Below are positions 1-47,979 of a stretch of DNA of 47,979 nt, piece after piece. The stretch is from positions 1 to 47,979 of the IMG/VR virus record IMGVR_UViG_3300045120_000134; one strand, written 5' to 3'. The stretch's first letter is position 1; each line of letters begins with the position of its first letter. Below the pieces are notes generated by a model that made no database searches, was not told the DNA's origin, and worked only from the letters and a program-made list of their open reading frames with translations. A program made the position numbers and the translations under genes. Source of the stretch: a virus.

Positions 1-133
1 TTCAATTCAAAGTAGTTCCGATCGCAGCCTTTATATTAGGGGTTTTTTGAACCGAGGGGCTCGACGCCGCGCGCCCGGCGCGCCGCGCGCGCCGCGCGCC
101 GCGTGCCGCGTGCCGCGCGCGCCGCGCGCCGCG
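1..133. repeat. Left copy of terminal direct repeat
   Basis: Bases 1-133 match 47847-47979 with one visible difference (C at 127, T at 47973). The shared segment begins TTCAATTCAAAGTAG and runs into the G+C-only tract. This is what a circular or terminally redundant phage genome looks like after assembly, giving a unit length near 47,846 bp. Because the overlap ends inside low-complexity sequence, its exact length and the mismatch may be assembly effects. It is not evidence by itself for a defined physical end. Confidence 0.9.
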
Positions 134-167
134 CGCCGCGCGAGGCACGGGCACGGGCACGGGCACG
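62..167. repeat. G+C-only low-complexity tract and GGGCAC repeats
   Basis: From about 62 to 143 the sequence is nearly pure G and C, built from interlocking GCCGCGCGC and GCCGCGTGCC units. It contains several alternating CG runs of the kind that can adopt Z-DNA. It is followed at 144-167 by GGCAC plus three GGGCAC units. Open frames across it in every direction are Arg/Ala/Pro repeats with no domain, so it is read as non-coding. It sits between the replication genes and the first operon once the genome is closed. Confidence 0.75.
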
Positions 168-207
168 AAACAACGCGACACCGGCGCGCCGGTGTCGCGT
201 TGTTTTT
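168..207 (+). terminator. Intrinsic terminator, perfect 38-base stem
   Basis: Bases 168-205 form a perfect palindrome centred at 186/187 (left arm AAACAACGCGACACCGGCG), followed by a run of five T (203-207). It should stop rightward transcripts coming from the polymerase/primase operon across the contig junction. The other strand carries only three T after the stem, so termination is expected mainly rightward. With no unpaired loop bases in the drawn palindrome, the RNA loop would form from the central CGCG. Confidence 0.8.
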
Positions 208-231
208 GGGTGTGAAAGCTCAGTTTCGGGC

Positions 232-260
232 TTGACGATCTTTGAAAACTCAACTATCTG
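232..260 (+). promoter_or_regulatory. Candidate sigma70-type promoter
   Basis: TTGACG at 232-237 is followed after 17 bases by TATCTG at 255-260. The -35 box matches the consensus at five of six positions, the -10 box at about three. It lies just downstream of the terminator and about 60 bases before the ATPase start, where a promoter for that operon is needed. Confidence 0.45.
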
Positions 261-318
261 TCAAGGCGTGGGGCTGGCAATGGTGCCTTAGCCCGGCGAA
301 CCGAAAGTCTCAGAACCG

Positions 319-1824
319 ATGTCAAAAATCATTTTCACCCAAGCCACGCGAAACAAGGCTCGATCGATCGTGCGGGCGGCGCCCGGCTTTGATGCGTGGC
401 GTAACGCGGCGGGCGATGCTGTCGGGCAGTTGAATACGAAAGTAAGCATCATCGATGCGGCGAAAGCGCTTAACGTTTGGCCGGCGATCGAAGCGTTGAT
501 TGCTGATCAGATAGCGGGCGGTGACCATGCGACGGACGATGGCGATGACGCGGCGGCGATCGAGGACGCAAATGAAGTGGATGACGTGGCAGCATTGATT
601 GAAGCGGGTGAGACCGATCCAGTCGAGGCTGCAATCGAAAGCGTGCTGGCGCCCGTTCGTCCTGTCCTTGGTTCGCTTGTCCTACAGGCGATCGAGAACG
701 CCGTCAGACCTATCGCCGTCGCGGCGAACAAGCCTGCGGTCGTCATTCAAGCGGCGCCCGTGGCGCCGGCTGGCGCGGCGCCCTACGCCGCGATTGTTCG
801 CCAGTCGACTATGTCGCAGACGTTTGGTCTTGCGGCGCGTAGTGCGCAAGGAAAACTCCCGGTCAACATTTGGGACGCGGTCGACGCGCCCACACCTGAA
901 ACGGCATATGTCGTCAATCCTGATACGTTCGCTGAAGTCGCGACGGCGCTGGAGCACGGCGAAGCGGTTTGGTTGGCGGGCGCCGCTGGTACGGGCAAGG
1001 GCACGCTTGCGAGAGAGTACGCGGCAAGAACCAATCGCCCGTTCGTGCGGATTGGTTTCACAAGGTCGACTGAGATTGTCGACCTTGTCGGGCAGAGCGA
1101 GCCTATCCCGGGCGAAACCCACGGCGCCCAAATGATTTGGCGTGATCGTGTTTTTACGCAATCCATTCGACGGCCGGGCACGGTAATCTTGCTTGACGAG
1201 CTTATGATTGCGCCGCCCGGCACGGCAGCGTTTTTTCAAACGGTTCTCGACGATAAGCGCCTTACCCTTCCGACGGGCGAGGTCGTGCCTTTCGCGCAAG
1301 GCGTTGTCGTTATCGTGGCCGACAATTCCGCGGGCTATGGTGACGAGACGGGCGTCTATGCCGGTGTGCAAGTCGCGAATGCCGCCTTGGTTGACCGCTG
1401 CGCCCGGCTGGTGATCGTGGATTACCTCCCGCCGGCCCTCGAGGCGCTCGCGCTTAACAAGCATACCCAAGCCCCGCTTGCGGCCTGTGAACGGCTCGCG
1501 GCATTCGCCAAGGTCGTCCGAACCGCGGCGAAAGCGGCGGGCGGCGAAGCCCGGCCGTTCTCCGTTCGGCGCCTTGTCGCTTTCGTCAACGCCACCTATC
1601 GCGACAAGATCGAGGTCGGCGCCGCGTGGCGTGTCACGGTCTTATCGAGGCTTCCTGAGGCTGATCGCGAATTGCTGGTGCAAGCGATCGCGGCGCATTT
1701 CGACGGCAAAACTTTTGACCGTGAATTGCGTGGCGTGGCCGATGCGAGCGAGCCTGCAGCAGTAGCGGCGCCTTTGTCGCAAGCGTCCGAACAAGTCGGT
1801 GCCCGGCAAGCTTTTGCGTCTTAA
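319..1824 (+). CDS. MoxR/CobS-like AAA+ ATPase
   Basis: A 501-residue protein of the MoxR/CobS/dynein-related AAA+ class, which remodels protein partners using ATP. The ATPase core occupies about residues 205-400. Walker A is GAAGTGKGT at 221-229 with Lys227, Walker B is VILLDEL with Asp293-Glu294, and a sensor-1-like VVIVADNSAG follows. The first 200 residues are Ala-rich with an acidic stretch and match nothing I recognise. It is 29 bases upstream of a CobT-like VWA protein; ATPase plus VWA pairing is the hallmark of MoxR and cobalt-chelatase systems. No CobN-type chelatase is present, so cobalamin synthesis is unlikely and the client is unknown. CobS-like genes are known in other tailed phages. 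Alanine is mostly GCG and leucine often CTT, unlike the GCC/CTC style of the virion genes. Confidence 0.85.
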   Translation: MSKIIFTQATRNKARSIVRAAPGFDAWRNAAGDAVGQLNTKVSIIDAAKALNVWPAIEALIADQIAGGDHATDDGDDAAAIEDANEVDDVAALIEAGETDPVEAAIESVLAPVRPVLGSLVLQAIENAVRPIAVAANKPAVVIQAAPVAPAGAAPYAAIVRQSTMSQTFGLAARSAQGKLPVNIWDAVDAPTPETAYVVNPDTFAEVATALEHGEAVWLAGAAGTGKGTLAREYAARTNRPFVRIGFTRSTEIVDLVGQSEPIPGETHGAQMIWRDRVFTQSIRRPGTVILLDELMIAPPGTAAFFQTVLDDKRLTLPTGEVVPFAQGVVVIVADNSAGYGDETGVYAGVQVANAALVDRCARLVIVDYLPPALEALALNKHTQAPLAACERLAAFAKVVRTAAKAAGGEARPFSVRRLVAFVNATYRDKIEVGAAWRVTVLSRLPEADRELLVQAIAAHFDGKTFDRELRGVADASEPAAVAAPLSQASEQVGARQAFAS

Positions 1825-1853
1825 CCTCAATCCCAAAACAAGCGAGAAAAACC

Positions 1854-3758
1854 ATGTTGAACAGAACCACGGTAAGCATCCCTGATGCGCTCACCGCCAT
1901 GGAAGGTAACCTTCGCGCCATCCTTGAATTAGCTGATGTCAAGGCGACCGTGCGGGCGACCGTCTCGGCTCATGCGACGACGGCGAGTGTCGCAATGACG
2001 CGAGTTCATTCGCGGGCGCCCTATGATGCGGTAGTTACGTTTCCCGTGATGGCGCATGACGCCCGGCTTACTCGTGCCGTGCTCGATCGCTGGACCGGGT
2101 ATTTCTTGCACGAGATTGCGCATGTGCTCTACACGGATAATTCCGTATGGCGGACGGCGGTCAGCGAGGGTCTCGGCAATCTTGTCAACGCCATGGAAGA
2201 CGTCCGCATAGAGCGAAAACTGATCCGTGCCGCGGTAGCGGGAAATGCTCGTGAGCGGCTCACTGAATTGCTTGCATGGGCGGTTGGCGAGACAAGCAAA
2301 GTCCCGCCGGGCGGCAAGCCTTACGATCCGAACGCCGTCCGTTGCATGCCCTGGACACTCGCCATGCTCGGCCGCGTTCGCGTATGCGGTTATGAGCTTC
2401 CTGCGGTAGTGCCTTACGACAGGGCGATCGATGCGGGCATGCGGGCGGTCATCGATGGCGCGCTTGGCAAGCTGGCCAAGGCGAGGACTACACAAGACGT
2501 GCTCGAAATTGCCCGTGACCTGAAACAGGCGACGCTGCCCGAGGACCAGGGCGACCAGGGCGACCAGGGCGACCAGGGCGATCAGGGCGACCAGGGCGAC
2601 CAGGGCGACCAGGGCGAGCAGGGCGAACCCGGCGACCAGGGCGAGCAGGGCGAACCCGGCGAGCAGGGCGAACCCGGCGAGCAGGGCGAACCCGGCGAGC
2701 AGGGCGAACCCGGCGAGCAGGGCGAACCCGGCGAGCAGGGCGAACCCGGCGAGCAGGGCGAACCCGGCGAGCAGGGCGACGACAAGTCCGGCACTGGTCA
2801 CGGTGGCGGGCACGGTGGCGGTAACGGGCAAGCCCAGATCGACCCGTCGACTATGGAACCGGTTCCGAACCTCAACCCGATCGCGGCGGGCAACCGTCCG
2901 CGATCCGTGACCGAAGCAGCGGCGCAAGTCCGTGAAGTTGCGTTGATTGAAATCTTGCGGCGGGCGAAGGTTGGTGCGAAGCGAAAGCTTCCGCCAAGCA
3001 ACGGGCACTACGCACGACCGGACGAGCAAGACCGGCTCAAAGCAGCGGCGCGCGGATGCGCAAGACTTCGAAACCAATTAGCGCGCGTCCTCAAGGCGCC
3101 GTCCGATGATGACGTTCAGCGGCGGCGCAGTGCCGGGCGCGTCGACGCCCGGGCGATGGGGCGGCTTGCCGCGGGCGACTACGCGAGTCCGTTCCTTCGG
3201 CGCCGTCAGATCGACGGGCATGAGGTCGAGGTATCTATCCTCCTCGACGGATCGTCCTCAATGCAACACGGCGATCGGTTATGGCGGTCGACGGTTCTCG
3301 CAACGGCGATCGTCCAGGCCGCGGAACAGGTTGGCGTCAAGGTCGAGGTGCTCAAATTCGAGCGTGATGCGCTCTATTCGGTTAAGGGTGCCGGCGAGCG
3401 ATTGGCGCTGCCGGCGGCGATGGCTCGCATGGCGACGGCGGCGTTTAGCAGCGACGGTTATACGCCGCTGTCCGAAAGCCTCGCCATTGCCGCGGAGCGG
3501 CTCGCCGTGCGGGCGCCGACGAAGCGAAAGGTGATTTTCCCCATCACGGACGGCGGCTGTGATCTTGGCCCGCTTGCCGTGCATGCCGTGGCGAAACAGT
3601 GCGAAGCCCGCGGTATTGAGGTTGTCGGGGTATCGATCGATAGTGACGTGCATGGATGTTTCGACCATGAAATCAGGGTGAACCAAGGCGACGACATGAG
3701 CGCAATTGGGTTGGGGCTTCTCGCCCGGGCGCTCGAAGCCCGCGGGCGGGCGGCGTAA
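1854..3758 (+). CDS. CobT-like VWA protein with HExxH and collagen-like spacer
   Basis: A 634-residue partner of the upstream ATPase. The N-terminal part has HEIAH at 86-90 followed by EDVRIE at 115-120, the metallopeptidase-like signature of CobT/VWA proteins. Residues 231-308 are 26 uninterrupted Gly-X-Y triplets (DQG, EQG, EPG), followed by a Gly/His-rich patch. The C-terminal half is a von Willebrand A domain with an intact MIDAS: DGSSSM at 465-470, Thr537 and Asp566. In cellular CobT the corresponding linker is a plain acidic region, so a collagen-like spacer is unusual. The likely role is the metal-dependent adaptor that brings a client to the ATPase. Whether the HExxH is catalytic cannot be told from sequence. 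Confidence 0.82.
2544..2777 (+). repeat. 9/18-base tandem repeats encoding Gly-X-Y
   Basis: Eight 9-base units (GACCAGGGC, one with GAT) at 2544-2615 are followed by mixed GAGCAGGGC, GAACCCGGC and one GACCAGGGC unit, settling into an 18-base unit repeated up to 2777. Units are nearly identical at DNA level, so copy number is expected to vary by slippage in multiples of three codons without breaking the frame. Confidence 0.92.
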
Positions 3759-3814
3759 TGGCGGCGCTCCTGCTGGTGTTGGTTATCCTGATTGTGTGGG
3801 CTGCCGAAGCATAG
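3758..3814 (+). CDS. 18-residue membrane micropeptide
   Basis: ATG overlaps the stop of the VWA gene (TAATG), which favours translational coupling. The product [18 protein letters not shown] is almost entirely one hydrophobic helix and ends before the operon terminator at 3843. It could tether or regulate the ATPase/VWA pair at the membrane. No family is recognised, and a frame this short could occur by chance; the coupled start and purely hydrophobic content are the only support. Confidence 0.35.
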   Translation: MAALLLVLVILIVWAAEA

Positions 3815-3842
3815 ATGGCCCGCCATTGCGTTTCGAGGCTTG

Positions 3843-3874
3843 GCCCGCGGGTGGACTATCCCCGCGGGCTTTTT
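3843..3874 (+). terminator. Intrinsic terminator after the ATPase/VWA operon
   Basis: GCCCGCGGG (3843-3851) and CCCGCGGGC (3861-3869) form a perfect 9-bp stem around a 9-base loop, followed by TTTTT (3870-3874). It closes the first operon. It lies inside an open frame that could start at 3815, and so argues that the next gene begins further downstream. Confidence 0.82.
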
Positions 3875-3925
3875 CGCGTCTACGGGGCTTCCAGGGGCCG
3901 GCGGGAAGGTGCTATTCGTAGGGGC

Positions 3926-4327
3926 ATGGCAAGAGCAAGACCAGCATGGCGGGCGCCGATGATAGCGTATCCTCGCGGCGCCGGGCCCGGCATGCATGCG
4001 GCGACGCTCGCCCGGCGAACAAGCTTCGGTGATTTCAGCGAAGGTAGCGGGCGCCGGCAATGCCGATGCATCGCGCGATCGACGGGCGAACGGTGCCGGG
4101 CGGACGCAGTCGCAACGACGACGGCTTGCCGGATACACGGCGGGCTCGCCGCGGCGGTGATGATGGCGCGCAAGCGCGATCCGTCTTTCCGGCGAGCGGC
4201 GAACAATTCCGCGGCGCGCGAGGCGCTCGCAATCGAGGCGCTCGCGGCGCTCGCGGATGGCACGGCGGATGACCGCGGCGACGGGCTTGCGGCGATAGGG
4301 CGGCGCTCTGGATGTCAGAGGATTTGA
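3926..4327 (+). CDS. HGG-motif phage protein, zinc-ribbon-like
   Basis: About 133 residues from the ATG at 3926. An in-frame ATG at 3815 exists, but its transcript would cross the terminator at 3843-3874 and its extra residues are low-complexity. The core reads QCRCIARSTGERCRADAV, then CRIHGG: the Cys/His pattern of the small HGG-motif proteins often found next to phage terminase genes, where C..C and C..H may bind zinc. An Ala/Arg-rich tail follows. It overlaps the next gene by 16 bases. No enzymatic function is claimed. The start is uncertain; ATG 3959 is also possible. Confidence 0.6.
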   Translation: MARARPAWRAPMIAYPRGAGPGMHAATLARRTSFGDFSEGSGRRQCRCIARSTGERCRADAVATTTACRIHGGLAAAVMMARKRDPSFRRAANNSAAREALAIEALAALADGTADDRGDGLAAIGRRSGCQRI

Positions 4328-4578
4328 AAGCGCTATCAATTGAGACGCTGTCTAGGGTTTGCAGGGATGCGGAAGCACCTGCTGCAGCACGTGCAGCGGC
4401 TGCTAGAACCCTCCTAGAAATGATAGGTGCGATCGGTCGATTGCAGGTGCCCGAGCGCGAGTCGACAGCGCCACTTGCGGAGCTATCAGCGGCAGAGCTT
4501 GACGTCGAAATCGAGCGTTTGGCGCGTCTGGCTAACGGCACCGCGAAGCCGCGCAAAGCGCGCTATCGCCTCCTTTAA
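4312..4578 (+). CDS. Small terminase-like protein
   Basis: An 88-residue helical protein. The segment LSRVCRDAEAPAAARAAAAR followed by TLLEMIGAIGRLQ, then an acidic helix near ELDVEIERLARL, resembles short phage small-terminase subunits that recognise DNA and recruit the large subunit. The HGG-motif neighbour strengthens that reading. Against it, the large terminase is 9.8 kb away. The start is an ATG with AGGG 11 bases upstream, overlapping the previous gene. Confidence 0.5.
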   Translation: MSEDLKALSIETLSRVCRDAEAPAAARAAAARTLLEMIGAIGRLQVPERESTAPLAELSAAELDVEIERLARLANGTAKPRKARYRLL

Positions 4579-4674
4579 TCCGCCGTCTATCCGCCGCAAG
4601 CGCCCGGGCACAGCGAGAATCTAGGTTTCTCTAGGTCGGGCACGGCCCTATCCGGTGATACCTAATCATCGCCT

Positions 4675-4700
4675 CCTATCGTGCCCGCGGGCACGACAGG
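4675..4700. promoter_or_regulatory. Dyad operator candidate, copy 1
   Basis: A 26-base inverted repeat with a perfect GTGCCCGCGGGCAC core at 4681-4694. Pairing extends outward to 4675/4700 with a single mismatched pair (4678/4697). There is no T-run after it, so a protein-binding site or RNA hairpin fits better than a terminator. Confidence 0.5.
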
Positions 4701-4769
4701 TAGGGGCTGTCAAGCGGGAAGTGGTCGCGAGAAACCCTAGCGTTATCAATGGGTTGGCGCTGCTGTCTC

Positions 4770-4789
4770 GCCGTGCCCGCGGGCACGGC
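4770..4789. promoter_or_regulatory. Dyad operator candidate, copy 2
   Basis: GCCGTGCCCGCGGGCACGGC is a perfect 20-base palindrome with the same 14-base core as copy 1. The dyad centres are 92 bases apart, close to nine helical turns, so proteins bound at both would sit on nearly the same face of DNA. Confidence 0.5.
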
Positions 4790-4912
4790 CGCGGGCGACC
4801 GTTCCGACGGGCGATCCGCCCCCTGGCCGCCCCCGACGCCGATCGCCGGTGACGGGGGCACCTCGCGCGGGAAAATTTCTGTTACTATTAACTTTCAGTC
4901 GAGGATCGGGAC

Positions 4913-6997
4913 ATGGGCGTCGAGAAGATCTTCTCTTTTGGGAGCTGGGACACAGATCATCCCTCCGACCGTCATCCCGGTGAGCGCATCGACGCCCAGT
5001 TCGATGCGCATGCCAACGCCATCCGCGCTCTCGAGCGTCGTATCGACGCGCTCGTCCGCGCCGACGGCAAGCTGCATGACAATGTCCTCCCCTTCACCTC
5101 GCCTGTCCTCCTCTCCGGCGGCAACGCCGCCACCCTCTCCGCCGCTGCCCCTGAGGACTGGGCGGAAGTCTCGATGGAATGGGCTGAGCACATGCCCGAC
5201 ACCATTCCCCCGAACATCCTTGCGACTAACGCCATCACGGGAGACCATTGGTCTTCTCGCTGGTGGGCGAACCAAGCCGCCCGGCTCGCTGCTCGCGGCA
5301 CCGTCACCCTCATCAAGCTCAAGCACTTCCCCTTTGACGGCGTCGCCACGACTTTCCCGCTCCTCGACGAGACCTCCGCCCCGATCGTGCCGGCGACGAA
5401 TGTTAGCCAGCTAACCATCTCCGTTGAAGGCGTCATTCAGGAGCCCGGCGTCGACTTTACCTTGGCCCTGGCTGGCGCCTCCGTGACGTTCACGACGCCC
5501 CCGCCTGCCGATGCCCGGAACTTCGCCACGTATGCCCTACAAGGGCAAACCTCGGCCGCGACGATCGCCACCGCCGCCGTGTCTTTCCCGACGCGAACCT
5601 TGGCAGCTGCCGCTCTCCTGCCGCTGGAGACGCAGGCGATCGCGACTGCCGGCTATCTCAATCCCGGCGACGGCGGCGACGCGCTTTACTATCGGGCTGG
5701 TGGGATTACGCCTGGCGGCTTTCAGAGCGCCGATGGCGCGTGGTGGGCGTTGGAGCAAGGTAACGTCAATGTCCGGCTGTTCGGGGCTGTCGGTAATGGT
5801 GCCAGCGACGATGCGGCGGCGTTCCAGGTGGCGGTGAACAGCGTTGCTTCGGGCGCCGGCGTCGAGGTCAACGTGCCGGTTGGCAGGTACCTGCTCAACA
5901 GCGACGTGACCGCCAACGGGCGTATCGTCGCTTGGGACATCGCGCCGGGGACGGTGTTCACCGGGACCGGCAAGCTCGTGCCGCAGTCGGTCGGGTTCTA
6001 TGCGGCGTTCGACAACGTCGCGCGCATGGAGATTTATCAGCAGCGCGGGTCGCCGTCGGCGCCTTGGAACAATCTCAACCCGATGGTGGCGCTGGTTCAG
6101 CACACCAGCAGCGCCGGGATCGCGGCAGGCATCCCACAGGCGCCGTTGAGCGTGACCAATTACAAGTATGACACTGCCGCCAGCGGTCGCGCGACCGCTG
6201 TGTTCTCCGAGGCGATCGATCCGACCGGCGGCGCCTCGACGTTTGTCGAGGGGCTGCGGGCGCACGGTATCCGTACGTCGGCAGCAGCGGCGGGCGGCAG
6301 CGCTTATGGTGTGATCGCTCTCGCCCAGGCGGCGGATAACGCGCCGGCTTATGTGATCGGTACCGAGGTGGAGGTGTCGTGGTCTGGTGCAAGCGCGGTC
6401 GACGCGCCAGCGACGCCGGTGTTCTCGACGGCCCGGTTCGTGGCCAATTTCATGGCGACGTGCCGGACGGGGGTCAAGGCCGATGCTTTGTTCCTAGGCA
6501 ACCCGTTCAACACCGTGCCGGCCCGCGCCGGCGTGCTGCTCCCGCCGGGGTCGGTCGACCACACGGCGTTCTCCAGCAAGGCAGCAACCCAGTACGGCTT
6601 GGATCTGGGACAGGGCACGCAAGCCTTGGCGTCGATCCGGCTGCCTAATGACGGGCAGATTGCCTCGGTCAACGGCGCCGGCAACGGTAATCTCAATCTG
6701 CTTTACGCCGACGCAACCAATCAGATGGTGATTGGCACCAATGCCCTTCGCGTGACGACCCCGGTCAGCCTCAAGGTTCATTCTGCCACGGCGATCCCGG
6801 CTGGCGGGGCAGCCGGGGCGGGAATCATGGTTTCAAGCGCAGTCAGTTTCGGGGTGTTCTTCGGTTCGGGCGTGCCGACCCTCGCCGCGGCCAAGGGCAG
6901 CCTCTATTTGCGTTCCGACGGGTCGTCGAATGTCACCCGGATGTACGTCAACACGGATGGCGGCGCGACTTGGACGGCGGTCAACACCGTGGCTTGA
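4913..6997 (+). CDS. Tailspike with pectate-lyase-like beta-helix
   Basis: A 694-residue virion protein. Residues 1-200 look like a head-binding and neck region. Around 288-305 the sequence LFGAVGNGASDDAAAFQ matches the entry motif of Pectate_lyase_3/GH28-type right-handed beta-helices, used by tailspikes to bind and cut surface polysaccharide. The C-terminus (GSLYLRSDGSSNVTRMYVN then GGATWTAV) is a tail often seen at the end of alphaproteobacterial phage spikes. Catalytic residues cannot be assigned. The start is set by GAGG at 4901. As first gene of the late operon, its expression may be uncoupled from the genes behind it. Confidence 0.8.
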   Translation: MGVEKIFSFGSWDTDHPSDRHPGERIDAQFDAHANAIRALERRIDALVRADGKLHDNVLPFTSPVLLSGGNAATLSAAAPEDWAEVSMEWAEHMPDTIPPNILATNAITGDHWSSRWWANQAARLAARGTVTLIKLKHFPFDGVATTFPLLDETSAPIVPATNVSQLTISVEGVIQEPGVDFTLALAGASVTFTTPPPADARNFATYALQGQTSAATIATAAVSFPTRTLAAAALLPLETQAIATAGYLNPGDGGDALYYRAGGITPGGFQSADGAWWALEQGNVNVRLFGAVGNGASDDAAAFQVAVNSVASGAGVEVNVPVGRYLLNSDVTANGRIVAWDIAPGTVFTGTGKLVPQSVGFYAAFDNVARMEIYQQRGSPSAPWNNLNPMVALVQHTSSAGIAAGIPQAPLSVTNYKYDTAASGRATAVFSEAIDPTGGASTFVEGLRAHGIRTSAAAAGGSAYGVIALAQAADNAPAYVIGTEVEVSWSGASAVDAPATPVFSTARFVANFMATCRTGVKADALFLGNPFNTVPARAGVLLPPGSVDHTAFSSKAATQYGLDLGQGTQALASIRLPNDGQIASVNGAGNGNLNLLYADATNQMVIGTNALRVTTPVSLKVHSATAIPAGGAAGAGIMVSSAVSFGVFFGSGVPTLAAAKGSLYLRSDGSSNVTRMYVNTDGGATWTAVNTVA

Positions 6998-7039
6998 GCT
7001 GACGGCGGCAGATGCCGCCCGAGAAAGGCTAGATAGCCG

Positions 7040-7318
7040 ATGACTGTGACGCGCGTTCAGACCGTTCGTTCCGCCGTGCCCGGTGCCCGCCCGAGCGGGC
7101 AGCTGCCGGGTACGCTTTATACCAACTGGCCGGATAACCAGCTCGGTGTGGTCAATGCCGCGGGCGCTTCTGTGGACCTCCTCGCCATCAGGTATTTCTC
7201 GACGACGGCGGTTTACGCGATCGGCGACTTCGTCGTTACAGCGGGGCATCTCTATCGGGCGACGGCGGCGAACGGTCCTGGCGCGTTCAACGGCGCCAAC
7301 TGGTTTCAGGTCGCGTGA
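7040..7318 (+). CDS. Small carbohydrate-binding-like tail protein
   Basis: A 92-residue protein with an AAAGG ribosome site upstream. The C-terminal 40 residues (VYAIGDFVVTAGHLYRATAA, then NWFQVA) follow the chitin-binding type 3/CBM5-12-like layout of aromatic residues around a GD.V...G..Y core. It sits between a tailspike and the lysis genes, so an accessory adhesin on the spike is the best guess. The stop overlaps a GTG start (GTGA) of the next gene. Confidence 0.6.
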   Translation: MTVTRVQTVRSAVPGARPSGQLPGTLYTNWPDNQLGVVNAAGASVDLLAIRYFSTTAVYAIGDFVVTAGHLYRATAANGPGAFNGANWFQVA

Positions 7319-7494
7319 GCCAGTATCGCGGCTCAGTGGCGCTGGTCCTCGCCTTCACGCTTGGCGTCGTCCTGGTCATCATTGCTGTTGCCGCGGCATT
7401 GGGGGTTCACGTCAACGAGCTGACCCGCGATGCCGCGATTGCCGCGGTTGGTGTTATGGTGGGCGCACTCGTCACTTATCTTGCGCGGAGCTGA
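7315..7494 (+). CDS. Two-helix membrane protein, holin candidate
   Basis: A 59-residue protein read from GTG at 7315, overlapping the previous stop as GTGA. It has two hydrophobic helices: VALVLAFTLGVVLVIIAVAA, and a second around AAIAAVGVMVGALVTYLA, joined by a short charged turn (HVNELTRD), with Arg near each end. This is the size and topology of class II holins, and the next gene four bases downstream is the endolysin. No holin family is recognised by sequence; the call rests on topology and position. Confidence 0.65.
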   Translation: MSQYRGSVALVLAFTLGVVLVIIAVAAALGVHVNELTRDAAIAAVGVMVGALVTYLARS

Positions 7495-7498
7495 GCTC

Positions 7499-8185
7499 AT
7501 GGCCTTGACCCCCCGGGATTTCCAGCAGCTCCTCATCGAGCACGGCTTCCCCCTGCCGGTCTATGGCGCCGACGGTGACTACGGCGAAGAGACGGCTTCG
7601 GCTTGCGAGGAGTGGTTTGCGTCGGGTGAAGATCTCGCCGCGGAGCCTGATCCCGCTCCGCCCTCGGGCACGGGCCTGGTGCCCGCGGACTGGATGCCCG
7701 AGTGCAAGATGGAACGGGTGATTGTCCATTGGACGGCGGGGTCTTACGCCGTCTCGGCAACGGATCGCGAGCACTATCACATCATCGTCGCTGGCGACGG
7801 CGACCTGGTGCAGGGCGACAAGTCAATCAAGGCCAATGTCTCGACATCAGACAATGATGGTTACGCCGCCCACACCAAAAATTGTAACTCAGGTTCGATC
7901 GGGATCTCCGCCGCGTGCATGGCCGGCGCCACCGAGGCTGATTCCGGCGCCTACCCCTTGACGCGGAAGCAGTGGGAGGTCCTGGCGCAGGTCGCGGCAG
8001 ATCTCTGCAACGCCTACAGCATCCCAGTCACCTCGCAGACGGTGCTGCAGCACGGCGAGGTCTCGAATAATCTCGGCATCGCGCAGGATGGGAAATGGGA
8101 TATATGTTTCCTGCCCTGGTCGCCTGGCATGAGCGACGAAGCGGTCGGCGACCAGTTCCGTGATATGGTGTTGGCGCGGCTATGA
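7499..8185 (+). CDS. Endolysin: N-acetylmuramoyl-L-alanine amidase
   Basis: A 228-residue two-domain lysin. Residues 1-45 are a short peptidoglycan-binding module (VYGADGDYGEETASACEEW). Residues 70-215 are an Amidase_2/PGRP-type zinc amidase: VIVHWTAG with His77, HYHIIV, the YAAHTKNCNSGSIGIS strand, HGEV with His185 and KWDI with Asp201 as the probable third zinc ligand. It cuts the bond between muramic acid and the peptide stem, releasing progeny once the holin opens the membrane. ATG 7499 is chosen over an earlier in-frame start because that would run through the holin gene. The stop overlaps the next ATG (ATGA). Confidence 0.9.
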   Translation: MALTPRDFQQLLIEHGFPLPVYGADGDYGEETASACEEWFASGEDLAAEPDPAPPSGTGLVPADWMPECKMERVIVHWTAGSYAVSATDREHYHIIVAGDGDLVQGDKSIKANVSTSDNDGYAAHTKNCNSGSIGISAACMAGATEADSGAYPLTRKQWEVLAQVAADLCNAYSIPVTSQTVLQHGEVSNNLGIAQDGKWDICFLPWSPGMSDEAVGDQFRDMVLARL

Positions 8186-8343
8186 CCCTGACCACCGTCC
8201 TTGTCATTCTGCTGATTCTCGTATTGGTCGGGGCGCTGCCGACCTGGCCCTACGCGCAGAATTGGGGCTACGGCCCTTCGGGGGTCCTCGGCATCATCGT
8301 CATTATCGTCGTCGTGCTTCTCTTGACTGGGAGGATCGGCTGA
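8182..8343 (+). CDS. DUF3309 family small membrane protein
   Basis: A 53-residue protein with the DUF3309 pattern: a first helix, GALPTWPYAQNWGYGPSGVL, then a second helix ending LLLTGRIG. Function of the family is unknown; it is common on alphaproteobacterial chromosomes. Its place directly behind the endolysin, with ATGA overlap upstream and TGATG overlap downstream, suggests a part in lysis or envelope disruption. Confidence 0.8.
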   Translation: MTLTTVLVILLILVLVGALPTWPYAQNWGYGPSGVLGIIVIIVVVLLLTGRIG

Positions 8344-8519
8344 TGTCGCTCGGGTTCCTTTTCTGGCTGGTCATGGTCCTGTGGTTCTTTTCCTGGCTCT
8401 TCTACTGGCAGGCGGGATCGCAATATCCGTGGGCCTTGCACGCCAACGCGCTGATCTTTTTCGTCCTCTTGTTCTTGTTGGGTTGGAAAGTTTTCGGCTT
8501 CGTCGTCCAAGGAGCATAG
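8343..8519 (+). CDS. Two-helix small membrane protein in lysis cassette
   Basis: A 58-residue protein starting inside the previous stop (TGATG). It has two aromatic-rich hydrophobic helices: LGFLFWLVMVLWFFSWLF, and one near LIFFVLLFLLGWKVFGFV. It is a second holin or antiholin candidate, or a lysis accessory. No lipobox or periplasmic coiled coil typical of spanins is visible here. Confidence 0.65.
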   Translation: MSLGFLFWLVMVLWFFSWLFYWQAGSQYPWALHANALIFFVLLFLLGWKVFGFVVQGA

Positions 8520-8529
8520 GAGACTGGAA

Positions 8530-8739
8530 ATGACTACCCATCCGAAAACGACCGGGCATGACCCGAAGACGCCTGAAACGAAACCCCCTGAGCTCGACGA
8601 GAGCGGGCAGGCACCGCCGGCCGGCGGCTCGGTTGGTCCGCCACCGAGCCAATCGCCGTTCGAGCCGGCTCCTGAAGAGAAGGCGCCGAAGCCCGCTCAC
8701 AAGGACGAGCCGAAGCACGACAAGGACAAGACGAAATGA
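8530..8739 (+). CDS. Pro/Lys-rich disordered protein
   Basis: A 69-residue hydrophilic protein rich in Pro, Lys, Glu and Asp, ending KPAHKDEPKHDKDKTK, with no hydrophobic core. It has a good AGGAG site at 8519-8523 and overlaps the next gene by ATGA, so it is probably expressed. No family is recognised. Confidence 0.55.
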   Translation: MTTHPKTTGHDPKTPETKPPELDESGQAPPAGGSVGPPPSQSPFEPAPEEKAPKPAHKDEPKHDKDKTK

Positions 8740-9197
8740 CCTCCCGGGCCTTGGAAGCCGAACAGCGCGAACAGCGGGCGGCCGAGGCCCCTGACATCAC
8801 GCCGCTGATCATCGACTCGACTGGCCTCGGCCTCAATGCCTCCGAGGTGACTTTCATCCAGGTGCATACGCACCCCGTCGTCAAGGCGATGAAGCCTTAC
8901 CTCAGGGACGCCGACCGCCAGGAGGCTGCTGGTCAGCCCGTCAACACCGGGCTGCCCGTGGTCTCGGGCACCGGCACCGTCGGGCAAGTCCTGACGACGA
9001 CGAATGGCACCTGGCTAAACACCCCGACGTTCACTTACGCCTGGATGCGTTCCGGCGTCGTCATCGCCGGCGCCACGGCGGCCACCTATACCCTCGTCGC
9101 CGGCGACTCGACCAAGGCGGTCTCGTCCGTCGTCACCGCCACCAAAGCCGGCATGAGTGTCGCGGCGCCGTCGTCGAACTCGATCGCCGTGACGTAA
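8736..9197 (+). CDS. Ig-like virion protein, paralogue of the fibre N-terminus
   Basis: A 153-residue protein. The middle HPVVKAMKPYLRDADR resembles PVVTAMKPYLNDSRE at the start of the next gene product. Both are followed by a SGTG..G spacer and one bacterial Ig-like domain (YAWMRSGVVIAGATAATYTL here, YQWRRDGVPIAGATAATYTT there). It is probably a short virion surface protein using the same attachment module as the long fibre. Confidence 0.65.
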   Translation: MTSRALEAEQREQRAAEAPDITPLIIDSTGLGLNASEVTFIQVHTHPVVKAMKPYLRDADRQEAAGQPVNTGLPVVSGTGTVGQVLTTTNGTWLNTPTFTYAWMRSGVVIAGATAATYTLVAGDSTKAVSSVVTATKAGMSVAAPSSNSIAVT

Positions 9198-9203
9198 TCG
9201 CGC

Positions 9204-12200
9204 ATGGCTCTCACGCCCGCCGAGGCGGCCTTCGTCGCCACTCACGAAGTCCCCGTCGTCACGGCGATGAAGCCGTATCTCAACGACTCGCGTGAAGCCT
9301 ACAGCGCGGCTATTCCGCGACCGACTGTTCCTCCCACCATCTCGGGCACCGGCGCCATCGGTGCAGTTCACATCGCGACGCCGGGCACCTGGACCAACTC
9401 GCCCGCGATTACCTACCAGTGGCGCCGCGACGGCGTTCCCATCGCGGGAGCGACCGCTGCGACTTACACGACCACCACCGCCGACAGCGGCGCCCTCCTG
9501 ACTTGCGCCGTCACCGCCACCAATGCCGCAGGGTCCACCACCGTCGTTGCTGGCCCGATCCGTATTGCGACGTTGGACAATGTTGTCCCGGTGTCGGTCA
9601 CTTTTTCGCCTGTCGACAATCAGATCGGTGTCGCTGTCGGCGTCAATCTCGTCGTGACCTTCTCCGAGACGGTGACGCTCGGCACCGGGATCGTCACGCT
9701 CAAGAAGGTCAGCGATAATTCGACCATCACATCGTGGAACGTCGCGACGCAGGCGGGCACCGGCGCAGGCCAGGTCAACGTCGTTGGTGGGAACCAGCTC
9801 ACCCTGCGCCCGTCGACGCCTCTCCCTGACACGACGGATTTCTACGTCATCTGGGACGCCAACGTCGTCAAGGACGCGGCGAACAACCCCGTCGCGGCGA
9901 TGGCCTCGCCGAGCCTGTGGAACTTCACGACCGTAGTCGTCAGCGCGCCGGACGTGACGCCGCCGACGGCAACGATTTTTAACCCGTCGGACAATTCTGT
10001 CAGCGTGTCTGTGACCACTGACCTGGTGGCCACCATGAGTGAGACCGTCGTGCTCGGCTCGGCGGGGACCATTACGCTCAAGAAGACCAGCGATAACTCG
10101 GTCGTTCAAACCTGGAATGTCGCTACCGACGCCGGGGCGACGGCCGGCAAGGTCAACGTGGTCGGCGGTAATCTCTTGACCATGCGGTTGACGGCGGCGT
10201 TGGCCAACAGCATCGAATACTACGTGACCTGGACCGCCGGGGTCGTCCAGGATACCAGCGCCAATCCGATCGCGGCGCAGGCGGTGACGACCTTATGGAG
10301 CTTCACCACTGCCGTTGCCGGTGACGTCACTCCGCCAACGGTGGTCAGCTTCAGCCCGCTCGACAATGCTACTGGCGTGGCGCTATCAGCCAATCTCGTC
10401 GCGACGATGAGCGAGACGGTGACGCTCGGCACTTCTGGCATCATCACGCTCAAGAAGACCTCCGACAATTCCACTGTCGACTCCTGGAACGTCGCCACCG
10501 CTGGAGGCTCCACCGCCGGCAAGGTCGAGATCGTCGGCGGCACCGCCCTCACCATGCACTTGACCACCGCCCTGGCCAATTCCCTCGGCGTCTACGTCAT
10601 CTGGGATGCTGGCGTCGTCAAAGACACGGCGGGCAACCCGATCGCGGCCAATGCCGTGACGACGCTGTGGAACTTCACGACGGTAGCCGCTGGTGGGACG
10701 TTCCTGCTCGACCTCTACCCCACCGCCAGCATGGCCTACTCCTTCCGCAAGCTGCGCAATGCCTATGCCGGCAGCGCGGTGCGGATACGGAGAAGCAGCG
10801 ATAACCTCGAACTGAATATTGGTTTCGATGGGAGCGGGAATTTCGACAGCGCGGCGGCTGCGACGCATATTGGCGGTGGCAGCGGCTTCATCGTCACGTG
10901 GTTTGATCAGTCGGGGAATGGGATCGATGTAACTCAGGCGACGGTGGCGAACCAGCCGACGTATAGCGCGACTGGAATGAATGCGCTGCCGACGATGGTC
11001 TACGATGGGAATGATGTGCTTGTAAGAGCTAGCACGTCGTTCTCCATTACAACTACGACTATAATGATAGTTTTGTTGGATAACACCTCAAGTAGCGCGA
11101 CTTTTAGCTGGGGAGGGTCCGGTGTATTTCAAGATTATGCAGCTCTTAGCGGTACAATATACTTTGATTTTGGTAATCAGACAGCCGGCTCTGGTCGGAT
11201 TAGTATCGCTGCTCCATCAGGGTGGACTGTCGGTAGTCACTTATTAGAGTTTGGTCGGGAGGTTGGTAACGATCAGTTCATAACGGTAGATGGTGCAGAG
11301 CTGATACGCGGTACAGGCAGGACCGTTACACCGGGAGCAGGTCCCAATACATGGTCCGTCGGAGAAAATTTGGGTGCAGTGACATACCATCACGGCCCGA
11401 TCTCTGAGCTAGTCATTTGGGCCGCCGACCTCGCCGCCAACCGCACCGCCGCACGCGGGAACATCCAGACCTATTGGCTGCCGCCAGCCTTCACCGGCCT
11501 GCTCGACACGTATCCCACTGCGAGCATGGCGTACAGCTTCAGGAAGCTTAGGAACGCCTACGCAGGGTCAGCGGTACGCATTAGGCGCAGCTCAGACAAT
11601 CTCGAACTGAATGTTGGCTTCCTGGCGAATGGAGATTTCGATAGCGCAGCAGCAGCAACACACATTGGAGGTGGGACGGGATTTATCGTCACGTGGTTCG
11701 ATCAGAGCGGGAACGCGATTGATGTAACTCAGGCGACCGTAGCGAACCAGCCGGCCTATGTCGCGGCGGGGATGAACTCGCTGCCGACCATGGCAACAGA
11801 TAGCACGGATTTCTTGGCTGTGGCGGGAGTGGCAAACACATCTCTCCCGGCAGCCACAACTACAGCTATGACGGTTATGACGCAGAACAGCGGTACTACT
11901 GCTGGCTATCTTGGTTGGGAGGCAGCATCTTCAGTAAACCGTTTTAGCATCTTCAAGTTTAATGCGAACATTACTTTTGATTTTGGGAATAATTCGACTG
12001 GAGACAGCATAGCTGCTGCTCCCGCTGATTGGCTGACCCGTGGTGGTCGACTTCTAGAGGTTGGGCGGGACACAGCTAATTCACAGTACATAACACTTGA
12101 TGGCGTAGAGAAGAATAGAGCAGCGGGAAAGGTTGGTCTGCCTGCCGCTGGCTCAGCAATTCTTTCCGTCCCCGGCTGGCCTGCCGTTGGCAATCTTGTT

Positions 12201-13814
12201 GGTACCATATCGGAGATGGTTGTTTGGGCGGCTGATCTGGGAGCCAGTCGAGCATCGGCTCGCTGGGCCGTGCAGAGCTACTGGCTGGCGGCACCTCCAC
12301 CCTCTCCACTTCTCGATGTCCTCAGTACCCCCGCCACTCGCGCTTACTCGACCCGCAAGCTCAGCGCTGCCTATGCCGGGTCGGCGATCCGCATCCGCCG
12401 TTCCAGCGATAACGCAGAGCAGGACATCGGCTTTGTCTCGGGTCATCTCGACGCGGCTGCGATCACAGCCTTCGTCGGGGCGAACTCGGCTTATGTCGTC
12501 AAGATGTACGACCAGAGCGGCGGAGCCTTTGATACCTCGCAGGCAACAGTCGCGAGCCAGGCGAGGATTGTGAATGCTGGGGTTCTGGAGACGAAGAACG
12601 GTAGGTACTTGCCCTATTTTGATGGGACGGACGACTTCTTAGCAGCGGCTTCGGCGGTATGGTCAGTACAGTCGGCCGGGGTAGTTGCCGCTGCCGATGT
12701 TGCCGGGACTACGTTCCCCCACGCGATCGGGGTGTTTGGTGGCTCCGTTTCGATGATATTTGTCGGGCAGAATGCCGCTACTGGCTATTATTTCTCTGGG
12801 AACGTCGGTGGGCCAAACGTCAATAACACTGGTGCGGCGACGTTGCCTTTCAATGGCACGCTCCACGAGATCAGGGCGACGAGTGCGACGGGTATCGCCG
12901 GGACAACTGAGACAGTTCAGCTTGGCAAAGACCGAGGAGTTCCGGCAGCCGTATGGCTTGGCTGGATTGGTGAGGCTGTTGCCTTCGCTACGCAGCTCAG
13001 CGCCTCGGACTACCAAGCTCTCTATGAGAACCAGAAAACCTATTGGAACACTGAGCCCACCGCACGGCTCCTTGACCAGCTTGGGGTGAATGCGACACGA
13101 GCCTACTCGACGAGAAAGCTCAGGGCTGCCTACACCGGGAGCGCGATCCGCATTCGGCGGAGCAGCGACAATGCCGAGCTGGACATCGGGTTCAGCGGTG
13201 AAGACCTTAACACAGCGGCTGTTGCTACGTTCGTCGGTGCGAACAGTGCGTATGTGGTGAAGTGGTACGACCAGAGTGGCAGTGCGGATAATTGCGTGCA
13301 GGCGACGGTGGCCAGTCAGCCACGGATCGTGAATGCTGGTACGCTTGACGTAAGAAATACCAAGGCTGCTCCGCTATTTGATGCCGTGGATGACTATCTG
13401 CAGAACTCTACGGGACCGACTGTGCAAGAAGCCGGGGTGTTAGTGGCAACCTCTCAGGCGGGACCAAACTTCTCAACGGTTTTGGGAGCGTACAGTTCGG
13501 TAACTCAGGTGATGCTGGATACGGCTGGTGCTGTCCCTACGTGGGATAACAATTTCACTGCTATGAAGACGGTGTTCGCCGTAAATAATGTTAGTACATT
13601 CAACGCAGTATTTGGCGGTGTCCTGCAACAGATTGATCAAGCCGCTACCAGCCCTGTGGTGTATACGGCGACACAAATTGGTGGGGATCGGCTTACGGCT
13701 GGGCGTTATTGGCCGGGCTGGATTGGGGAGATCGTACTGTTCTCGGCGGCGCTCACCTCTGGCAACCGCACCGCCATGTACACCAACCAGAAAACCTATT
13801 GGGGAACACCATGA
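9204..13814 (+). CDS. Giant fibre with Ig-like and arabinofuranosidase-like repeats
   Basis: A 1536-residue tail or head fibre. Order: N-terminal module (1-35), one Ig-like domain (about 50-115), three Big_5/SbsA-like Ig domains (about 130-495; each with FSP.DN..GV, ETV.LG...TLKK..DNS and a V.D...NP(I/V)AA closing), then four copies of a roughly 250-270-residue domain starting near 503, 766, 1036 and 1290. Each copy carries Y(S/T)..RKL..AY.GSA(V/I)RIRRSSDN.E..IGF and W/M(F/Y)DQSG, the signature of the alpha-L-arabinofuranosidase B catalytic fold (ArabFuran-catal family), here probably a sugar-binding lectin. Variable interiors between fixed borders suggest receptor-specificity cassettes. The stop overlaps the next ATG. 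Confidence 0.8.
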   Translation: MALTPAEAAFVATHEVPVVTAMKPYLNDSREAYSAAIPRPTVPPTISGTGAIGAVHIATPGTWTNSPAITYQWRRDGVPIAGATAATYTTTTADSGALLTCAVTATNAAGSTTVVAGPIRIATLDNVVPVSVTFSPVDNQIGVAVGVNLVVTFSETVTLGTGIVTLKKVSDNSTITSWNVATQAGTGAGQVNVVGGNQLTLRPSTPLPDTTDFYVIWDANVVKDAANNPVAAMASPSLWNFTTVVVSAPDVTPPTATIFNPSDNSVSVSVTTDLVATMSETVVLGSAGTITLKKTSDNSVVQTWNVATDAGATAGKVNVVGGNLLTMRLTAALANSIEYYVTWTAGVVQDTSANPIAAQAVTTLWSFTTAVAGDVTPPTVVSFSPLDNATGVALSANLVATMSETVTLGTSGIITLKKTSDNSTVDSWNVATAGGSTAGKVEIVGGTALTMHLTTALANSLGVYVIWDAGVVKDTAGNPIAANAVTTLWNFTTVAAGGTFLLDLYPTASMAYSFRKLRNAYAGSAVRIRRSSDNLELNIGFDGSGNFDSAAAATHIGGGSGFIVTWFDQSGNGIDVTQATVANQPTYSATGMNALPTMVYDGNDVLVRASTSFSITTTTIMIVLLDNTSSSATFSWGGSGVFQDYAALSGTIYFDFGNQTAGSGRISIAAPSGWTVGSHLLEFGREVGNDQFITVDGAELIRGTGRTVTPGAGPNTWSVGENLGAVTYHHGPISELVIWAADLAANRTAARGNIQTYWLPPAFTGLLDTYPTASMAYSFRKLRNAYAGSAVRIRRSSDNLELNVGFLANGDFDSAAAATHIGGGTGFIVTWFDQSGNAIDVTQATVANQPAYVAAGMNSLPTMATDSTDFLAVAGVANTSLPAATTTAMTVMTQNSGTTAGYLGWEAASSVNRFSIFKFNANITFDFGNNSTGDSIAAAPADWLTRGGRLLEVGRDTANSQYITLDGVEKNRAAGKVGLPAAGSAILSVPGWPAVGNLVGTISEMVVWAADLGASRASARWAVQSYWLAAPPPSPLLDVLSTPATRAYSTRKLSAAYAGSAIRIRRSSDNAEQDIGFVSGHLDAAAITAFVGANSAYVVKMYDQSGGAFDTSQATVASQARIVNAGVLETKNGRYLPYFDGTDDFLAAASAVWSVQSAGVVAAADVAGTTFPHAIGVFGGSVSMIFVGQNAATGYYFSGNVGGPNVNNTGAATLPFNGTLHEIRATSATGIAGTTETVQLGKDRGVPAAVWLGWIGEAVAFATQLSASDYQALYENQKTYWNTEPTARLLDQLGVNATRAYSTRKLRAAYTGSAIRIRRSSDNAELDIGFSGEDLNTAAVATFVGANSAYVVKWYDQSGSADNCVQATVASQPRIVNAGTLDVRNTKAAPLFDAVDDYLQNSTGPTVQEAGVLVATSQAGPNFSTVLGAYSSVTQVMLDTAGAVPTWDNNFTAMKTVFAVNNVSTFNAVFGGVLQQIDQAATSPVVYTATQIGGDRLTAGRYWPGWIGEIVLFSAALTSGNRTAMYTNQKTYWGTP
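10710..13811 (+). repeat. Four tandem lectin-like domain repeats
   Basis: Four coding repeats of about 750-810 bases. Copies 1 and 2 share the border protein sequence almost exactly, and copies 3 and 4 form a second pair (TRAYSTRKL..AY.GSAIRIRRSS). At DNA level the copies are strongly diverged at synonymous positions, so they are protein repeats without being long DNA repeats. Confidence 0.85.
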
Positions 13815-14404
13815 CGAGCTATCTGATCTATCCGACCGAAGCGGCAGCCCTCGCTCGCTCGCACGACGCCCATGTCAGCGATACCGTCACCAAGATGAGC
13901 AAGACCGGCGTGAACGAGCGCGCTGCCCGCAACGCCATGGCCGAGTTCGTCACTCAGTACCGCTGGGCGATCGATGTTGGCGCCGACGGGCAGACGGCTC
14001 TGGTCATCGACGGCGACGAGCAGCTCCTCACGCCCGAGGAGGTCGCGGCGTCGGTGCCCGACCTGCCCGACGGCGAGGGCGAGAACTGGTACAAGCCGCC
14101 GCCCGACATGCTCAGTGCCGCACCGATCGAGCCACCGATCAACGAGGACGTCCCGCACGCTTACCAGGAGGGCGGACTTCTCCTTTGCACGATGGGCAAC
14201 TGGGTCGACCCGCCGCCCGACAGCTACGAGTTTCAGTGGCAAGTCGACGGTCTCGAGCTCGACGGGGCCACCGCCGACGAGCTGCCGGTGACGCTCGACG
14301 ACGAGGGCAAGACGTTTGCCTGCGTCGTCACCGCCACCAACGCCATCGGCTCCACCTGGATCGCCTCTAACGACGTGACGGTCGATGCCGCAGCTCTCCC
14401 CTGA
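13811..14404 (+). CDS. Ig-like structural protein
   Basis: A 197-residue protein from ATG 13811, which overlaps the fibre stop (ATGA). The first 90 residues are helical (TEAAALARSHDAHVSDTVTK), then a Pro/Asp-rich linker leads to a C-terminal Ig-like domain (YEFQWQVDGLELDGATADEL, then FACVVTATNAIGS) like those in the two preceding proteins. It probably joins the fibre complex. It overlaps the terminase start by 20 bases. Confidence 0.65.
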   Translation: MTSYLIYPTEAAALARSHDAHVSDTVTKMSKTGVNERAARNAMAEFVTQYRWAIDVGADGQTALVIDGDEQLLTPEEVAASVPDLPDGEGENWYKPPPDMLSAAPIEPPINEDVPHAYQEGGLLLCTMGNWVDPPPDSYEFQWQVDGLELDGATADELPVTLDDEGKTFACVVTATNAIGSTWIASNDVTVDAAALP

Positions 14405-15947
14405 AGAAATCCGCTACTTCCAGGCCCTGAAAAGGCGGAAAGCCAGCCTCACGGCGAAGGACTCGCTGCTCGGCTTTGCCAAAGCCATGCATCCCGACCC
14501 CGAGCATCCCGACGACGTGGATTTCTCGCTCTACAAGCCGGCTCTCCACCACGAAGTTATCGCTGCCGCCCTCGAGGAAGTCGAGGCTGGCCGGCTCCGG
14601 CGCCTGATCATCAACTGCCCGCCTCGCCACGGGAAGTCGGAGCTGGCTTCGCGCCTCTTCCCGCCCTGGTTTTTGGGCAAACACCCCCGCGACAGCATCA
14701 TTTCAGCCTCTTACAACGAGAAATTCTCATGGGATTTCGGCCGTGAAGTCAAAAACACCATCGAAGACCCGGTTTTCCGGCAGATTTTCCCCGAAATCGC
14801 CATCGCCACGGCCTCAGTCGACCGCATCGAGGTCGAAACCGGCGGGAAAGTCTTTTTTACAGGCCGAGGTGGCTCGATTACTGGCCGAGGGGCGATCGGG
14901 CTCATACTGGATGACCCGATTAAGGACCGAACTGAAGCTGATAGCCCGACTGTCCGCGAAAAAGTTTGGAAGTGGTACACGCAGGTCATGAGATCACGTC
15001 TGGTGACCTCGAAAGGCTGGATCATCATCATCCAGACCCGCTGGCACGAGGACGACCTCGTCGGCAGGCTCACCGACAAGACAAATCCGAGCTACGTGCT
15101 CACCGAAGCGAAGAAATGGTCGATAATCGACCTGCCGGCCATTGCCCGCGATAACGACCCCATCGGTCGTAAGGTTGGCGAGGCGCTTTGGCCGGAGCGA
15201 TTCCCTGTCGAGCATCTCGAAGACCTCCGCGAGGGCGATCCCCGGGGCTTCCAGGCTCTCTACCAGGGCTCCCCCACTCCCGAGAAGGGCAACTTCTTCC
15301 CTGGCGATTGCATCATGACCTACTCGAAGGCCGAGATGCCGCCTAAGGAGGAACTCCGCTTCTACGCCGCTTCCGACCATGCCGTCTCCACCGCGCAGGA
15401 CCGCGACAAGACCTGCCTGATGATCATCGGCCTGGATAAGGACACCAACATATGGATCATGCCGGAATTGATCTGGGGAAGGTTTACCACCGACTACACC
15501 GTCGAGCGGATGATCGATCTGATGGCCAAATTCAAGCCGCTATACTGGTGGGCGGAAAAGGGCCACATCTCGAAGTCGATCGGCCCCTTCTTACGCAAGC
15601 GTATGCTCGAACGCTCGACGTTCTGCAGCGTCATCGAAGTAACCCCCACCCATGACAAAAAGACCCGGGCACAGTCGATCTCGTCGCGAATGGCCATGCG
15701 CATGGTCTATTTTCCTTCTTTCGCGCCCTGGTGGGCAGATGCCCGTGACGAGCTCCTCAAGTTTCCGTTCGGGACGCACGATGATTTCTGCGATACCTTG
15801 GCCTGGGTCGGCATGGGCCTCGGCATCCACGTGCCCGCCAAGCGCCCCAAGCCGATCGAGAAAGGCCCGAAGGTGGGCACGCTCGGCTGGATCAAGGCTT
15901 CGGCCAAGGACGAGCTGAAACCTCGCCGCACGATGGGAGGCTGGTAG
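14385..15947 (+). CDS. terL: Terminase large subunit
   Basis: A 520-residue DNA-packaging motor. The ATPase domain has the Walker A variant CPPRHGKS with Lys84 and Walker B GLILDDP with Asp176-Asp177. The C-terminal RNase H-like nuclease has Asp331 (AASDHAV), Glu391 (WWAEKGH) and Asp466-Asp467 (HDDFCDTLAW) as the likely metal ligands. Length and motifs are complete. It pumps DNA through the portal encoded just downstream and cuts concatemers. Confidence 0.93.
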   Translation: MPQLSPEEIRYFQALKRRKASLTAKDSLLGFAKAMHPDPEHPDDVDFSLYKPALHHEVIAAALEEVEAGRLRRLIINCPPRHGKSELASRLFPPWFLGKHPRDSIISASYNEKFSWDFGREVKNTIEDPVFRQIFPEIAIATASVDRIEVETGGKVFFTGRGGSITGRGAIGLILDDPIKDRTEADSPTVREKVWKWYTQVMRSRLVTSKGWIIIIQTRWHEDDLVGRLTDKTNPSYVLTEAKKWSIIDLPAIARDNDPIGRKVGEALWPERFPVEHLEDLREGDPRGFQALYQGSPTPEKGNFFPGDCIMTYSKAEMPPKEELRFYAASDHAVSTAQDRDKTCLMIIGLDKDTNIWIMPELIWGRFTTDYTVERMIDLMAKFKPLYWWAEKGHISKSIGPFLRKRMLERSTFCSVIEVTPTHDKKTRAQSISSRMAMRMVYFPSFAPWWADARDELLKFPFGTHDDFCDTLAWVGMGLGIHVPAKRPKPIEKGPKVGTLGWIKASAKDELKPRRTMGGW

Positions 15948-16105
15948 TGAAGAGCCTCTGGGGTATCCGTCACATCCGTTGGTTCGTGCTGGCGTGGCGG
16001 GTCCAGACCCGTGCCCGGCAGGCGGCGCAAATCGGGTTGGGCTGGGGCATTCCCAATTCAAGCGATATCAGGGTTCTTGATGCGATCTGGCGAGGCGACG
16101 CATGA
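15947..16105 (+). CDS. Small basic protein between terminase and portal
   Basis: A 52-residue protein read from GTG at 15947, whose G is the last base of the terminase stop (TAGTG). Its stop overlaps the portal ATG. The sequence is basic and aromatic: LWGIRHIRWFVLAWRVQTRA at the start and a VLDAIWRGDA end. From memory, similar short proteins with RH.R...... and LDAIWRG ends occur in alphaproteobacterial phages at this position. Function unknown. Confidence 0.6.
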   Translation: MKSLWGIRHIRWFVLAWRVQTRARQAAQIGLGWGIPNSSDIRVLDAIWRGDA

Positions 16106-18678
16106 GCATCGGCGGCCCCGTGGCCCCTGACACCGGCCTGCCGCCGCCCGATCCGGGCATGGCGCCGGAGGATCAGGCGATCCTGTCGATGCCGCCTAAG
16201 GACCCCAATCAGAAGATCGTCCCGCGGGCACCGCCGGAGCCGCCCGAGCAGCGCAAGCGCCTGGTCACCGAGTGGACGTCGAAAGTCAAATCTTCCAAGA
16301 AGCATTGGGAGCCCAACTTCCGGCAGATGATCCGCGATCAGCGTTTCTGCTCCGGCCAGCAGTGGACTGAGGAGACCAAAGCCTCCGCCTTCAACGACGA
16401 GCTCGAGGACCGCTACGTCGCGAACATCACGCTCCGTCATGTGAAGCAGCGTGTCGCTGCCCTCTACGCCAAGAACCCCAAGGCCGTCGCCAAGCCGCGC
16501 CGCAAGATGTACTCGACGGTCTGGGACGGCACGATCGAAACGTATAAGCAGGCGCAAACCGTCCTGCAGCAGGCGCAGGCCCAGCAGGACCTGCTGTCGA
16601 AGCTCCTGCTCGGCGCCGGCATCGGCATGGCGGCGTCGAACGCCGGGATTCCCCTGGGCACGCTCACCGGGCAGCCGGAATATGCCTGGCAGGTGCCGCC
16701 CAAGGGGCTTCCCCCGAACGCTCCTGGCCTCTCCTCGAACGGCGGTGCCGGTCCACCAACCCCTGGCCCGCCTACTCCTGGGCCGCCGCCTACCCCAGAC
16801 GCTGGCGGCCCGGGAGGCCCTCCGGGAGGTCCTCCTTCTCCCGGGCCTCCCGGAATGGGTCCGCCTGGCCCGCCCGGCTTGCCCAATATCTCCGGGATCA
16901 TGGGTGCCCTCCAGCCGCCGCCGGGCACGCCCTCGATCTTCCCGCCGCAGGGTCCCTCGCCCGACGAGGTCACCCATGCCCAGGCGATCATGGCCGACGT
17001 GCAGACGGTCAAGGCACAGACCGACCAGGTCAACCGGATCGGGCGGACGCTCGAGATCCTTTACGAGTACGAGATTTCGCAGCAGGCGCAGAACTTCAAA
17101 AGCCGGATGAAGATGACGGTGAGGCGTGCCGCGACCTCTGGCGTCGGCTGGATCAAGGTCGGCTTCCAGCGGGTCATGGGGCGCTCGCCCGACCTCGACT
17201 CGCAACTTGCCGATGCCGAGGCCCAGCTCACGCTGATCCAGCGGGTCTCTTCCGACGTCGCCGACAACGAGATCCAGCAGGACTCGCCCGAAGTCGAGCA
17301 GATGCGTTTGGTCATCGCCGACCTGGCTGCCCAGCAGGACATCGTCTTACGCGAGGGGCTGATGTTCTCATGGCCAAAGCCGACTGCGATCATCCCTGAC
17401 CGCGGCTGCACATCCCTCAGGAACTTCCTCGGCTGCGGCTGGGTCGCCGAAGAGTATTGCCTGACGCCTGACGAGATCCAGGAGACCTACGGCGTCGACA
17501 TCGGCAGCAATTTCACTTCCTATAGATCAACCCATGTCGGCATGGACTTCGGTCAGGTCGAGGAGTCCCGTCACGGCTCACCCTACGGCGACGACAAGGA
17601 GAACCCGAGCAAAGCCCTGGTCTGGGAGATCTACAACAAGAAGGACGGGCTGGTTTACATCGTCTGTGAGGGCTACCCCGACTTCCTGCGCGAGCCGGCC
17701 TCCCCCGAGTGCTACACCGAAGCCTTCTGGCCGTGGTTCCTCGTCGCCCTCAACGAGACTGACGGCAAGGTCTACCCGCCGTCTGACGTCGCCCTCGTCC
17801 GCTCGATGCAGCTCGAGCTGAACCGCTCCCGACAAGGTCTAAGAGAGCACCGCTTCGCCAATCGCCCGAAAACCGCCTATGCCGAAGGTCTCCTTTCTGA
17901 AGAAGACCTCGACACCCTCCGCAATCCGCCGACCAACGCCCTGATCGCCATCTCTGGTCTGCAACCCGGGCAGGACGTCAACCAGGTCATCCAAGGCATC
18001 AAGGGAGTGCCAGTTGATCCAAACATCTATGCGACGCTCGAAGTATTTCAGGACCTTCTTAGAGTGGTTGGGGATCAGCAAGCCGATCTCGGACCCACTT
18101 CGGGCACCACCGCCACCGAAACCAACATCGCCGCTCAAGCGCGGGCAACCTCCACCGGGTCAGAGATCGACGACATCGACGACACCCTCAGCGCGATGGC
18201 CCAAGCCTCCGGACAAATCCTCCTTCTGAACGTCTCCCCGGAGACCGTACACAACATCGTCGGACCCGGCGCCGTCTGGCCGGCGCTGACCAAGGGTGAC
18301 GTCGCCAAGAACTTGATCCTCGACGTCGAGGCCGGCTCGTCGGGAAGACCCGACCAGCAGAGAGAACTTCAGAACTTCGAGCGCCTCGCTCCGATCCTGA
18401 TGCAGATCCCTGGGATCACGCCGTCGTTCCTGGCGAAGCAGGCCCTCACCCGGCTCGACGACTCGATCGACATGGACAGCGCCATCACCGACGGGCTCCC
18501 CAGCATCTTGCAGCAGAACGGCGTGCAGCCGGGCGCGTCGAGCACGCCCGGGGCACCGGACCCGGCGGCGCAAGGTCCCATGGGCAAGAACAACGCCCCG
18601 GGTCCGCCGTCGCCGCAGTCATCGGCGCCAACCCCGATGAACGCTGGCCCGCCGGGTCCGCCTTCACAGCTCAACTAA
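16102..18678 (+). CDS. Portal protein
   Basis: An 858-residue portal of the large podovirus kind, forming the dodecameric DNA gate of the head. It has an N-terminal basic domain, long helices rich in Gln around 145-175 and 300-330, and a central core (IIPDRGCTSLRNFLGCGWVA and the acidic helices near 700). Two features are odd: residues about 213-262 are a Pro/Gly-rich insert (PPTPGPPTPGPPPTPDAGGP, then GGPPGGPPSPGPPGMGPPGP), and the last 60 residues are again Pro/Gly-rich. Position after terminase and before scaffold supports the call. Confidence 0.85.
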   Translation: MSIGGPVAPDTGLPPPDPGMAPEDQAILSMPPKDPNQKIVPRAPPEPPEQRKRLVTEWTSKVKSSKKHWEPNFRQMIRDQRFCSGQQWTEETKASAFNDELEDRYVANITLRHVKQRVAALYAKNPKAVAKPRRKMYSTVWDGTIETYKQAQTVLQQAQAQQDLLSKLLLGAGIGMAASNAGIPLGTLTGQPEYAWQVPPKGLPPNAPGLSSNGGAGPPTPGPPTPGPPPTPDAGGPGGPPGGPPSPGPPGMGPPGPPGLPNISGIMGALQPPPGTPSIFPPQGPSPDEVTHAQAIMADVQTVKAQTDQVNRIGRTLEILYEYEISQQAQNFKSRMKMTVRRAATSGVGWIKVGFQRVMGRSPDLDSQLADAEAQLTLIQRVSSDVADNEIQQDSPEVEQMRLVIADLAAQQDIVLREGLMFSWPKPTAIIPDRGCTSLRNFLGCGWVAEEYCLTPDEIQETYGVDIGSNFTSYRSTHVGMDFGQVEESRHGSPYGDDKENPSKALVWEIYNKKDGLVYIVCEGYPDFLREPASPECYTEAFWPWFLVALNETDGKVYPPSDVALVRSMQLELNRSRQGLREHRFANRPKTAYAEGLLSEEDLDTLRNPPTNALIAISGLQPGQDVNQVIQGIKGVPVDPNIYATLEVFQDLLRVVGDQQADLGPTSGTTATETNIAAQARATSTGSEIDDIDDTLSAMAQASGQILLLNVSPETVHNIVGPGAVWPALTKGDVAKNLILDVEAGSSGRPDQQRELQNFERLAPILMQIPGITPSFLAKQALTRLDDSIDMDSAITDGLPSILQQNGVQPGASSTPGAPDPAAQGPMGKNNAPGPPSPQSSAPTPMNAGPPGPPSQLN

Positions 18679-18697
18679 TCAGGAGTATTCCTGCCCC

Positions 18698-19747
18698 GTG
18701 GCCGAAGACATCTCCGAAGCACCAATATCCACCCCGTCTCCGGACACGGCAGCGCCTGCCGGCCCCCCTACGACAGGCGCTGACACTCCATCTGAGGGGC
18801 AGCAGACCGTATCGACTGAAGGGAAAAAGCCTTCCCTGCTCGACGCCGTGCTCAAAGTCGTACCAGCGAGCACTGAGCCGGACGTCCTGACAGGTAAGGT
18901 ACCCGACGCTCCCACGTCTACCGACAGCGGAGATCAGGCAGCCAAAGACGACGAGGCTGGTGACGAAGCTTCCGACGAACCCTCGGCACTCGATCCGCCG
19001 GTGGTCCGGAAGAAGATCAATCGGCTGCTGAAGCAGCGCCAGGAACTGCGCAACCAGGTTGCCCAGCTCGAAGCACTGCAGCCGTCAGCCGAAATCGGCG
19101 AACAACTCGCGACCTTCGCCAAGGACAACGACTTGAGCTCGGACGACGTCGTCCGCGCCATCTCCTTGGCAGCCGCGGTGCGGATGGGTGACTGGGAAGG
19201 CTTCTACAGACAAGTCGGTCCCTTCGTCCGCCGTGCCCAGGAGTACCTCGGTTTGGTGCTCCCGGAGGATCTCGATCAGCGTGTTCAACAAGGGCACATG
19301 ACCGAGGCCGCGGCACGCGAGTATGCACGGACACGCTTCGATGCGGGGCGGGCACAGGCACTGGCGGAACAGCGCCAGGCCGAGCTCAACACCCGCTCGG
19401 TTCAGTCCGTGCAAGCCGACGTGCAACGTGCCGTCACCAGTTTCGAGACTCGTTTGGCCGCGAGCGATCCTGACTACCGGGCAAAAGCCGACGCCATTCG
19501 CCGGACGACGCAAGCCCTGCTGCACGAGCGCGGCGGGCAGATCAATTCCGTCAACGAGGCTCTGGATATCGTCCAGGCCGCGCATCAGGAAGTGACTGCC
19601 CAGTACCGTAAGCTCCTGCCGCAGCCGCGCGCGACGCACCCGGTCCCGGATGGCAATTCGCAACAGCCCGGCGCGCGTGCCGCCCCGAAAAACCTCATGG
19701 AAGCAGCCCTTTTGGGCCTTGAGCGGGCGAGGCAAGAGCGTGCCTGA
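18698..19747 (+). CDS. Head scaffolding protein
   Basis: A 349-residue acidic, helix-rich protein starting with GTG at 18698, 12 bases after AGGAG. The first 100 residues are disordered and Pro/Thr/Asp-rich. Helices follow (VVRKKINRLLKQRQELRNQV, then a long helical region) and the C-terminus is basic. This charge layout and the place between portal and capsid are typical of internal scaffolds that guide capsid assembly and leave. No protease motif was seen. Confidence 0.75.
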   Translation: MAEDISEAPISTPSPDTAAPAGPPTTGADTPSEGQQTVSTEGKKPSLLDAVLKVVPASTEPDVLTGKVPDAPTSTDSGDQAAKDDEAGDEASDEPSALDPPVVRKKINRLLKQRQELRNQVAQLEALQPSAEIGEQLATFAKDNDLSSDDVVRAISLAAAVRMGDWEGFYRQVGPFVRRAQEYLGLVLPEDLDQRVQQGHMTEAAAREYARTRFDAGRAQALAEQRQAELNTRSVQSVQADVQRAVTSFETRLAASDPDYRAKADAIRRTTQALLHERGGQINSVNEALDIVQAAHQEVTAQYRKLLPQPRATHPVPDGNSQQPGARAAPKNLMEAALLGLERARQERA

Positions 19748-19762
19748 TCATGGATCATTCAA

Positions 19763-20830
19763 ATGGCTTTCACAGCCGGTGAAATCACGAATATCGCGAA
19801 TGCCGCACTAGACTTCTATTTCTCCAAGGGTGACGTCTTCCGTCAGACGCTCCAGAAGAGGCCGCTCTGGGACAAGATGTCGTCAAAGCGCAAGTCCTTC
19901 CCGGGCGGCAAGGGCTCGATCTCGCTCGCCGTGTCCGGCACCTTCGGCGACGGCTCGGGCAACGATGTCATCAAGGGCTATACCCACAATGACACGGTCA
20001 ACTTCTACACTCCCGCCAACATCCTCCGGGCGAACTTCCCCTGGCGCGAGCACCACATCGGCCTGATGCTCACTCACACCGAGCTCAAGATCGACGGCAT
20101 CTCCGTCGTCGACACCAATGGCGCCGACACGTCGAACCACTCGGGAAGGGAGATGACGGTCCTCGTCGGTCTCCTCGAGGATAAGCTCTTCGATCTCGGC
20201 GAGCAGTACGCCCGGGGCATGAACCTCCTCTCTTATGGGGATGGGGTTGCCGACGCCAAGGGCATGGCGGGCCTCGGGCTTATTGTTGCGGCTAATCCCG
20301 CCGTCGGCACTATCGGCGGCATCAACCGCGCCACTGCCGGCCTCTCCTGGTGGAGGAACCTCGCCAAGACCGCCGCCTCCGGCGGCGCGGTGACTTCCTC
20401 GCCGACCAATGGCGGCGCCCTCCTGCAGGAGCTGCAGAAGCAGCGCCGGCAGCTCATCCGCTACGGCGGGTCACCCGACCTCTTCGTCTGCGGTAGCGAC
20501 TTCCTCGGGGCGATGGAAACCGAGATGCGCGCGAACGGCCTCTATGCGCAGAACGGGTTCAAGTCCTCGCAGGACGCCGCGATGGGCGACATGATGTTCG
20601 CGGGTCAGACGATCAACTATGACCCGACCCTCGACGATCTCGCCCTCAACAAGCGGGCCTACTGGATCGACTCCTCGAACATCTTCATCGAGGCGATGAC
20701 CGGAGAGTGGATGCACAACCACTCGCCTTCCCGGCCGGCGAACCAGTTCCTGATGTACCGATCGATCACGACAACTTGCCAGATGGTCGCCAAGCAGTGC
20801 AATTCCAGCTTGGTGATCGACATCGCGTAA
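19763..20830 (+). CDS. Major capsid protein
   Basis: A 355-residue shell protein by position and length, following the scaffold after 15 bases. The N-terminal helix (AFTAGEITNIANAALDFYF), the Gly-rich loop near 50-75 (GGKGSISLAVSGTFGDGSGN) and the beta-rich C-terminal half with SPDLFVCGSDFLGAMETEMR are consistent with an HK97-fold capsid of the kind paired with this adaptor/nozzle set. There is no sign of an N-terminal delta domain, in keeping with a separate scaffold. Confidence 0.82.
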   Translation: MAFTAGEITNIANAALDFYFSKGDVFRQTLQKRPLWDKMSSKRKSFPGGKGSISLAVSGTFGDGSGNDVIKGYTHNDTVNFYTPANILRANFPWREHHIGLMLTHTELKIDGISVVDTNGADTSNHSGREMTVLVGLLEDKLFDLGEQYARGMNLLSYGDGVADAKGMAGLGLIVAANPAVGTIGGINRATAGLSWWRNLAKTAASGGAVTSSPTNGGALLQELQKQRRQLIRYGGSPDLFVCGSDFLGAMETEMRANGLYAQNGFKSSQDAAMGDMMFAGQTINYDPTLDDLALNKRAYWIDSSNIFIEAMTGEWMHNHSPSRPANQFLMYRSITTTCQMVAKQCNSSLVIDIA

Positions 20831-20841
20831 GGGGAGAAATC

Positions 20842-21288
20842 ATGCACTTCTGCACCGCATTCATCGCCATTTCCAGCGATCAGCAGCAAATCGCGTATCG
20901 CGGACCTGACAACCCGATCTCATGGCCGGAGATCGAGGTCATCCGGCAGCTCCATGGCGATCATGCGGTGCAGGAGGTGAAGCCCTTCGTGCAGGTCGAC
21001 CAGTCCCCGACCAACGAGAAGGAGCGGCTCAGCCTGATCTATGGCCCGATCGTCGGGGAAAAGGTCTACACGGGGCGTCGGCCCAACATGGATATGGATG
21101 CTGCCGAAATGACCTACCTCGAGCCGGGCACCGAGTGGCGCAACCCGATCACACGGGAAGTTGCTCTTGTCCCGGAAGCAAAACTCGACGGGCGATCCAA
21201 GGCCGCCCGCGCCAAGATCCCGAAGCGTGACGAGAAGGGCCGCATCATGTCCACCGCCGTGCCCGACGAGCCAACGCTGGAACTCTGA
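20842..21288 (+). CDS. Head accessory protein, unknown
   Basis: A 148-residue protein from ATG 20842, with AGGGGAG at 20829-20835. The first half is compact (MHFCTAFIAISSDQQQIAYR) and the C-terminal third is basic. It lies between the capsid and the adaptor genes and overlaps the next start by one base, so a head-stabilising or completion role is inferred. No family is recognised. Confidence 0.6.
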   Translation: MHFCTAFIAISSDQQQIAYRGPDNPISWPEIEVIRQLHGDHAVQEVKPFVQVDQSPTNEKERLSLIYGPIVGEKVYTGRRPNMDMDAAEMTYLEPGTEWRNPITREVALVPEAKLDGRSKAARAKIPKRDEKGRIMSTAVPDEPTLEL

Positions 21289-22007
21289 TGCAAACCGATA
21301 CCCTCGCCAATTGCGTCTACAATCTGCGCGGCGAGACCGGGCACTCGCTGAGCGCGGCGCAGGGCCAGAACAACATCGACACTCTGAAATACATCCTCAA
21401 GCGGGCGCAGCAGGAGCTGTGGACGGCCTACGTCTGGCCGCAGCTCATGCAGTCGGTCGACATGTCGACGGTGGCCGGACAATTCCTTTATGACTACCCG
21501 ACGCCGGTTGGCTACAGCACGCCACTGCAGTTCGACGACATCCGCAAAACCTTCGTCGCCCCCAGCCTGACGTCGCCCTGGCAGCCCGGGTTCGACTACC
21601 TGCAGGAGATGGACGACCTGATCAACGGCGACGGGACCAACACCCAGGCAGGTGACGGCCCGCAGTTCTGGCGGCCGTATACACCGACCCAGTTCCGGCT
21701 GTGGCCGACGCCGGTAACCGCCAATTACCAGATTCGCTTCCGGGCGATGAAGTCGTTGGCGGCGTTCATCGACGACGCCGACGTCTCGACCCTCGACGCC
21801 ATGACCATCGTCCTCTTCAGCGCGGCCGAGATCCTTGCCCGCTCGAAGGCCGAGGACGCGCCGAACAAGCTCAGGAAAGCGCAGAACCATCTCCTGGCGA
21901 CGCTCGGCAACTCAATATCCAGCAAGCGTCGCACCGCGACCCTTGGCTCCTCTGCTAGGGCCTACCGGCCAACTCCGGGATTGGACTACATCCCGCAGAC
22001 GGGGTGA
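21288..22007 (+). CDS. Head-tail adaptor (P22 gp4/T7 gp11-like)
   Basis: A 239-residue protein with an N-terminal helical part (LKYILKRAQQELWTAYVWP), a beta-rich middle (LWPTPVTANYQIRFRA) and a helical C-terminus (MTIVLFSAAEILARSKAEDA). This is the usual layout of podovirus adaptor proteins that ring the bottom of the portal. It is followed 4 bases later by the nozzle protein, the standard gene order. Confidence 0.72.
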   Translation: MQTDTLANCVYNLRGETGHSLSAAQGQNNIDTLKYILKRAQQELWTAYVWPQLMQSVDMSTVAGQFLYDYPTPVGYSTPLQFDDIRKTFVAPSLTSPWQPGFDYLQEMDDLINGDGTNTQAGDGPQFWRPYTPTQFRLWPTPVTANYQIRFRAMKSLAAFIDDADVSTLDAMTIVLFSAAEILARSKAEDAPNKLRKAQNHLLATLGNSISSKRRTATLGSSARAYRPTPGLDYIPQTG

Positions 22008-22010
22008 GCC

Positions 22011-23423
22011 ATGCCGACACTGGTGATCGACAATTTCGCGGCGGGTCTCGACACGCGCAAGTCGGCCCTGACGTCGGTTCCGGGCACGCTGCAGCGCCTG
22101 ACCAACGCCACCATCACGCCCGGTGGCGAGATCGCCAAAAGACGGGCCTTCATCAAGGTCGCCACGCTTACTAACTCCTTCGGCCTCGCCGCGACCGAGA
22201 GCACGCTCTACGCGTTCACCCGCAATGTCGTCGTCACGCCGCCGGTCATCTCCGTCTCCGGCGTCTCTGGCGGGCTGGTCTATCAGAAGATCCCGAATGC
22301 CTCGCCGACCCTGACCCAGACGGATTTCGATACGTTTAACGGCTTGATCTATCTGGCCTGCTACGACACGAACCCGGCAATCCTCTTTCCCGCCAACGTC
22401 CCGCATTACTATAACGCCGTCGCCACCGGCGGTGCCGGCAAGGGTGCCTACATCAAGACCTACGGCACCAAGGTCTACGCGGTGATCGGCACCAATCTCT
22501 CGTTCTCGGCCGTCAACGACCCCACGAACTGGACGACCGGCACTGGTGCCGGCTTCATCAACCTTTCCAACCAGGACTCCGGCGGCGAGGTGCTGATCTC
22601 GCTTGAGGTCTACTACGACAAGCTCTGTGTTTTCTCGACGCAGGCCACCCAGCTCTGGGCCGTCGATCCCGACCCGGCGCAGAACGCCCTCTCCCAGGTC
22701 TTGCGCAACTCCGGCACGACCGCACCGAACGGGATCTTGCAGTACGGCTCCGGCGATGTGCTTTATCTCGCCCAATCCGGTGTTCGCTCGGTGCGTGCCC
22801 GCGACTCCTCCAACGCGGCTGCCGTCTCCGACATCGGCTCGCCGGTCGACGCCCTCCTGCAGAACCTCTACCTCACCAAGGGGATCAACTATTTCTCTGC
22901 CGCCAGGGCCTTGCTGGAGCCGACCGTCGGCCGGTTCTGGCTGATCTTCCCCAACGAGATCTTCGTGCTCAGCGCCTTCCCTGGCCCCAAGATCACGGCG
23001 TGGTCTTACTACACCGTGCCCTTCACCATCGATAAGGCTGTGACCTGCGGCGGGCGGATTTTCCTGCGCTCGGGCGACGATCTCTACGTCTATGGCGGCA
23101 ACGATGGCACCGTCTATGACAACTGCGGCGTCGAGATCCGCCTCCCCTACCACGACATGGGCAAGCCCAACGTCAACAAGATCTTCGACGGCTTCGACAT
23201 GACTTTCACTGGTGCGTGGACGGTCAAGAACTCGTTCGCCTACGGCGACCCCGACAACGAGGAAACCCTCGGCAGTTTCGCGACCTACCCGACCTGGCGT
23301 GGCGGCAAGGCCGAATTCGCCGGCCAGAACACACACTTCTCGCTGCGCTTCTATAACGATGACACCTTGCCGGCGACGATCTCGAATGCCTCCGTCCACT
23401 ACGCCATGGCCCAGGAGGACTAG
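22011..23423 (+). CDS. Tail nozzle / DNA-stabilisation protein (P22 gp10-like)
   Basis: A 470-residue all-beta protein, opening with LVIDNFAAGLDTRKSALTSV, the typical start of P22 gp10-like and T7 gp12-like nozzle propellers. Repeated blade-like strands follow (TFNGLIYLACYD, KTYGTKVYAVIG, YYDKLCVFS, GSGDVLYLAQSGVRSV). It plugs the tail tip and keeps packaged DNA inside until infection. Confidence 0.8.
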   Translation: MPTLVIDNFAAGLDTRKSALTSVPGTLQRLTNATITPGGEIAKRRAFIKVATLTNSFGLAATESTLYAFTRNVVVTPPVISVSGVSGGLVYQKIPNASPTLTQTDFDTFNGLIYLACYDTNPAILFPANVPHYYNAVATGGAGKGAYIKTYGTKVYAVIGTNLSFSAVNDPTNWTTGTGAGFINLSNQDSGGEVLISLEVYYDKLCVFSTQATQLWAVDPDPAQNALSQVLRNSGTTAPNGILQYGSGDVLYLAQSGVRSVRARDSSNAAAVSDIGSPVDALLQNLYLTKGINYFSAARALLEPTVGRFWLIFPNEIFVLSAFPGPKITAWSYYTVPFTIDKAVTCGGRIFLRSGDDLYVYGGNDGTVYDNCGVEIRLPYHDMGKPNVNKIFDGFDMTFTGAWTVKNSFAYGDPDNEETLGSFATYPTWRGGKAEFAGQNTHFSLRFYNDDTLPATISNASVHYAMAQED

Positions 23424-23426
23424 GCG

Positions 23427-23972
23427 ATGCCCAACGAACGCAATGTCAGGACCCAGCAGATGCTGAAGAGCGAGGGCCTCTACAAAGGCAAGCTCGACGG
23501 CATCATCGGGCCGCAGACCCGGAAGGCTCTTGAGCTGCACAACAAGGCGCAGCTCCAGCCCCTTCCGCGGCAGCGTCCCAATCCGCCATCGGCGGCACCG
23601 TCTGGTCCGCCGCCGTCAGGTCCTGGCCTGCCTGCGGGTCCGCCGCCGCAGGCACCCGGTGGGCAGCCGATGCCGCCGATGCCAGACAGCAGCGCCTTCA
23701 TCAACGCACCTGATTACACCTATGGCGGCCCCAACCCGGCCTCGGCGCAGGGCATCCGCGACATCGTTAATGCCGTTGGCGGACCCGAGACCCTGCAGCC
23801 GCCGCCGACCGTTCCGGCGACCCCGCCGAACTTCGCCGGCGCTGCGGATTACCCGCCTGACTTCAACGGCCCCGCCTTCGCCTCTGGTTCGCAGCCGCTG
23901 GATCAGGGCGCCTTGCAGCAGGCGATCCAGACGCTTGGCCAGATACTATCCTCGGCGGTGCCGCGGCGATGA
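23427..23972 (+). CDS. Peptidoglycan-binding virion protein with Pro-rich linker
   Basis: A 181-residue protein. Residues 8-40 form a peptidoglycan-binding type 1 module (MLKSEGLYKGKLDGIIGPQT, RKAL). Residues 48-90 are Pro/Gly-rich, then a looser region follows and a C-terminal helix (LQQAIQTLGQILSSAV). It could anchor the tail to the cell wall at entry. It overlaps the next gene by ATGA. Confidence 0.65.
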   Translation: MPNERNVRTQQMLKSEGLYKGKLDGIIGPQTRKALELHNKAQLQPLPRQRPNPPSAAPSGPPPSGPGLPAGPPPQAPGGQPMPPMPDSSAFINAPDYTYGGPNPASAQGIRDIVNAVGGPETLQPPPTVPATPPNFAGAADYPPDFNGPAFASGSQPLDQGALQQAIQTLGQILSSAVPRR

Positions 23973-24466
23973 TCGTCATCCACCAGCCTTCGTTCGATGA
24001 AATCCTCGCGGTTGCCCGCGATCTCAGGCCGGAAGACGCCAAAGAACTCTCGATTACCCGTAATCTCGACCAACCCGCTCGTCTCGCGGCATCGGCCTGG
24101 ACGGCGAAATACCGCCGCATGGCGTACATCGACGACGCCCCGGTCTTCGCCTTCGGCATGACGCTGATGTCCGCTCAGCAGGGGCAGGTCTGGGGCTTCG
24201 GCACGAGTCAAGCCTCGCGCGTCATGCATTCCGTGACGAAGTTCATCCTCAGGTCTATGATCCCCGACATGCTTGGGGAAGGGTTGCTCGCCGTGCAGGC
24301 GATCACGCACCCCGGTAACGCGCTGTCGACGCGGTGGCTCCGACGCATAGGGTTCGCCCCTATGGCCATCACTGTTCCCGGGATTGGCGCCGGGACACAC
24401 CCCATGATCCTGTGGATCACCGTCGCCAATGAGCATCGCCACCAATACCGTGCCCTTGCGGCATAG
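23969..24466 (+). CDS. GNAT-fold protein, T7 gp13-like
   Basis: A 165-residue protein with the layout of T7 gp13-type virion proteins: a helix with LRPEDAKELS, an AAW segment, a PVFAFGM strand, the WGFGT strand and a closing THPGNALSTRWLRRIGF. It resembles a GNAT acetyltransferase fold, but the acetyl-CoA loop (Q/RxxGxG/A) is not obvious, so a structural role in tail or ejection assembly is more likely than catalysis. Confidence 0.65.
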   Translation: MIVIHQPSFDEILAVARDLRPEDAKELSITRNLDQPARLAASAWTAKYRRMAYIDDAPVFAFGMTLMSAQQGQVWGFGTSQASRVMHSVTKFILRSMIPDMLGEGLLAVQAITHPGNALSTRWLRRIGFAPMAITVPGIGAGTHPMILWITVANEHRHQYRALAA

Positions 24467-24947
24467 GCTGGTCAACAAGACGCTTGACGAGATCGACTTC
24501 GGCCTCGCCGAAGTCGGTGACGCCGAAGAGCTGTGCGGTCTCTTCGGCCTGTTCTTCGCCGAGGCCGGCTACAAACACCGCGGCATCAAGTTCTCGCCCG
24601 ACCGCGCCGAAGCCTGGTTGAAGCGGGTGATCGAGAGTGGCGTCTGCCCGCACATCGTCGCCCGCTCCGCGGGCGACATCATCGGCACGATCTCCTACAC
24701 CCTCGACGATACGTTCTGCGAGAAACCCGTCGCGGTCTTGCACACGCTCTACGTCGTCGCCGGGCACCGGCACTCGGCGATCGGCAACGTCCTGGTCTCG
24801 CTCGCCCTCGAGATGTCGACCGGGGATGGTGCCTGCGCCTTCCACGCCCCGCTGGCCTCGGGCATGGCGGAGACCGCGTCGCTGATCAATCTCTTTAGGA
24901 AGGCCGGCTTCGTCTCCATCGGCACGATCCTGGGAAGGAGCCTGTAA
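24429..24947 (+). CDS. GNAT acetyltransferase-like protein
   Basis: A 172-residue protein of GNAT type. LHTLYVVAGHRHSAIGNVLV fits GNAT motif A (strand then a degenerate R..G.G.. loop), and NLFRKAGFVSIGT fits the C-terminal motif. The start is an ATG 38 bases inside the previous gene; a later GTG at about 24450 is an alternative. Two GNAT-like genes in tandem in a virion operon suggest either duplication or an enzyme carried into the cell. Confidence 0.6.
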   Translation: MSIATNTVPLRHRLVNKTLDEIDFGLAEVGDAEELCGLFGLFFAEAGYKHRGIKFSPDRAEAWLKRVIESGVCPHIVARSAGDIIGTISYTLDDTFCEKPVAVLHTLYVVAGHRHSAIGNVLVSLALEMSTGDGACAFHAPLASGMAETASLINLFRKAGFVSIGTILGRSL

Positions 24948-25207
24948 TGGGCGGCAAGGGGAATTCATCGAGCGACAATAGCGACACGACTGCCGCTGAT
25001 GGCAGCTCGACCGTCTCGACCGATCCGAAGCTCGCCGGGATGCAAGCCCGGCGCAAGCTGGCCATGTCCAACATGCTCAACGCTGGCTCCCGCTTCGACG
25101 TGGCCGGCAACAGCCGCGGAGAGTGGACGAACACCTGGATGCCGAAGAAGGGCAGCCCGGGCACCACGACGACGGGCACCACCAACACCTCGGGCACGAA
25201 GGTATAA
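24947..25207 (+). CDS. Small virion protein with MGGK start
   Basis: An 86-residue Ser/Thr/Gly-rich protein beginning MGGKGNSSSDNSD, with its ATG overlapping the previous stop (TAATG). The middle has QARRKLAMSNMLNAGSRFDV and the end is a Thr/Gly tail. It is the first of three consecutive products that start MGGK. Unknown function; probably part of the ejected set. Confidence 0.55.
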   Translation: MGGKGNSSSDNSDTTAADGSSTVSTDPKLAGMQARRKLAMSNMLNAGSRFDVAGNSRGEWTNTWMPKKGSPGTTTTGTTNTSGTKV

Positions 25208-25211
25208 ATCC

Positions 25212-25694
25212 ATGGGCGGAAAAACCGCTGGAGCCGGCGCGGCCCCCAATCCCTATCTGAGCGGCGCGGTCGTTGCTCCCGGCCAGGCGGGAGGAGCTGC
25301 CGGCGTCACTGGTCTGCGCTCGTCGAACCTGGCTTCGGCGCTTTCCGGGCTGGGCAAGAAGCCAAACACACCGCCGACGCCGCAGGCGCGGCCGGCACCG
25401 CCGCCGGTGCCCACGGGCACCGGCAAGCTGACGACGCCAGCAGCCCCGGGCACCGATCCGCTGTTGGGCCGCAATCCTCTGACCGGGGCGCTACGTGCTT
25501 ATGGCGCCTCGGTTCCCGGCGGGCGGATACCGCCTGGTCCCGGAGATGGGATGGCGGTGCCGGCATTTGGTGGATCAGCGGCGCCGATTTCTTCTGCACA
25601 TGGCGGTAATCCGGACGATTACAACGCCGCGGGCGAGTACGACCCACTGCACCTAAATCGCCTGCATAAGACCCGAGCAGTCGGGGGCACCTGA
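25212..25694 (+). CDS. Pro/Ala/Gly-rich virion protein with MGGK start
   Basis: A 160-residue low-complexity protein beginning MGGKTAGAGAAPNPYLSGA, rich in Pro, Ala and Gly (PPTPQARPAPPPVPTGTGK) with no predicted core. ATG 25212 follows the previous gene by 4 bases. It is probably flexible and carried in the virion. No family is recognised. Confidence 0.55.
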   Translation: MGGKTAGAGAAPNPYLSGAVVAPGQAGGAAGVTGLRSSNLASALSGLGKKPNTPPTPQARPAPPPVPTGTGKLTTPAAPGTDPLLGRNPLTGALRAYGASVPGGRIPPGPGDGMAVPAFGGSAAPISSAHGGNPDDYNAAGEYDPLHLNRLHKTRAVGGT

Positions 25695-25696
25695 CG

Positions 25697-26647
25697 ATGG
25701 GCGGCAAGACCTCTTCAAGCAATTCGGCCGTGGTCAAGGAACAGAAGGCCCAGGCCGCTGAAGCCAAGACTAAGGAAGCCGCGCGCCAGACGCGGCTCGA
25801 CACGGGCCTCGCCAATATCAAGGCGGCTTTCGAGGGCAAGAAGGTCACCAAGGACAAGTCGAACGTCTACGACTGGTCGACCTACGGCTCCTCGGTTCCG
25901 GCCGGCTACTCGAAGGTCAAGGTCGACGCCGCCGGTAACGTCTACAAGCAATCCACCGACAACCGCGGCAGGACCGTCACCACCGACGCCAGTGGCAAGG
26001 CCGTCACCACCGACGCCAGCGGCAATATCGTCTCGGGCAAGGGTCGCAGGGCTACGTCCACACCGACCTACGACGCCCTGCAGGACTCCTCAGGGAAAAC
26101 CTACAAGACCGGCAGTGCGCTCAACTACACCACCCAGGAAGACACCGGCCAAACCACCGGCGGCTTCGATCAGGCTTACTATGACAAGTACAGGCAGGGC
26201 TACGTCGACTCCTACGCGGGTCAGATCGCCGACCAGTACAAGAAGGCCCAGGCACAGGACACTTATGACTATGCCCGCGCCGGCACGTCCTACTCGAGTG
26301 CCGCCAATCAGCAGATCGCCGACCGCGCCAAGGAGAATGCCCAGGCCAAGCAGGATGTCGCCAACGCCGCAGACACCGCCACCGGGAACCAAAAGAACAA
26401 GATTGCATCCGAGGAGTCGAAGGCGATTTCGCAGCTCTACGCCACCGAGGACCCGACGCTCGCCACCAACACGGCGACGACCGCGGTGCGTGACGTCGGC
26501 AATCAGAAGGCGGACACTTCGGCACTCGGTGACGTCTTCAAGGCCGTGACCATCGGCGCCGCCAATATCCTGAAATCAGGGTCAAATGCCCGCGCCTACT
26601 CCCAGTTTGCCGGTGGGTTGCCGAAGTCCTCTGGCTCGAACTACTAG
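25697..26647 (+). CDS. Internal virion protein candidate with MGGK start
   Basis: A 316-residue protein beginning MGGKTSSSNSAVVKEQKAQA. Residues 10-50 are a charged helix. The middle (about 90-130) is Gly/Thr/Asp repeats (DASGKAVTTDASGN), and 165-260 is a Gln/Ala-rich helical region (YDKYRQGYVDSYAGQIADQY). N-terminal MGGK/S-type starts and Ala/Gln-rich helices are common among ejection proteins of T7-like tails. Function is inferred from context. Confidence 0.6.
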   Translation: MGGKTSSSNSAVVKEQKAQAAEAKTKEAARQTRLDTGLANIKAAFEGKKVTKDKSNVYDWSTYGSSVPAGYSKVKVDAAGNVYKQSTDNRGRTVTTDASGKAVTTDASGNIVSGKGRRATSTPTYDALQDSSGKTYKTGSALNYTTQEDTGQTTGGFDQAYYDKYRQGYVDSYAGQIADQYKKAQAQDTYDYARAGTSYSSAANQQIADRAKENAQAKQDVANAADTATGNQKNKIASEESKAISQLYATEDPTLATNTATTAVRDVGNQKADTSALGDVFKAVTIGAANILKSGSNARAYSQFAGGLPKSSGSNY

Positions 26648-26658
26648 GAGACGGCCCC

Positions 26659-27291
26659 TTGTGTGACCCGACAATTATTGCTGTCGCCTCGATGGCCAGC
26701 AAAGTCGCCGATTCCTTCGGGCAGATGAGTGCGCAGAAGAAGCAGGACGATGAATATGCCGCGTGGCTGACGCAGCAGCAGAAGGCCCGCGCCGAGGCCA
26801 ACGCCAACGAGGAGCGGACCCGGCAGCAGGCGACCGCCGCCCAGGAAGCCGGCCTCGCCCAGGTCAGCGCCGACGCCCAGAAGCAGCAGCAGGCGACCGA
26901 GCAGACCCGGTTGACCGGCTATCTCAACAACGCCGATACGTTGACCGCGGACAAGTCATCGGCGCAATCGCAGTCCGGCGACACCTCAGTATCCGACCAG
27001 AACGCGGCATCTGGCTCGCAATATGTCAACGACCCGACTTACAAGGCCGACTACGCCGCCAAGATCGCCAGCGCCGCCGCCGAGATGAAGAAGCGGGCTG
27101 CCGCCCTCGCCACCGTGGCTTCCATGAACGGGTCCTCTGGTGGCGCTGACGTGACCACCAACCGGGCCTTCCTCAACGCCGGCATCGGCGGCGACGCCGC
27201 CAATTCCAAGCGCCAAGGCTTCATCAACGTCTACAAAGCCCAGCAGGCAATCGATCCCAAGAAGATCGACTACTACAGCAGGAGCTTTTGA
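26659..27291 (+). CDS. Internal virion protein, T7 gp14-like, TTG start
   Basis: A 210-residue protein read from TTG at 26659, eight bases after AGGAG (26646-26650). No ATG or GTG in frame fits as well. It begins MCDPTIIAVASMASKVADSF, the short Cys-containing hydrophobic start typical of T7 gp14-like core proteins. A long Gln/Ala/Glu helix (AWLTQQQKARAEANANEERT onward) follows. After ejection such proteins form a pore in the outer membrane. It overlaps the next gene by TGATG. Confidence 0.68.
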   Translation: MCDPTIIAVASMASKVADSFGQMSAQKKQDDEYAAWLTQQQKARAEANANEERTRQQATAAQEAGLAQVSADAQKQQQATEQTRLTGYLNNADTLTADKSSAQSQSGDTSVSDQNAASGSQYVNDPTYKADYAAKIASAAAEMKKRAAALATVASMNGSSGGADVTTNRAFLNAGIGGDAANSKRQGFINVYKAQQAIDPKKIDYYSRSF

Positions 27292-29360
27292 TGGCGAGCG
27301 TCGGCCTCACGGTTCACCGCAGTCCGTTCCTCGGGCTTGCCGATACGCTGTCGCAGGCTTTCACCGGCGACGCCGAGACGAAGGCGAAGCTCGCTTTGAC
27401 CAGCTCGCAAATCTGGAACAACGAGTATCAGAACCGGCTCTATCAGGCGCAAGCAGCGCAGGAAGCGCAGAAGACCGCCGACCTGCAGAAGCTCGCCGAG
27501 GAGCGGGCCGCGGCCCAACCCGGTATCGTCAGGGGCTATGGTGGTGCCGTTCCCGCGCCGGTCGATCAGCCGGCGCCCGTGGAAATCTCGCGTATCGCCG
27601 GCCCGGTGAACGGGGTGCCGGTCTCGGCACCGCCGTCGATCGTCGACATGAACTACTACAACGACCAGAAGGCTGCCGCAGAAGCCAGAGGCAGGCTGGC
27701 GCCATACCTCGCCAAGGACGCCACCGATCTATCCAGTGCTTATTTTAGGGATGTCGGTGGGTCGAGCCTCGCTTCTGGTCTGACGCCCGGCGGACCCGCC
27801 GCGGTGGGCCGGACCCCCGATCAGATGCGGCTCGCCTCGACGCTCTACACCGGCAACGCCCCGACCGCGACGACGATGATGACCTCGGGGGACACCGCTC
27901 CCGCCCTGAATGCCACCCGCGAAGCCGCGGGGAAACTTCCCTACGATGTCGCTCTTGAGCAGGCCAAGGCCGAAGCCAAAGCTCAAGCGGATGCCGCCGC
28001 CAACCCGGCGGGCACCGCCGGCGCCGGTCCCGCTGCCGCCCATCTCGCCGCGCTCAAGGCCAAACCGCCGGGGTCGCTCACTCCGGAAGAGCAGCAGCTC
28101 ATTCCTCTATTGCAGTCGATCGTCGACAAGGAGCTTTCGATCGCGCTGCCCGAGAAGTCGACCTTGCAGACATTCGGACCCGACGGGGTCAAGCAGACCG
28201 CTGGCCCGTCCGCGGCGGCGGCAGGCAGCATCTACAACCGCGGAAGCGGGGACCCTGCGATCGAGCGCGGGCACCTCGACACGGTCTCGGCAGCGATGGC
28301 GTCCGATCCGAACTGGCGGCCGACCCGGCAGGAATATGCCGACTACGAGACGGCGTATAACAATCAGATGCTGGTCCCGAAGGCGGTCGATACCGGCAAG
28401 AAGAACCCTGACGGCACCCCGGCTTTTGCCTTGGCGCAGCCGGTCAAGCCCGAAAGCATGTATTTCCCCGACCAGGTCAAGGCCCGGATGCTGGGCCTTC
28501 CTGACCCGCGCGCCATCCCCACGACGGTGCCTGCCGTGGTTACTCCGCCCGCGCCTGCTGGGGTTACTCCACCCACGCCCGCCGTGCCCGCGGCTGCTGC
28601 TCCCGCGGCGGGAGCACCCGCCGTCGCGATGGGTCCGAACGGCCCCCTTCCGACGGTCGTGGAGCAGCCGCTTCCCGGCACTCCGCCGGAGTACGTCGGT
28701 TCGCAAGGGCAGATGGCCGATCGCATGATCCTCTCGAACATTGCGATAGCCCTGGCGCATATAAAGAGTTTTCCGCCGCAAGACCTGCCGAGCGCTTTCT
28801 GGCAAGTCTGGGCCAACCCCAGCAGCGACCCGTCGACTCTCGAAACCACCATCGAGCAGATGGCTCCCGGACCCGCCCGGCGCTACGCTCAGATGCTCAA
28901 TCAGTACGCGCTCAATCTCTATCGCCTGTCCGGTGCGGCCTTCCCCGGCGGCGAGCGCCCGCAGAACATACGGACCTTCATCCCATCTCTGGCGGATATA
29001 CAGGACCCGCAGACTTACGCAAACAAGATCGAGGCCGCGACCAACGAGGTCCAGGGCATCATGTGGAACGCTTATGTCGGCGATCCTACCCGAAGACATC
29101 TGTTCCAGCAGCAGATGGCCGACCCCCGTTACAGTCTCAAGCTCGACGACAATCCTGTCGCGCCTATACAAGACACTGCGCTGACGAAACCGGCACAAGC
29201 CGCCGCACCGGCCCCGGCAGCCAACCTCCCACCCATGCCCGCCAACCTCGTCGAAGCCGGTGGCAAGCCTGAACTCTGGCCGACATACACGCCTGCGGCC
29301 ATTGACTTCTTCACCAAGCGGGCCGCCGCTCTCGCCGCTGCCAAAGCCAAGGCGCAGTAG
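27291..29360 (+). CDS. Large internal virion protein (gp15-like position)
   Basis: A 689-residue protein from ATG 27291 (a TTG directly before it is ignored). The N-terminal 75 residues are helical and Gln/Ala-rich (LYQAQAAQEAQKTADLQKLA). The middle, about 415-450, is a Pro/Ala tract (TPPAPAGVTPPTPAVPAAAA). The C-terminal part is helical and ends ALAAAKAKAQ. It lies between the gp14-like and the large gp16-like genes, the position of gp15 in T7-type ejectosomes. No enzymatic motif was seen. Confidence 0.6.
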   Translation: MASVGLTVHRSPFLGLADTLSQAFTGDAETKAKLALTSSQIWNNEYQNRLYQAQAAQEAQKTADLQKLAEERAAAQPGIVRGYGGAVPAPVDQPAPVEISRIAGPVNGVPVSAPPSIVDMNYYNDQKAAAEARGRLAPYLAKDATDLSSAYFRDVGGSSLASGLTPGGPAAVGRTPDQMRLASTLYTGNAPTATTMMTSGDTAPALNATREAAGKLPYDVALEQAKAEAKAQADAAANPAGTAGAGPAAAHLAALKAKPPGSLTPEEQQLIPLLQSIVDKELSIALPEKSTLQTFGPDGVKQTAGPSAAAAGSIYNRGSGDPAIERGHLDTVSAAMASDPNWRPTRQEYADYETAYNNQMLVPKAVDTGKKNPDGTPAFALAQPVKPESMYFPDQVKARMLGLPDPRAIPTTVPAVVTPPAPAGVTPPTPAVPAAAAPAAGAPAVAMGPNGPLPTVVEQPLPGTPPEYVGSQGQMADRMILSNIAIALAHIKSFPPQDLPSAFWQVWANPSSDPSTLETTIEQMAPGPARRYAQMLNQYALNLYRLSGAAFPGGERPQNIRTFIPSLADIQDPQTYANKIEAATNEVQGIMWNAYVGDPTRRHLFQQQMADPRYSLKLDDNPVAPIQDTALTKPAQAAAPAPAANLPPMPANLVEAGGKPELWPTYTPAAIDFFTKRAAALAAAKAKAQ

Positions 29361-31556
29361 ATGGCGACCCCCGTTCAGCCTCTCCTCAAAAAGCCGGTTC
29401 TGTCTCCCGAAGACCAGCAGGCCGCCGTCTTCAACAAGCAGGCCGAAGAAGACGCCGCGGCCGCAGCCCAGGCCAATGCCTACAACGTCGCTGCCGCGCC
29501 GGACGTGGCTCGCCCGGAAGGCTTCTGGTCGAACCTCCTCGGTCAGGCCGGGGAATTCGCGCATGGTGCTGGTGAGGGCGTCGCCAGCCTCGCGGATCTG
29601 CCTTCGCGCGCGGGCACGGGCATCGCCAACCTCTATAACCGGGCCGCCGGGAAGCCTCTCGCCGAGCCGCAACTGACCGGCGCCGTCGACCTCTACAACA
29701 AATATGTCCCGCCGGTGCCCGGTTACCGGGATAGCTGGACCCGCACCGCCGGAAACCTCGCTGGCCCGCTGATCGTCACCGGCGGTCTCGGCGCCCCAGC
29801 AGCCGGCGCTCGCCTCCCGGAGATCGTCTCGACCTTGGCCAGTGGTGCTGCCCGTGTCGGCGCCAACGCCGGACTGATCAAGGGCGGCAGCGAGATCGGC
29901 GGTGCCGTCGGGCACGCGATCACCGGCGGCGAGGGTGGCCAGACCTATGGCGAGCTCCTTGGTGGCGGCCTCGCCGTGCCGGTTGGTGGTTATGTCGGCC
30001 GGCAAGCTCTCAGCAGCGGGCTGACCAACCGCGGCCCCGGCCCGATGTCGTCGGCCGCCAAGCTCACCGCCGCCGACCAGATCAACGTGCCGCCCAGCCT
30101 CGGCCTGGTCGGCAACAAGCTCGCCGCCTATCTCGAAGACGCACTTTCTGTCTTCCCCTACGGAGGCAACCCCTCCTATGCCGCGCGCCGGGCACAGACC
30201 GGGGCGTTGGATACTGCCGATCGGGTGACCGCCGCGATGAAGCGTGGTGGGCCCTACGTCGGCGACGAAATGAGCAAGGCCGGCATCGGTAAGCAAGGCA
30301 TCGACGTTGCTGGCACGGCCGCCGACAATATTCGGGCGGAGCTCGATCGCATCTACAACGACCGCCTGCACGGGCAGATTGATCCGGCCACCGGGCAGCC
30401 GCGTCTGCCGCGTGGAAAGCCAGTAAGTGTCGTCGCCGAGCGGGCGGCGCGGGCGTCCATGATGGACGACCCCTTGACCGACGTTGCCAGGCAAGGACCG
30501 ACCATCCGGCACTTCGACGCGGCGGATGCCGTCAATTCACGTTTCCCGGTCGATCCGGGGCTGCACCAGGCCCTGCAGGGCCGCCTCGCCAACATCCTAG
30601 CCCAGCCGGCAAGCGCGGCTCGCGACGCAGCCGAGGCCCAGGTTCGTGCCGACATCCACGATAACATGGGGCCGAGCTTCCAGGTCGCGCGCAGCCAACG
30701 CGATTATGGCAACCGCACGGATACTGGCGTCGCCCTTGACGTACCCATGCGCCAAGCTCTCCGGGTCGCCCAAACCAGGACCATGAGCGACGCGGCGGCG
30801 CGTGCCGGCATCCCGGCCCCGATCTTCAACGCCATCGAACGGCGGGCGAGCGAGCTGATAGCCCAGCGTGAGGCCATCGGGGAAATCGCGCCCGATCGCC
30901 AAGGCAAGACCATTCCGCAAGACAAAGCCTACACTCACCTGTTCGAGGGGGCGGGCAACGTCGACCGGATGCGTGCGCTCGCCCTGCACGACCCGGAGGG
31001 TTTCGCCAAACTGCTGGCCAACCAGTACGAGTTCAAGACCCGCGGCAACATAGCCGGGGGCACGCTCGAAGCCAGCCCCGAGACTTATAACCCCGGTGAA
31101 GCCTCGTCCTGGTGGTCGAAGCAAGGTGGGGTTCGTGACCTCTACACCGAGCAAGGCGCAGGCCCTGGCGCTACAATCTCAGAGCTCGCCAAGCGCATGG
31201 CGGCTTCAGACCTCCTGCGGCGGGCCGACAAGACCCGCCCGACCCGGACACTCCCTGGGAAGGGTGGGAATACCCTCGGCGGCCCCGGCATCTTGAGCGG
31301 GATCGCTGCCACCGGCCTTGGCGGGGTTGGTGCTGCGCTCAGTGGGGCACCGATCGCGCCGGCGGCCATAGCTGCGGCCCTCGGGACGCCGATGCTCGCC
31401 CGCTTCATCGGCAACCGCTTCACCAGCGACCCCTTCACCCGCAGCATCGTCAACCCGCCGAGCCTCGCTCAGAGCTTCCTCAACCGGCCCACGCTTTCCC
31501 GTGTTCTTTCCAACGCCGCCGTTACCGGCGCCAGCGGGCAGGCGCCAAATAAATGA
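29361..31556 (+). CDS. Large ejection protein with Gly-rich hydrophobic segments
   Basis: A 731-residue protein starting immediately after the previous stop. Gly/Ala-rich hydrophobic stretches lie around 130-225 (NLAGPLIVTGGLGAPAAGA, GGLAVPVGGYVGRQAL) and 645-690 (ILSGIAATGLGGVGAALSGA), flanking a long charged helical middle. This pattern suits an ejected protein that inserts in the inner membrane or lines a channel. No transglycosylase motif is present here; that activity is in the next gene. It overlaps that gene by ATGA. Confidence 0.6.
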   Translation: MATPVQPLLKKPVLSPEDQQAAVFNKQAEEDAAAAAQANAYNVAAAPDVARPEGFWSNLLGQAGEFAHGAGEGVASLADLPSRAGTGIANLYNRAAGKPLAEPQLTGAVDLYNKYVPPVPGYRDSWTRTAGNLAGPLIVTGGLGAPAAGARLPEIVSTLASGAARVGANAGLIKGGSEIGGAVGHAITGGEGGQTYGELLGGGLAVPVGGYVGRQALSSGLTNRGPGPMSSAAKLTAADQINVPPSLGLVGNKLAAYLEDALSVFPYGGNPSYAARRAQTGALDTADRVTAAMKRGGPYVGDEMSKAGIGKQGIDVAGTAADNIRAELDRIYNDRLHGQIDPATGQPRLPRGKPVSVVAERAARASMMDDPLTDVARQGPTIRHFDAADAVNSRFPVDPGLHQALQGRLANILAQPASAARDAAEAQVRADIHDNMGPSFQVARSQRDYGNRTDTGVALDVPMRQALRVAQTRTMSDAAARAGIPAPIFNAIERRASELIAQREAIGEIAPDRQGKTIPQDKAYTHLFEGAGNVDRMRALALHDPEGFAKLLANQYEFKTRGNIAGGTLEASPETYNPGEASSWWSKQGGVRDLYTEQGAGPGATISELAKRMAASDLLRRADKTRPTRTLPGKGGNTLGGPGILSGIAATGLGGVGAALSGAPIAPAAIAAALGTPMLARFIGNRFTSDPFTRSIVNPPSLAQSFLNRPTLSRVLSNAAVTGASGQAPNK

Positions 31557-32767
31557 CGATCTATCAAGAGCAGTCCAACATCCGGCACTACCCGATCAGC
31601 CAGCGCCTGGCGGGTGTGCTCAACGCGGCTGCCGCCGCGGCCGGCATCGACGGTGTTCATATATTCTCGGGCGGGCAGCCAAGCTCGGGCAGTGCCCGCA
31701 CTGGCTCGCACCGCCACGATCTCGGCAACGCCGGCGATCTCTCCCTATCGATACGCGGTCGCCAACTCAGTGAGAACAACCCCAACGACCTGCCGATCAT
31801 TCAGCGGTTCTTCGCCGCGGCGAAGCAGAATGGCGCCACCGGCTTCGGTGCCGGCGAAGGCTACATGGGCGTCGGCAGATACCATGTCGGCTTCGGGACG
31901 CCCGCCGTATGGGGTCCAGGCGAGTCGTCCGCGAAAGCGCCAGGCTGGCTGCGGCAGGCGGTCGGCGGAGGTGGCAGTGGCGTCGCTGATACGCTCGCCG
32001 GTGCGGTGAACGCCGGCCCCCTGCAGACCGTCGGCGGCGGTGGCGGGCAGCGGCTCCTCAACGATCTGATCAAGTTCGAGAGCAGCGGAAAAAACGTCAC
32101 CAACGTCAACGCTACGACCTCGTCGGGCCGTGCCCGTGGCTTTCTGCAGATCACCGACGGCACCTGGCGGGACGCCGGAAGAAAGTTTGGCGTCGACTTT
32201 GCGCAATACCCGACGGCGCAGTCGGCGCCATTCGATCTTCAGCTCAAGGTCGCCGAGTCGCTCCCGCTGAAACGGTGGGACCCGATCACCCTGCGCAAGC
32301 TCACGGCTGCCGGGCACACGTTCGATGTCAACAAGACCCTCGGTGAGAACATCGCGGCACAGGGCGGTGCCCGGAGCTTATCCCCGGAGACGGCGAATCT
32401 CGGGCCGGCCCCGGCGGGCGTGACTTATGGCAAAGATACCACAGGAGCTACCGCGCAAGCCTCGACGGGCACCGCTGCCCCTGCTGACGGCATGTCGGCG
32501 TTTGCCGACAGCCTCGCCTCGCTGTTCGGCGGCGGCCAAGGCGGTGGCGGCACTTCGGACCCGAATACGCCGCTGCCGCCGGTGCAGCCGACCGATCTTG
32601 GCCTGCAGCCGGGCGCGGCAGGCGCTCCCCCGGCGCCAATCGGAGACACCCAGGCGCAGATGATCTCGCCGTCGTCGCTGGCGAACGTCTTCGATCAGGT
32701 GCCGATCGGGAAAGCCGCGCCCAAAGTCAAGACCGCGCAAGCCTTGATCGGGACGAGCTGGATATGA
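31553..32767 (+). CDS. Virion murein hydrolase: M15-like plus lytic transglycosylase
   Basis: A 404-residue protein with two peptidoglycan-cutting modules. Residues 1-120 resemble M15/D-Ala-D-Ala peptidases (FSGGQPSSGSARTGSHRHD with His53 and Asp62, then RYHVGFG with His111). Residues 165-235 form an SLT-type transglycosylase with catalytic Glu176 in LIKFESSG and the GRARGFLQITDGTW motif. The C-terminal 150 residues are Ala/Gly/Pro-rich. It should open the cell wall during genome entry. It overlaps both neighbours by ATGA. Confidence 0.8.
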   Translation: MTIYQEQSNIRHYPISQRLAGVLNAAAAAAGIDGVHIFSGGQPSSGSARTGSHRHDLGNAGDLSLSIRGRQLSENNPNDLPIIQRFFAAAKQNGATGFGAGEGYMGVGRYHVGFGTPAVWGPGESSAKAPGWLRQAVGGGGSGVADTLAGAVNAGPLQTVGGGGGQRLLNDLIKFESSGKNVTNVNATTSSGRARGFLQITDGTWRDAGRKFGVDFAQYPTAQSAPFDLQLKVAESLPLKRWDPITLRKLTAAGHTFDVNKTLGENIAAQGGARSLSPETANLGPAPAGVTYGKDTTGATAQASTGTAAPADGMSAFADSLASLFGGGQGGGGTSDPNTPLPPVQPTDLGLQPGAAGAPPAPIGDTQAQMISPSSLANVFDQVPIGKAAPKVKTAQALIGTSWI

Positions 32768-33951
32768 AGCTCGCCGACGTCTTCGCCGGCAATACCGGCA
32801 GCGGCGTCGACACCGGGGCGATGCTGCAGCAGCTGCAGAAGGCCAAGCCGGCGTCGCTGCTGACCTCGCTCGGCGTGCCCGGCGACGTCAACGACAAGCT
32901 CGCCCAGTCCAAGCTGGCGAACTTCGGCCCCGGGGTCGTCTCGAGCCTCGCCAACGTCTTCACGCTCCCCCACGACGCCGCCTACCAGCAAGTCGATCCG
33001 ATGAGCCCGGAAGGTGTGGGCAGGGCCATGGATTGGGCGGCGACGATGGCCGGCGGTGGCGCAGGCACGGCTGGTGCCCGTGACGCCGGGCTCGGGATCT
33101 TCGGTGGTCGCCTGGCCAAGACCGCCGATCTCGAAGCCCTCGCCCGCGCTCAGCAGATGGAAGCCGCCGGTGGTCTCAAACACTCGATCTACGACGCCAC
33201 CGGCTGGTTCAAAGGCCCTGACGACCAGTGGCGCTTCGAGATCCCCGACAACAACGCGGTGATCAACAGCAAGGCGGCGATGGACAAGCGCGTCGCTTTT
33301 CATAATCAGGTGCAAACCGAAGCCGAACTCGCATCTATCCTGGCGCACCGGGCCGCAGCCAAAGGCATACCCATCGACGAAGCCGCGGCACATTTGACCA
33401 ATGAGCTTCAGCGCCCGATCCCGGCAAACTCGATCCAGCTCGCCAAGGAAAACACGAAAGAGAGCCTGCTCGCCCGCGCCAAATACCTCGAAGGCTACGA
33501 CCCGACCACGGAGCCGTTGACGGTTGGCGACGTCGTCAACCACCCGGAGCTGAAAGCTGCCTATCCCGACTTGTTCAGCCGGCCATATCACCGGCGCAGC
33601 GATCCCGCCGCTGCACAATGGTACGGGGCTTACAAACCGAGCACTGACTCCTTCTACTACTCGACGTTCGCGCCCGCGGGCGGCGAGCCCAGCACGGCGC
33701 TGCACGAGCTCATGCACGGCGTCCAGGCACGCGAAGGCTTCGCTCCCGGAGCCAACATGGGCGACTACTCGCCGGCGGCGGCGATCAAATACAAATACTC
33801 TGCCGGCGAGGTCGAAAGCCGTAACGTCCAGACCCGCAAAGACTTCACACCCTTGCAGCGCAAGCAGAGATACCCTTGGATGACGCAGGACGTTAAGCCG
33901 ACGAGCGTCTTCGTCATGCCACCCGATCCCTTCAACCCAGGAACACCCTGA
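32764..33951 (+). CDS. Polyvalent-type protein with LPD23-like and zincin domains
   Basis: A 395-residue protein. Around residues 140-165, SIYDATGWFKGPDDQWRFEI fits the 'large polyvalent protein-associated' LPD23-like pattern. Further on, STALHELMHGVQAREGF has an HExxH-type motif (HELMH, 314-318), with a candidate third ligand in GEVESRN (Glu349 or Glu351), a zincin signature. Proteins with these modules in other phages are thought to be injected with DNA and act in the host cytoplasm. Sitting at the end of the ejection genes fits that. Substrate unknown. Confidence 0.72.
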   Translation: MKLADVFAGNTGSGVDTGAMLQQLQKAKPASLLTSLGVPGDVNDKLAQSKLANFGPGVVSSLANVFTLPHDAAYQQVDPMSPEGVGRAMDWAATMAGGGAGTAGARDAGLGIFGGRLAKTADLEALARAQQMEAAGGLKHSIYDATGWFKGPDDQWRFEIPDNNAVINSKAAMDKRVAFHNQVQTEAELASILAHRAAAKGIPIDEAAAHLTNELQRPIPANSIQLAKENTKESLLARAKYLEGYDPTTEPLTVGDVVNHPELKAAYPDLFSRPYHRRSDPAAAQWYGAYKPSTDSFYYSTFAPAGGEPSTALHELMHGVQAREGFAPGANMGDYSPAAAIKYKYSAGEVESRNVQTRKDFTPLQRKQRYPWMTQDVKPTSVFVMPPDPFNPGTP

Positions 33952-34238
33952 TGGCCAAGACCCCCAGCCCGCTCGCCAACATGCTGTCACAAGCAGCCGG
34001 ACCACCGCCGTCGACCGGCGTGCCCTTCAAGCAGGGCGTGGCAACGCCACCGCCGAAGCCAGCAGGGAAGCGCCCGGTGCCGCCGCAGTTCTCCAAACAC
34101 ACGATGCCGCCGACCAGTGGCCACACCATGCCCGCAAAGAAAGCGCCGCCGAAGTCGGGACCCGGCGGCGGAAGTCGTGGGGGTATGGCGAACTTCGGGG
34201 GTAAGCACGCCCCGCCGTTCGCGAAGAAGGGCGCCTAG
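33951..34238 (+). CDS. Basic Pro/Gly-rich protein ending the late operon
   Basis: A 95-residue basic disordered protein (PPPKPAGKRPVPPQF, KKAPPKSGPGGGSRGG, ending PPFAKKGA), starting inside the previous stop (TGATG). It may bind DNA or condense with it. Its TAG stop at 34236-34238 shares a CTAG with the stop of the leftward gene that meets it. Confidence 0.5.
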   Translation: MAKTPSPLANMLSQAAGPPPSTGVPFKQGVATPPPKPAGKRPVPPQFSKHTMPPTSGHTMPAKKAPPKSGPGGGSRGGMANFGGKHAPPFAKKGA

Positions 34239-34336
34239 CCTCGTCGTGCGGCGTCGTTGACCATCATTCCGATGGCGTAGAACACCACGATGAACGGGAA
34301 CGCGATCAAAAGGTCGATCAGGTCGGTCTCGGTCAT
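34235..34336 (-). CDS. 33-residue single-pass membrane peptide
   Basis: Reads MTETDLIDLLIAFPFIVVFY then AIGMMVNDAARRG: an acidic N-terminus, one hydrophobic helix and a basic end, the orientation of a small inner-membrane protein. The ATG lies two bases after the stop of the ssDNA-binding gene, so it is likely co-translated as the last gene of the leftward operon. Its stop overlaps that of the convergent late operon. No family is recognised. Confidence 0.5.
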   Translation of the reverse strand: MTETDLIDLLIAFPFIVVFYAIGMMVNDAARRG

Positions 34337-34338
34337 GA

Positions 34339-34881
34339 CTAGAACGGGCTATCGCTGTCGTCTTCGCCTTCGACCGTCTCGAAGACTTTATTGGCCGCGG
34401 CGCGACCGTCGATGCGCGGGGCGTCTTTCTTGATTAACTGGATGTGGTTGAGCCCGAAAGAGATTCCCTTCTTGCCGGAATTCGTCCACGCGAATGGCAA
34501 GATATTGGCGCGGACGATCTGGCCCGCCCAGACCTCGGCGGGATCGAGCACGTCTTGCAGCCGGACGTCGACGATCCCCGGCTTGTACTTCGACCACGGC
34601 GAAATGTAGAGCATCCCCGCCTCGTAGCCCACATAAGCCTTCTCTTCCGCGTCCCGGAAGGGGAGCATCAGGCTCTTCACGGGGATGTTGGGGAACTTGT
34701 CCTTGGCCAGCGCCAAGACTGCGTTCTGCATCGCCTTGAACTCGGCCGTCTTCTGCTCGGCCGGGGCAAAAAGCAGGGAGCAGGAGAAGACCGGCTCCGC
34801 CCCCTCGGAGCGGGGCTTGGGCGTGAAAAGCTGCGGAAAAGAAAGGGTGGCGTAGGGCGTATTGAGGGCTGTAGCAGCCAT
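34339..34881 (-). CDS. DUF2815 ssDNA-binding protein
   Basis: A 180-residue protein of the DUF2815 family: NTPYATLSFPQLFTPKPRSE at the start, FPNIPVKSLMLPFRDAEEK and the conserved YISPWSKYKPGIVD in the middle, GLNHIQLIKKDAPRIDGR near the end and an acidic tail (EGEDDSDSPF). The family has an OB-like fold and acts as the phage single-stranded DNA-binding protein; the acidic tail matches that role. AAGGAAA precedes the ATG. It is the penultimate gene of the leftward operon. Confidence 0.85.
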   Translation of the reverse strand: MAATALNTPYATLSFPQLFTPKPRSEGAEPVFSCSLLFAPAEQKTAEFKAMQNAVLALAKDKFPNIPVKSLMLPFRDAEEKAYVGYEAGMLYISPWSKYKPGIVDVRLQDVLDPAEVWAGQIVRANILPFAWTNSGKKGISFGLNHIQLIKKDAPRIDGRAAANKVFETVEGEDDSDSPF

Positions 34882-34908
34882 TTTGACATTTCCTTTTGCT
34901 GAGACTTT

Positions 34909-34937
34909 CAGACCCTCAAAGAGGGCCTGCTTTATTT
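34909..34937 (+). terminator. Hairpin with U-rich tail, rightward
   Basis: CAGACCCTC (34909-34917), AAA loop, GAGGGCCTG (34921-34929) form a stem with one mismatched pair, followed by CTTTATTT. The tail is U-rich only in the rightward sense, so this may stop late transcripts that run past 34238 into the opposing operon. A second perfect 6-bp hairpin (CGAGAC/GTCTCG, 34939-34954) lies just beyond. Confidence 0.45.
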
Positions 34938-34973
34938 ACGAGACTTTGGTCTCGGTTTCAAGTTCAATCTTGC

Positions 34974-35246
34974 TCAATACCAATAGGGTGTTCCAGGGCT
35001 GACACGAAGCTCGAAGAAATCATCGTGCTGAGGGTGATGCTCAATGAACCAGCGGGACAACCGCGATGTCCAATTGTTGTTGCACTTGAACTCCCGGTTC
35101 CCTTTGTCGACTTTGAAATGCCAGCGCACTCTATGTAAAATCGCATCGGCAGAGTACCGCTCCCAGCCGTCAGCGATGAGCTTCAGGGTCAGCCTCTCGA
35201 ACAGGTCGAGAACCTCCAGCGGGACCATCGACACGTCCACCGGCAT
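34974..35246 (-). CDS. Conserved small protein of unknown function
   Basis: A 90-residue protein from the ATG ending at 35246, which shares one base with the stop of the DUF2800 gene (TGATG). The sequence LFERLTLKLIADGWERYSAD, AILHRVRWHF, FKCNNNWTSRLSRWFIEHHP, FFELR is a pattern I recognise from many short bacterial and phage proteins, with regularly spaced His/Arg/Trp residues suggesting nucleic-acid contact. The role is unassigned. The longer open frame upstream is a shadow of the nuclease gene. Confidence 0.7.
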   Translation of the reverse strand: MPVDVSMVPLEVLDLFERLTLKLIADGWERYSADAILHRVRWHFKVDKGNREFKCNNNWTSRLSRWFIEHHPQHDDFFELRVSPGTPYWY

Positions 35247-36439
35247 CAAGGGTCCAGGCTCTCGGTCAACTGCTCGAACACGGTCTTGGCGTCTGACCCA
35301 ATCATCGCCGGGCGCGGGTCGGCTTCCCTGACGAGGGTGGTGCCCGAGCTCTCTTTCATCACCAATGGCCCGCCAATCGCGAGCACCGACGTGTCGAGCT
35401 TGGCCCGCTTGAGGGTAGCCTCGACCTGGGTCGGGGTAACGACCTTGACCATCGAGGCGACCAGTTTCGGAAAGCGTTTGCGAAGTTCTGCCAAAGCCAT
35501 GTCGGCGTCGACCCACGTACGCATGGCGCGCTTCGCCGCCAGCTTCCAGCCGGGTATGGTCTTGCCGTGATCGAGGCGGGCACTCGCTTCGGCCCTGACT
35601 TTCTCGATCCACGATATGACAAAATCCGCCTGATCGAGGATCGCGGCAAGCTCGGCGTCGCTGAGAGCCGCTGCCGTCGCGGCGCTGACGGCCGGGGTAG
35701 AGTTTGCGTCAAAGACCATGCGTGCATCTCCTTGGGCTTTGCCGGCGAGCGTTCGGCATTCGCCGGCACGAACACACCAGCGGCACCACGGGCCGGCGAC
35801 CTCAGTCTTGTCGCCGAGATCGATCCGGCTGATGGCAGGAAGCAGGATCGTATCGCGCCACGCGCCGAGCTCGTAGATGTCGATCTCGTCGGTGTTGAGG
35901 CCGGGGTCGCTCTCGGTGCGTGGCTGGATGATGGTCATGCGAACGGAAGCGATCGGGTAGGCCGTGCCCAAGCTGTTGATCGCCCCAAGAGCGTAAATCC
36001 GTAGCTGCGGGTTATCCTTGGCCGACACCGCGACGCCTTTGCCGTATTTGAGATCGACGACTTCGAGCTCGCCGGTCGCCTTCCTCAAGGCAATCACGTC
36101 GGCGGTGCCCCAGAGCTTTTCGCCACCGGGCACAGGCACATTGATCTTCGTCTCGGTGCGGAAGACGCTCGACTTCGCCTTGAGCTGCTCGACGTACTCG
36201 ACATACCGTTCGACCGCGTCGACCATGTCGTCGTCGACCGCGATGGTGAAGCCCTCGACCACGACCTCGTCGGGCGCCGGCAGGCCATGGATAAGCAGCT
36301 CGGCGACTTCATGGGCAGCCGATCCCTCGGCGGTGTAGATCGTCGCCTTGCGCTTGCGGCCACGGGCCAGGGTCACCGACGCCGGGCAGTTGAGCCAGGT
36401 GTCTGCGCTCGACGGCGAGGCGTCTGCGTGCGCGGTCAT
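35246..36439 (-). CDS. DUF2800 Cas4/RecB-like nuclease
   Basis: A 397-residue PD-(D/E)XK nuclease of the DUF2800 family. Visible elements: N-terminal CPAS (Cys18), AAHE at 41-44, GTADV with Asp114, the catalytic VVDLKYGKG with Asp129 and Lys131, QLRIYALGA as the QxxxY motif, and a C-terminal Cys cluster (Cys219, Cys222, Cys228) which with Cys18 could hold an iron-sulfur cluster as in Cas4/AddB. With DUF2815 it makes a phage recombination or end-processing pair. GGGGAAGG precedes the ATG. Confidence 0.82.
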   Translation of the reverse strand: MTAHADASPSSADTWLNCPASVTLARGRKRKATIYTAEGSAAHEVAELLIHGLPAPDEVVVEGFTIAVDDDMVDAVERYVEYVEQLKAKSSVFRTETKINVPVPGGEKLWGTADVIALRKATGELEVVDLKYGKGVAVSAKDNPQLRIYALGAINSLGTAYPIASVRMTIIQPRTESDPGLNTDEIDIYELGAWRDTILLPAISRIDLGDKTEVAGPWCRWCVRAGECRTLAGKAQGDARMVFDANSTPAVSAATAAALSDAELAAILDQADFVISWIEKVRAEASARLDHGKTIPGWKLAAKRAMRTWVDADMALAELRKRFPKLVASMVKVVTPTQVEATLKRAKLDTSVLAIGGPLVMKESSGTTLVREADPRPAMIGSDAKTVFEQLTESLDP

Positions 36440-36481
36440 GTTGCCTTCCCCAAAATAATTTTCCCGAAATCCGAGATACGC

Positions 36482-36919
36482 TCAGCGGCGGTCGTTCCCG
36501 CCGTAGCGGACGCCGGCGCTCACTTTCTGGTGCTCTTCGCAGTAAGACCCGGCAGATCGTTTTCCGCAGAACAACGTCGACATCCCGACGCCAGACACCG
36601 GCCAACGACAAGAGTAAAACCCGAGGTCGAGGAGACGAACCTTCCCGACTTCCGCCGGGGGGATCTCGCGCGGCAGCTCAGGCTTGGCGATGCGCAGCTT
36701 GCCTTTTGCCTGCGCCTTCACCGGCTTCTCCTCCGGCTCGACGGCAACGCCACGGGGCCAACGCTTACGATGCGCCATGCCCAGGAAAGCGTTCCGGGTC
36801 ACGCCGCACTGCTCGGCGCAGAACCCGGCCTTGTAGCCGTCACCCCATAATCTTTCGCCGAGAGCGAGGCGGTCCAGGGGCCAGCCGACATACGGCTTGT
36901 TGTCCTTCTTCTTAGTCAC
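36482..36919 (-). CDS. GcrA-like cell-cycle regulator
   Basis: A 145-residue protein read from GTG at 36919. The N-terminal part, LGERLWGDGYKAGFCAEQCG then VTRNAFLGMAHRKRW (17-54), matches the GcrA helix-turn-helix region. The C-terminal SCRWPVSG, LFCGKRSAGSYCEEH (Cys104, Cys118, Cys127, His130) matches the GcrA sigma70-contact domain. In alphaproteobacteria GcrA activates sigma70 promoters, often at CcrM-methylated GANTC sites. A phage copy could redirect host RNA polymerase to phage or S-phase genes. The middle linker (55-95) is long and basic. No CcrM gene is present here. Confidence 0.78.
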   Translation of the reverse strand: MTKKKDNKPYVGWPLDRLALGERLWGDGYKAGFCAEQCGVTRNAFLGMAHRKRWPRGVAVEPEEKPVKAQAKGKLRIAKPELPREIPPAEVGKVRLLDLGFYSCRWPVSGVGMSTLFCGKRSAGSYCEEHQKVSAGVRYGGNDRR

Positions 36920-37193
36920 GATCGTCGCTCTCGGGCAAAACCGGAAGAAAGCCGAGTATCCGCCCGACCGTGGCCCGGAACCGTCGCCACTCCCCGGGAG
37001 ACACAGTCGGCTGAACGGCGTAGATGCTCCCGATGATCCCCGCGGTGGTCGATGTCACCGGCGCCGGCGGTGTAACGTTGGTGATGCGCTGGGCGTCGGT
37101 GCCCAGCCCGTATTCGGGCGTGTCTGTAGTCACCGGCGTGGACTCGGCCAGTTGGCGGAGGATCTCGATCGGAGAGGGCTCAGATACCGGCAT
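36912..37193 (-). CDS. Hypothetical early protein
   Basis: A 93-residue protein from the ATG at 37193 (GGGAG a few bases upstream), preferred over a start at 37217 that would overlap the previous gene more. Pro/Thr-rich, with PSPIEILRQLAEST near the start and EWRRFRATVGRILGFLPVLP near the end. It overlaps the gcrA-like start by 8 bases. No family is recognised. Confidence 0.5.
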   Translation of the reverse strand: MPVSEPSPIEILRQLAESTPVTTDTPEYGLGTDAQRITNVTPPAPVTSTTAGIIGSIYAVQPTVSPGEWRRFRATVGRILGFLPVLPESDDRD

Positions 37194-37728
37194 GACCGTT
37201 GCTCCCGGCGAGGCCAAACTCCACGATCATCTCTTCCCGGATTTGCGGGAAGAGCTTGGGCTCGAGGCGACTGAGCCTGACACCGCCGTGACGCCCGGCG
37301 ACCTTATCGATGAAGGCTTTCGCCTGGGTCTTCTGCTTGGGATCGGCGAAACGCTTGGTAAGCTCGTCGAGGACGTAGGCGCGGTCGCCGTTGTCCGCCG
37401 CTGCGGGCACCGCCTCGGGCGCCGGCTTCTTCGCCGCAGTCGTCTTCTTGCGCTTGGGCGGCAGAGCCGTGTCTTCGACTAACACTTCCTCAGCCACGTT
37501 CTCCTTCAGGGCCTTCTCGACGGCGGCGACCGATCCTGGCGCGGGCGTGCCCGCCACGTCGCTTGGCGCCACCGCCGTGAGGACGAAGCCACCGTCGGCG
37601 AAACGGTCCTGGGCGATCTCCCAGAGGTCGGTGAGCGGCATGGTACGCGCGTCCGGACGGTTGAGAGCTTGCAAGGCGAGTTCGATGTCGCCCATGCTCT
37701 CGCCTGATATTTCGATCTTGATCGGCAT
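37180..37728 (-). CDS. Hypothetical early protein, three-part
   Basis: A 182-residue protein with AAGGAAAA before the ATG. The N-terminal 45 residues look folded (MPIKIEISGESMGDIELALQ), a basic Lys/Ala/Pro linker lies at 88-110 (PPKRKKTTAAKKPAPEAVPA), and the C-terminal part (YVLDELTKRFADPKQKTQAK onward) is helical. The basic linker suggests nucleic-acid binding. No family is recognised. Confidence 0.55.
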   Translation of the reverse strand: MPIKIEISGESMGDIELALQALNRPDARTMPLTDLWEIAQDRFADGGFVLTAVAPSDVAGTPAPGSVAAVEKALKENVAEEVLVEDTALPPKRKKTTAAKKPAPEAVPAAADNGDRAYVLDELTKRFADPKQKTQAKAFIDKVAGRHGGVRLSRLEPKLFPQIREEMIVEFGLAGSNGHAGI

Positions 37729-37740
37729 CGCTTTTCCTTT

Positions 37741-38049
37741 TCAGTTGTCCTGACGGGGTTGGTGCGAAACACCTACCAGCAGGTTGAGCATGTAAATGCT
37801 GTTCTGGATCTGCTGCACCCGGTCTTCCCACTCTTCCGGCCGGGCGTCGCGCAAGGCACCCGAGATCGCCGCCATCGCCGCGCCAATGATCATTTCGGAG
37901 TTAGGCCGACGACCCCTGAAGTGCGAGCGAACGGCGCTGCCGAAACGGCGGGCCAGCTTGAAGCTGTCGGCATAGGCCGGGTTGTCGAGCATCTCGCGAA
38001 TTTCGTCTTCGCTGACGCCAAGCTCCTCAGTGCTCGGTGGCCGCTTCAC
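37741..38049 (-). CDS. Hypothetical early protein
   Basis: A 102-residue helical protein read from GTG at 38049, beginning MKRPPSTEELGVSEDEIREM, with a Gly/Ala helix (MIIGAAMAAISGALRDARPE). It overlaps the upstream gene by 23 bases, with no better start nearby. Unknown function. Confidence 0.5.
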   Translation of the reverse strand: MKRPPSTEELGVSEDEIREMLDNPAYADSFKLARRFGSAVRSHFRGRRPNSEMIIGAAMAAISGALRDARPEEWEDRVQQIQNSIYMLNLLVGVSHQPRQDN

Positions 38050-38239
38050 GGGCTTTCTCCTTCCTGACTTCGATCTCCTCGATCATGGCGTTGACCACAG
38101 CGAGGGCGTCGTCGACTTTGACCATCGCGGCTTCGATCGCAGCCCTGACGGCGGTCTCCTCCTCGGGGGTGAGCTCGCGCTTGAGCATGAGGCGGCGAAG
38201 TTGCTCGGCGGGGTTCGGCGCGTCGCGGGTGACGGTCAT
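38027..38239 (-). CDS. Small coiled-coil early protein
   Basis: A 70-residue charged, all-helical protein (LTPEEETAVRAAIEAAMVKV, then IEEIEVRKEKAREA), with the strongest ribosome site of the operon (AGGAGG, 8 bases upstream). It probably dimerises. No family is recognised. Confidence 0.55.
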   Translation of the reverse strand: MTVTRDAPNPAEQLRRLMLKRELTPEEETAVRAAIEAAMVKVDDALAVVNAMIEEIEVRKEKAREAATEH

Positions 38240-38251
38240 GCGTTCTTCCTC

Positions 38252-38452
38252 CTAACGGTCATGATCGAAATCCCCTTCGCGGGCACGCTGGGCGAGATCG
38301 CCGGCACCGGCCTTCTCCAACTCGTTGACCAGTTCGATCATCGGGAAGTCGTGGTCAGAGGCGAAGTCGGAAAACTCACCAGTTTCGGCGCGCAGGGCAA
38401 GCTCGTGCAGGCCACGACCTTTGAGAACCTCGATCAGGACTTTCTTACTCAT
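38252..38452 (-). CDS. Small acidic early protein
   Basis: A 66-residue protein from ATG 38452, chosen because it overlaps the DUF3310 stop by four bases like its neighbours. The sequence LIEVLKGRGLHELALRAETG repeats its own logic in GAGDLAQRAREGDFD, an internal duplication of an ...L..RA..G(E/D)F motif. Unknown function. Confidence 0.5.
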   Translation of the reverse strand: MSKKVLIEVLKGRGLHELALRAETGEFSDFASDHDFPMIELVNELEKAGAGDLAQRAREGDFDHDR

Positions 38453-38814
38453 GCGTCTTTCCCCGCGATGCGTTGGAGTTCCCGGTCGACGTACCATCTC
38501 GCCTTTTTCAGATCATTGACGGTGTCGCCCTTCTCGCCGGAACGCCAAATGTACTTGATCGCGTTACCGAGATTGAAATTCATGTGCTCGACGATTTCGA
38601 TGCATTCGGTCCCGGAAGGGTGGCTGGTATAGTGCGCCGGGTGGTCGACAGGATCGTCGTCGGGAGCGTTGATGATCGCCCGCATCGACTTGGCATAAGT
38701 CTCGCCCGCAGTTTCGGTGGAGGCTCTCAAGCTGTTGGTCTTTTCCCAGAAGTCGCGGGCACGGCGGCTGTCCTCGGTATTGGTGGAGGAGCTGGCCAGA
38801 GGATCGTCGTTCAT
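38449..38814 (-). CDS. DUF3310 protein
   Basis: A 121-residue protein from ATG 38814 (GGAG 9 bases upstream). The C-terminal half carries the DUF3310 signature: DPVDHPAHYTSHPSGTECI, then HMNFNLGNAIKYIWRSGEKG and DLKKARWYVDREL. The domain is widespread in phages, sometimes fused to nucleotide kinases, and is presumed to act in nucleotide or DNA metabolism. The first 45 residues are hydrophilic and look disordered. Confidence 0.82.
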   Translation of the reverse strand: MNDDPLASSSTNTEDSRRARDFWEKTNSLRASTETAGETYAKSMRAIINAPDDDPVDHPAHYTSHPSGTECIEIVEHMNFNLGNAIKYIWRSGEKGDTVNDLKKARWYVDRELQRIAGKDA

Positions 38815-39281
38815 TTTACGCATCTCCATCTTTTGCCTTTGTAGACGGTTCGCTTGCCGTACTTGACGCACAGGGGTTGGCCGGTGAGCGCGGGCACGGC
38901 GGGCACGCTCCTCTTCAGGTTAGTGGAAACCTTCCCACTAACCTCCGGTGGGTCCGACGCCGGCTTCATCGGCGGGAACACCACCACCTGCCCGTCGACG
39001 ATCGGCTGCTCCTCCGGCGTGAAGGTGAAAGCTGGGACCTCGTCCTGGAGCAGGCAGAAACTGTAGGCTTTCCTGTAGAGGAACCTCCCGGCGGCGACGT
39101 CGATGAACGGGAAGCCGAGTAGCTGCCGCAAGGCCAGCGCCGAGCCGCGGTTGGCGTAAGACTTACAGTCGTCGAGGTCGGCGGCGCGGGCACGCGGGGC
39201 CGCCAGGATGGTGACGATCAGGATCACGATCGCCGCCAGCCACACGGCCCAGATCAGAAACGTGAATTTCTTCGCGGTCAT
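38811..39281 (-). CDS. Secreted or membrane-anchored early protein
   Basis: A 156-residue protein from ATG 39281. One hydrophobic segment at 7-29 (FLIWAVWLAAIVILIVTILA) is followed by APRARAADLDD, resembling a signal peptide with an Ala-X-Ala cut, then an extracytoplasmic domain with paired Cys (DDCKSYAN, YSFCLLQ, LCVKYG, WRCVK) that may form disulfides. An early phage protein sent to the envelope could exclude competing phages; that is inference only. Confidence 0.6.
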   Translation of the reverse strand: MTAKKFTFLIWAVWLAAIVILIVTILAAPRARAADLDDCKSYANRGSALALRQLLGFPFIDVAAGRFLYRKAYSFCLLQDEVPAFTFTPEEQPIVDGQVVVFPPMKPASDPPEVSGKVSTNLKRSVPAVPALTGQPLCVKYGKRTVYKGKRWRCVK

Positions 39282-39643
39282 GTGGGGTCTGCGGGCGGCC
39301 AATAGTCGCTGACGGCTGTAAAACTCCCATCATCTTCGGCCTCTACTCGGATCACGTCCAAGCTGCGAGTCCCCGAGATTCCTCCACCCCGATACTCTAG
39401 CTTGATGTTCAGTCGTGGGATGGCTCGGGGATCAGGAGCGCTTTCACCGGCAGCTATAAGATCGCCTGCTAAATGGCTCGCCCAGCTGCTATCACGCTGG
39501 GCAATTTCGGCCTCAAGCTCGGCGATGCGGGACAGCAAACCGCGTATGTAAAGCTCGGCGGTGCGGGCGGCGGCCTCTGCCGGCGCGACATAGCCGACAG
39601 ATTTAGCCCAAGCGTGAAGTCGCTCTATCGACATATCGCTCAT
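39278..39643 (-). CDS. Hypothetical early protein with coiled coil
   Basis: A 121-residue protein from ATG 39643, in a four-base overlap with the upstream gene. It contains the helix LYIRGLLSRIAELEAEIAQR. The C-terminal half is beta-like (LNIKLEYRGGGISGTRSLDV) and ends SDYWPPADPT. The IAELEAEI helix also occurs in the next gene product, suggesting the two pair with each other. Confidence 0.55.
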   Translation of the reverse strand: MSDMSIERLHAWAKSVGYVAPAEAAARTAELYIRGLLSRIAELEAEIAQRDSSWASHLAGDLIAAGESAPDPRAIPRLNIKLEYRGGGISGTRSLDVIRVEAEDDGSFTAVSDYWPPADPT

Positions 39644-40011
39644 GGTGTCTTCTTCTCGGCTGGCGGGGAGGGAATGGGCAGTGCGCGGATGGCGTCTCCC
39701 CACTCGGTGACGGCTGTCTTTAGGCTGATGATCTCGGCCTCAAGCTCGGCGATGCGGGTGGCATTCTCCCCCCGTACACGAATGACCAGAGCTTCGGTCT
39801 CGGTGATGTAATCGCTGCGCTCGGCTTCAAGCTCGGCGATCCTGTCCATCGCCTTTTTGGTGATAGCGTGAAGGTTTACCGCAATCTTCTCCGCCCGTGC
39901 ATAGTCGACTTCGAGATTGGCGATGCGGGCCTCTAGCTGTTGGCGTGTAGGAGATAACGGCTTCCCCGCATTTTCCTCGTCCCACTGGTCAGTTTTATCG
40001 ATACCGATCAT
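39640..40011 (-). CDS. Coiled-coil early protein
   Basis: A 123-residue protein from ATG 40011. It is almost all coiled coil: ARIANLEVDYARAEKIAVNL, AMDRIAELEAERSDYITE, ATRIAELEAEIISLKTAV. The repeated (R)IAELEAE heptads are shared with the downstream gene product. The longer open frame upstream is a shadow. Unknown function. Confidence 0.55.
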   Translation of the reverse strand: MIGIDKTDQWDEENAGKPLSPTRQQLEARIANLEVDYARAEKIAVNLHAITKKAMDRIAELEAERSDYITETEALVIRVRGENATRIAELEAEIISLKTAVTEWGDAIRALPIPSPPAEKKTP

Positions 40012-40370
40012 GGCGACCGTCTCTTCTTCTCCCGCCAGCGGGTAAATTCGTTTCTTATGTCGGCGGGAACTGACAACCCGTTGGCGACGTATTTCTTTCG
40101 AGCATAAGTCGCTAACCCACGCTCGAAGGCCGTACGTGCGGCTCGCAGCAAGTCTGCTTCTTCGTGGCAGTCCCGACAAAGCAGCTGCAGATCGCTCATT
40201 CTCTCGTGGCCGAGCCGGTCATAGCTAAGATGGTGGACATCAAGCGCCCGGTGCTCGCTACCGCACTCCTCGCAAACGTGACCGCGAACATCGATCAGTC
40301 TCTCTTTCAATCTCCGCCAGCCAGGACTGGCGATGCGGGCAAGGTAAACCAGTGTCCGACGGTCGCTCAC
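40008..40370 (-). CDS. HNH endonuclease
   Basis: A 120-residue nuclease read from GTG at 40370, which overlaps the helicase stop as GTGA; the long open frame upstream is only a shadow of the helicase. HNH core: CEECGSEHRALDVHHLSYDR (Cys33, Cys36, His46-His47) and LLCRDCHEEAD (Cys65, Cys68, His69). The flanking CxxC pairs bind structural zinc and the second His of VHH is the general base. It could act in packaging, recombination or host DNA breakdown. Confidence 0.82.
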   Translation of the reverse strand: MSDRRTLVYLARIASPGWRRLKERLIDVRGHVCEECGSEHRALDVHHLSYDRLGHERMSDLQLLCRDCHEEADLLRAARTAFERGLATYARKKYVANGLSVPADIRNEFTRWREKKRRSP

Positions 40371-41689
40371 CCGAAGAGCTCCGTCAGTTCGCGAGACTTC
40401 CTCGCCAGGATCTCTTGTATCCGGTCGTCGAGCGTGCCCGCGGCAGCGGCGTGCCTGACCAGGACCCCATCCATCTGCCCTATCCGGTGAACTCTGCACG
40501 CGGCTTGGAAGTTGTCGGCCGGCGAGAAAGAGGCTTCGGCGAAGACCACGTCGGAGCAGGGCGACGTCTTCGAGACGAGGGTGAGGCCGGTGCCGCCAGC
40601 TTGAATTTGACCGATGAAGATCCTCGCCTTGCCCGACATGAAGCGGTCGACTGCCTCGCGCCGCTGATCGAGGTTGTTCCTGCCGTCGAAGGTGACCGGC
40701 TTGTACTGAGCGAGATGTTTGGCGTAGCGATCGATGACGGCGTGGTGGATGCACCAGACGACGAGGCGCCGCTTGTCGTCGCCGTCGAGGAGGTCTTCGA
40801 TCCATTCGACCACCGACGCGGTCTTGGCCAGCCCGAGCAGTTGATTTACGCTCTGAGGGCCGGACTGGGCTTGTAGTTCCGCCAGCAAGGCGTCGTCGTC
40901 GAGTTCGTCCAACGGCAGCGGATCGTTGTGCGTGTCTCCCGCCCACACCGGCAGGGTCACGAAATCGATTGGCGGGAGCTCCGGAAGCACGTCCTTCTTT
41001 TTCGCCATCAGGATCATCGGCGCCAGCCGTGCCCGCAACTCCCCGAGGTTCTTGCTCCCGGTGACCTGCTCGACCCAGTGGTTATTCACCTTGAACTGGC
41101 GGATGTTGCAGTAGCGCGAGAGAAACTCCCCTTCGCGCATCGGCTGCCCCGTGATTGGCGAAACGATCAAGTCGGGGCGGAGATGATAGACCAGCCCCCA
41201 AAGTTCCCCTGCGTGATTGGGCGCGGGCGTCCCGGTCATCGGATGGACCCAACCGAGCCGGCCCTGCCCGAGAAGCTCGAAAACCCGCTTGGCCCGGTTC
41301 GATTTCGGGTTCTTGAGGTAGTGGGCCTCGTCGATGATGGTTGCGTTAAATGGCCCGGTATCTGCGAGATGTTGGGCCACTTTTCCGGACGCCTCCGAGA
41401 GAAGGCCGTAAGAGCAGACGAACACACCATTGAGGGCAGGAACGCCGCCCGGTCGAACGAAGTGGACCGGCGGGGCACCCGGCCACCACCGCTTGATCTC
41501 GGCTTCCCAAACGAGAACCACCGAATGCGGGCAAAGGATAAGCACGCGGCGAAAGCCACGGCTCTTGATCACCTCGAGCGCGACGCGGGATTTTCCCAAG
41601 CCGGGATCGAAAGCATTGAGCACCGGCAAGGCGCTGTGGCCGATCTGGATCGCGGCCTTATCCTGATACGGGTAAAGCTCAGGGGTCAT
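40367..41689 (-). CDS. SNF2-family DEAH helicase
   Basis: A 440-residue SNF2/SWI2-type ATPase. Walker A DPGLGKSR (Lys33), motif II IIDEAHYLKN (DEAH at 120-123), motif III MTGTPAPN, motif V GGTGLTLV, motif VI ACRVHRIGQ. Short SNF2 proteins of this length are common in phage replication operons and translocate on duplex DNA without extra domains. It overlaps the upstream (ATGA) and downstream (GTGA) genes. Confidence 0.9.
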   Translation of the reverse strand: MTPELYPYQDKAAIQIGHSALPVLNAFDPGLGKSRVALEVIKSRGFRRVLILCPHSVVLVWEAEIKRWWPGAPPVHFVRPGGVPALNGVFVCSYGLLSEASGKVAQHLADTGPFNATIIDEAHYLKNPKSNRAKRVFELLGQGRLGWVHPMTGTPAPNHAGELWGLVYHLRPDLIVSPITGQPMREGEFLSRYCNIRQFKVNNHWVEQVTGSKNLGELRARLAPMILMAKKKDVLPELPPIDFVTLPVWAGDTHNDPLPLDELDDDALLAELQAQSGPQSVNQLLGLAKTASVVEWIEDLLDGDDKRRLVVWCIHHAVIDRYAKHLAQYKPVTFDGRNNLDQRREAVDRFMSGKARIFIGQIQAGGTGLTLVSKTSPCSDVVFAEASFSPADNFQAACRVHRIGQMDGVLVRHAAAAGTLDDRIQEILARKSRELTELFG

Positions 41690-41907
41690 TTGTCGACGAT
41701 CTCGAGAAATTGGCGCAACTGCTCTTCGAGCCGCTGCCCTTGCTGCACGTCGCGCCGCCGAACGACTAAGTCCGCGACAAGCTCATCGAGAAGCTGATGG
41801 GCCATGCGGCGCAGTTCACCAAGAAACTCGTCACGCGGCATCGCCCCGGCACGGTATTTCAAGGCCAGCACCTCGAAAGACGCCGTCATATCGTCGATCA
41901 TTTTCAT
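41686..41907 (-). CDS. Small helical early protein
   Basis: A 73-residue all-helical protein from ATG 41907 (MKMIDDMTASFEVLALKYRA, then LLDELVADLVVRRRDVQQGQ), joined by ATGA to both the resolvase upstream and the helicase downstream. Unknown; possibly a helicase partner because of the tight coupling. Confidence 0.55.
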   Translation of the reverse strand: MKMIDDMTASFEVLALKYRAGAMPRDEFLGELRRMAHQLLDELVADLVVRRRDVQQGQRLEEQLRQFLEIVDK

Positions 41908-42353
41908 TTGTGCGTCTCCAGATACCACCACGCCATCAAAAGTGCCTCGGCGCGACCGGCGTCTCGCTTCCTCGCCAACGGCTCCGACAGGTCCGAGAAC
42001 AGCTTCAGGGCCAGTGCCCGGGCTTGCTCTTTGTCGGGACCGAGCCGGAAGTGCTTCTTCCACACCATCGGCGAAACCTCGACGCGCCTGACGACCAGAG
42101 CTGCGAGCACCCCATGGATGATCCCGGTGCCCATGCCGAACCTGAACGAACTTGACACGCCTTGCCTGGGGAAAGCCCCGACCTTCTCGACCACGGCAAC
42201 GCTCGCCGGGAAATGCGCGACGAGGTCGGCGAAGCCGGCAGCGTCGATCATCCGATCCGCGACGGGAACATCGCCGCAAGCCAGTGCCTCACGTTCGTTG
42301 GCGATACCCCAAGCGGCGGACACCGAGCCGGGGTCGACGGCAAAGACGATCAC
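41904..42353 (-). CDS. RuvC-like Holliday-junction resolvase
   Basis: A 149-residue RNase H-fold nuclease. The start GTG at 42353 overlaps the upstream stop as GTGA, matching the rest of the operon; an ATG at 42383 would add ten residues. Acidic centre: Asp7 in FAVDPGS, Glu56 in VAVVEKVGAF, and Asp131/Glu136 in KRDAGRAEALLMAWW. RFGMGTGIIHGVLAAL and WKKHF are also characteristic. It would resolve recombination branches before packaging. Confidence 0.82.
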   Translation of the reverse strand: MIVFAVDPGSVSAAWGIANEREALACGDVPVADRMIDAAGFADLVAHFPASVAVVEKVGAFPRQGVSSSFRFGMGTGIIHGVLAALVVRRVEVSPMVWKKHFRLGPDKEQARALALKLFSDLSEPLARKRDAGRAEALLMAWWYLETHK

Positions 42354-42598
42354 TGCTCGTTCCTTGTCGCCCGCCGCTTCCACTCCTTGGCATCAGCAAT
42401 CGCCTCTTCCAGGGTGGTCTGAAGCTCGACGATACGCGCCGCTGCGATCTGCATGCCTCGGGAGATGAAGCTGACGTTACCCAACTCCGCGTCGGCAGCT
42501 TCCATCATCACGCTGCCAGTGACCAACCACGCGACGATGTCATCATACTCTTCTATCCCGACAGCCTTCACCGTGATCACTGTGGGATCGTCGGTCAT
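42350..42598 (-). CDS. Hypothetical early protein
   Basis: An 82-residue protein from ATG 42598. It is acidic in the first half (VGIEEYDDIVAWLVTGSVMM) with a C-terminal charged helix (RIVELQTTLEEAIADAKEWK). Overlaps: ATGA with the regulator upstream, GTGA with the resolvase downstream. No family is recognised. Confidence 0.55.
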   Translation of the reverse strand: MTDDPTVITVKAVGIEEYDDIVAWLVTGSVMMEAADAELGNVSFISRGMQIAAARIVELQTTLEEAIADAKEWKRRATRNEQ

Positions 42599-42870
42599 AG
42601 CGTCACTTTCCCTCGGACCAGTAGCTGGTCGATGCTCTCGATCGTGCCCGCCTGCAGCGCCCATTTCAGGAACAGCGGCGTCCACTGCGACGGCACCCTC
42701 CCCCGGAACCGCCAGCCATCGACGGTCTTCGGCGCCGGCGGGTCGTAGCCCGCCTTCTTGATCTTGGCGGAGATCTCGGCGCTCGTCCCCAACGAAACGA
42801 GAAGCTGGTAATAGTCCCAGACCGGGACGATCTGGGCCTGCTTCCTTTCGGTCAGAAAAGCGTGAGGCAT
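42595..42870 (-). CDS. Cro-like HTH regulator heading the leftward operon
   Basis: A 91-residue protein from ATG 42870. The helical region LVSLGTSAEISAKIKKAG followed by TVDGWRFRGRVPSQWTPLFL has the shape of YdaS/carph-isopro-type small phage regulators, where the second helix and the W..RG.VP..W segment contact DNA. As first gene of the leftward operon, facing the replication genes across an 87-base control region, it is well placed to repress one or both promoters. Confidence 0.62.
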   Translation of the reverse strand: MPHAFLTERKQAQIVPVWDYYQLLVSLGTSAEISAKIKKAGYDPPAPKTVDGWRFRGRVPSQWTPLFLKWALQAGTIESIDQLLVRGKVTL

Positions 42871-42957
42871 CGGATAAAACCCTTCTTTCGATTTCAAGAC
42901 GTGACATGACGAGACCGACCTGTCAAGTTCGCTTTCCCAACCAGCGGGGAGCTTGCA
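42871..42957. promoter_or_regulatory. Divergent early control region
   Basis: These 87 bases separate the leftward operon from the DNA polymerase gene and must hold promoters in both directions. A perfect leftward TTGACA lies at 42921-42926 (TGTCAA on the top strand), though no good -10 follows at 17 bases. TGACA (42902-42906) and TGTCA (42921-42925) form an inverted pair that could be an operator for the adjacent HTH protein. GGGGAG at 42945-42950 is the polymerase ribosome site. Confidence 0.45.
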
Positions 42958-44898
42958 ATGTCGATCCTGTCGCTTGACTTCGAAACTTTCAATACTTTGG
43001 AATTGAAACACGTCGGCGCCGATATCTACGCGGCTGGCCCTGATCTTGTCGTGACTACAATGGCTTGGGCCTTCGACGACAAACCGATCGAAAGCAGCAC
43101 GTGGCCGAATACCGGGTACTTACCCAGCGAGATCAAACACCACCTGACCGATGGCGGCACGCTCCGCGCCTGGAACGCCGCCTTCGAGTGGTCGATCCTG
43201 CACCATCATTTCCACGTCACGCCACAATGGGAGAACGTCGACTGCACGATGCAGCGGGCGATGTACTCGGGCTACCCCGCTTCGCTCGATCACGCCGGCA
43301 TGGCGATGGAAGTGCCCGCGGCCTTACGCAAGGACGCCGACGGCTACAGACTGATGATGGGAATGGCGAAGCCACGCCGAGCCGGCGGGAGGTGGCACGA
43401 GGACGACCCGAAGCGTCTCGCCCGGCTGGAAGCGTATTGCCGGCAGGACGTCAACGCGGAACGGACGCTGGCCAAAAGGTTAAGGGCGCTGCCGGCGCGC
43501 GAGAAGGAGGTTTCGATCCTGGATCACAAGACCAACCAGCGAGGGCTGGCACTCGACATGAGCCTGATCGAGAAGCTCAGAGATATCGCGCAGGAGGATA
43601 CGAGACACCTCAATCATGCCTGCGCAGTCCTGACCAACGGCGCGGTGACCCTTCCCGCCTCGCAGACGGCGAGGCTTGCCCGGTGGCTGGAAGGGCAGGG
43701 GGTGGTGGTCCAAGGCGGCCTCGACAAGGAGGAAGTGGCGGATCTCCTGGAGAAGGGGGTGCAGACCGACGAGGCCCGGCAGGTGCTGCTGATCCGGCTC
43801 GAGATCGCCAAGAGCTCGACGCGAAAACTCTTGGCCATGACCCGCTGCGCCGGCCCCGACGGCCGGGTGCGCGGGCAGATCCAATATTACGGAGCAAGTC
43901 GCACGGGACGCTTCGCCGGAAGGCTGATACAAGTGCAGAACTTCCCCAGGCCGACGCTTCCCAAGAAAGACCTGTCTCGCGCGGTTTCCGACATCAAACG
44001 CGGATATGATCGCGACTGGCTCGACGCCGTTTATGGGCAGCCCCTGGATATCGTCGCCCAAGCCTTGCGGAGCTGCATCGTGCCCGGAGCCGGGAAGGTC
44101 TTCGTCACCTACGACTTCAAGCAGATCGAGGCGCGGGTATTGGCGTGGCTGGCCGGTGCCGCGGGTACGCTCAAGGCGTTTGTCGACGGCGAAGACGTCT
44201 ACGTCAGGGAGCAAAAGAGGATCGGACTTAGCTCGAGGTTAGCTGGGAAAGTGGTCGTGCTGGCATGTGGGTATCAGATGGGACCGGCCCGCTTCCAGGC
44301 GACCGCGAAGACTTATGGGTTGGACCTCGATCTCAACCAAGCCAAAACGATCGTCGAGGCGTGGCGCGAGGCCAACCCCGAGATCGTCTCGCTTTGGCAC
44401 AGGGTCGGCGACACGTTCAGACAAGCCTTGCGGACGCCCGGCCCCGTCGCGGTGAACTCCAAGATGGGTTTCATCCGCAGGCTGGAGCCCGACGGCAAGG
44501 TCACTATCGCCATGACGCTGCCTTCGGGCAGATACCTTTATTACCGAAACGTCAGGATCATGCCCGGGAAATACCCCGGCGGCGAGCTCACCTACAACGG
44601 CGTCGACCAAACCACGAAGCGCTGGGACGTGATCAAGACCTATGGCGGGAAGCTGGTCGAGAACTGGGTGCAGGCGGTGGCCAGGGATTGCCTGGTCGAT
44701 GCGGCCTTGAGGATCGAGAAGCTCGGGCTCGGGGAATTAGTAGTTACGGTCCACGACGAGCTGGTCGAGGAGGTCGAGGCGGGCATGGCCAATGCCCGGA
44801 TGCCGCTGATTCTTGCCGAGGTCGAGAAGTCGCCGGACTTTGCTCCGGATCTACCAATTGCGGCTGAAGGTGGAATTCGTACCAGCTATGGTGTCTGA
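42958..44898 (+). CDS. DNA polymerase, family A with 3'-5' exonuclease
   Basis: A 646-residue replicative polymerase. The DEDD exonuclease has LSLDFETF (Asp7, Glu9), RAWNAAFEW and YCRQDVNAE. The polymerase has motif A VTYDFKQIEARVLAW (Asp386), motif B RLAGKVVVLACGY (Arg427, Lys431, Tyr439) and motif C VTVHDELVEEV (Asp600, Glu601). No 5' nuclease domain is present, as in T7 gp5. Motif A has DFKQIE in place of the usual DYSQIE, as in several related phage enzymes. The primase-helicase is next downstream. Confidence 0.93.
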   Translation: MSILSLDFETFNTLELKHVGADIYAAGPDLVVTTMAWAFDDKPIESSTWPNTGYLPSEIKHHLTDGGTLRAWNAAFEWSILHHHFHVTPQWENVDCTMQRAMYSGYPASLDHAGMAMEVPAALRKDADGYRLMMGMAKPRRAGGRWHEDDPKRLARLEAYCRQDVNAERTLAKRLRALPAREKEVSILDHKTNQRGLALDMSLIEKLRDIAQEDTRHLNHACAVLTNGAVTLPASQTARLARWLEGQGVVVQGGLDKEEVADLLEKGVQTDEARQVLLIRLEIAKSSTRKLLAMTRCAGPDGRVRGQIQYYGASRTGRFAGRLIQVQNFPRPTLPKKDLSRAVSDIKRGYDRDWLDAVYGQPLDIVAQALRSCIVPGAGKVFVTYDFKQIEARVLAWLAGAAGTLKAFVDGEDVYVREQKRIGLSSRLAGKVVVLACGYQMGPARFQATAKTYGLDLDLNQAKTIVEAWREANPEIVSLWHRVGDTFRQALRTPGPVAVNSKMGFIRRLEPDGKVTIAMTLPSGRYLYYRNVRIMPGKYPGGELTYNGVDQTTKRWDVIKTYGGKLVENWVQAVARDCLVDAALRIEKLGLGELVVTVHDELVEEVEAGMANARMPLILAEVEKSPDFAPDLPIAAEGGIRTSYGV

Positions 44899-44965
44899 AG
44901 TAAGTCTTGCACTCTGTGCGTGACAGCGAAGTTCTTCTGCGCCATCATCCACCGCCTTTTGAGAA

Positions 44966-45007
44966 AAAGACCGGCAGCCCTGTGCAAGAGCTGCCGGCAG
45001 GTCTTTC
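44966..45007 (+). terminator. Hairpin between polymerase and primase genes
   Basis: AAAGACCGGCAG and CTGCCGGCAGGTCTTT pair as two stem blocks (GGCAG/CTGCC, then AAAGACC/GGTCTTT) with a GGCA bulge on one side. Only three T follow, so it may be a weak terminator or attenuator lowering primase relative to polymerase, or an RNA structure in the 177-base leader. Confidence 0.45.
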
Positions 45008-45075
45008 CCAAAACAAGAGACCATCATCACCAACCCCATAGCCCAAGGCCAGTAACGAAGGAGAGTTTTCGTACC

Positions 45076-47445
45076 ATGCCTCACCCCGCTTTCCAACAGC
45101 CTTTGCCCGCATCCGGCAGCGACGCCACCGAATGGGCCCTCGATACCTTGTTTGGCGTCCACAAGCCGGAAGCCTGGATCGCCGCGGTGACCGATCCCGA
45201 CAAGGCCGGCGACTGGCAGGGGTCGCGCTACAAGGCCCTCGCCAATAGTCCCATGGTCATTGACCCGGACGCCGGGCACTACGTCTGCATCGCCCTCCTG
45301 GTGCCCGGGGAAGCGCGCCACGCCGAGAACGTCGAAGCCGTGACCTGCGCCGTGCTCGATGACGTCGGTAAGCTGGGGCTCCCCAACACGAAGCTCGACG
45401 AGGATCTCCTCGAGCTGCTGCCGGAGCCGACATTCACAGTCGAGACTTCACTCGGGAATTCGCAAGTCTTCTTCGCCTTCGATCCACCGGCATCGGCAGC
45501 CGCCTACGAACGCTTCGCCGACGACCTGAAGCGGTCGGCTTATGGCGGAGGGATTCGAGACGGGACTTCCCTGGTCCGCTACGTCAGGCTTCCTTCGGGC
45601 AAGAACCCGAAGCCCGGGCGGGGCAAGTTCGAGACGAGACTTACCCAGGCCACGGGGGAGAAATTCTCCCTCGAAGAGCTGCGCCAAGCTTTCGGGCTCG
45701 GGGCGGGCACGGGCACGGGCACGGCGGGCAGCGCCACGCCGAAGGGCGCCAACACCAAGAGCGACGACGCTATTCCCGAAGCCCTGCTTCTGCCGGAAGA
45801 CGAAGCCCTCGCCCTGGTCAAGGAAATCATGGCGTTGATCCCGAACAAAGGTGTTGGCCGGGAGGACTGGATCGGCATCGCCTTCGCCATCTGGAACGCC
45901 TCGGGGGAGAACGAGGACAGCTACGATGTGTTCTTGAGCTGGACGGCGACAAGGGTCGAGAAGGGCGTCGATCCCGACAAAGATACGAAAGACGTCTGGG
46001 ACCATCGGCTGGGGACGAAGGCCGGGGTTCAGACGCTGATCAAGCATCTGGGCTTCCAGCAGACGCCGGCAGCCAATGCCATGATTGAGAAGGTCAAGCA
46101 GATCCAAGCCAGGAGCGGCGGGGTATTCGAGGCGCTGCCTGGGGATAATAGCGGGGATAACTCTGCGGGCATGGGCATGGCGGGCACCGCCACGGTCACA
46201 GCCAAAGAGAAAGACCGCTGGAAACTCCTTCGTGAGGCTACCAACTCCTGGCCAAGCCGCGACAAGGTGGTCAACGCCGGCGGCGACGGCAATGTTGCCC
46301 GGCGAGACGGCTTCGCAGTCTTTGGGAAAGGGGCGAAGTCTGGGCCGGCCCAGGCACGGCCCTACATCACTAACCGCCATGCCCGGGGCCTGGTGTCGGT
46401 GCTTCAGGGCATCCCGGGCAAGGGCAAGACGGCGGTCGCCGTGGCGACCATGAATACGATCGCCAGCGAGAAGCCAGGTCTGGTCGGGCTGAGTGAAGTG
46501 CTTCGCTGCGGCGCCTCGGTCTACATGGCAGCGGACAGCGAGAAGGCCGACGAGTTCAAAAGAAGGGACGAAGCCTTTCGGCAGCGGCATGGCCTGACGG
46601 ATGCTGACTTCAGGCACAATATCTACGTGGTCGACGAGCCCGGGGCTTTTCTCGAGAAGCTCCCCGGCGACGTGTGGGCACCAAGCCTGTGGATGATCGC
46701 GCAGGCCAAAGTCCTGGCGGAGCTGCGCGAGAAGGAGAAGCTCGCGGTGATCGTCGCGGATACGCTCGGCGGGATGTCGGGCGGCGGCAAGCTCAACGAC
46801 GAAGCTGATATGCGGGCAGTCATGCGGGTGGCGCAGACGCTGGCTTATGGCCTCAACTGCTCGGTGGATCTGATCAATCATTTGACCAAGGGCGGAGCGA
46901 AGACCGACCAGGAGAGCATGGACGCCGGCAGCGGGGCGCGGTCGTTGACCGCGACGCCGCGGTTCGTGACCAACGTCATCGAAGAGGGCAGCGACATGAT
47001 CAAGCTGTTCAGCGCCAAGGGCTCCTACAGGGATGGCCCGCGGGGTATGGAGATCCTGCAATGGGTGTCCGAGGCGATCCCAGTCGAGGTGTGGGACGAG
47101 GGGGTCTTGACGGGCACGGACATGGCCAGCATCGGGGTTCTCGTTCCTGTCAATCCTTTGGTGCTGGCGCAGGGGCGTGAAGACATCGCGGTGACCGCGA
47201 TCGAGGATGCCATCCGGGACGGCGCGATGGTGATAAGGACGCAGATCGCTCGGGGCGGGCGTCCTGGAAAAGACCATGCCGGGGTCATCGTGCGAGAGGC
47301 GACAGGATTACCTCAAGTGGCAGCGGAAGAGTTAGTCTCTCGATTGATTGAGCAAGGACGCTTGGTGGCAACATCGAGATATGACGCCAAACGCAAAGGC
47401 AGTGTGGACGTAATCACGGTGGACGGGGAGGGCAATGGGCTATGA
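45076..47445 (+). CDS. Primase-helicase (PriCT + RecA-like AAA_25)
   Basis: A 789-residue protein from ATG 45076, with AAGGAGAG at 45057-45064; an earlier in-frame start at 44920 would read through the hairpin. The N-terminal 220 residues look like an archaeo-eukaryotic/RepB-type primase (FFAFDPPASAAAYERFADD, LVRYVRLPSGKNPK). A Gly/Thr linker coded by GGGCAC repeats follows, then a PriCT-like helical domain (about 243-330) and a RecA-fold helicase with Walker A GIPGKGKTAV (Lys451) and Walker B LAVIVADTLGG (Asp562). Such fusions prime and unwind at the origin; the candidate origin is directly downstream. Confidence 0.85.
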   Translation: MPHPAFQQPLPASGSDATEWALDTLFGVHKPEAWIAAVTDPDKAGDWQGSRYKALANSPMVIDPDAGHYVCIALLVPGEARHAENVEAVTCAVLDDVGKLGLPNTKLDEDLLELLPEPTFTVETSLGNSQVFFAFDPPASAAAYERFADDLKRSAYGGGIRDGTSLVRYVRLPSGKNPKPGRGKFETRLTQATGEKFSLEELRQAFGLGAGTGTGTAGSATPKGANTKSDDAIPEALLLPEDEALALVKEIMALIPNKGVGREDWIGIAFAIWNASGENEDSYDVFLSWTATRVEKGVDPDKDTKDVWDHRLGTKAGVQTLIKHLGFQQTPAANAMIEKVKQIQARSGGVFEALPGDNSGDNSAGMGMAGTATVTAKEKDRWKLLREATNSWPSRDKVVNAGGDGNVARRDGFAVFGKGAKSGPAQARPYITNRHARGLVSVLQGIPGKGKTAVAVATMNTIASEKPGLVGLSEVLRCGASVYMAADSEKADEFKRRDEAFRQRHGLTDADFRHNIYVVDEPGAFLEKLPGDVWAPSLWMIAQAKVLAELREKEKLAVIVADTLGGMSGGGKLNDEADMRAVMRVAQTLAYGLNCSVDLINHLTKGGAKTDQESMDAGSGARSLTATPRFVTNVIEEGSDMIKLFSAKGSYRDGPRGMEILQWVSEAIPVEVWDEGVLTGTDMASIGVLVPVNPLVLAQGREDIAVTAIEDAIRDGAMVIRTQIARGGRPGKDHAGVIVREATGLPQVAAEELVSRLIEQGRLVATSRYDAKRKGSVDVITVDGEGNGL

Positions 47446-47450
47446 CCACC

Positions 47451-47697
47451 CGGGAAACTCCCGTGAAACTACCCCCCTTGCGTATTGAAACCGTTTCCCT
47501 TGATTTCTGGCTGATTTCCGCCATACCCGGGAAACTATTTTTGAGGCCATACGGGAAACTTCTAAAACGACTAGAAAAGGAGGTTTCTATAATCAAAGGC
47601 GATAGGCGAAATTACCGCAGAATTCCGCCATATTTTAGCACCCGGAAAACTCCAAATAGTTTCCCGTATAAAAATCCCCCGTACCACCCGCGAAACT
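47451..47697. repeat. Iteron-like CGGGAAACT repeats
   Basis: Exact CGGGAAACT at 47451-47459, 47528-47536 and 47552-47560, and in inverted orientation (AGTTTCCCG) at 47658-47666. Near copies: CGTGAAACT 47462-47470, GTTTCCC 47493-47499, CCGGAAAACT 47642-47651, CGCGAAACT 47689-47697. Multiple 9-base sites in both orientations beside a replication gene resemble initiator-binding iterons. Confidence 0.65.
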
Positions 47698-47726
47698 CCC
47701 CCTAAAGGGGAGAGTTTGCGCGGTAC
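47681..47726. repeat. Large imperfect hairpin in origin candidate
   Basis: GTACC (47681-47685) ... CCGCG, AAACTC, CCCC, then a TAAA loop, then GGGG, GAGTTT, GCGCGG, TAC (to 47726). Most bases of the two arms pair, with small bulges. One arm contains the last iteron variant (CGCGAAACT), so the structure and the repeats overlap. No strong T-run follows rightward (GGGTTTACGG), so a plain terminator is less likely. Confidence 0.55.
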
Positions 47727-47846
47727 GGGTTTACGGCCGTCGAGTTCCCCGTACTATTCAATGCTATCGGCTGCCGATCGAGGTCGATTAGGATAGACCG
47801 ACAAAAATTCCGCCGTTTGATCCCTACAGGGAAATTTCAAAACCGT

Positions 47847-47979
47847 TTCAATTCAAAGTAGTTCCGATCGCAGCCTTTATATTAGGGGTTTTTTGAACCG
47901 AGGGGCTCGACGCCGCGCGCCCGGCGCGCCGCGCGCGCCGCGCGCCGCGTGCCGCGTGCCGCGCGCGCCGCGTGCCGCG
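47847..47979. repeat. Right copy of terminal direct repeat
   Basis: Second copy of the 1-133 sequence. It ends in the middle of the GCCGCG-type tract, so the contig was probably cut where the assembler could not cross the repeat. The single T/C difference lies in a GCCGCG(C/T)GCC unit, as expected for slippage or real unit variation. Confidence 0.9.

Follow-up and report, generated by a model that had tools for sequence, protein, structure and literature searches.

The locus described here raises the question of whether the viral gene pair known as cobST serves vitamin B12 synthesis or acts on proteins. Viral cobS and cobT are counted as vitamin B12 metabolism genes, an annotation that feeds ecological claims, and the papers on the viral cobST module regard the pair as a B12 helper and describe cobT as "mistakenly annotated as a peptidase" (PMC8651126; PMC9503304). 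The pair lies at the start of the virus record IMGVR_UViG_3300045120_000134, whose 47,979 nucleotides are referred to as the window, in an operon spanning positions 319-3814.

Organization of the operon

The two genes and a micro-ORF are framed by the following elements:

167..206 (+), near-perfect hairpin of -32 kcal/mol with a U-run 3' of it, between the operon and the terminal repeat
232..260 (+), promoter-like TTGACG-17-TATCTG within the inverted repeat CTTGAC...GTCAAG (231-265)
319..1824 (+), MoxR-class (CobS-like) AAA+ ATPase, 501 aa; N-terminal ~200 aa divergent, AAA_5 core ~205-460
1854..3758 (+), CobT-like VWA co-chaperone, 634 aa; metallopeptidase-like N-domain, disordered linker, finger and VWA domain
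3758..3814 (+), 18-codon hydrophobic micro-ORF; VWA stop and micro-ORF start overlap as TAATG, one base being shared
3842..3875 (+), intrinsic-terminator-like stable hairpin with U-run, 3' of the micro-ORF and closing the operon

The arrangement of all genes between one promoter and one terminator, as given in the initial annotation, is plausible with respect to the hairpin and U-run at 3842-3875 and to the promoter-like TTGACG-17 nt-TATCTG, which occurs once in the window and is mostly kept in the closest relative (L004), but the latter element (232-260) obtained no sigma-70 promoter score in a consensus scan. Promoter and terminator are both regarded as plausible predicted elements. Further 3', the window carries tail and lysis genes.

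The AAA+ ATPase and the VWA domain

The first gene is an intact ORF matching Pfam AAA_5 (E 9e-15) and phrog_249 (E 1.4e-38), which bears out its initial assignment as an AAA+ ATPase, and the top single-ring match in PDB profile searches is CobS (9ujv, E 1.4e-71). Residues G221, G224, G226 and K227 of Walker A, D293 and E294 of Walker B, N336 of sensor 1, and R360 are invariant in nine relatives. The family profile of the second protein finds CobT (9uka_G, E 5e-59) as its top PDB match, and Pfam CobT_C and Pfam CobT match 28 and 18 of the 38 full-length relatives, respectively. With these matches and two adjacent, co-directional genes, the initial proposal of a CobS/CobT-type MoxR/VWA remodelling machine in a tailed phage is supported. 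Two features characterize the C-terminal part of the VWA protein:

3135..3176 (+), finger motif, residues 428-441, 5' of the VWA core
3228..3758 (+), VWA domain, residues 459 to end; MIDAS D465-x-S467-x-S469, T537, D566

Walker A and B, sensor 1, the Arg finger and the MIDAS are all intact in the pair. The MIDAS, already noted as complete, is strongly conserved among the 38 full-length relatives, with D465, S467 and S469 each present in 38/38 and D566 in 37/38, while position 537 is occupied by Thr in 24 and by Asn in 14. The finger residues G428, D431 and G441 are kept in 36, 35 and 36 of these 38 sequences, respectively, and the best Foldseek match in the PDB is the VWA domain plus finger of NorD (9qh6, E 3e-11). 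By analogy with NorQD (PMC13036017), the finger is proposed to be the element that enters the pore of the AAA+ ring.

A zincin-like N-terminal domain

The N-terminal part of the VWA protein contains the following features:

1854..2537 (+), N-terminal domain, residues 1-228; HExxH at 86-90, NxxED at 112-116 and E120, zincin-like active-site and glutamate helices
2109..2123 (+), codons for HEIAH (residues 86-90), with H86 and H90 as putative zinc ligands and E87 as putative general base
2187..2213 (+), codons for NAMEDVRIE (residues 112-120), with E115 as candidate third zinc ligand

The HEIAH motif at residues 86-90 was listed in the initial annotation as one detail among others, but no other feature of the family is conserved as strongly. 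Across 62 diverged N-domains, collected with a search pattern that preselected NxxED..E and not HExxH, residues H86, E87, H90, N112, E115, D116 and E120 show no variation; together they form a gluzincin-like HExxH...E signature. The spacing is HExxH-x24-E in the window protein and 21-34 residues in its relatives, one excepted. Of 79 distinct phage proteins, 76 contain HExxH; since the motif is missing from one (of a Stenotrophomonas phage) and replaced by HExxxH in two, catalysis may be dispensable. The domain with its HExxH is common to phages of Microcystis, Prochlorococcus, Rhizobium, Roseobacter, Ochrobactrum and Klebsiella.

In an AlphaFold2 model of the domain (pLDDT 94.1), HExxH falls within the helix of residues 74-93 and NxxED within that of residues 108-126, so that motif and model combine two elements expected of a zincin, an HExxH on a helix and, on a second helix, a Glu/Asp as candidate third ligand. 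A Foldseek search of the domain against the PDB gave nothing significant (best match DUF885, E 0.16), and PDB profile searches with the domain alone gave chance-level matches; the zincin assignment therefore rests on the motif, the topology and weak matches. The latter comprise structural neighbours in BFVD, where several SprT-like proteases, an IrrE and annotated peptidases rank below other viral CobT-like proteins, and weak Pfam matches among the 62 N-domain members to SprT-like (five), M48 (two) and the "putative metallopeptidase" DUF2201_N (one). The bacterial DUF2201 (PF13203) putative metallopeptidases likewise contain an HExxH domain, which lies N-terminal to a VWA-like domain, but detectable profile homology is absent (hhalign Prob 1.9), and DUF2201_N was rejected as parent family. 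Literature reports of zinc, of protease activity or of ATPase activity were found for none of the viral members, and a search for DUF3150 with phage returned nothing. The conserved HExxH suggests that the peptidase label on viral cobT has a real basis.

The Gly-X-Y linker

2538..2837 (+), Gly-X-Y/acidic linker, residues 229-328; contains an 18-bp minisatellite at 2550-2779

The longest Gly-X-Y run of the window protein indeed comprises 26 triplets, as first observed, matches Pfam Collagen (E 4e-12) and, at the DNA level, corresponds to an 18-bp tandem repeat (12.8 copies, 93%). The idea of a collagen rod setting the distance between ATPase and client was rejected, because Pfam Collagen matches just 2 of 38 relatives, the run has a median of 3 triplets in relatives (7 in the closest one), and the linker is predicted to be disordered in the AlphaFold model (pLDDT 32-46). 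The linkers of other members are of low complexity and mostly acidic. The stretch is thus no conserved rod; it is a disordered, mostly acidic linker in minisatellite form.

Distribution and gene context

A search of annotated phages with the VWA protein (tblastn) gave no match; the neighbour of its gene led to the homologous Microcystis, cyanophage and Rhizobium pairs. The synteny that the initial annotation proposed to look for was found, the order of ATPase and VWA genes being kept in at least 80 viral and prophage loci. Among 93 loci, the AAA gene lies within 200 bp of the VWA gene in 81 and farther upstream in 6, and the remaining 6 showed no AAA gene within the DNA fetched. Neighbours in the relatives include 46/47, sliding clamp, clamp loader, RegA, Pol III alpha, primase and RecT/YqaJ; several sequenced phages carry the pair in replication or recombination modules, and primase families are the dominant neighbours in metagenomic relatives. 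This context points to replication or recombination rather than to defence or the envelope, and is suggestive only, because phage modules shuffle and the 3' flank in the window itself consists of the tail and lysis genes.

The window pair belongs to the widespread viral "cobST" module. The modules of haloarchaeal tailed viruses, T4-like cyanophages and Mae-Yong1326-1 show the same adjacent CobS-like AAA+ and CobT-like VWA genes, MIDAS and low-complexity linker. The architecture has already been proposed for group 2.2 jumbo phages, in which a MoxR AAA+ likewise neighbours a vWA protein that has a metallopeptidase domain at its N-terminus (PMC7824862); that pair, likened here by description and not by sequence, was described for jumbo phages only and assigned to virion assembly, whereas the present genome has 48 kb.

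Proposed function

We favour, with modest confidence, the reading that the pair is an ATP-driven remodeller with a metallopeptidase-like domain and not a B12 gene; its ring assembly, zinc binding, proteolysis, client and membrane role are what we infer. The operon would encode a MoxR-type (CobS-like) AAA+ ring and a CobT-like VWA co-chaperone, whose zinc-metallopeptidase-like N-domain would be tethered by the disordered, mostly acidic linker to the VWA/MIDAS domain with its finger. If NorQ/NorD is taken as the model, the finger would be seated in the ring pore, the client would be gripped by the MIDAS and/or the N-domain, and ATP turnover would twist the VWA domain against the tethered N-domain, which would here also cleave the remodelled client or at least grip it through zinc. 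The most likely client would be a protein that acts during replication or recombination, not a corrin ring. NorQ/NorD and CbbQ/CbbO share the MoxR ring, the VWA-finger co-chaperone and the long linker, and NorD provides the best PDB fold match mentioned above; the N-domains of CbbO and NorD are described as mutually unrelated, and descriptions of NorQD mention neither HExxH nor a zinc site.

It is possible, if doubtful, that the HExxH domain is catalytically dead and serves as a metal-stabilised client binder in a pure remodeller resembling NorQD, which inserts iron into NO reductase and uses an N-domain together with a linker that is essential, no protease activity being described (PMC13036017). 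The relatives with HExxxH or a lost motif would fit such a role, but a purely structural site would not call for the invariance of the general-base Glu and both His in the 62 diverged sequences. A role as chaperone-protease in virion assembly, remodelling and processing structural proteins, appears unlikely. It was proposed for the MoxR/vWA-metallopeptidase pair of the jumbo phages (PMC7824862), and a function in tail assembly is reported for the MoxR-VWA pair of an archaeal virus, the Acidianus two-tailed virus (as cited by PMC7824862 and PMC7159879), but the location of the pair in replication/recombination modules of several phages and the primase genes dominating the metagenomic neighbourhoods argue against it.

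Cobalamin supply and counter-defence

For the cobST module in viruses of archaea and bacteria, it was proposed that the phage CobS/CobT joins the host CobN, inserts cobalt and raises the cobalamin supply during infection (PMC8651126). The proposal was taken up again for Microcystis phage Mae-Yong1326-1 (PMC9503304) and is in line with the clear homology to CobS (9ujv, E 1e-71) and CobT (9uka, E 5e-59). The cobaltochelatase CobN-CobS-CobT also shares the VWA domain and a homologous N-domain with the phage pair, as the phage and cellular CobT N-domains align (hhalign Prob 95%, E 1.7e-8). This function is nevertheless very unlikely for the window pair, which misses the equivalog cut-offs several-fold or more, reaching 62.8 of 558.6 bits for CobS (TIGR01650) and 18.8 of 759 bits for CobT (TIGR01651; relatives at most 108 bits). 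The Pfam CobT N-domain PF06213 has no match in the window protein and matches 18/38 full-length and 26/62 N-domain relatives. CobN, which the initial annotation had named as a neighbour that would speak against its reading, was found neither in the window nor in the virus records of 52 relatives (53 records altogether). Moreover, HExxH, invariant in the 62 N-domains, occurs in 0/59 cellular (alphaproteobacterial) CobT; since the conserved protease-like putative zinc site of the partner is absent from true B12 enzymes, the partner probably serves in reality to remodel another protein or to cut it. Relatives are also found in enterobacterial phages, e.g., of Klebsiella, and enterobacteria such as Klebsiella synthesize B12 by the anaerobic pathway, in which CobN has no part; this counts against a role in cobalt insertion as well.

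Early genes with an unknown target often act on the host, which would suit a counter-defence or host-takeover machine disabling a host protein. This is the least probable of the alternatives, given the lack of any PADLOC match, even though MoxR-vWA pairs form the cores of bacterial conflict systems (PMC7159879); a reading as a defence system was likewise dropped for want of PADLOC support.

The interpretation in the initial annotation is thus partly supported, its observations being right in nearly every detail and its interpretation half right. The lack of HExxH in true CobT, the missing CobN and the replication context turn the choice between a B12 helper and a protein-cutting machine into a single-residue test at E87. 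They also join two literatures treated separately so far in the cited work, those on viral cobST and on MoxR/vWA-metallopeptidase pairs.

The HExxH finding further offers an origin story for the N-terminal domain of CobT. In a tree of the VWA region, 11 cellular CobT form one clade inside the viral diversity, although the direction of evolution is unproven because of long branches and a missing true root (midpoint rooting). Very tentatively, all viral "cobST" pairs, among them the core gene pair of marine T4-like cyanophages, might be an AAA+-driven zinc protease or remodeller of the replication-recombination stage and not an auxiliary metabolic module for B12. Cellular CobT of the aerobic B12 pathway would then be a domesticated, catalytically dead relative that has lost HExxH, and some clades would add a translation-coupled membrane micropeptide as an anchor for the machine.

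The coupled micropeptide

The TAATG-coupled ORF for an 18-residue hydrophobic peptide (3758-3814) was confirmed, and its coding status is real beyond chance on its substitution pattern, all 9/9 substitutions relative to L004 being synonymous (P = 1e-5). Where encoded, the peptide would act as a membrane-inserting accessory in a subset of clades. Coupled transmembrane micro-ORFs recur in relatives after 8 of 61 VWA genes, compared to 1 of 266 other ORFs in a control that leaves out L005, a duplicate of the window clade.

Composition and family assignment of the operon

The operon proposed in the initial annotation exists with exactly the coordinates given there and consists of the following parts:

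319-1824, AAA+ ATPase ORF
1854-3758, VWA protein ORF
3758-3814, 18-codon hydrophobic micro-ORF

An inverted repeat (CTTGAC...GTCAAG, 231-265), which overlaps a promoter-like site 5' of the AAA gene, occurs only once in the window, is mostly kept in the closest complete relative (L004), and represents a possible operator.

The ATPase matches Pfam AAA_5 (E 9e-15) and phrog_249 (E 1e-38). A profile of its family hits CobS (9ujv, E 1e-71) and, after it, CbbQ and NorQ; midasin reaches a total score above that of CobS through a match running over several AAA modules. The profile of the VWA family has CobT as its top match (9uka, E 5e-59) and NorD as second, and among 38 full-length relatives the Pfam domains CobT_C and CobT are present in 28 and 18, respectively. 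On these profile matches, the MoxR/VWA pair initially recognized is classified as CobS/CobT-like, a class (cobST) already known from tailed viruses of bacteria and archaea (PMC8651126; PMC9503304). By curated standards, the pair is not orthologous to the B12 enzyme: the equivalog scores are 62.8 bits for CobS (cut-off 558.6) and 18.8 bits for CobT (cut-off 759). Adjacency to CobN, the third cobaltochelatase subunit, had been named as evidence against the initial reading, and neither the window nor any of 52 relatives' records was found to encode CobN.

The N-domain of the VWA protein (residues 1-228) was recovered at 93 loci in searches of viral and prokaryotic contigs, and the synteny of the pair is conserved: at 81 loci, AAA and VWA genes are no more than 200 bp apart (AAA upstream at 75, downstream at 6), at 6 more the AAA gene is farther upstream, and at the other 6 it is missing from the examined DNA. 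Named phages with the pair are Microcystis phage Mae-Yong1326-1, Prochlorococcus phage P-RSM4 (where the gene beside CobS is annotated as "peptidase"), Rhizobium phage RHEph10, Roseobacter phage CRP-810, Ochrobactrum phage OC, Klebsiella phage pJN2-26, and Stenotrophomonas phage BUCTxx99.

The N-domain as a likely zincin

Residues H86, E87, H90, N112, E115, D116, and E120 are invariant across 62 diverged N-domains, the NxxED..E columns being partly selected by the retrieval pattern, which did not include HExxH. Among 79 distinct proteins, 76 contain HExxH, two HExxxH, and one neither. The second His usually precedes the Glu of NxxED by 24-33 residues, an interval resembling that of gluzincins. 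The VWA protein of a Stenotrophomonas phage (L022, 3760-5745) has lost HExxH (REVST) while keeping the ED motif and MIDAS, and offers a natural test of the need for the peptidase site.

The AlphaFold2 model of the N-domain (pLDDT 94) predicts strands followed by the HExxH helix (74-93) and the NxxED helix (108-126). Foldseek gave no significant match in the PDB; significant matches among viral models were mostly other viral CobT-like proteins, with several SprT-like metallopeptidases and IrrE in a weak tail. Motif, model, and the weak SprT-like/IrrE matches thus make a zincin likely, short of proven in view of the non-significant PDB search.

Judged from profile alignment (hhalign 95%, E 1.7e-8, pairing NAMEDVRIE with the CobT motif EAAEQARCE), the viral and cellular CobT N-domains are homologous, but HExxH, present in nearly all of the viral proteins, was found in none of 59 alphaproteobacterial CobT genes. 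The published view that viral cobT is "mistakenly annotated as a peptidase" (PMC8651126) deserves re-examination. A MoxR + vWA pair that includes an N-terminal metallopeptidase domain was already reported in a survey of jumbo phages, which suggested that it serves virion maturation (PMC7824862); by this description it is of the same kind as the pair in our 48-kb phage. Seemingly new are the presence of the HExxH signature across the sampled viral cobST class, its absence from the corresponding domain of cellular CobT, and the occurrence of a coupled membrane micropeptide in some clades.

Linker, mechanism, and micropeptide

The 26-triplet Gly-X-Y stretch, initially interpreted as a spacer rod, is an 18-bp minisatellite. 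A collagen rod was rejected, since the L004 protein, 84% identical overall, shows no more than 7 in-register triplets, the family median run is 3, and the linker is disordered in the predicted model. Family members usually preserve its size (median 114 residues) and its acidic character (D+E 27% and K+R 7% at the median). A flexible tether is the better fit; NorD depends on a long linker, which its motor stretches (PMC13036017). Contigs of relatives often stop inside or just past the N-domain or linker (L007, L009, L010, L011, L027, L040, L043, L055, L059, L062-L064, L066, L068, L070, L071, and L074); as many of these are ~50 kb long, the linker repeat probably breaks the assembly of otherwise nearly complete genomes.

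According to cryo-EM work on NorQD, a VWA finger inserts into the ring pore, the C-terminus touches the ring, and each ATP step turns the VWA domain against the tethered N-domain (PMC13036017). The VWA protein shares the finger motif (G428, D431, G441) and a NorD-like fold, to which a protease-like N-domain is added. Beyond the existence of these parts we infer all steps of the mechanism, in which a client pulled by the motor could be cut by the N-domain.

The coupled micropeptide suggested initially is genuine: all 9 nucleotide differences from L004 are synonymous (P = 1e-5), indicating that the micro-ORF is translated, or was until recently. Of 61 clustered VWA genes, 8 are followed by a comparable micro-ORF (hydrophobic, 15-60 codons, start no more than 12 bases from the stop codon), vs 1 of 266 other long ORFs after removal of one duplicate (Fisher P 3e-5, computed with the duplicate still in the control). 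In the tree such micro-ORFs are most regular in the clade of the window, L004, L026, L031, and L035, and missing from most others. The micro-ORF is real but clade-restricted, which places it outside the core machine; its product may have a membrane role.

Gene context and genome

In the named phages, the pair is surrounded by genes for recombination endonuclease 46/47, sliding clamp, clamp loader, RegA, Pol III alpha, or primase/helicase; 100 ORFs neighbouring metagenomic relatives are dominated by DNA primase families, and RecT, YqaJ, and DUF3150 adjoin the pair at prophage-like loci. When the window is read through its terminal repeats, the operon's neighbours on the upstream side are a primase-like protein and a DNA polymerase. 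These neighbours favour a client belonging to the replication or recombination stage. Downstream of the operon lie a tail-spike-like protein and an endolysin. The prophage-like clusters of a Sutterella and a Pseudomonas genome (L105 and L106) combine a YqaJ exonuclease, DUF3150 immediately 5' of the VWA gene, an AAA gene, and the HExxH-VWA protein; L106 additionally has a cytosine methylase and RecT.

The window comprises the entire IMG/VR record (~48 kb, 63% GC); its genes include those for terminase, portal and major head protein, endolysin, DNA polymerase, and a primase-like protein. Its first and last 133 bases (1-133 and 47847-47979) form a direct repeat (132/133 identical), although the IMG/VR entry lists the record as linear and lacking end repeats. 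The genome is thus probably complete, and its ends sit within GC-rich tandem repeats. A 694-aa protein (4913-6997) with a pectate-lyase-like beta-helix match is likely a tail spike or depolymerase, and a 1536-aa virion protein (9204-13814) matches virion structural families and, weakly, Hoc-like decoration proteins.
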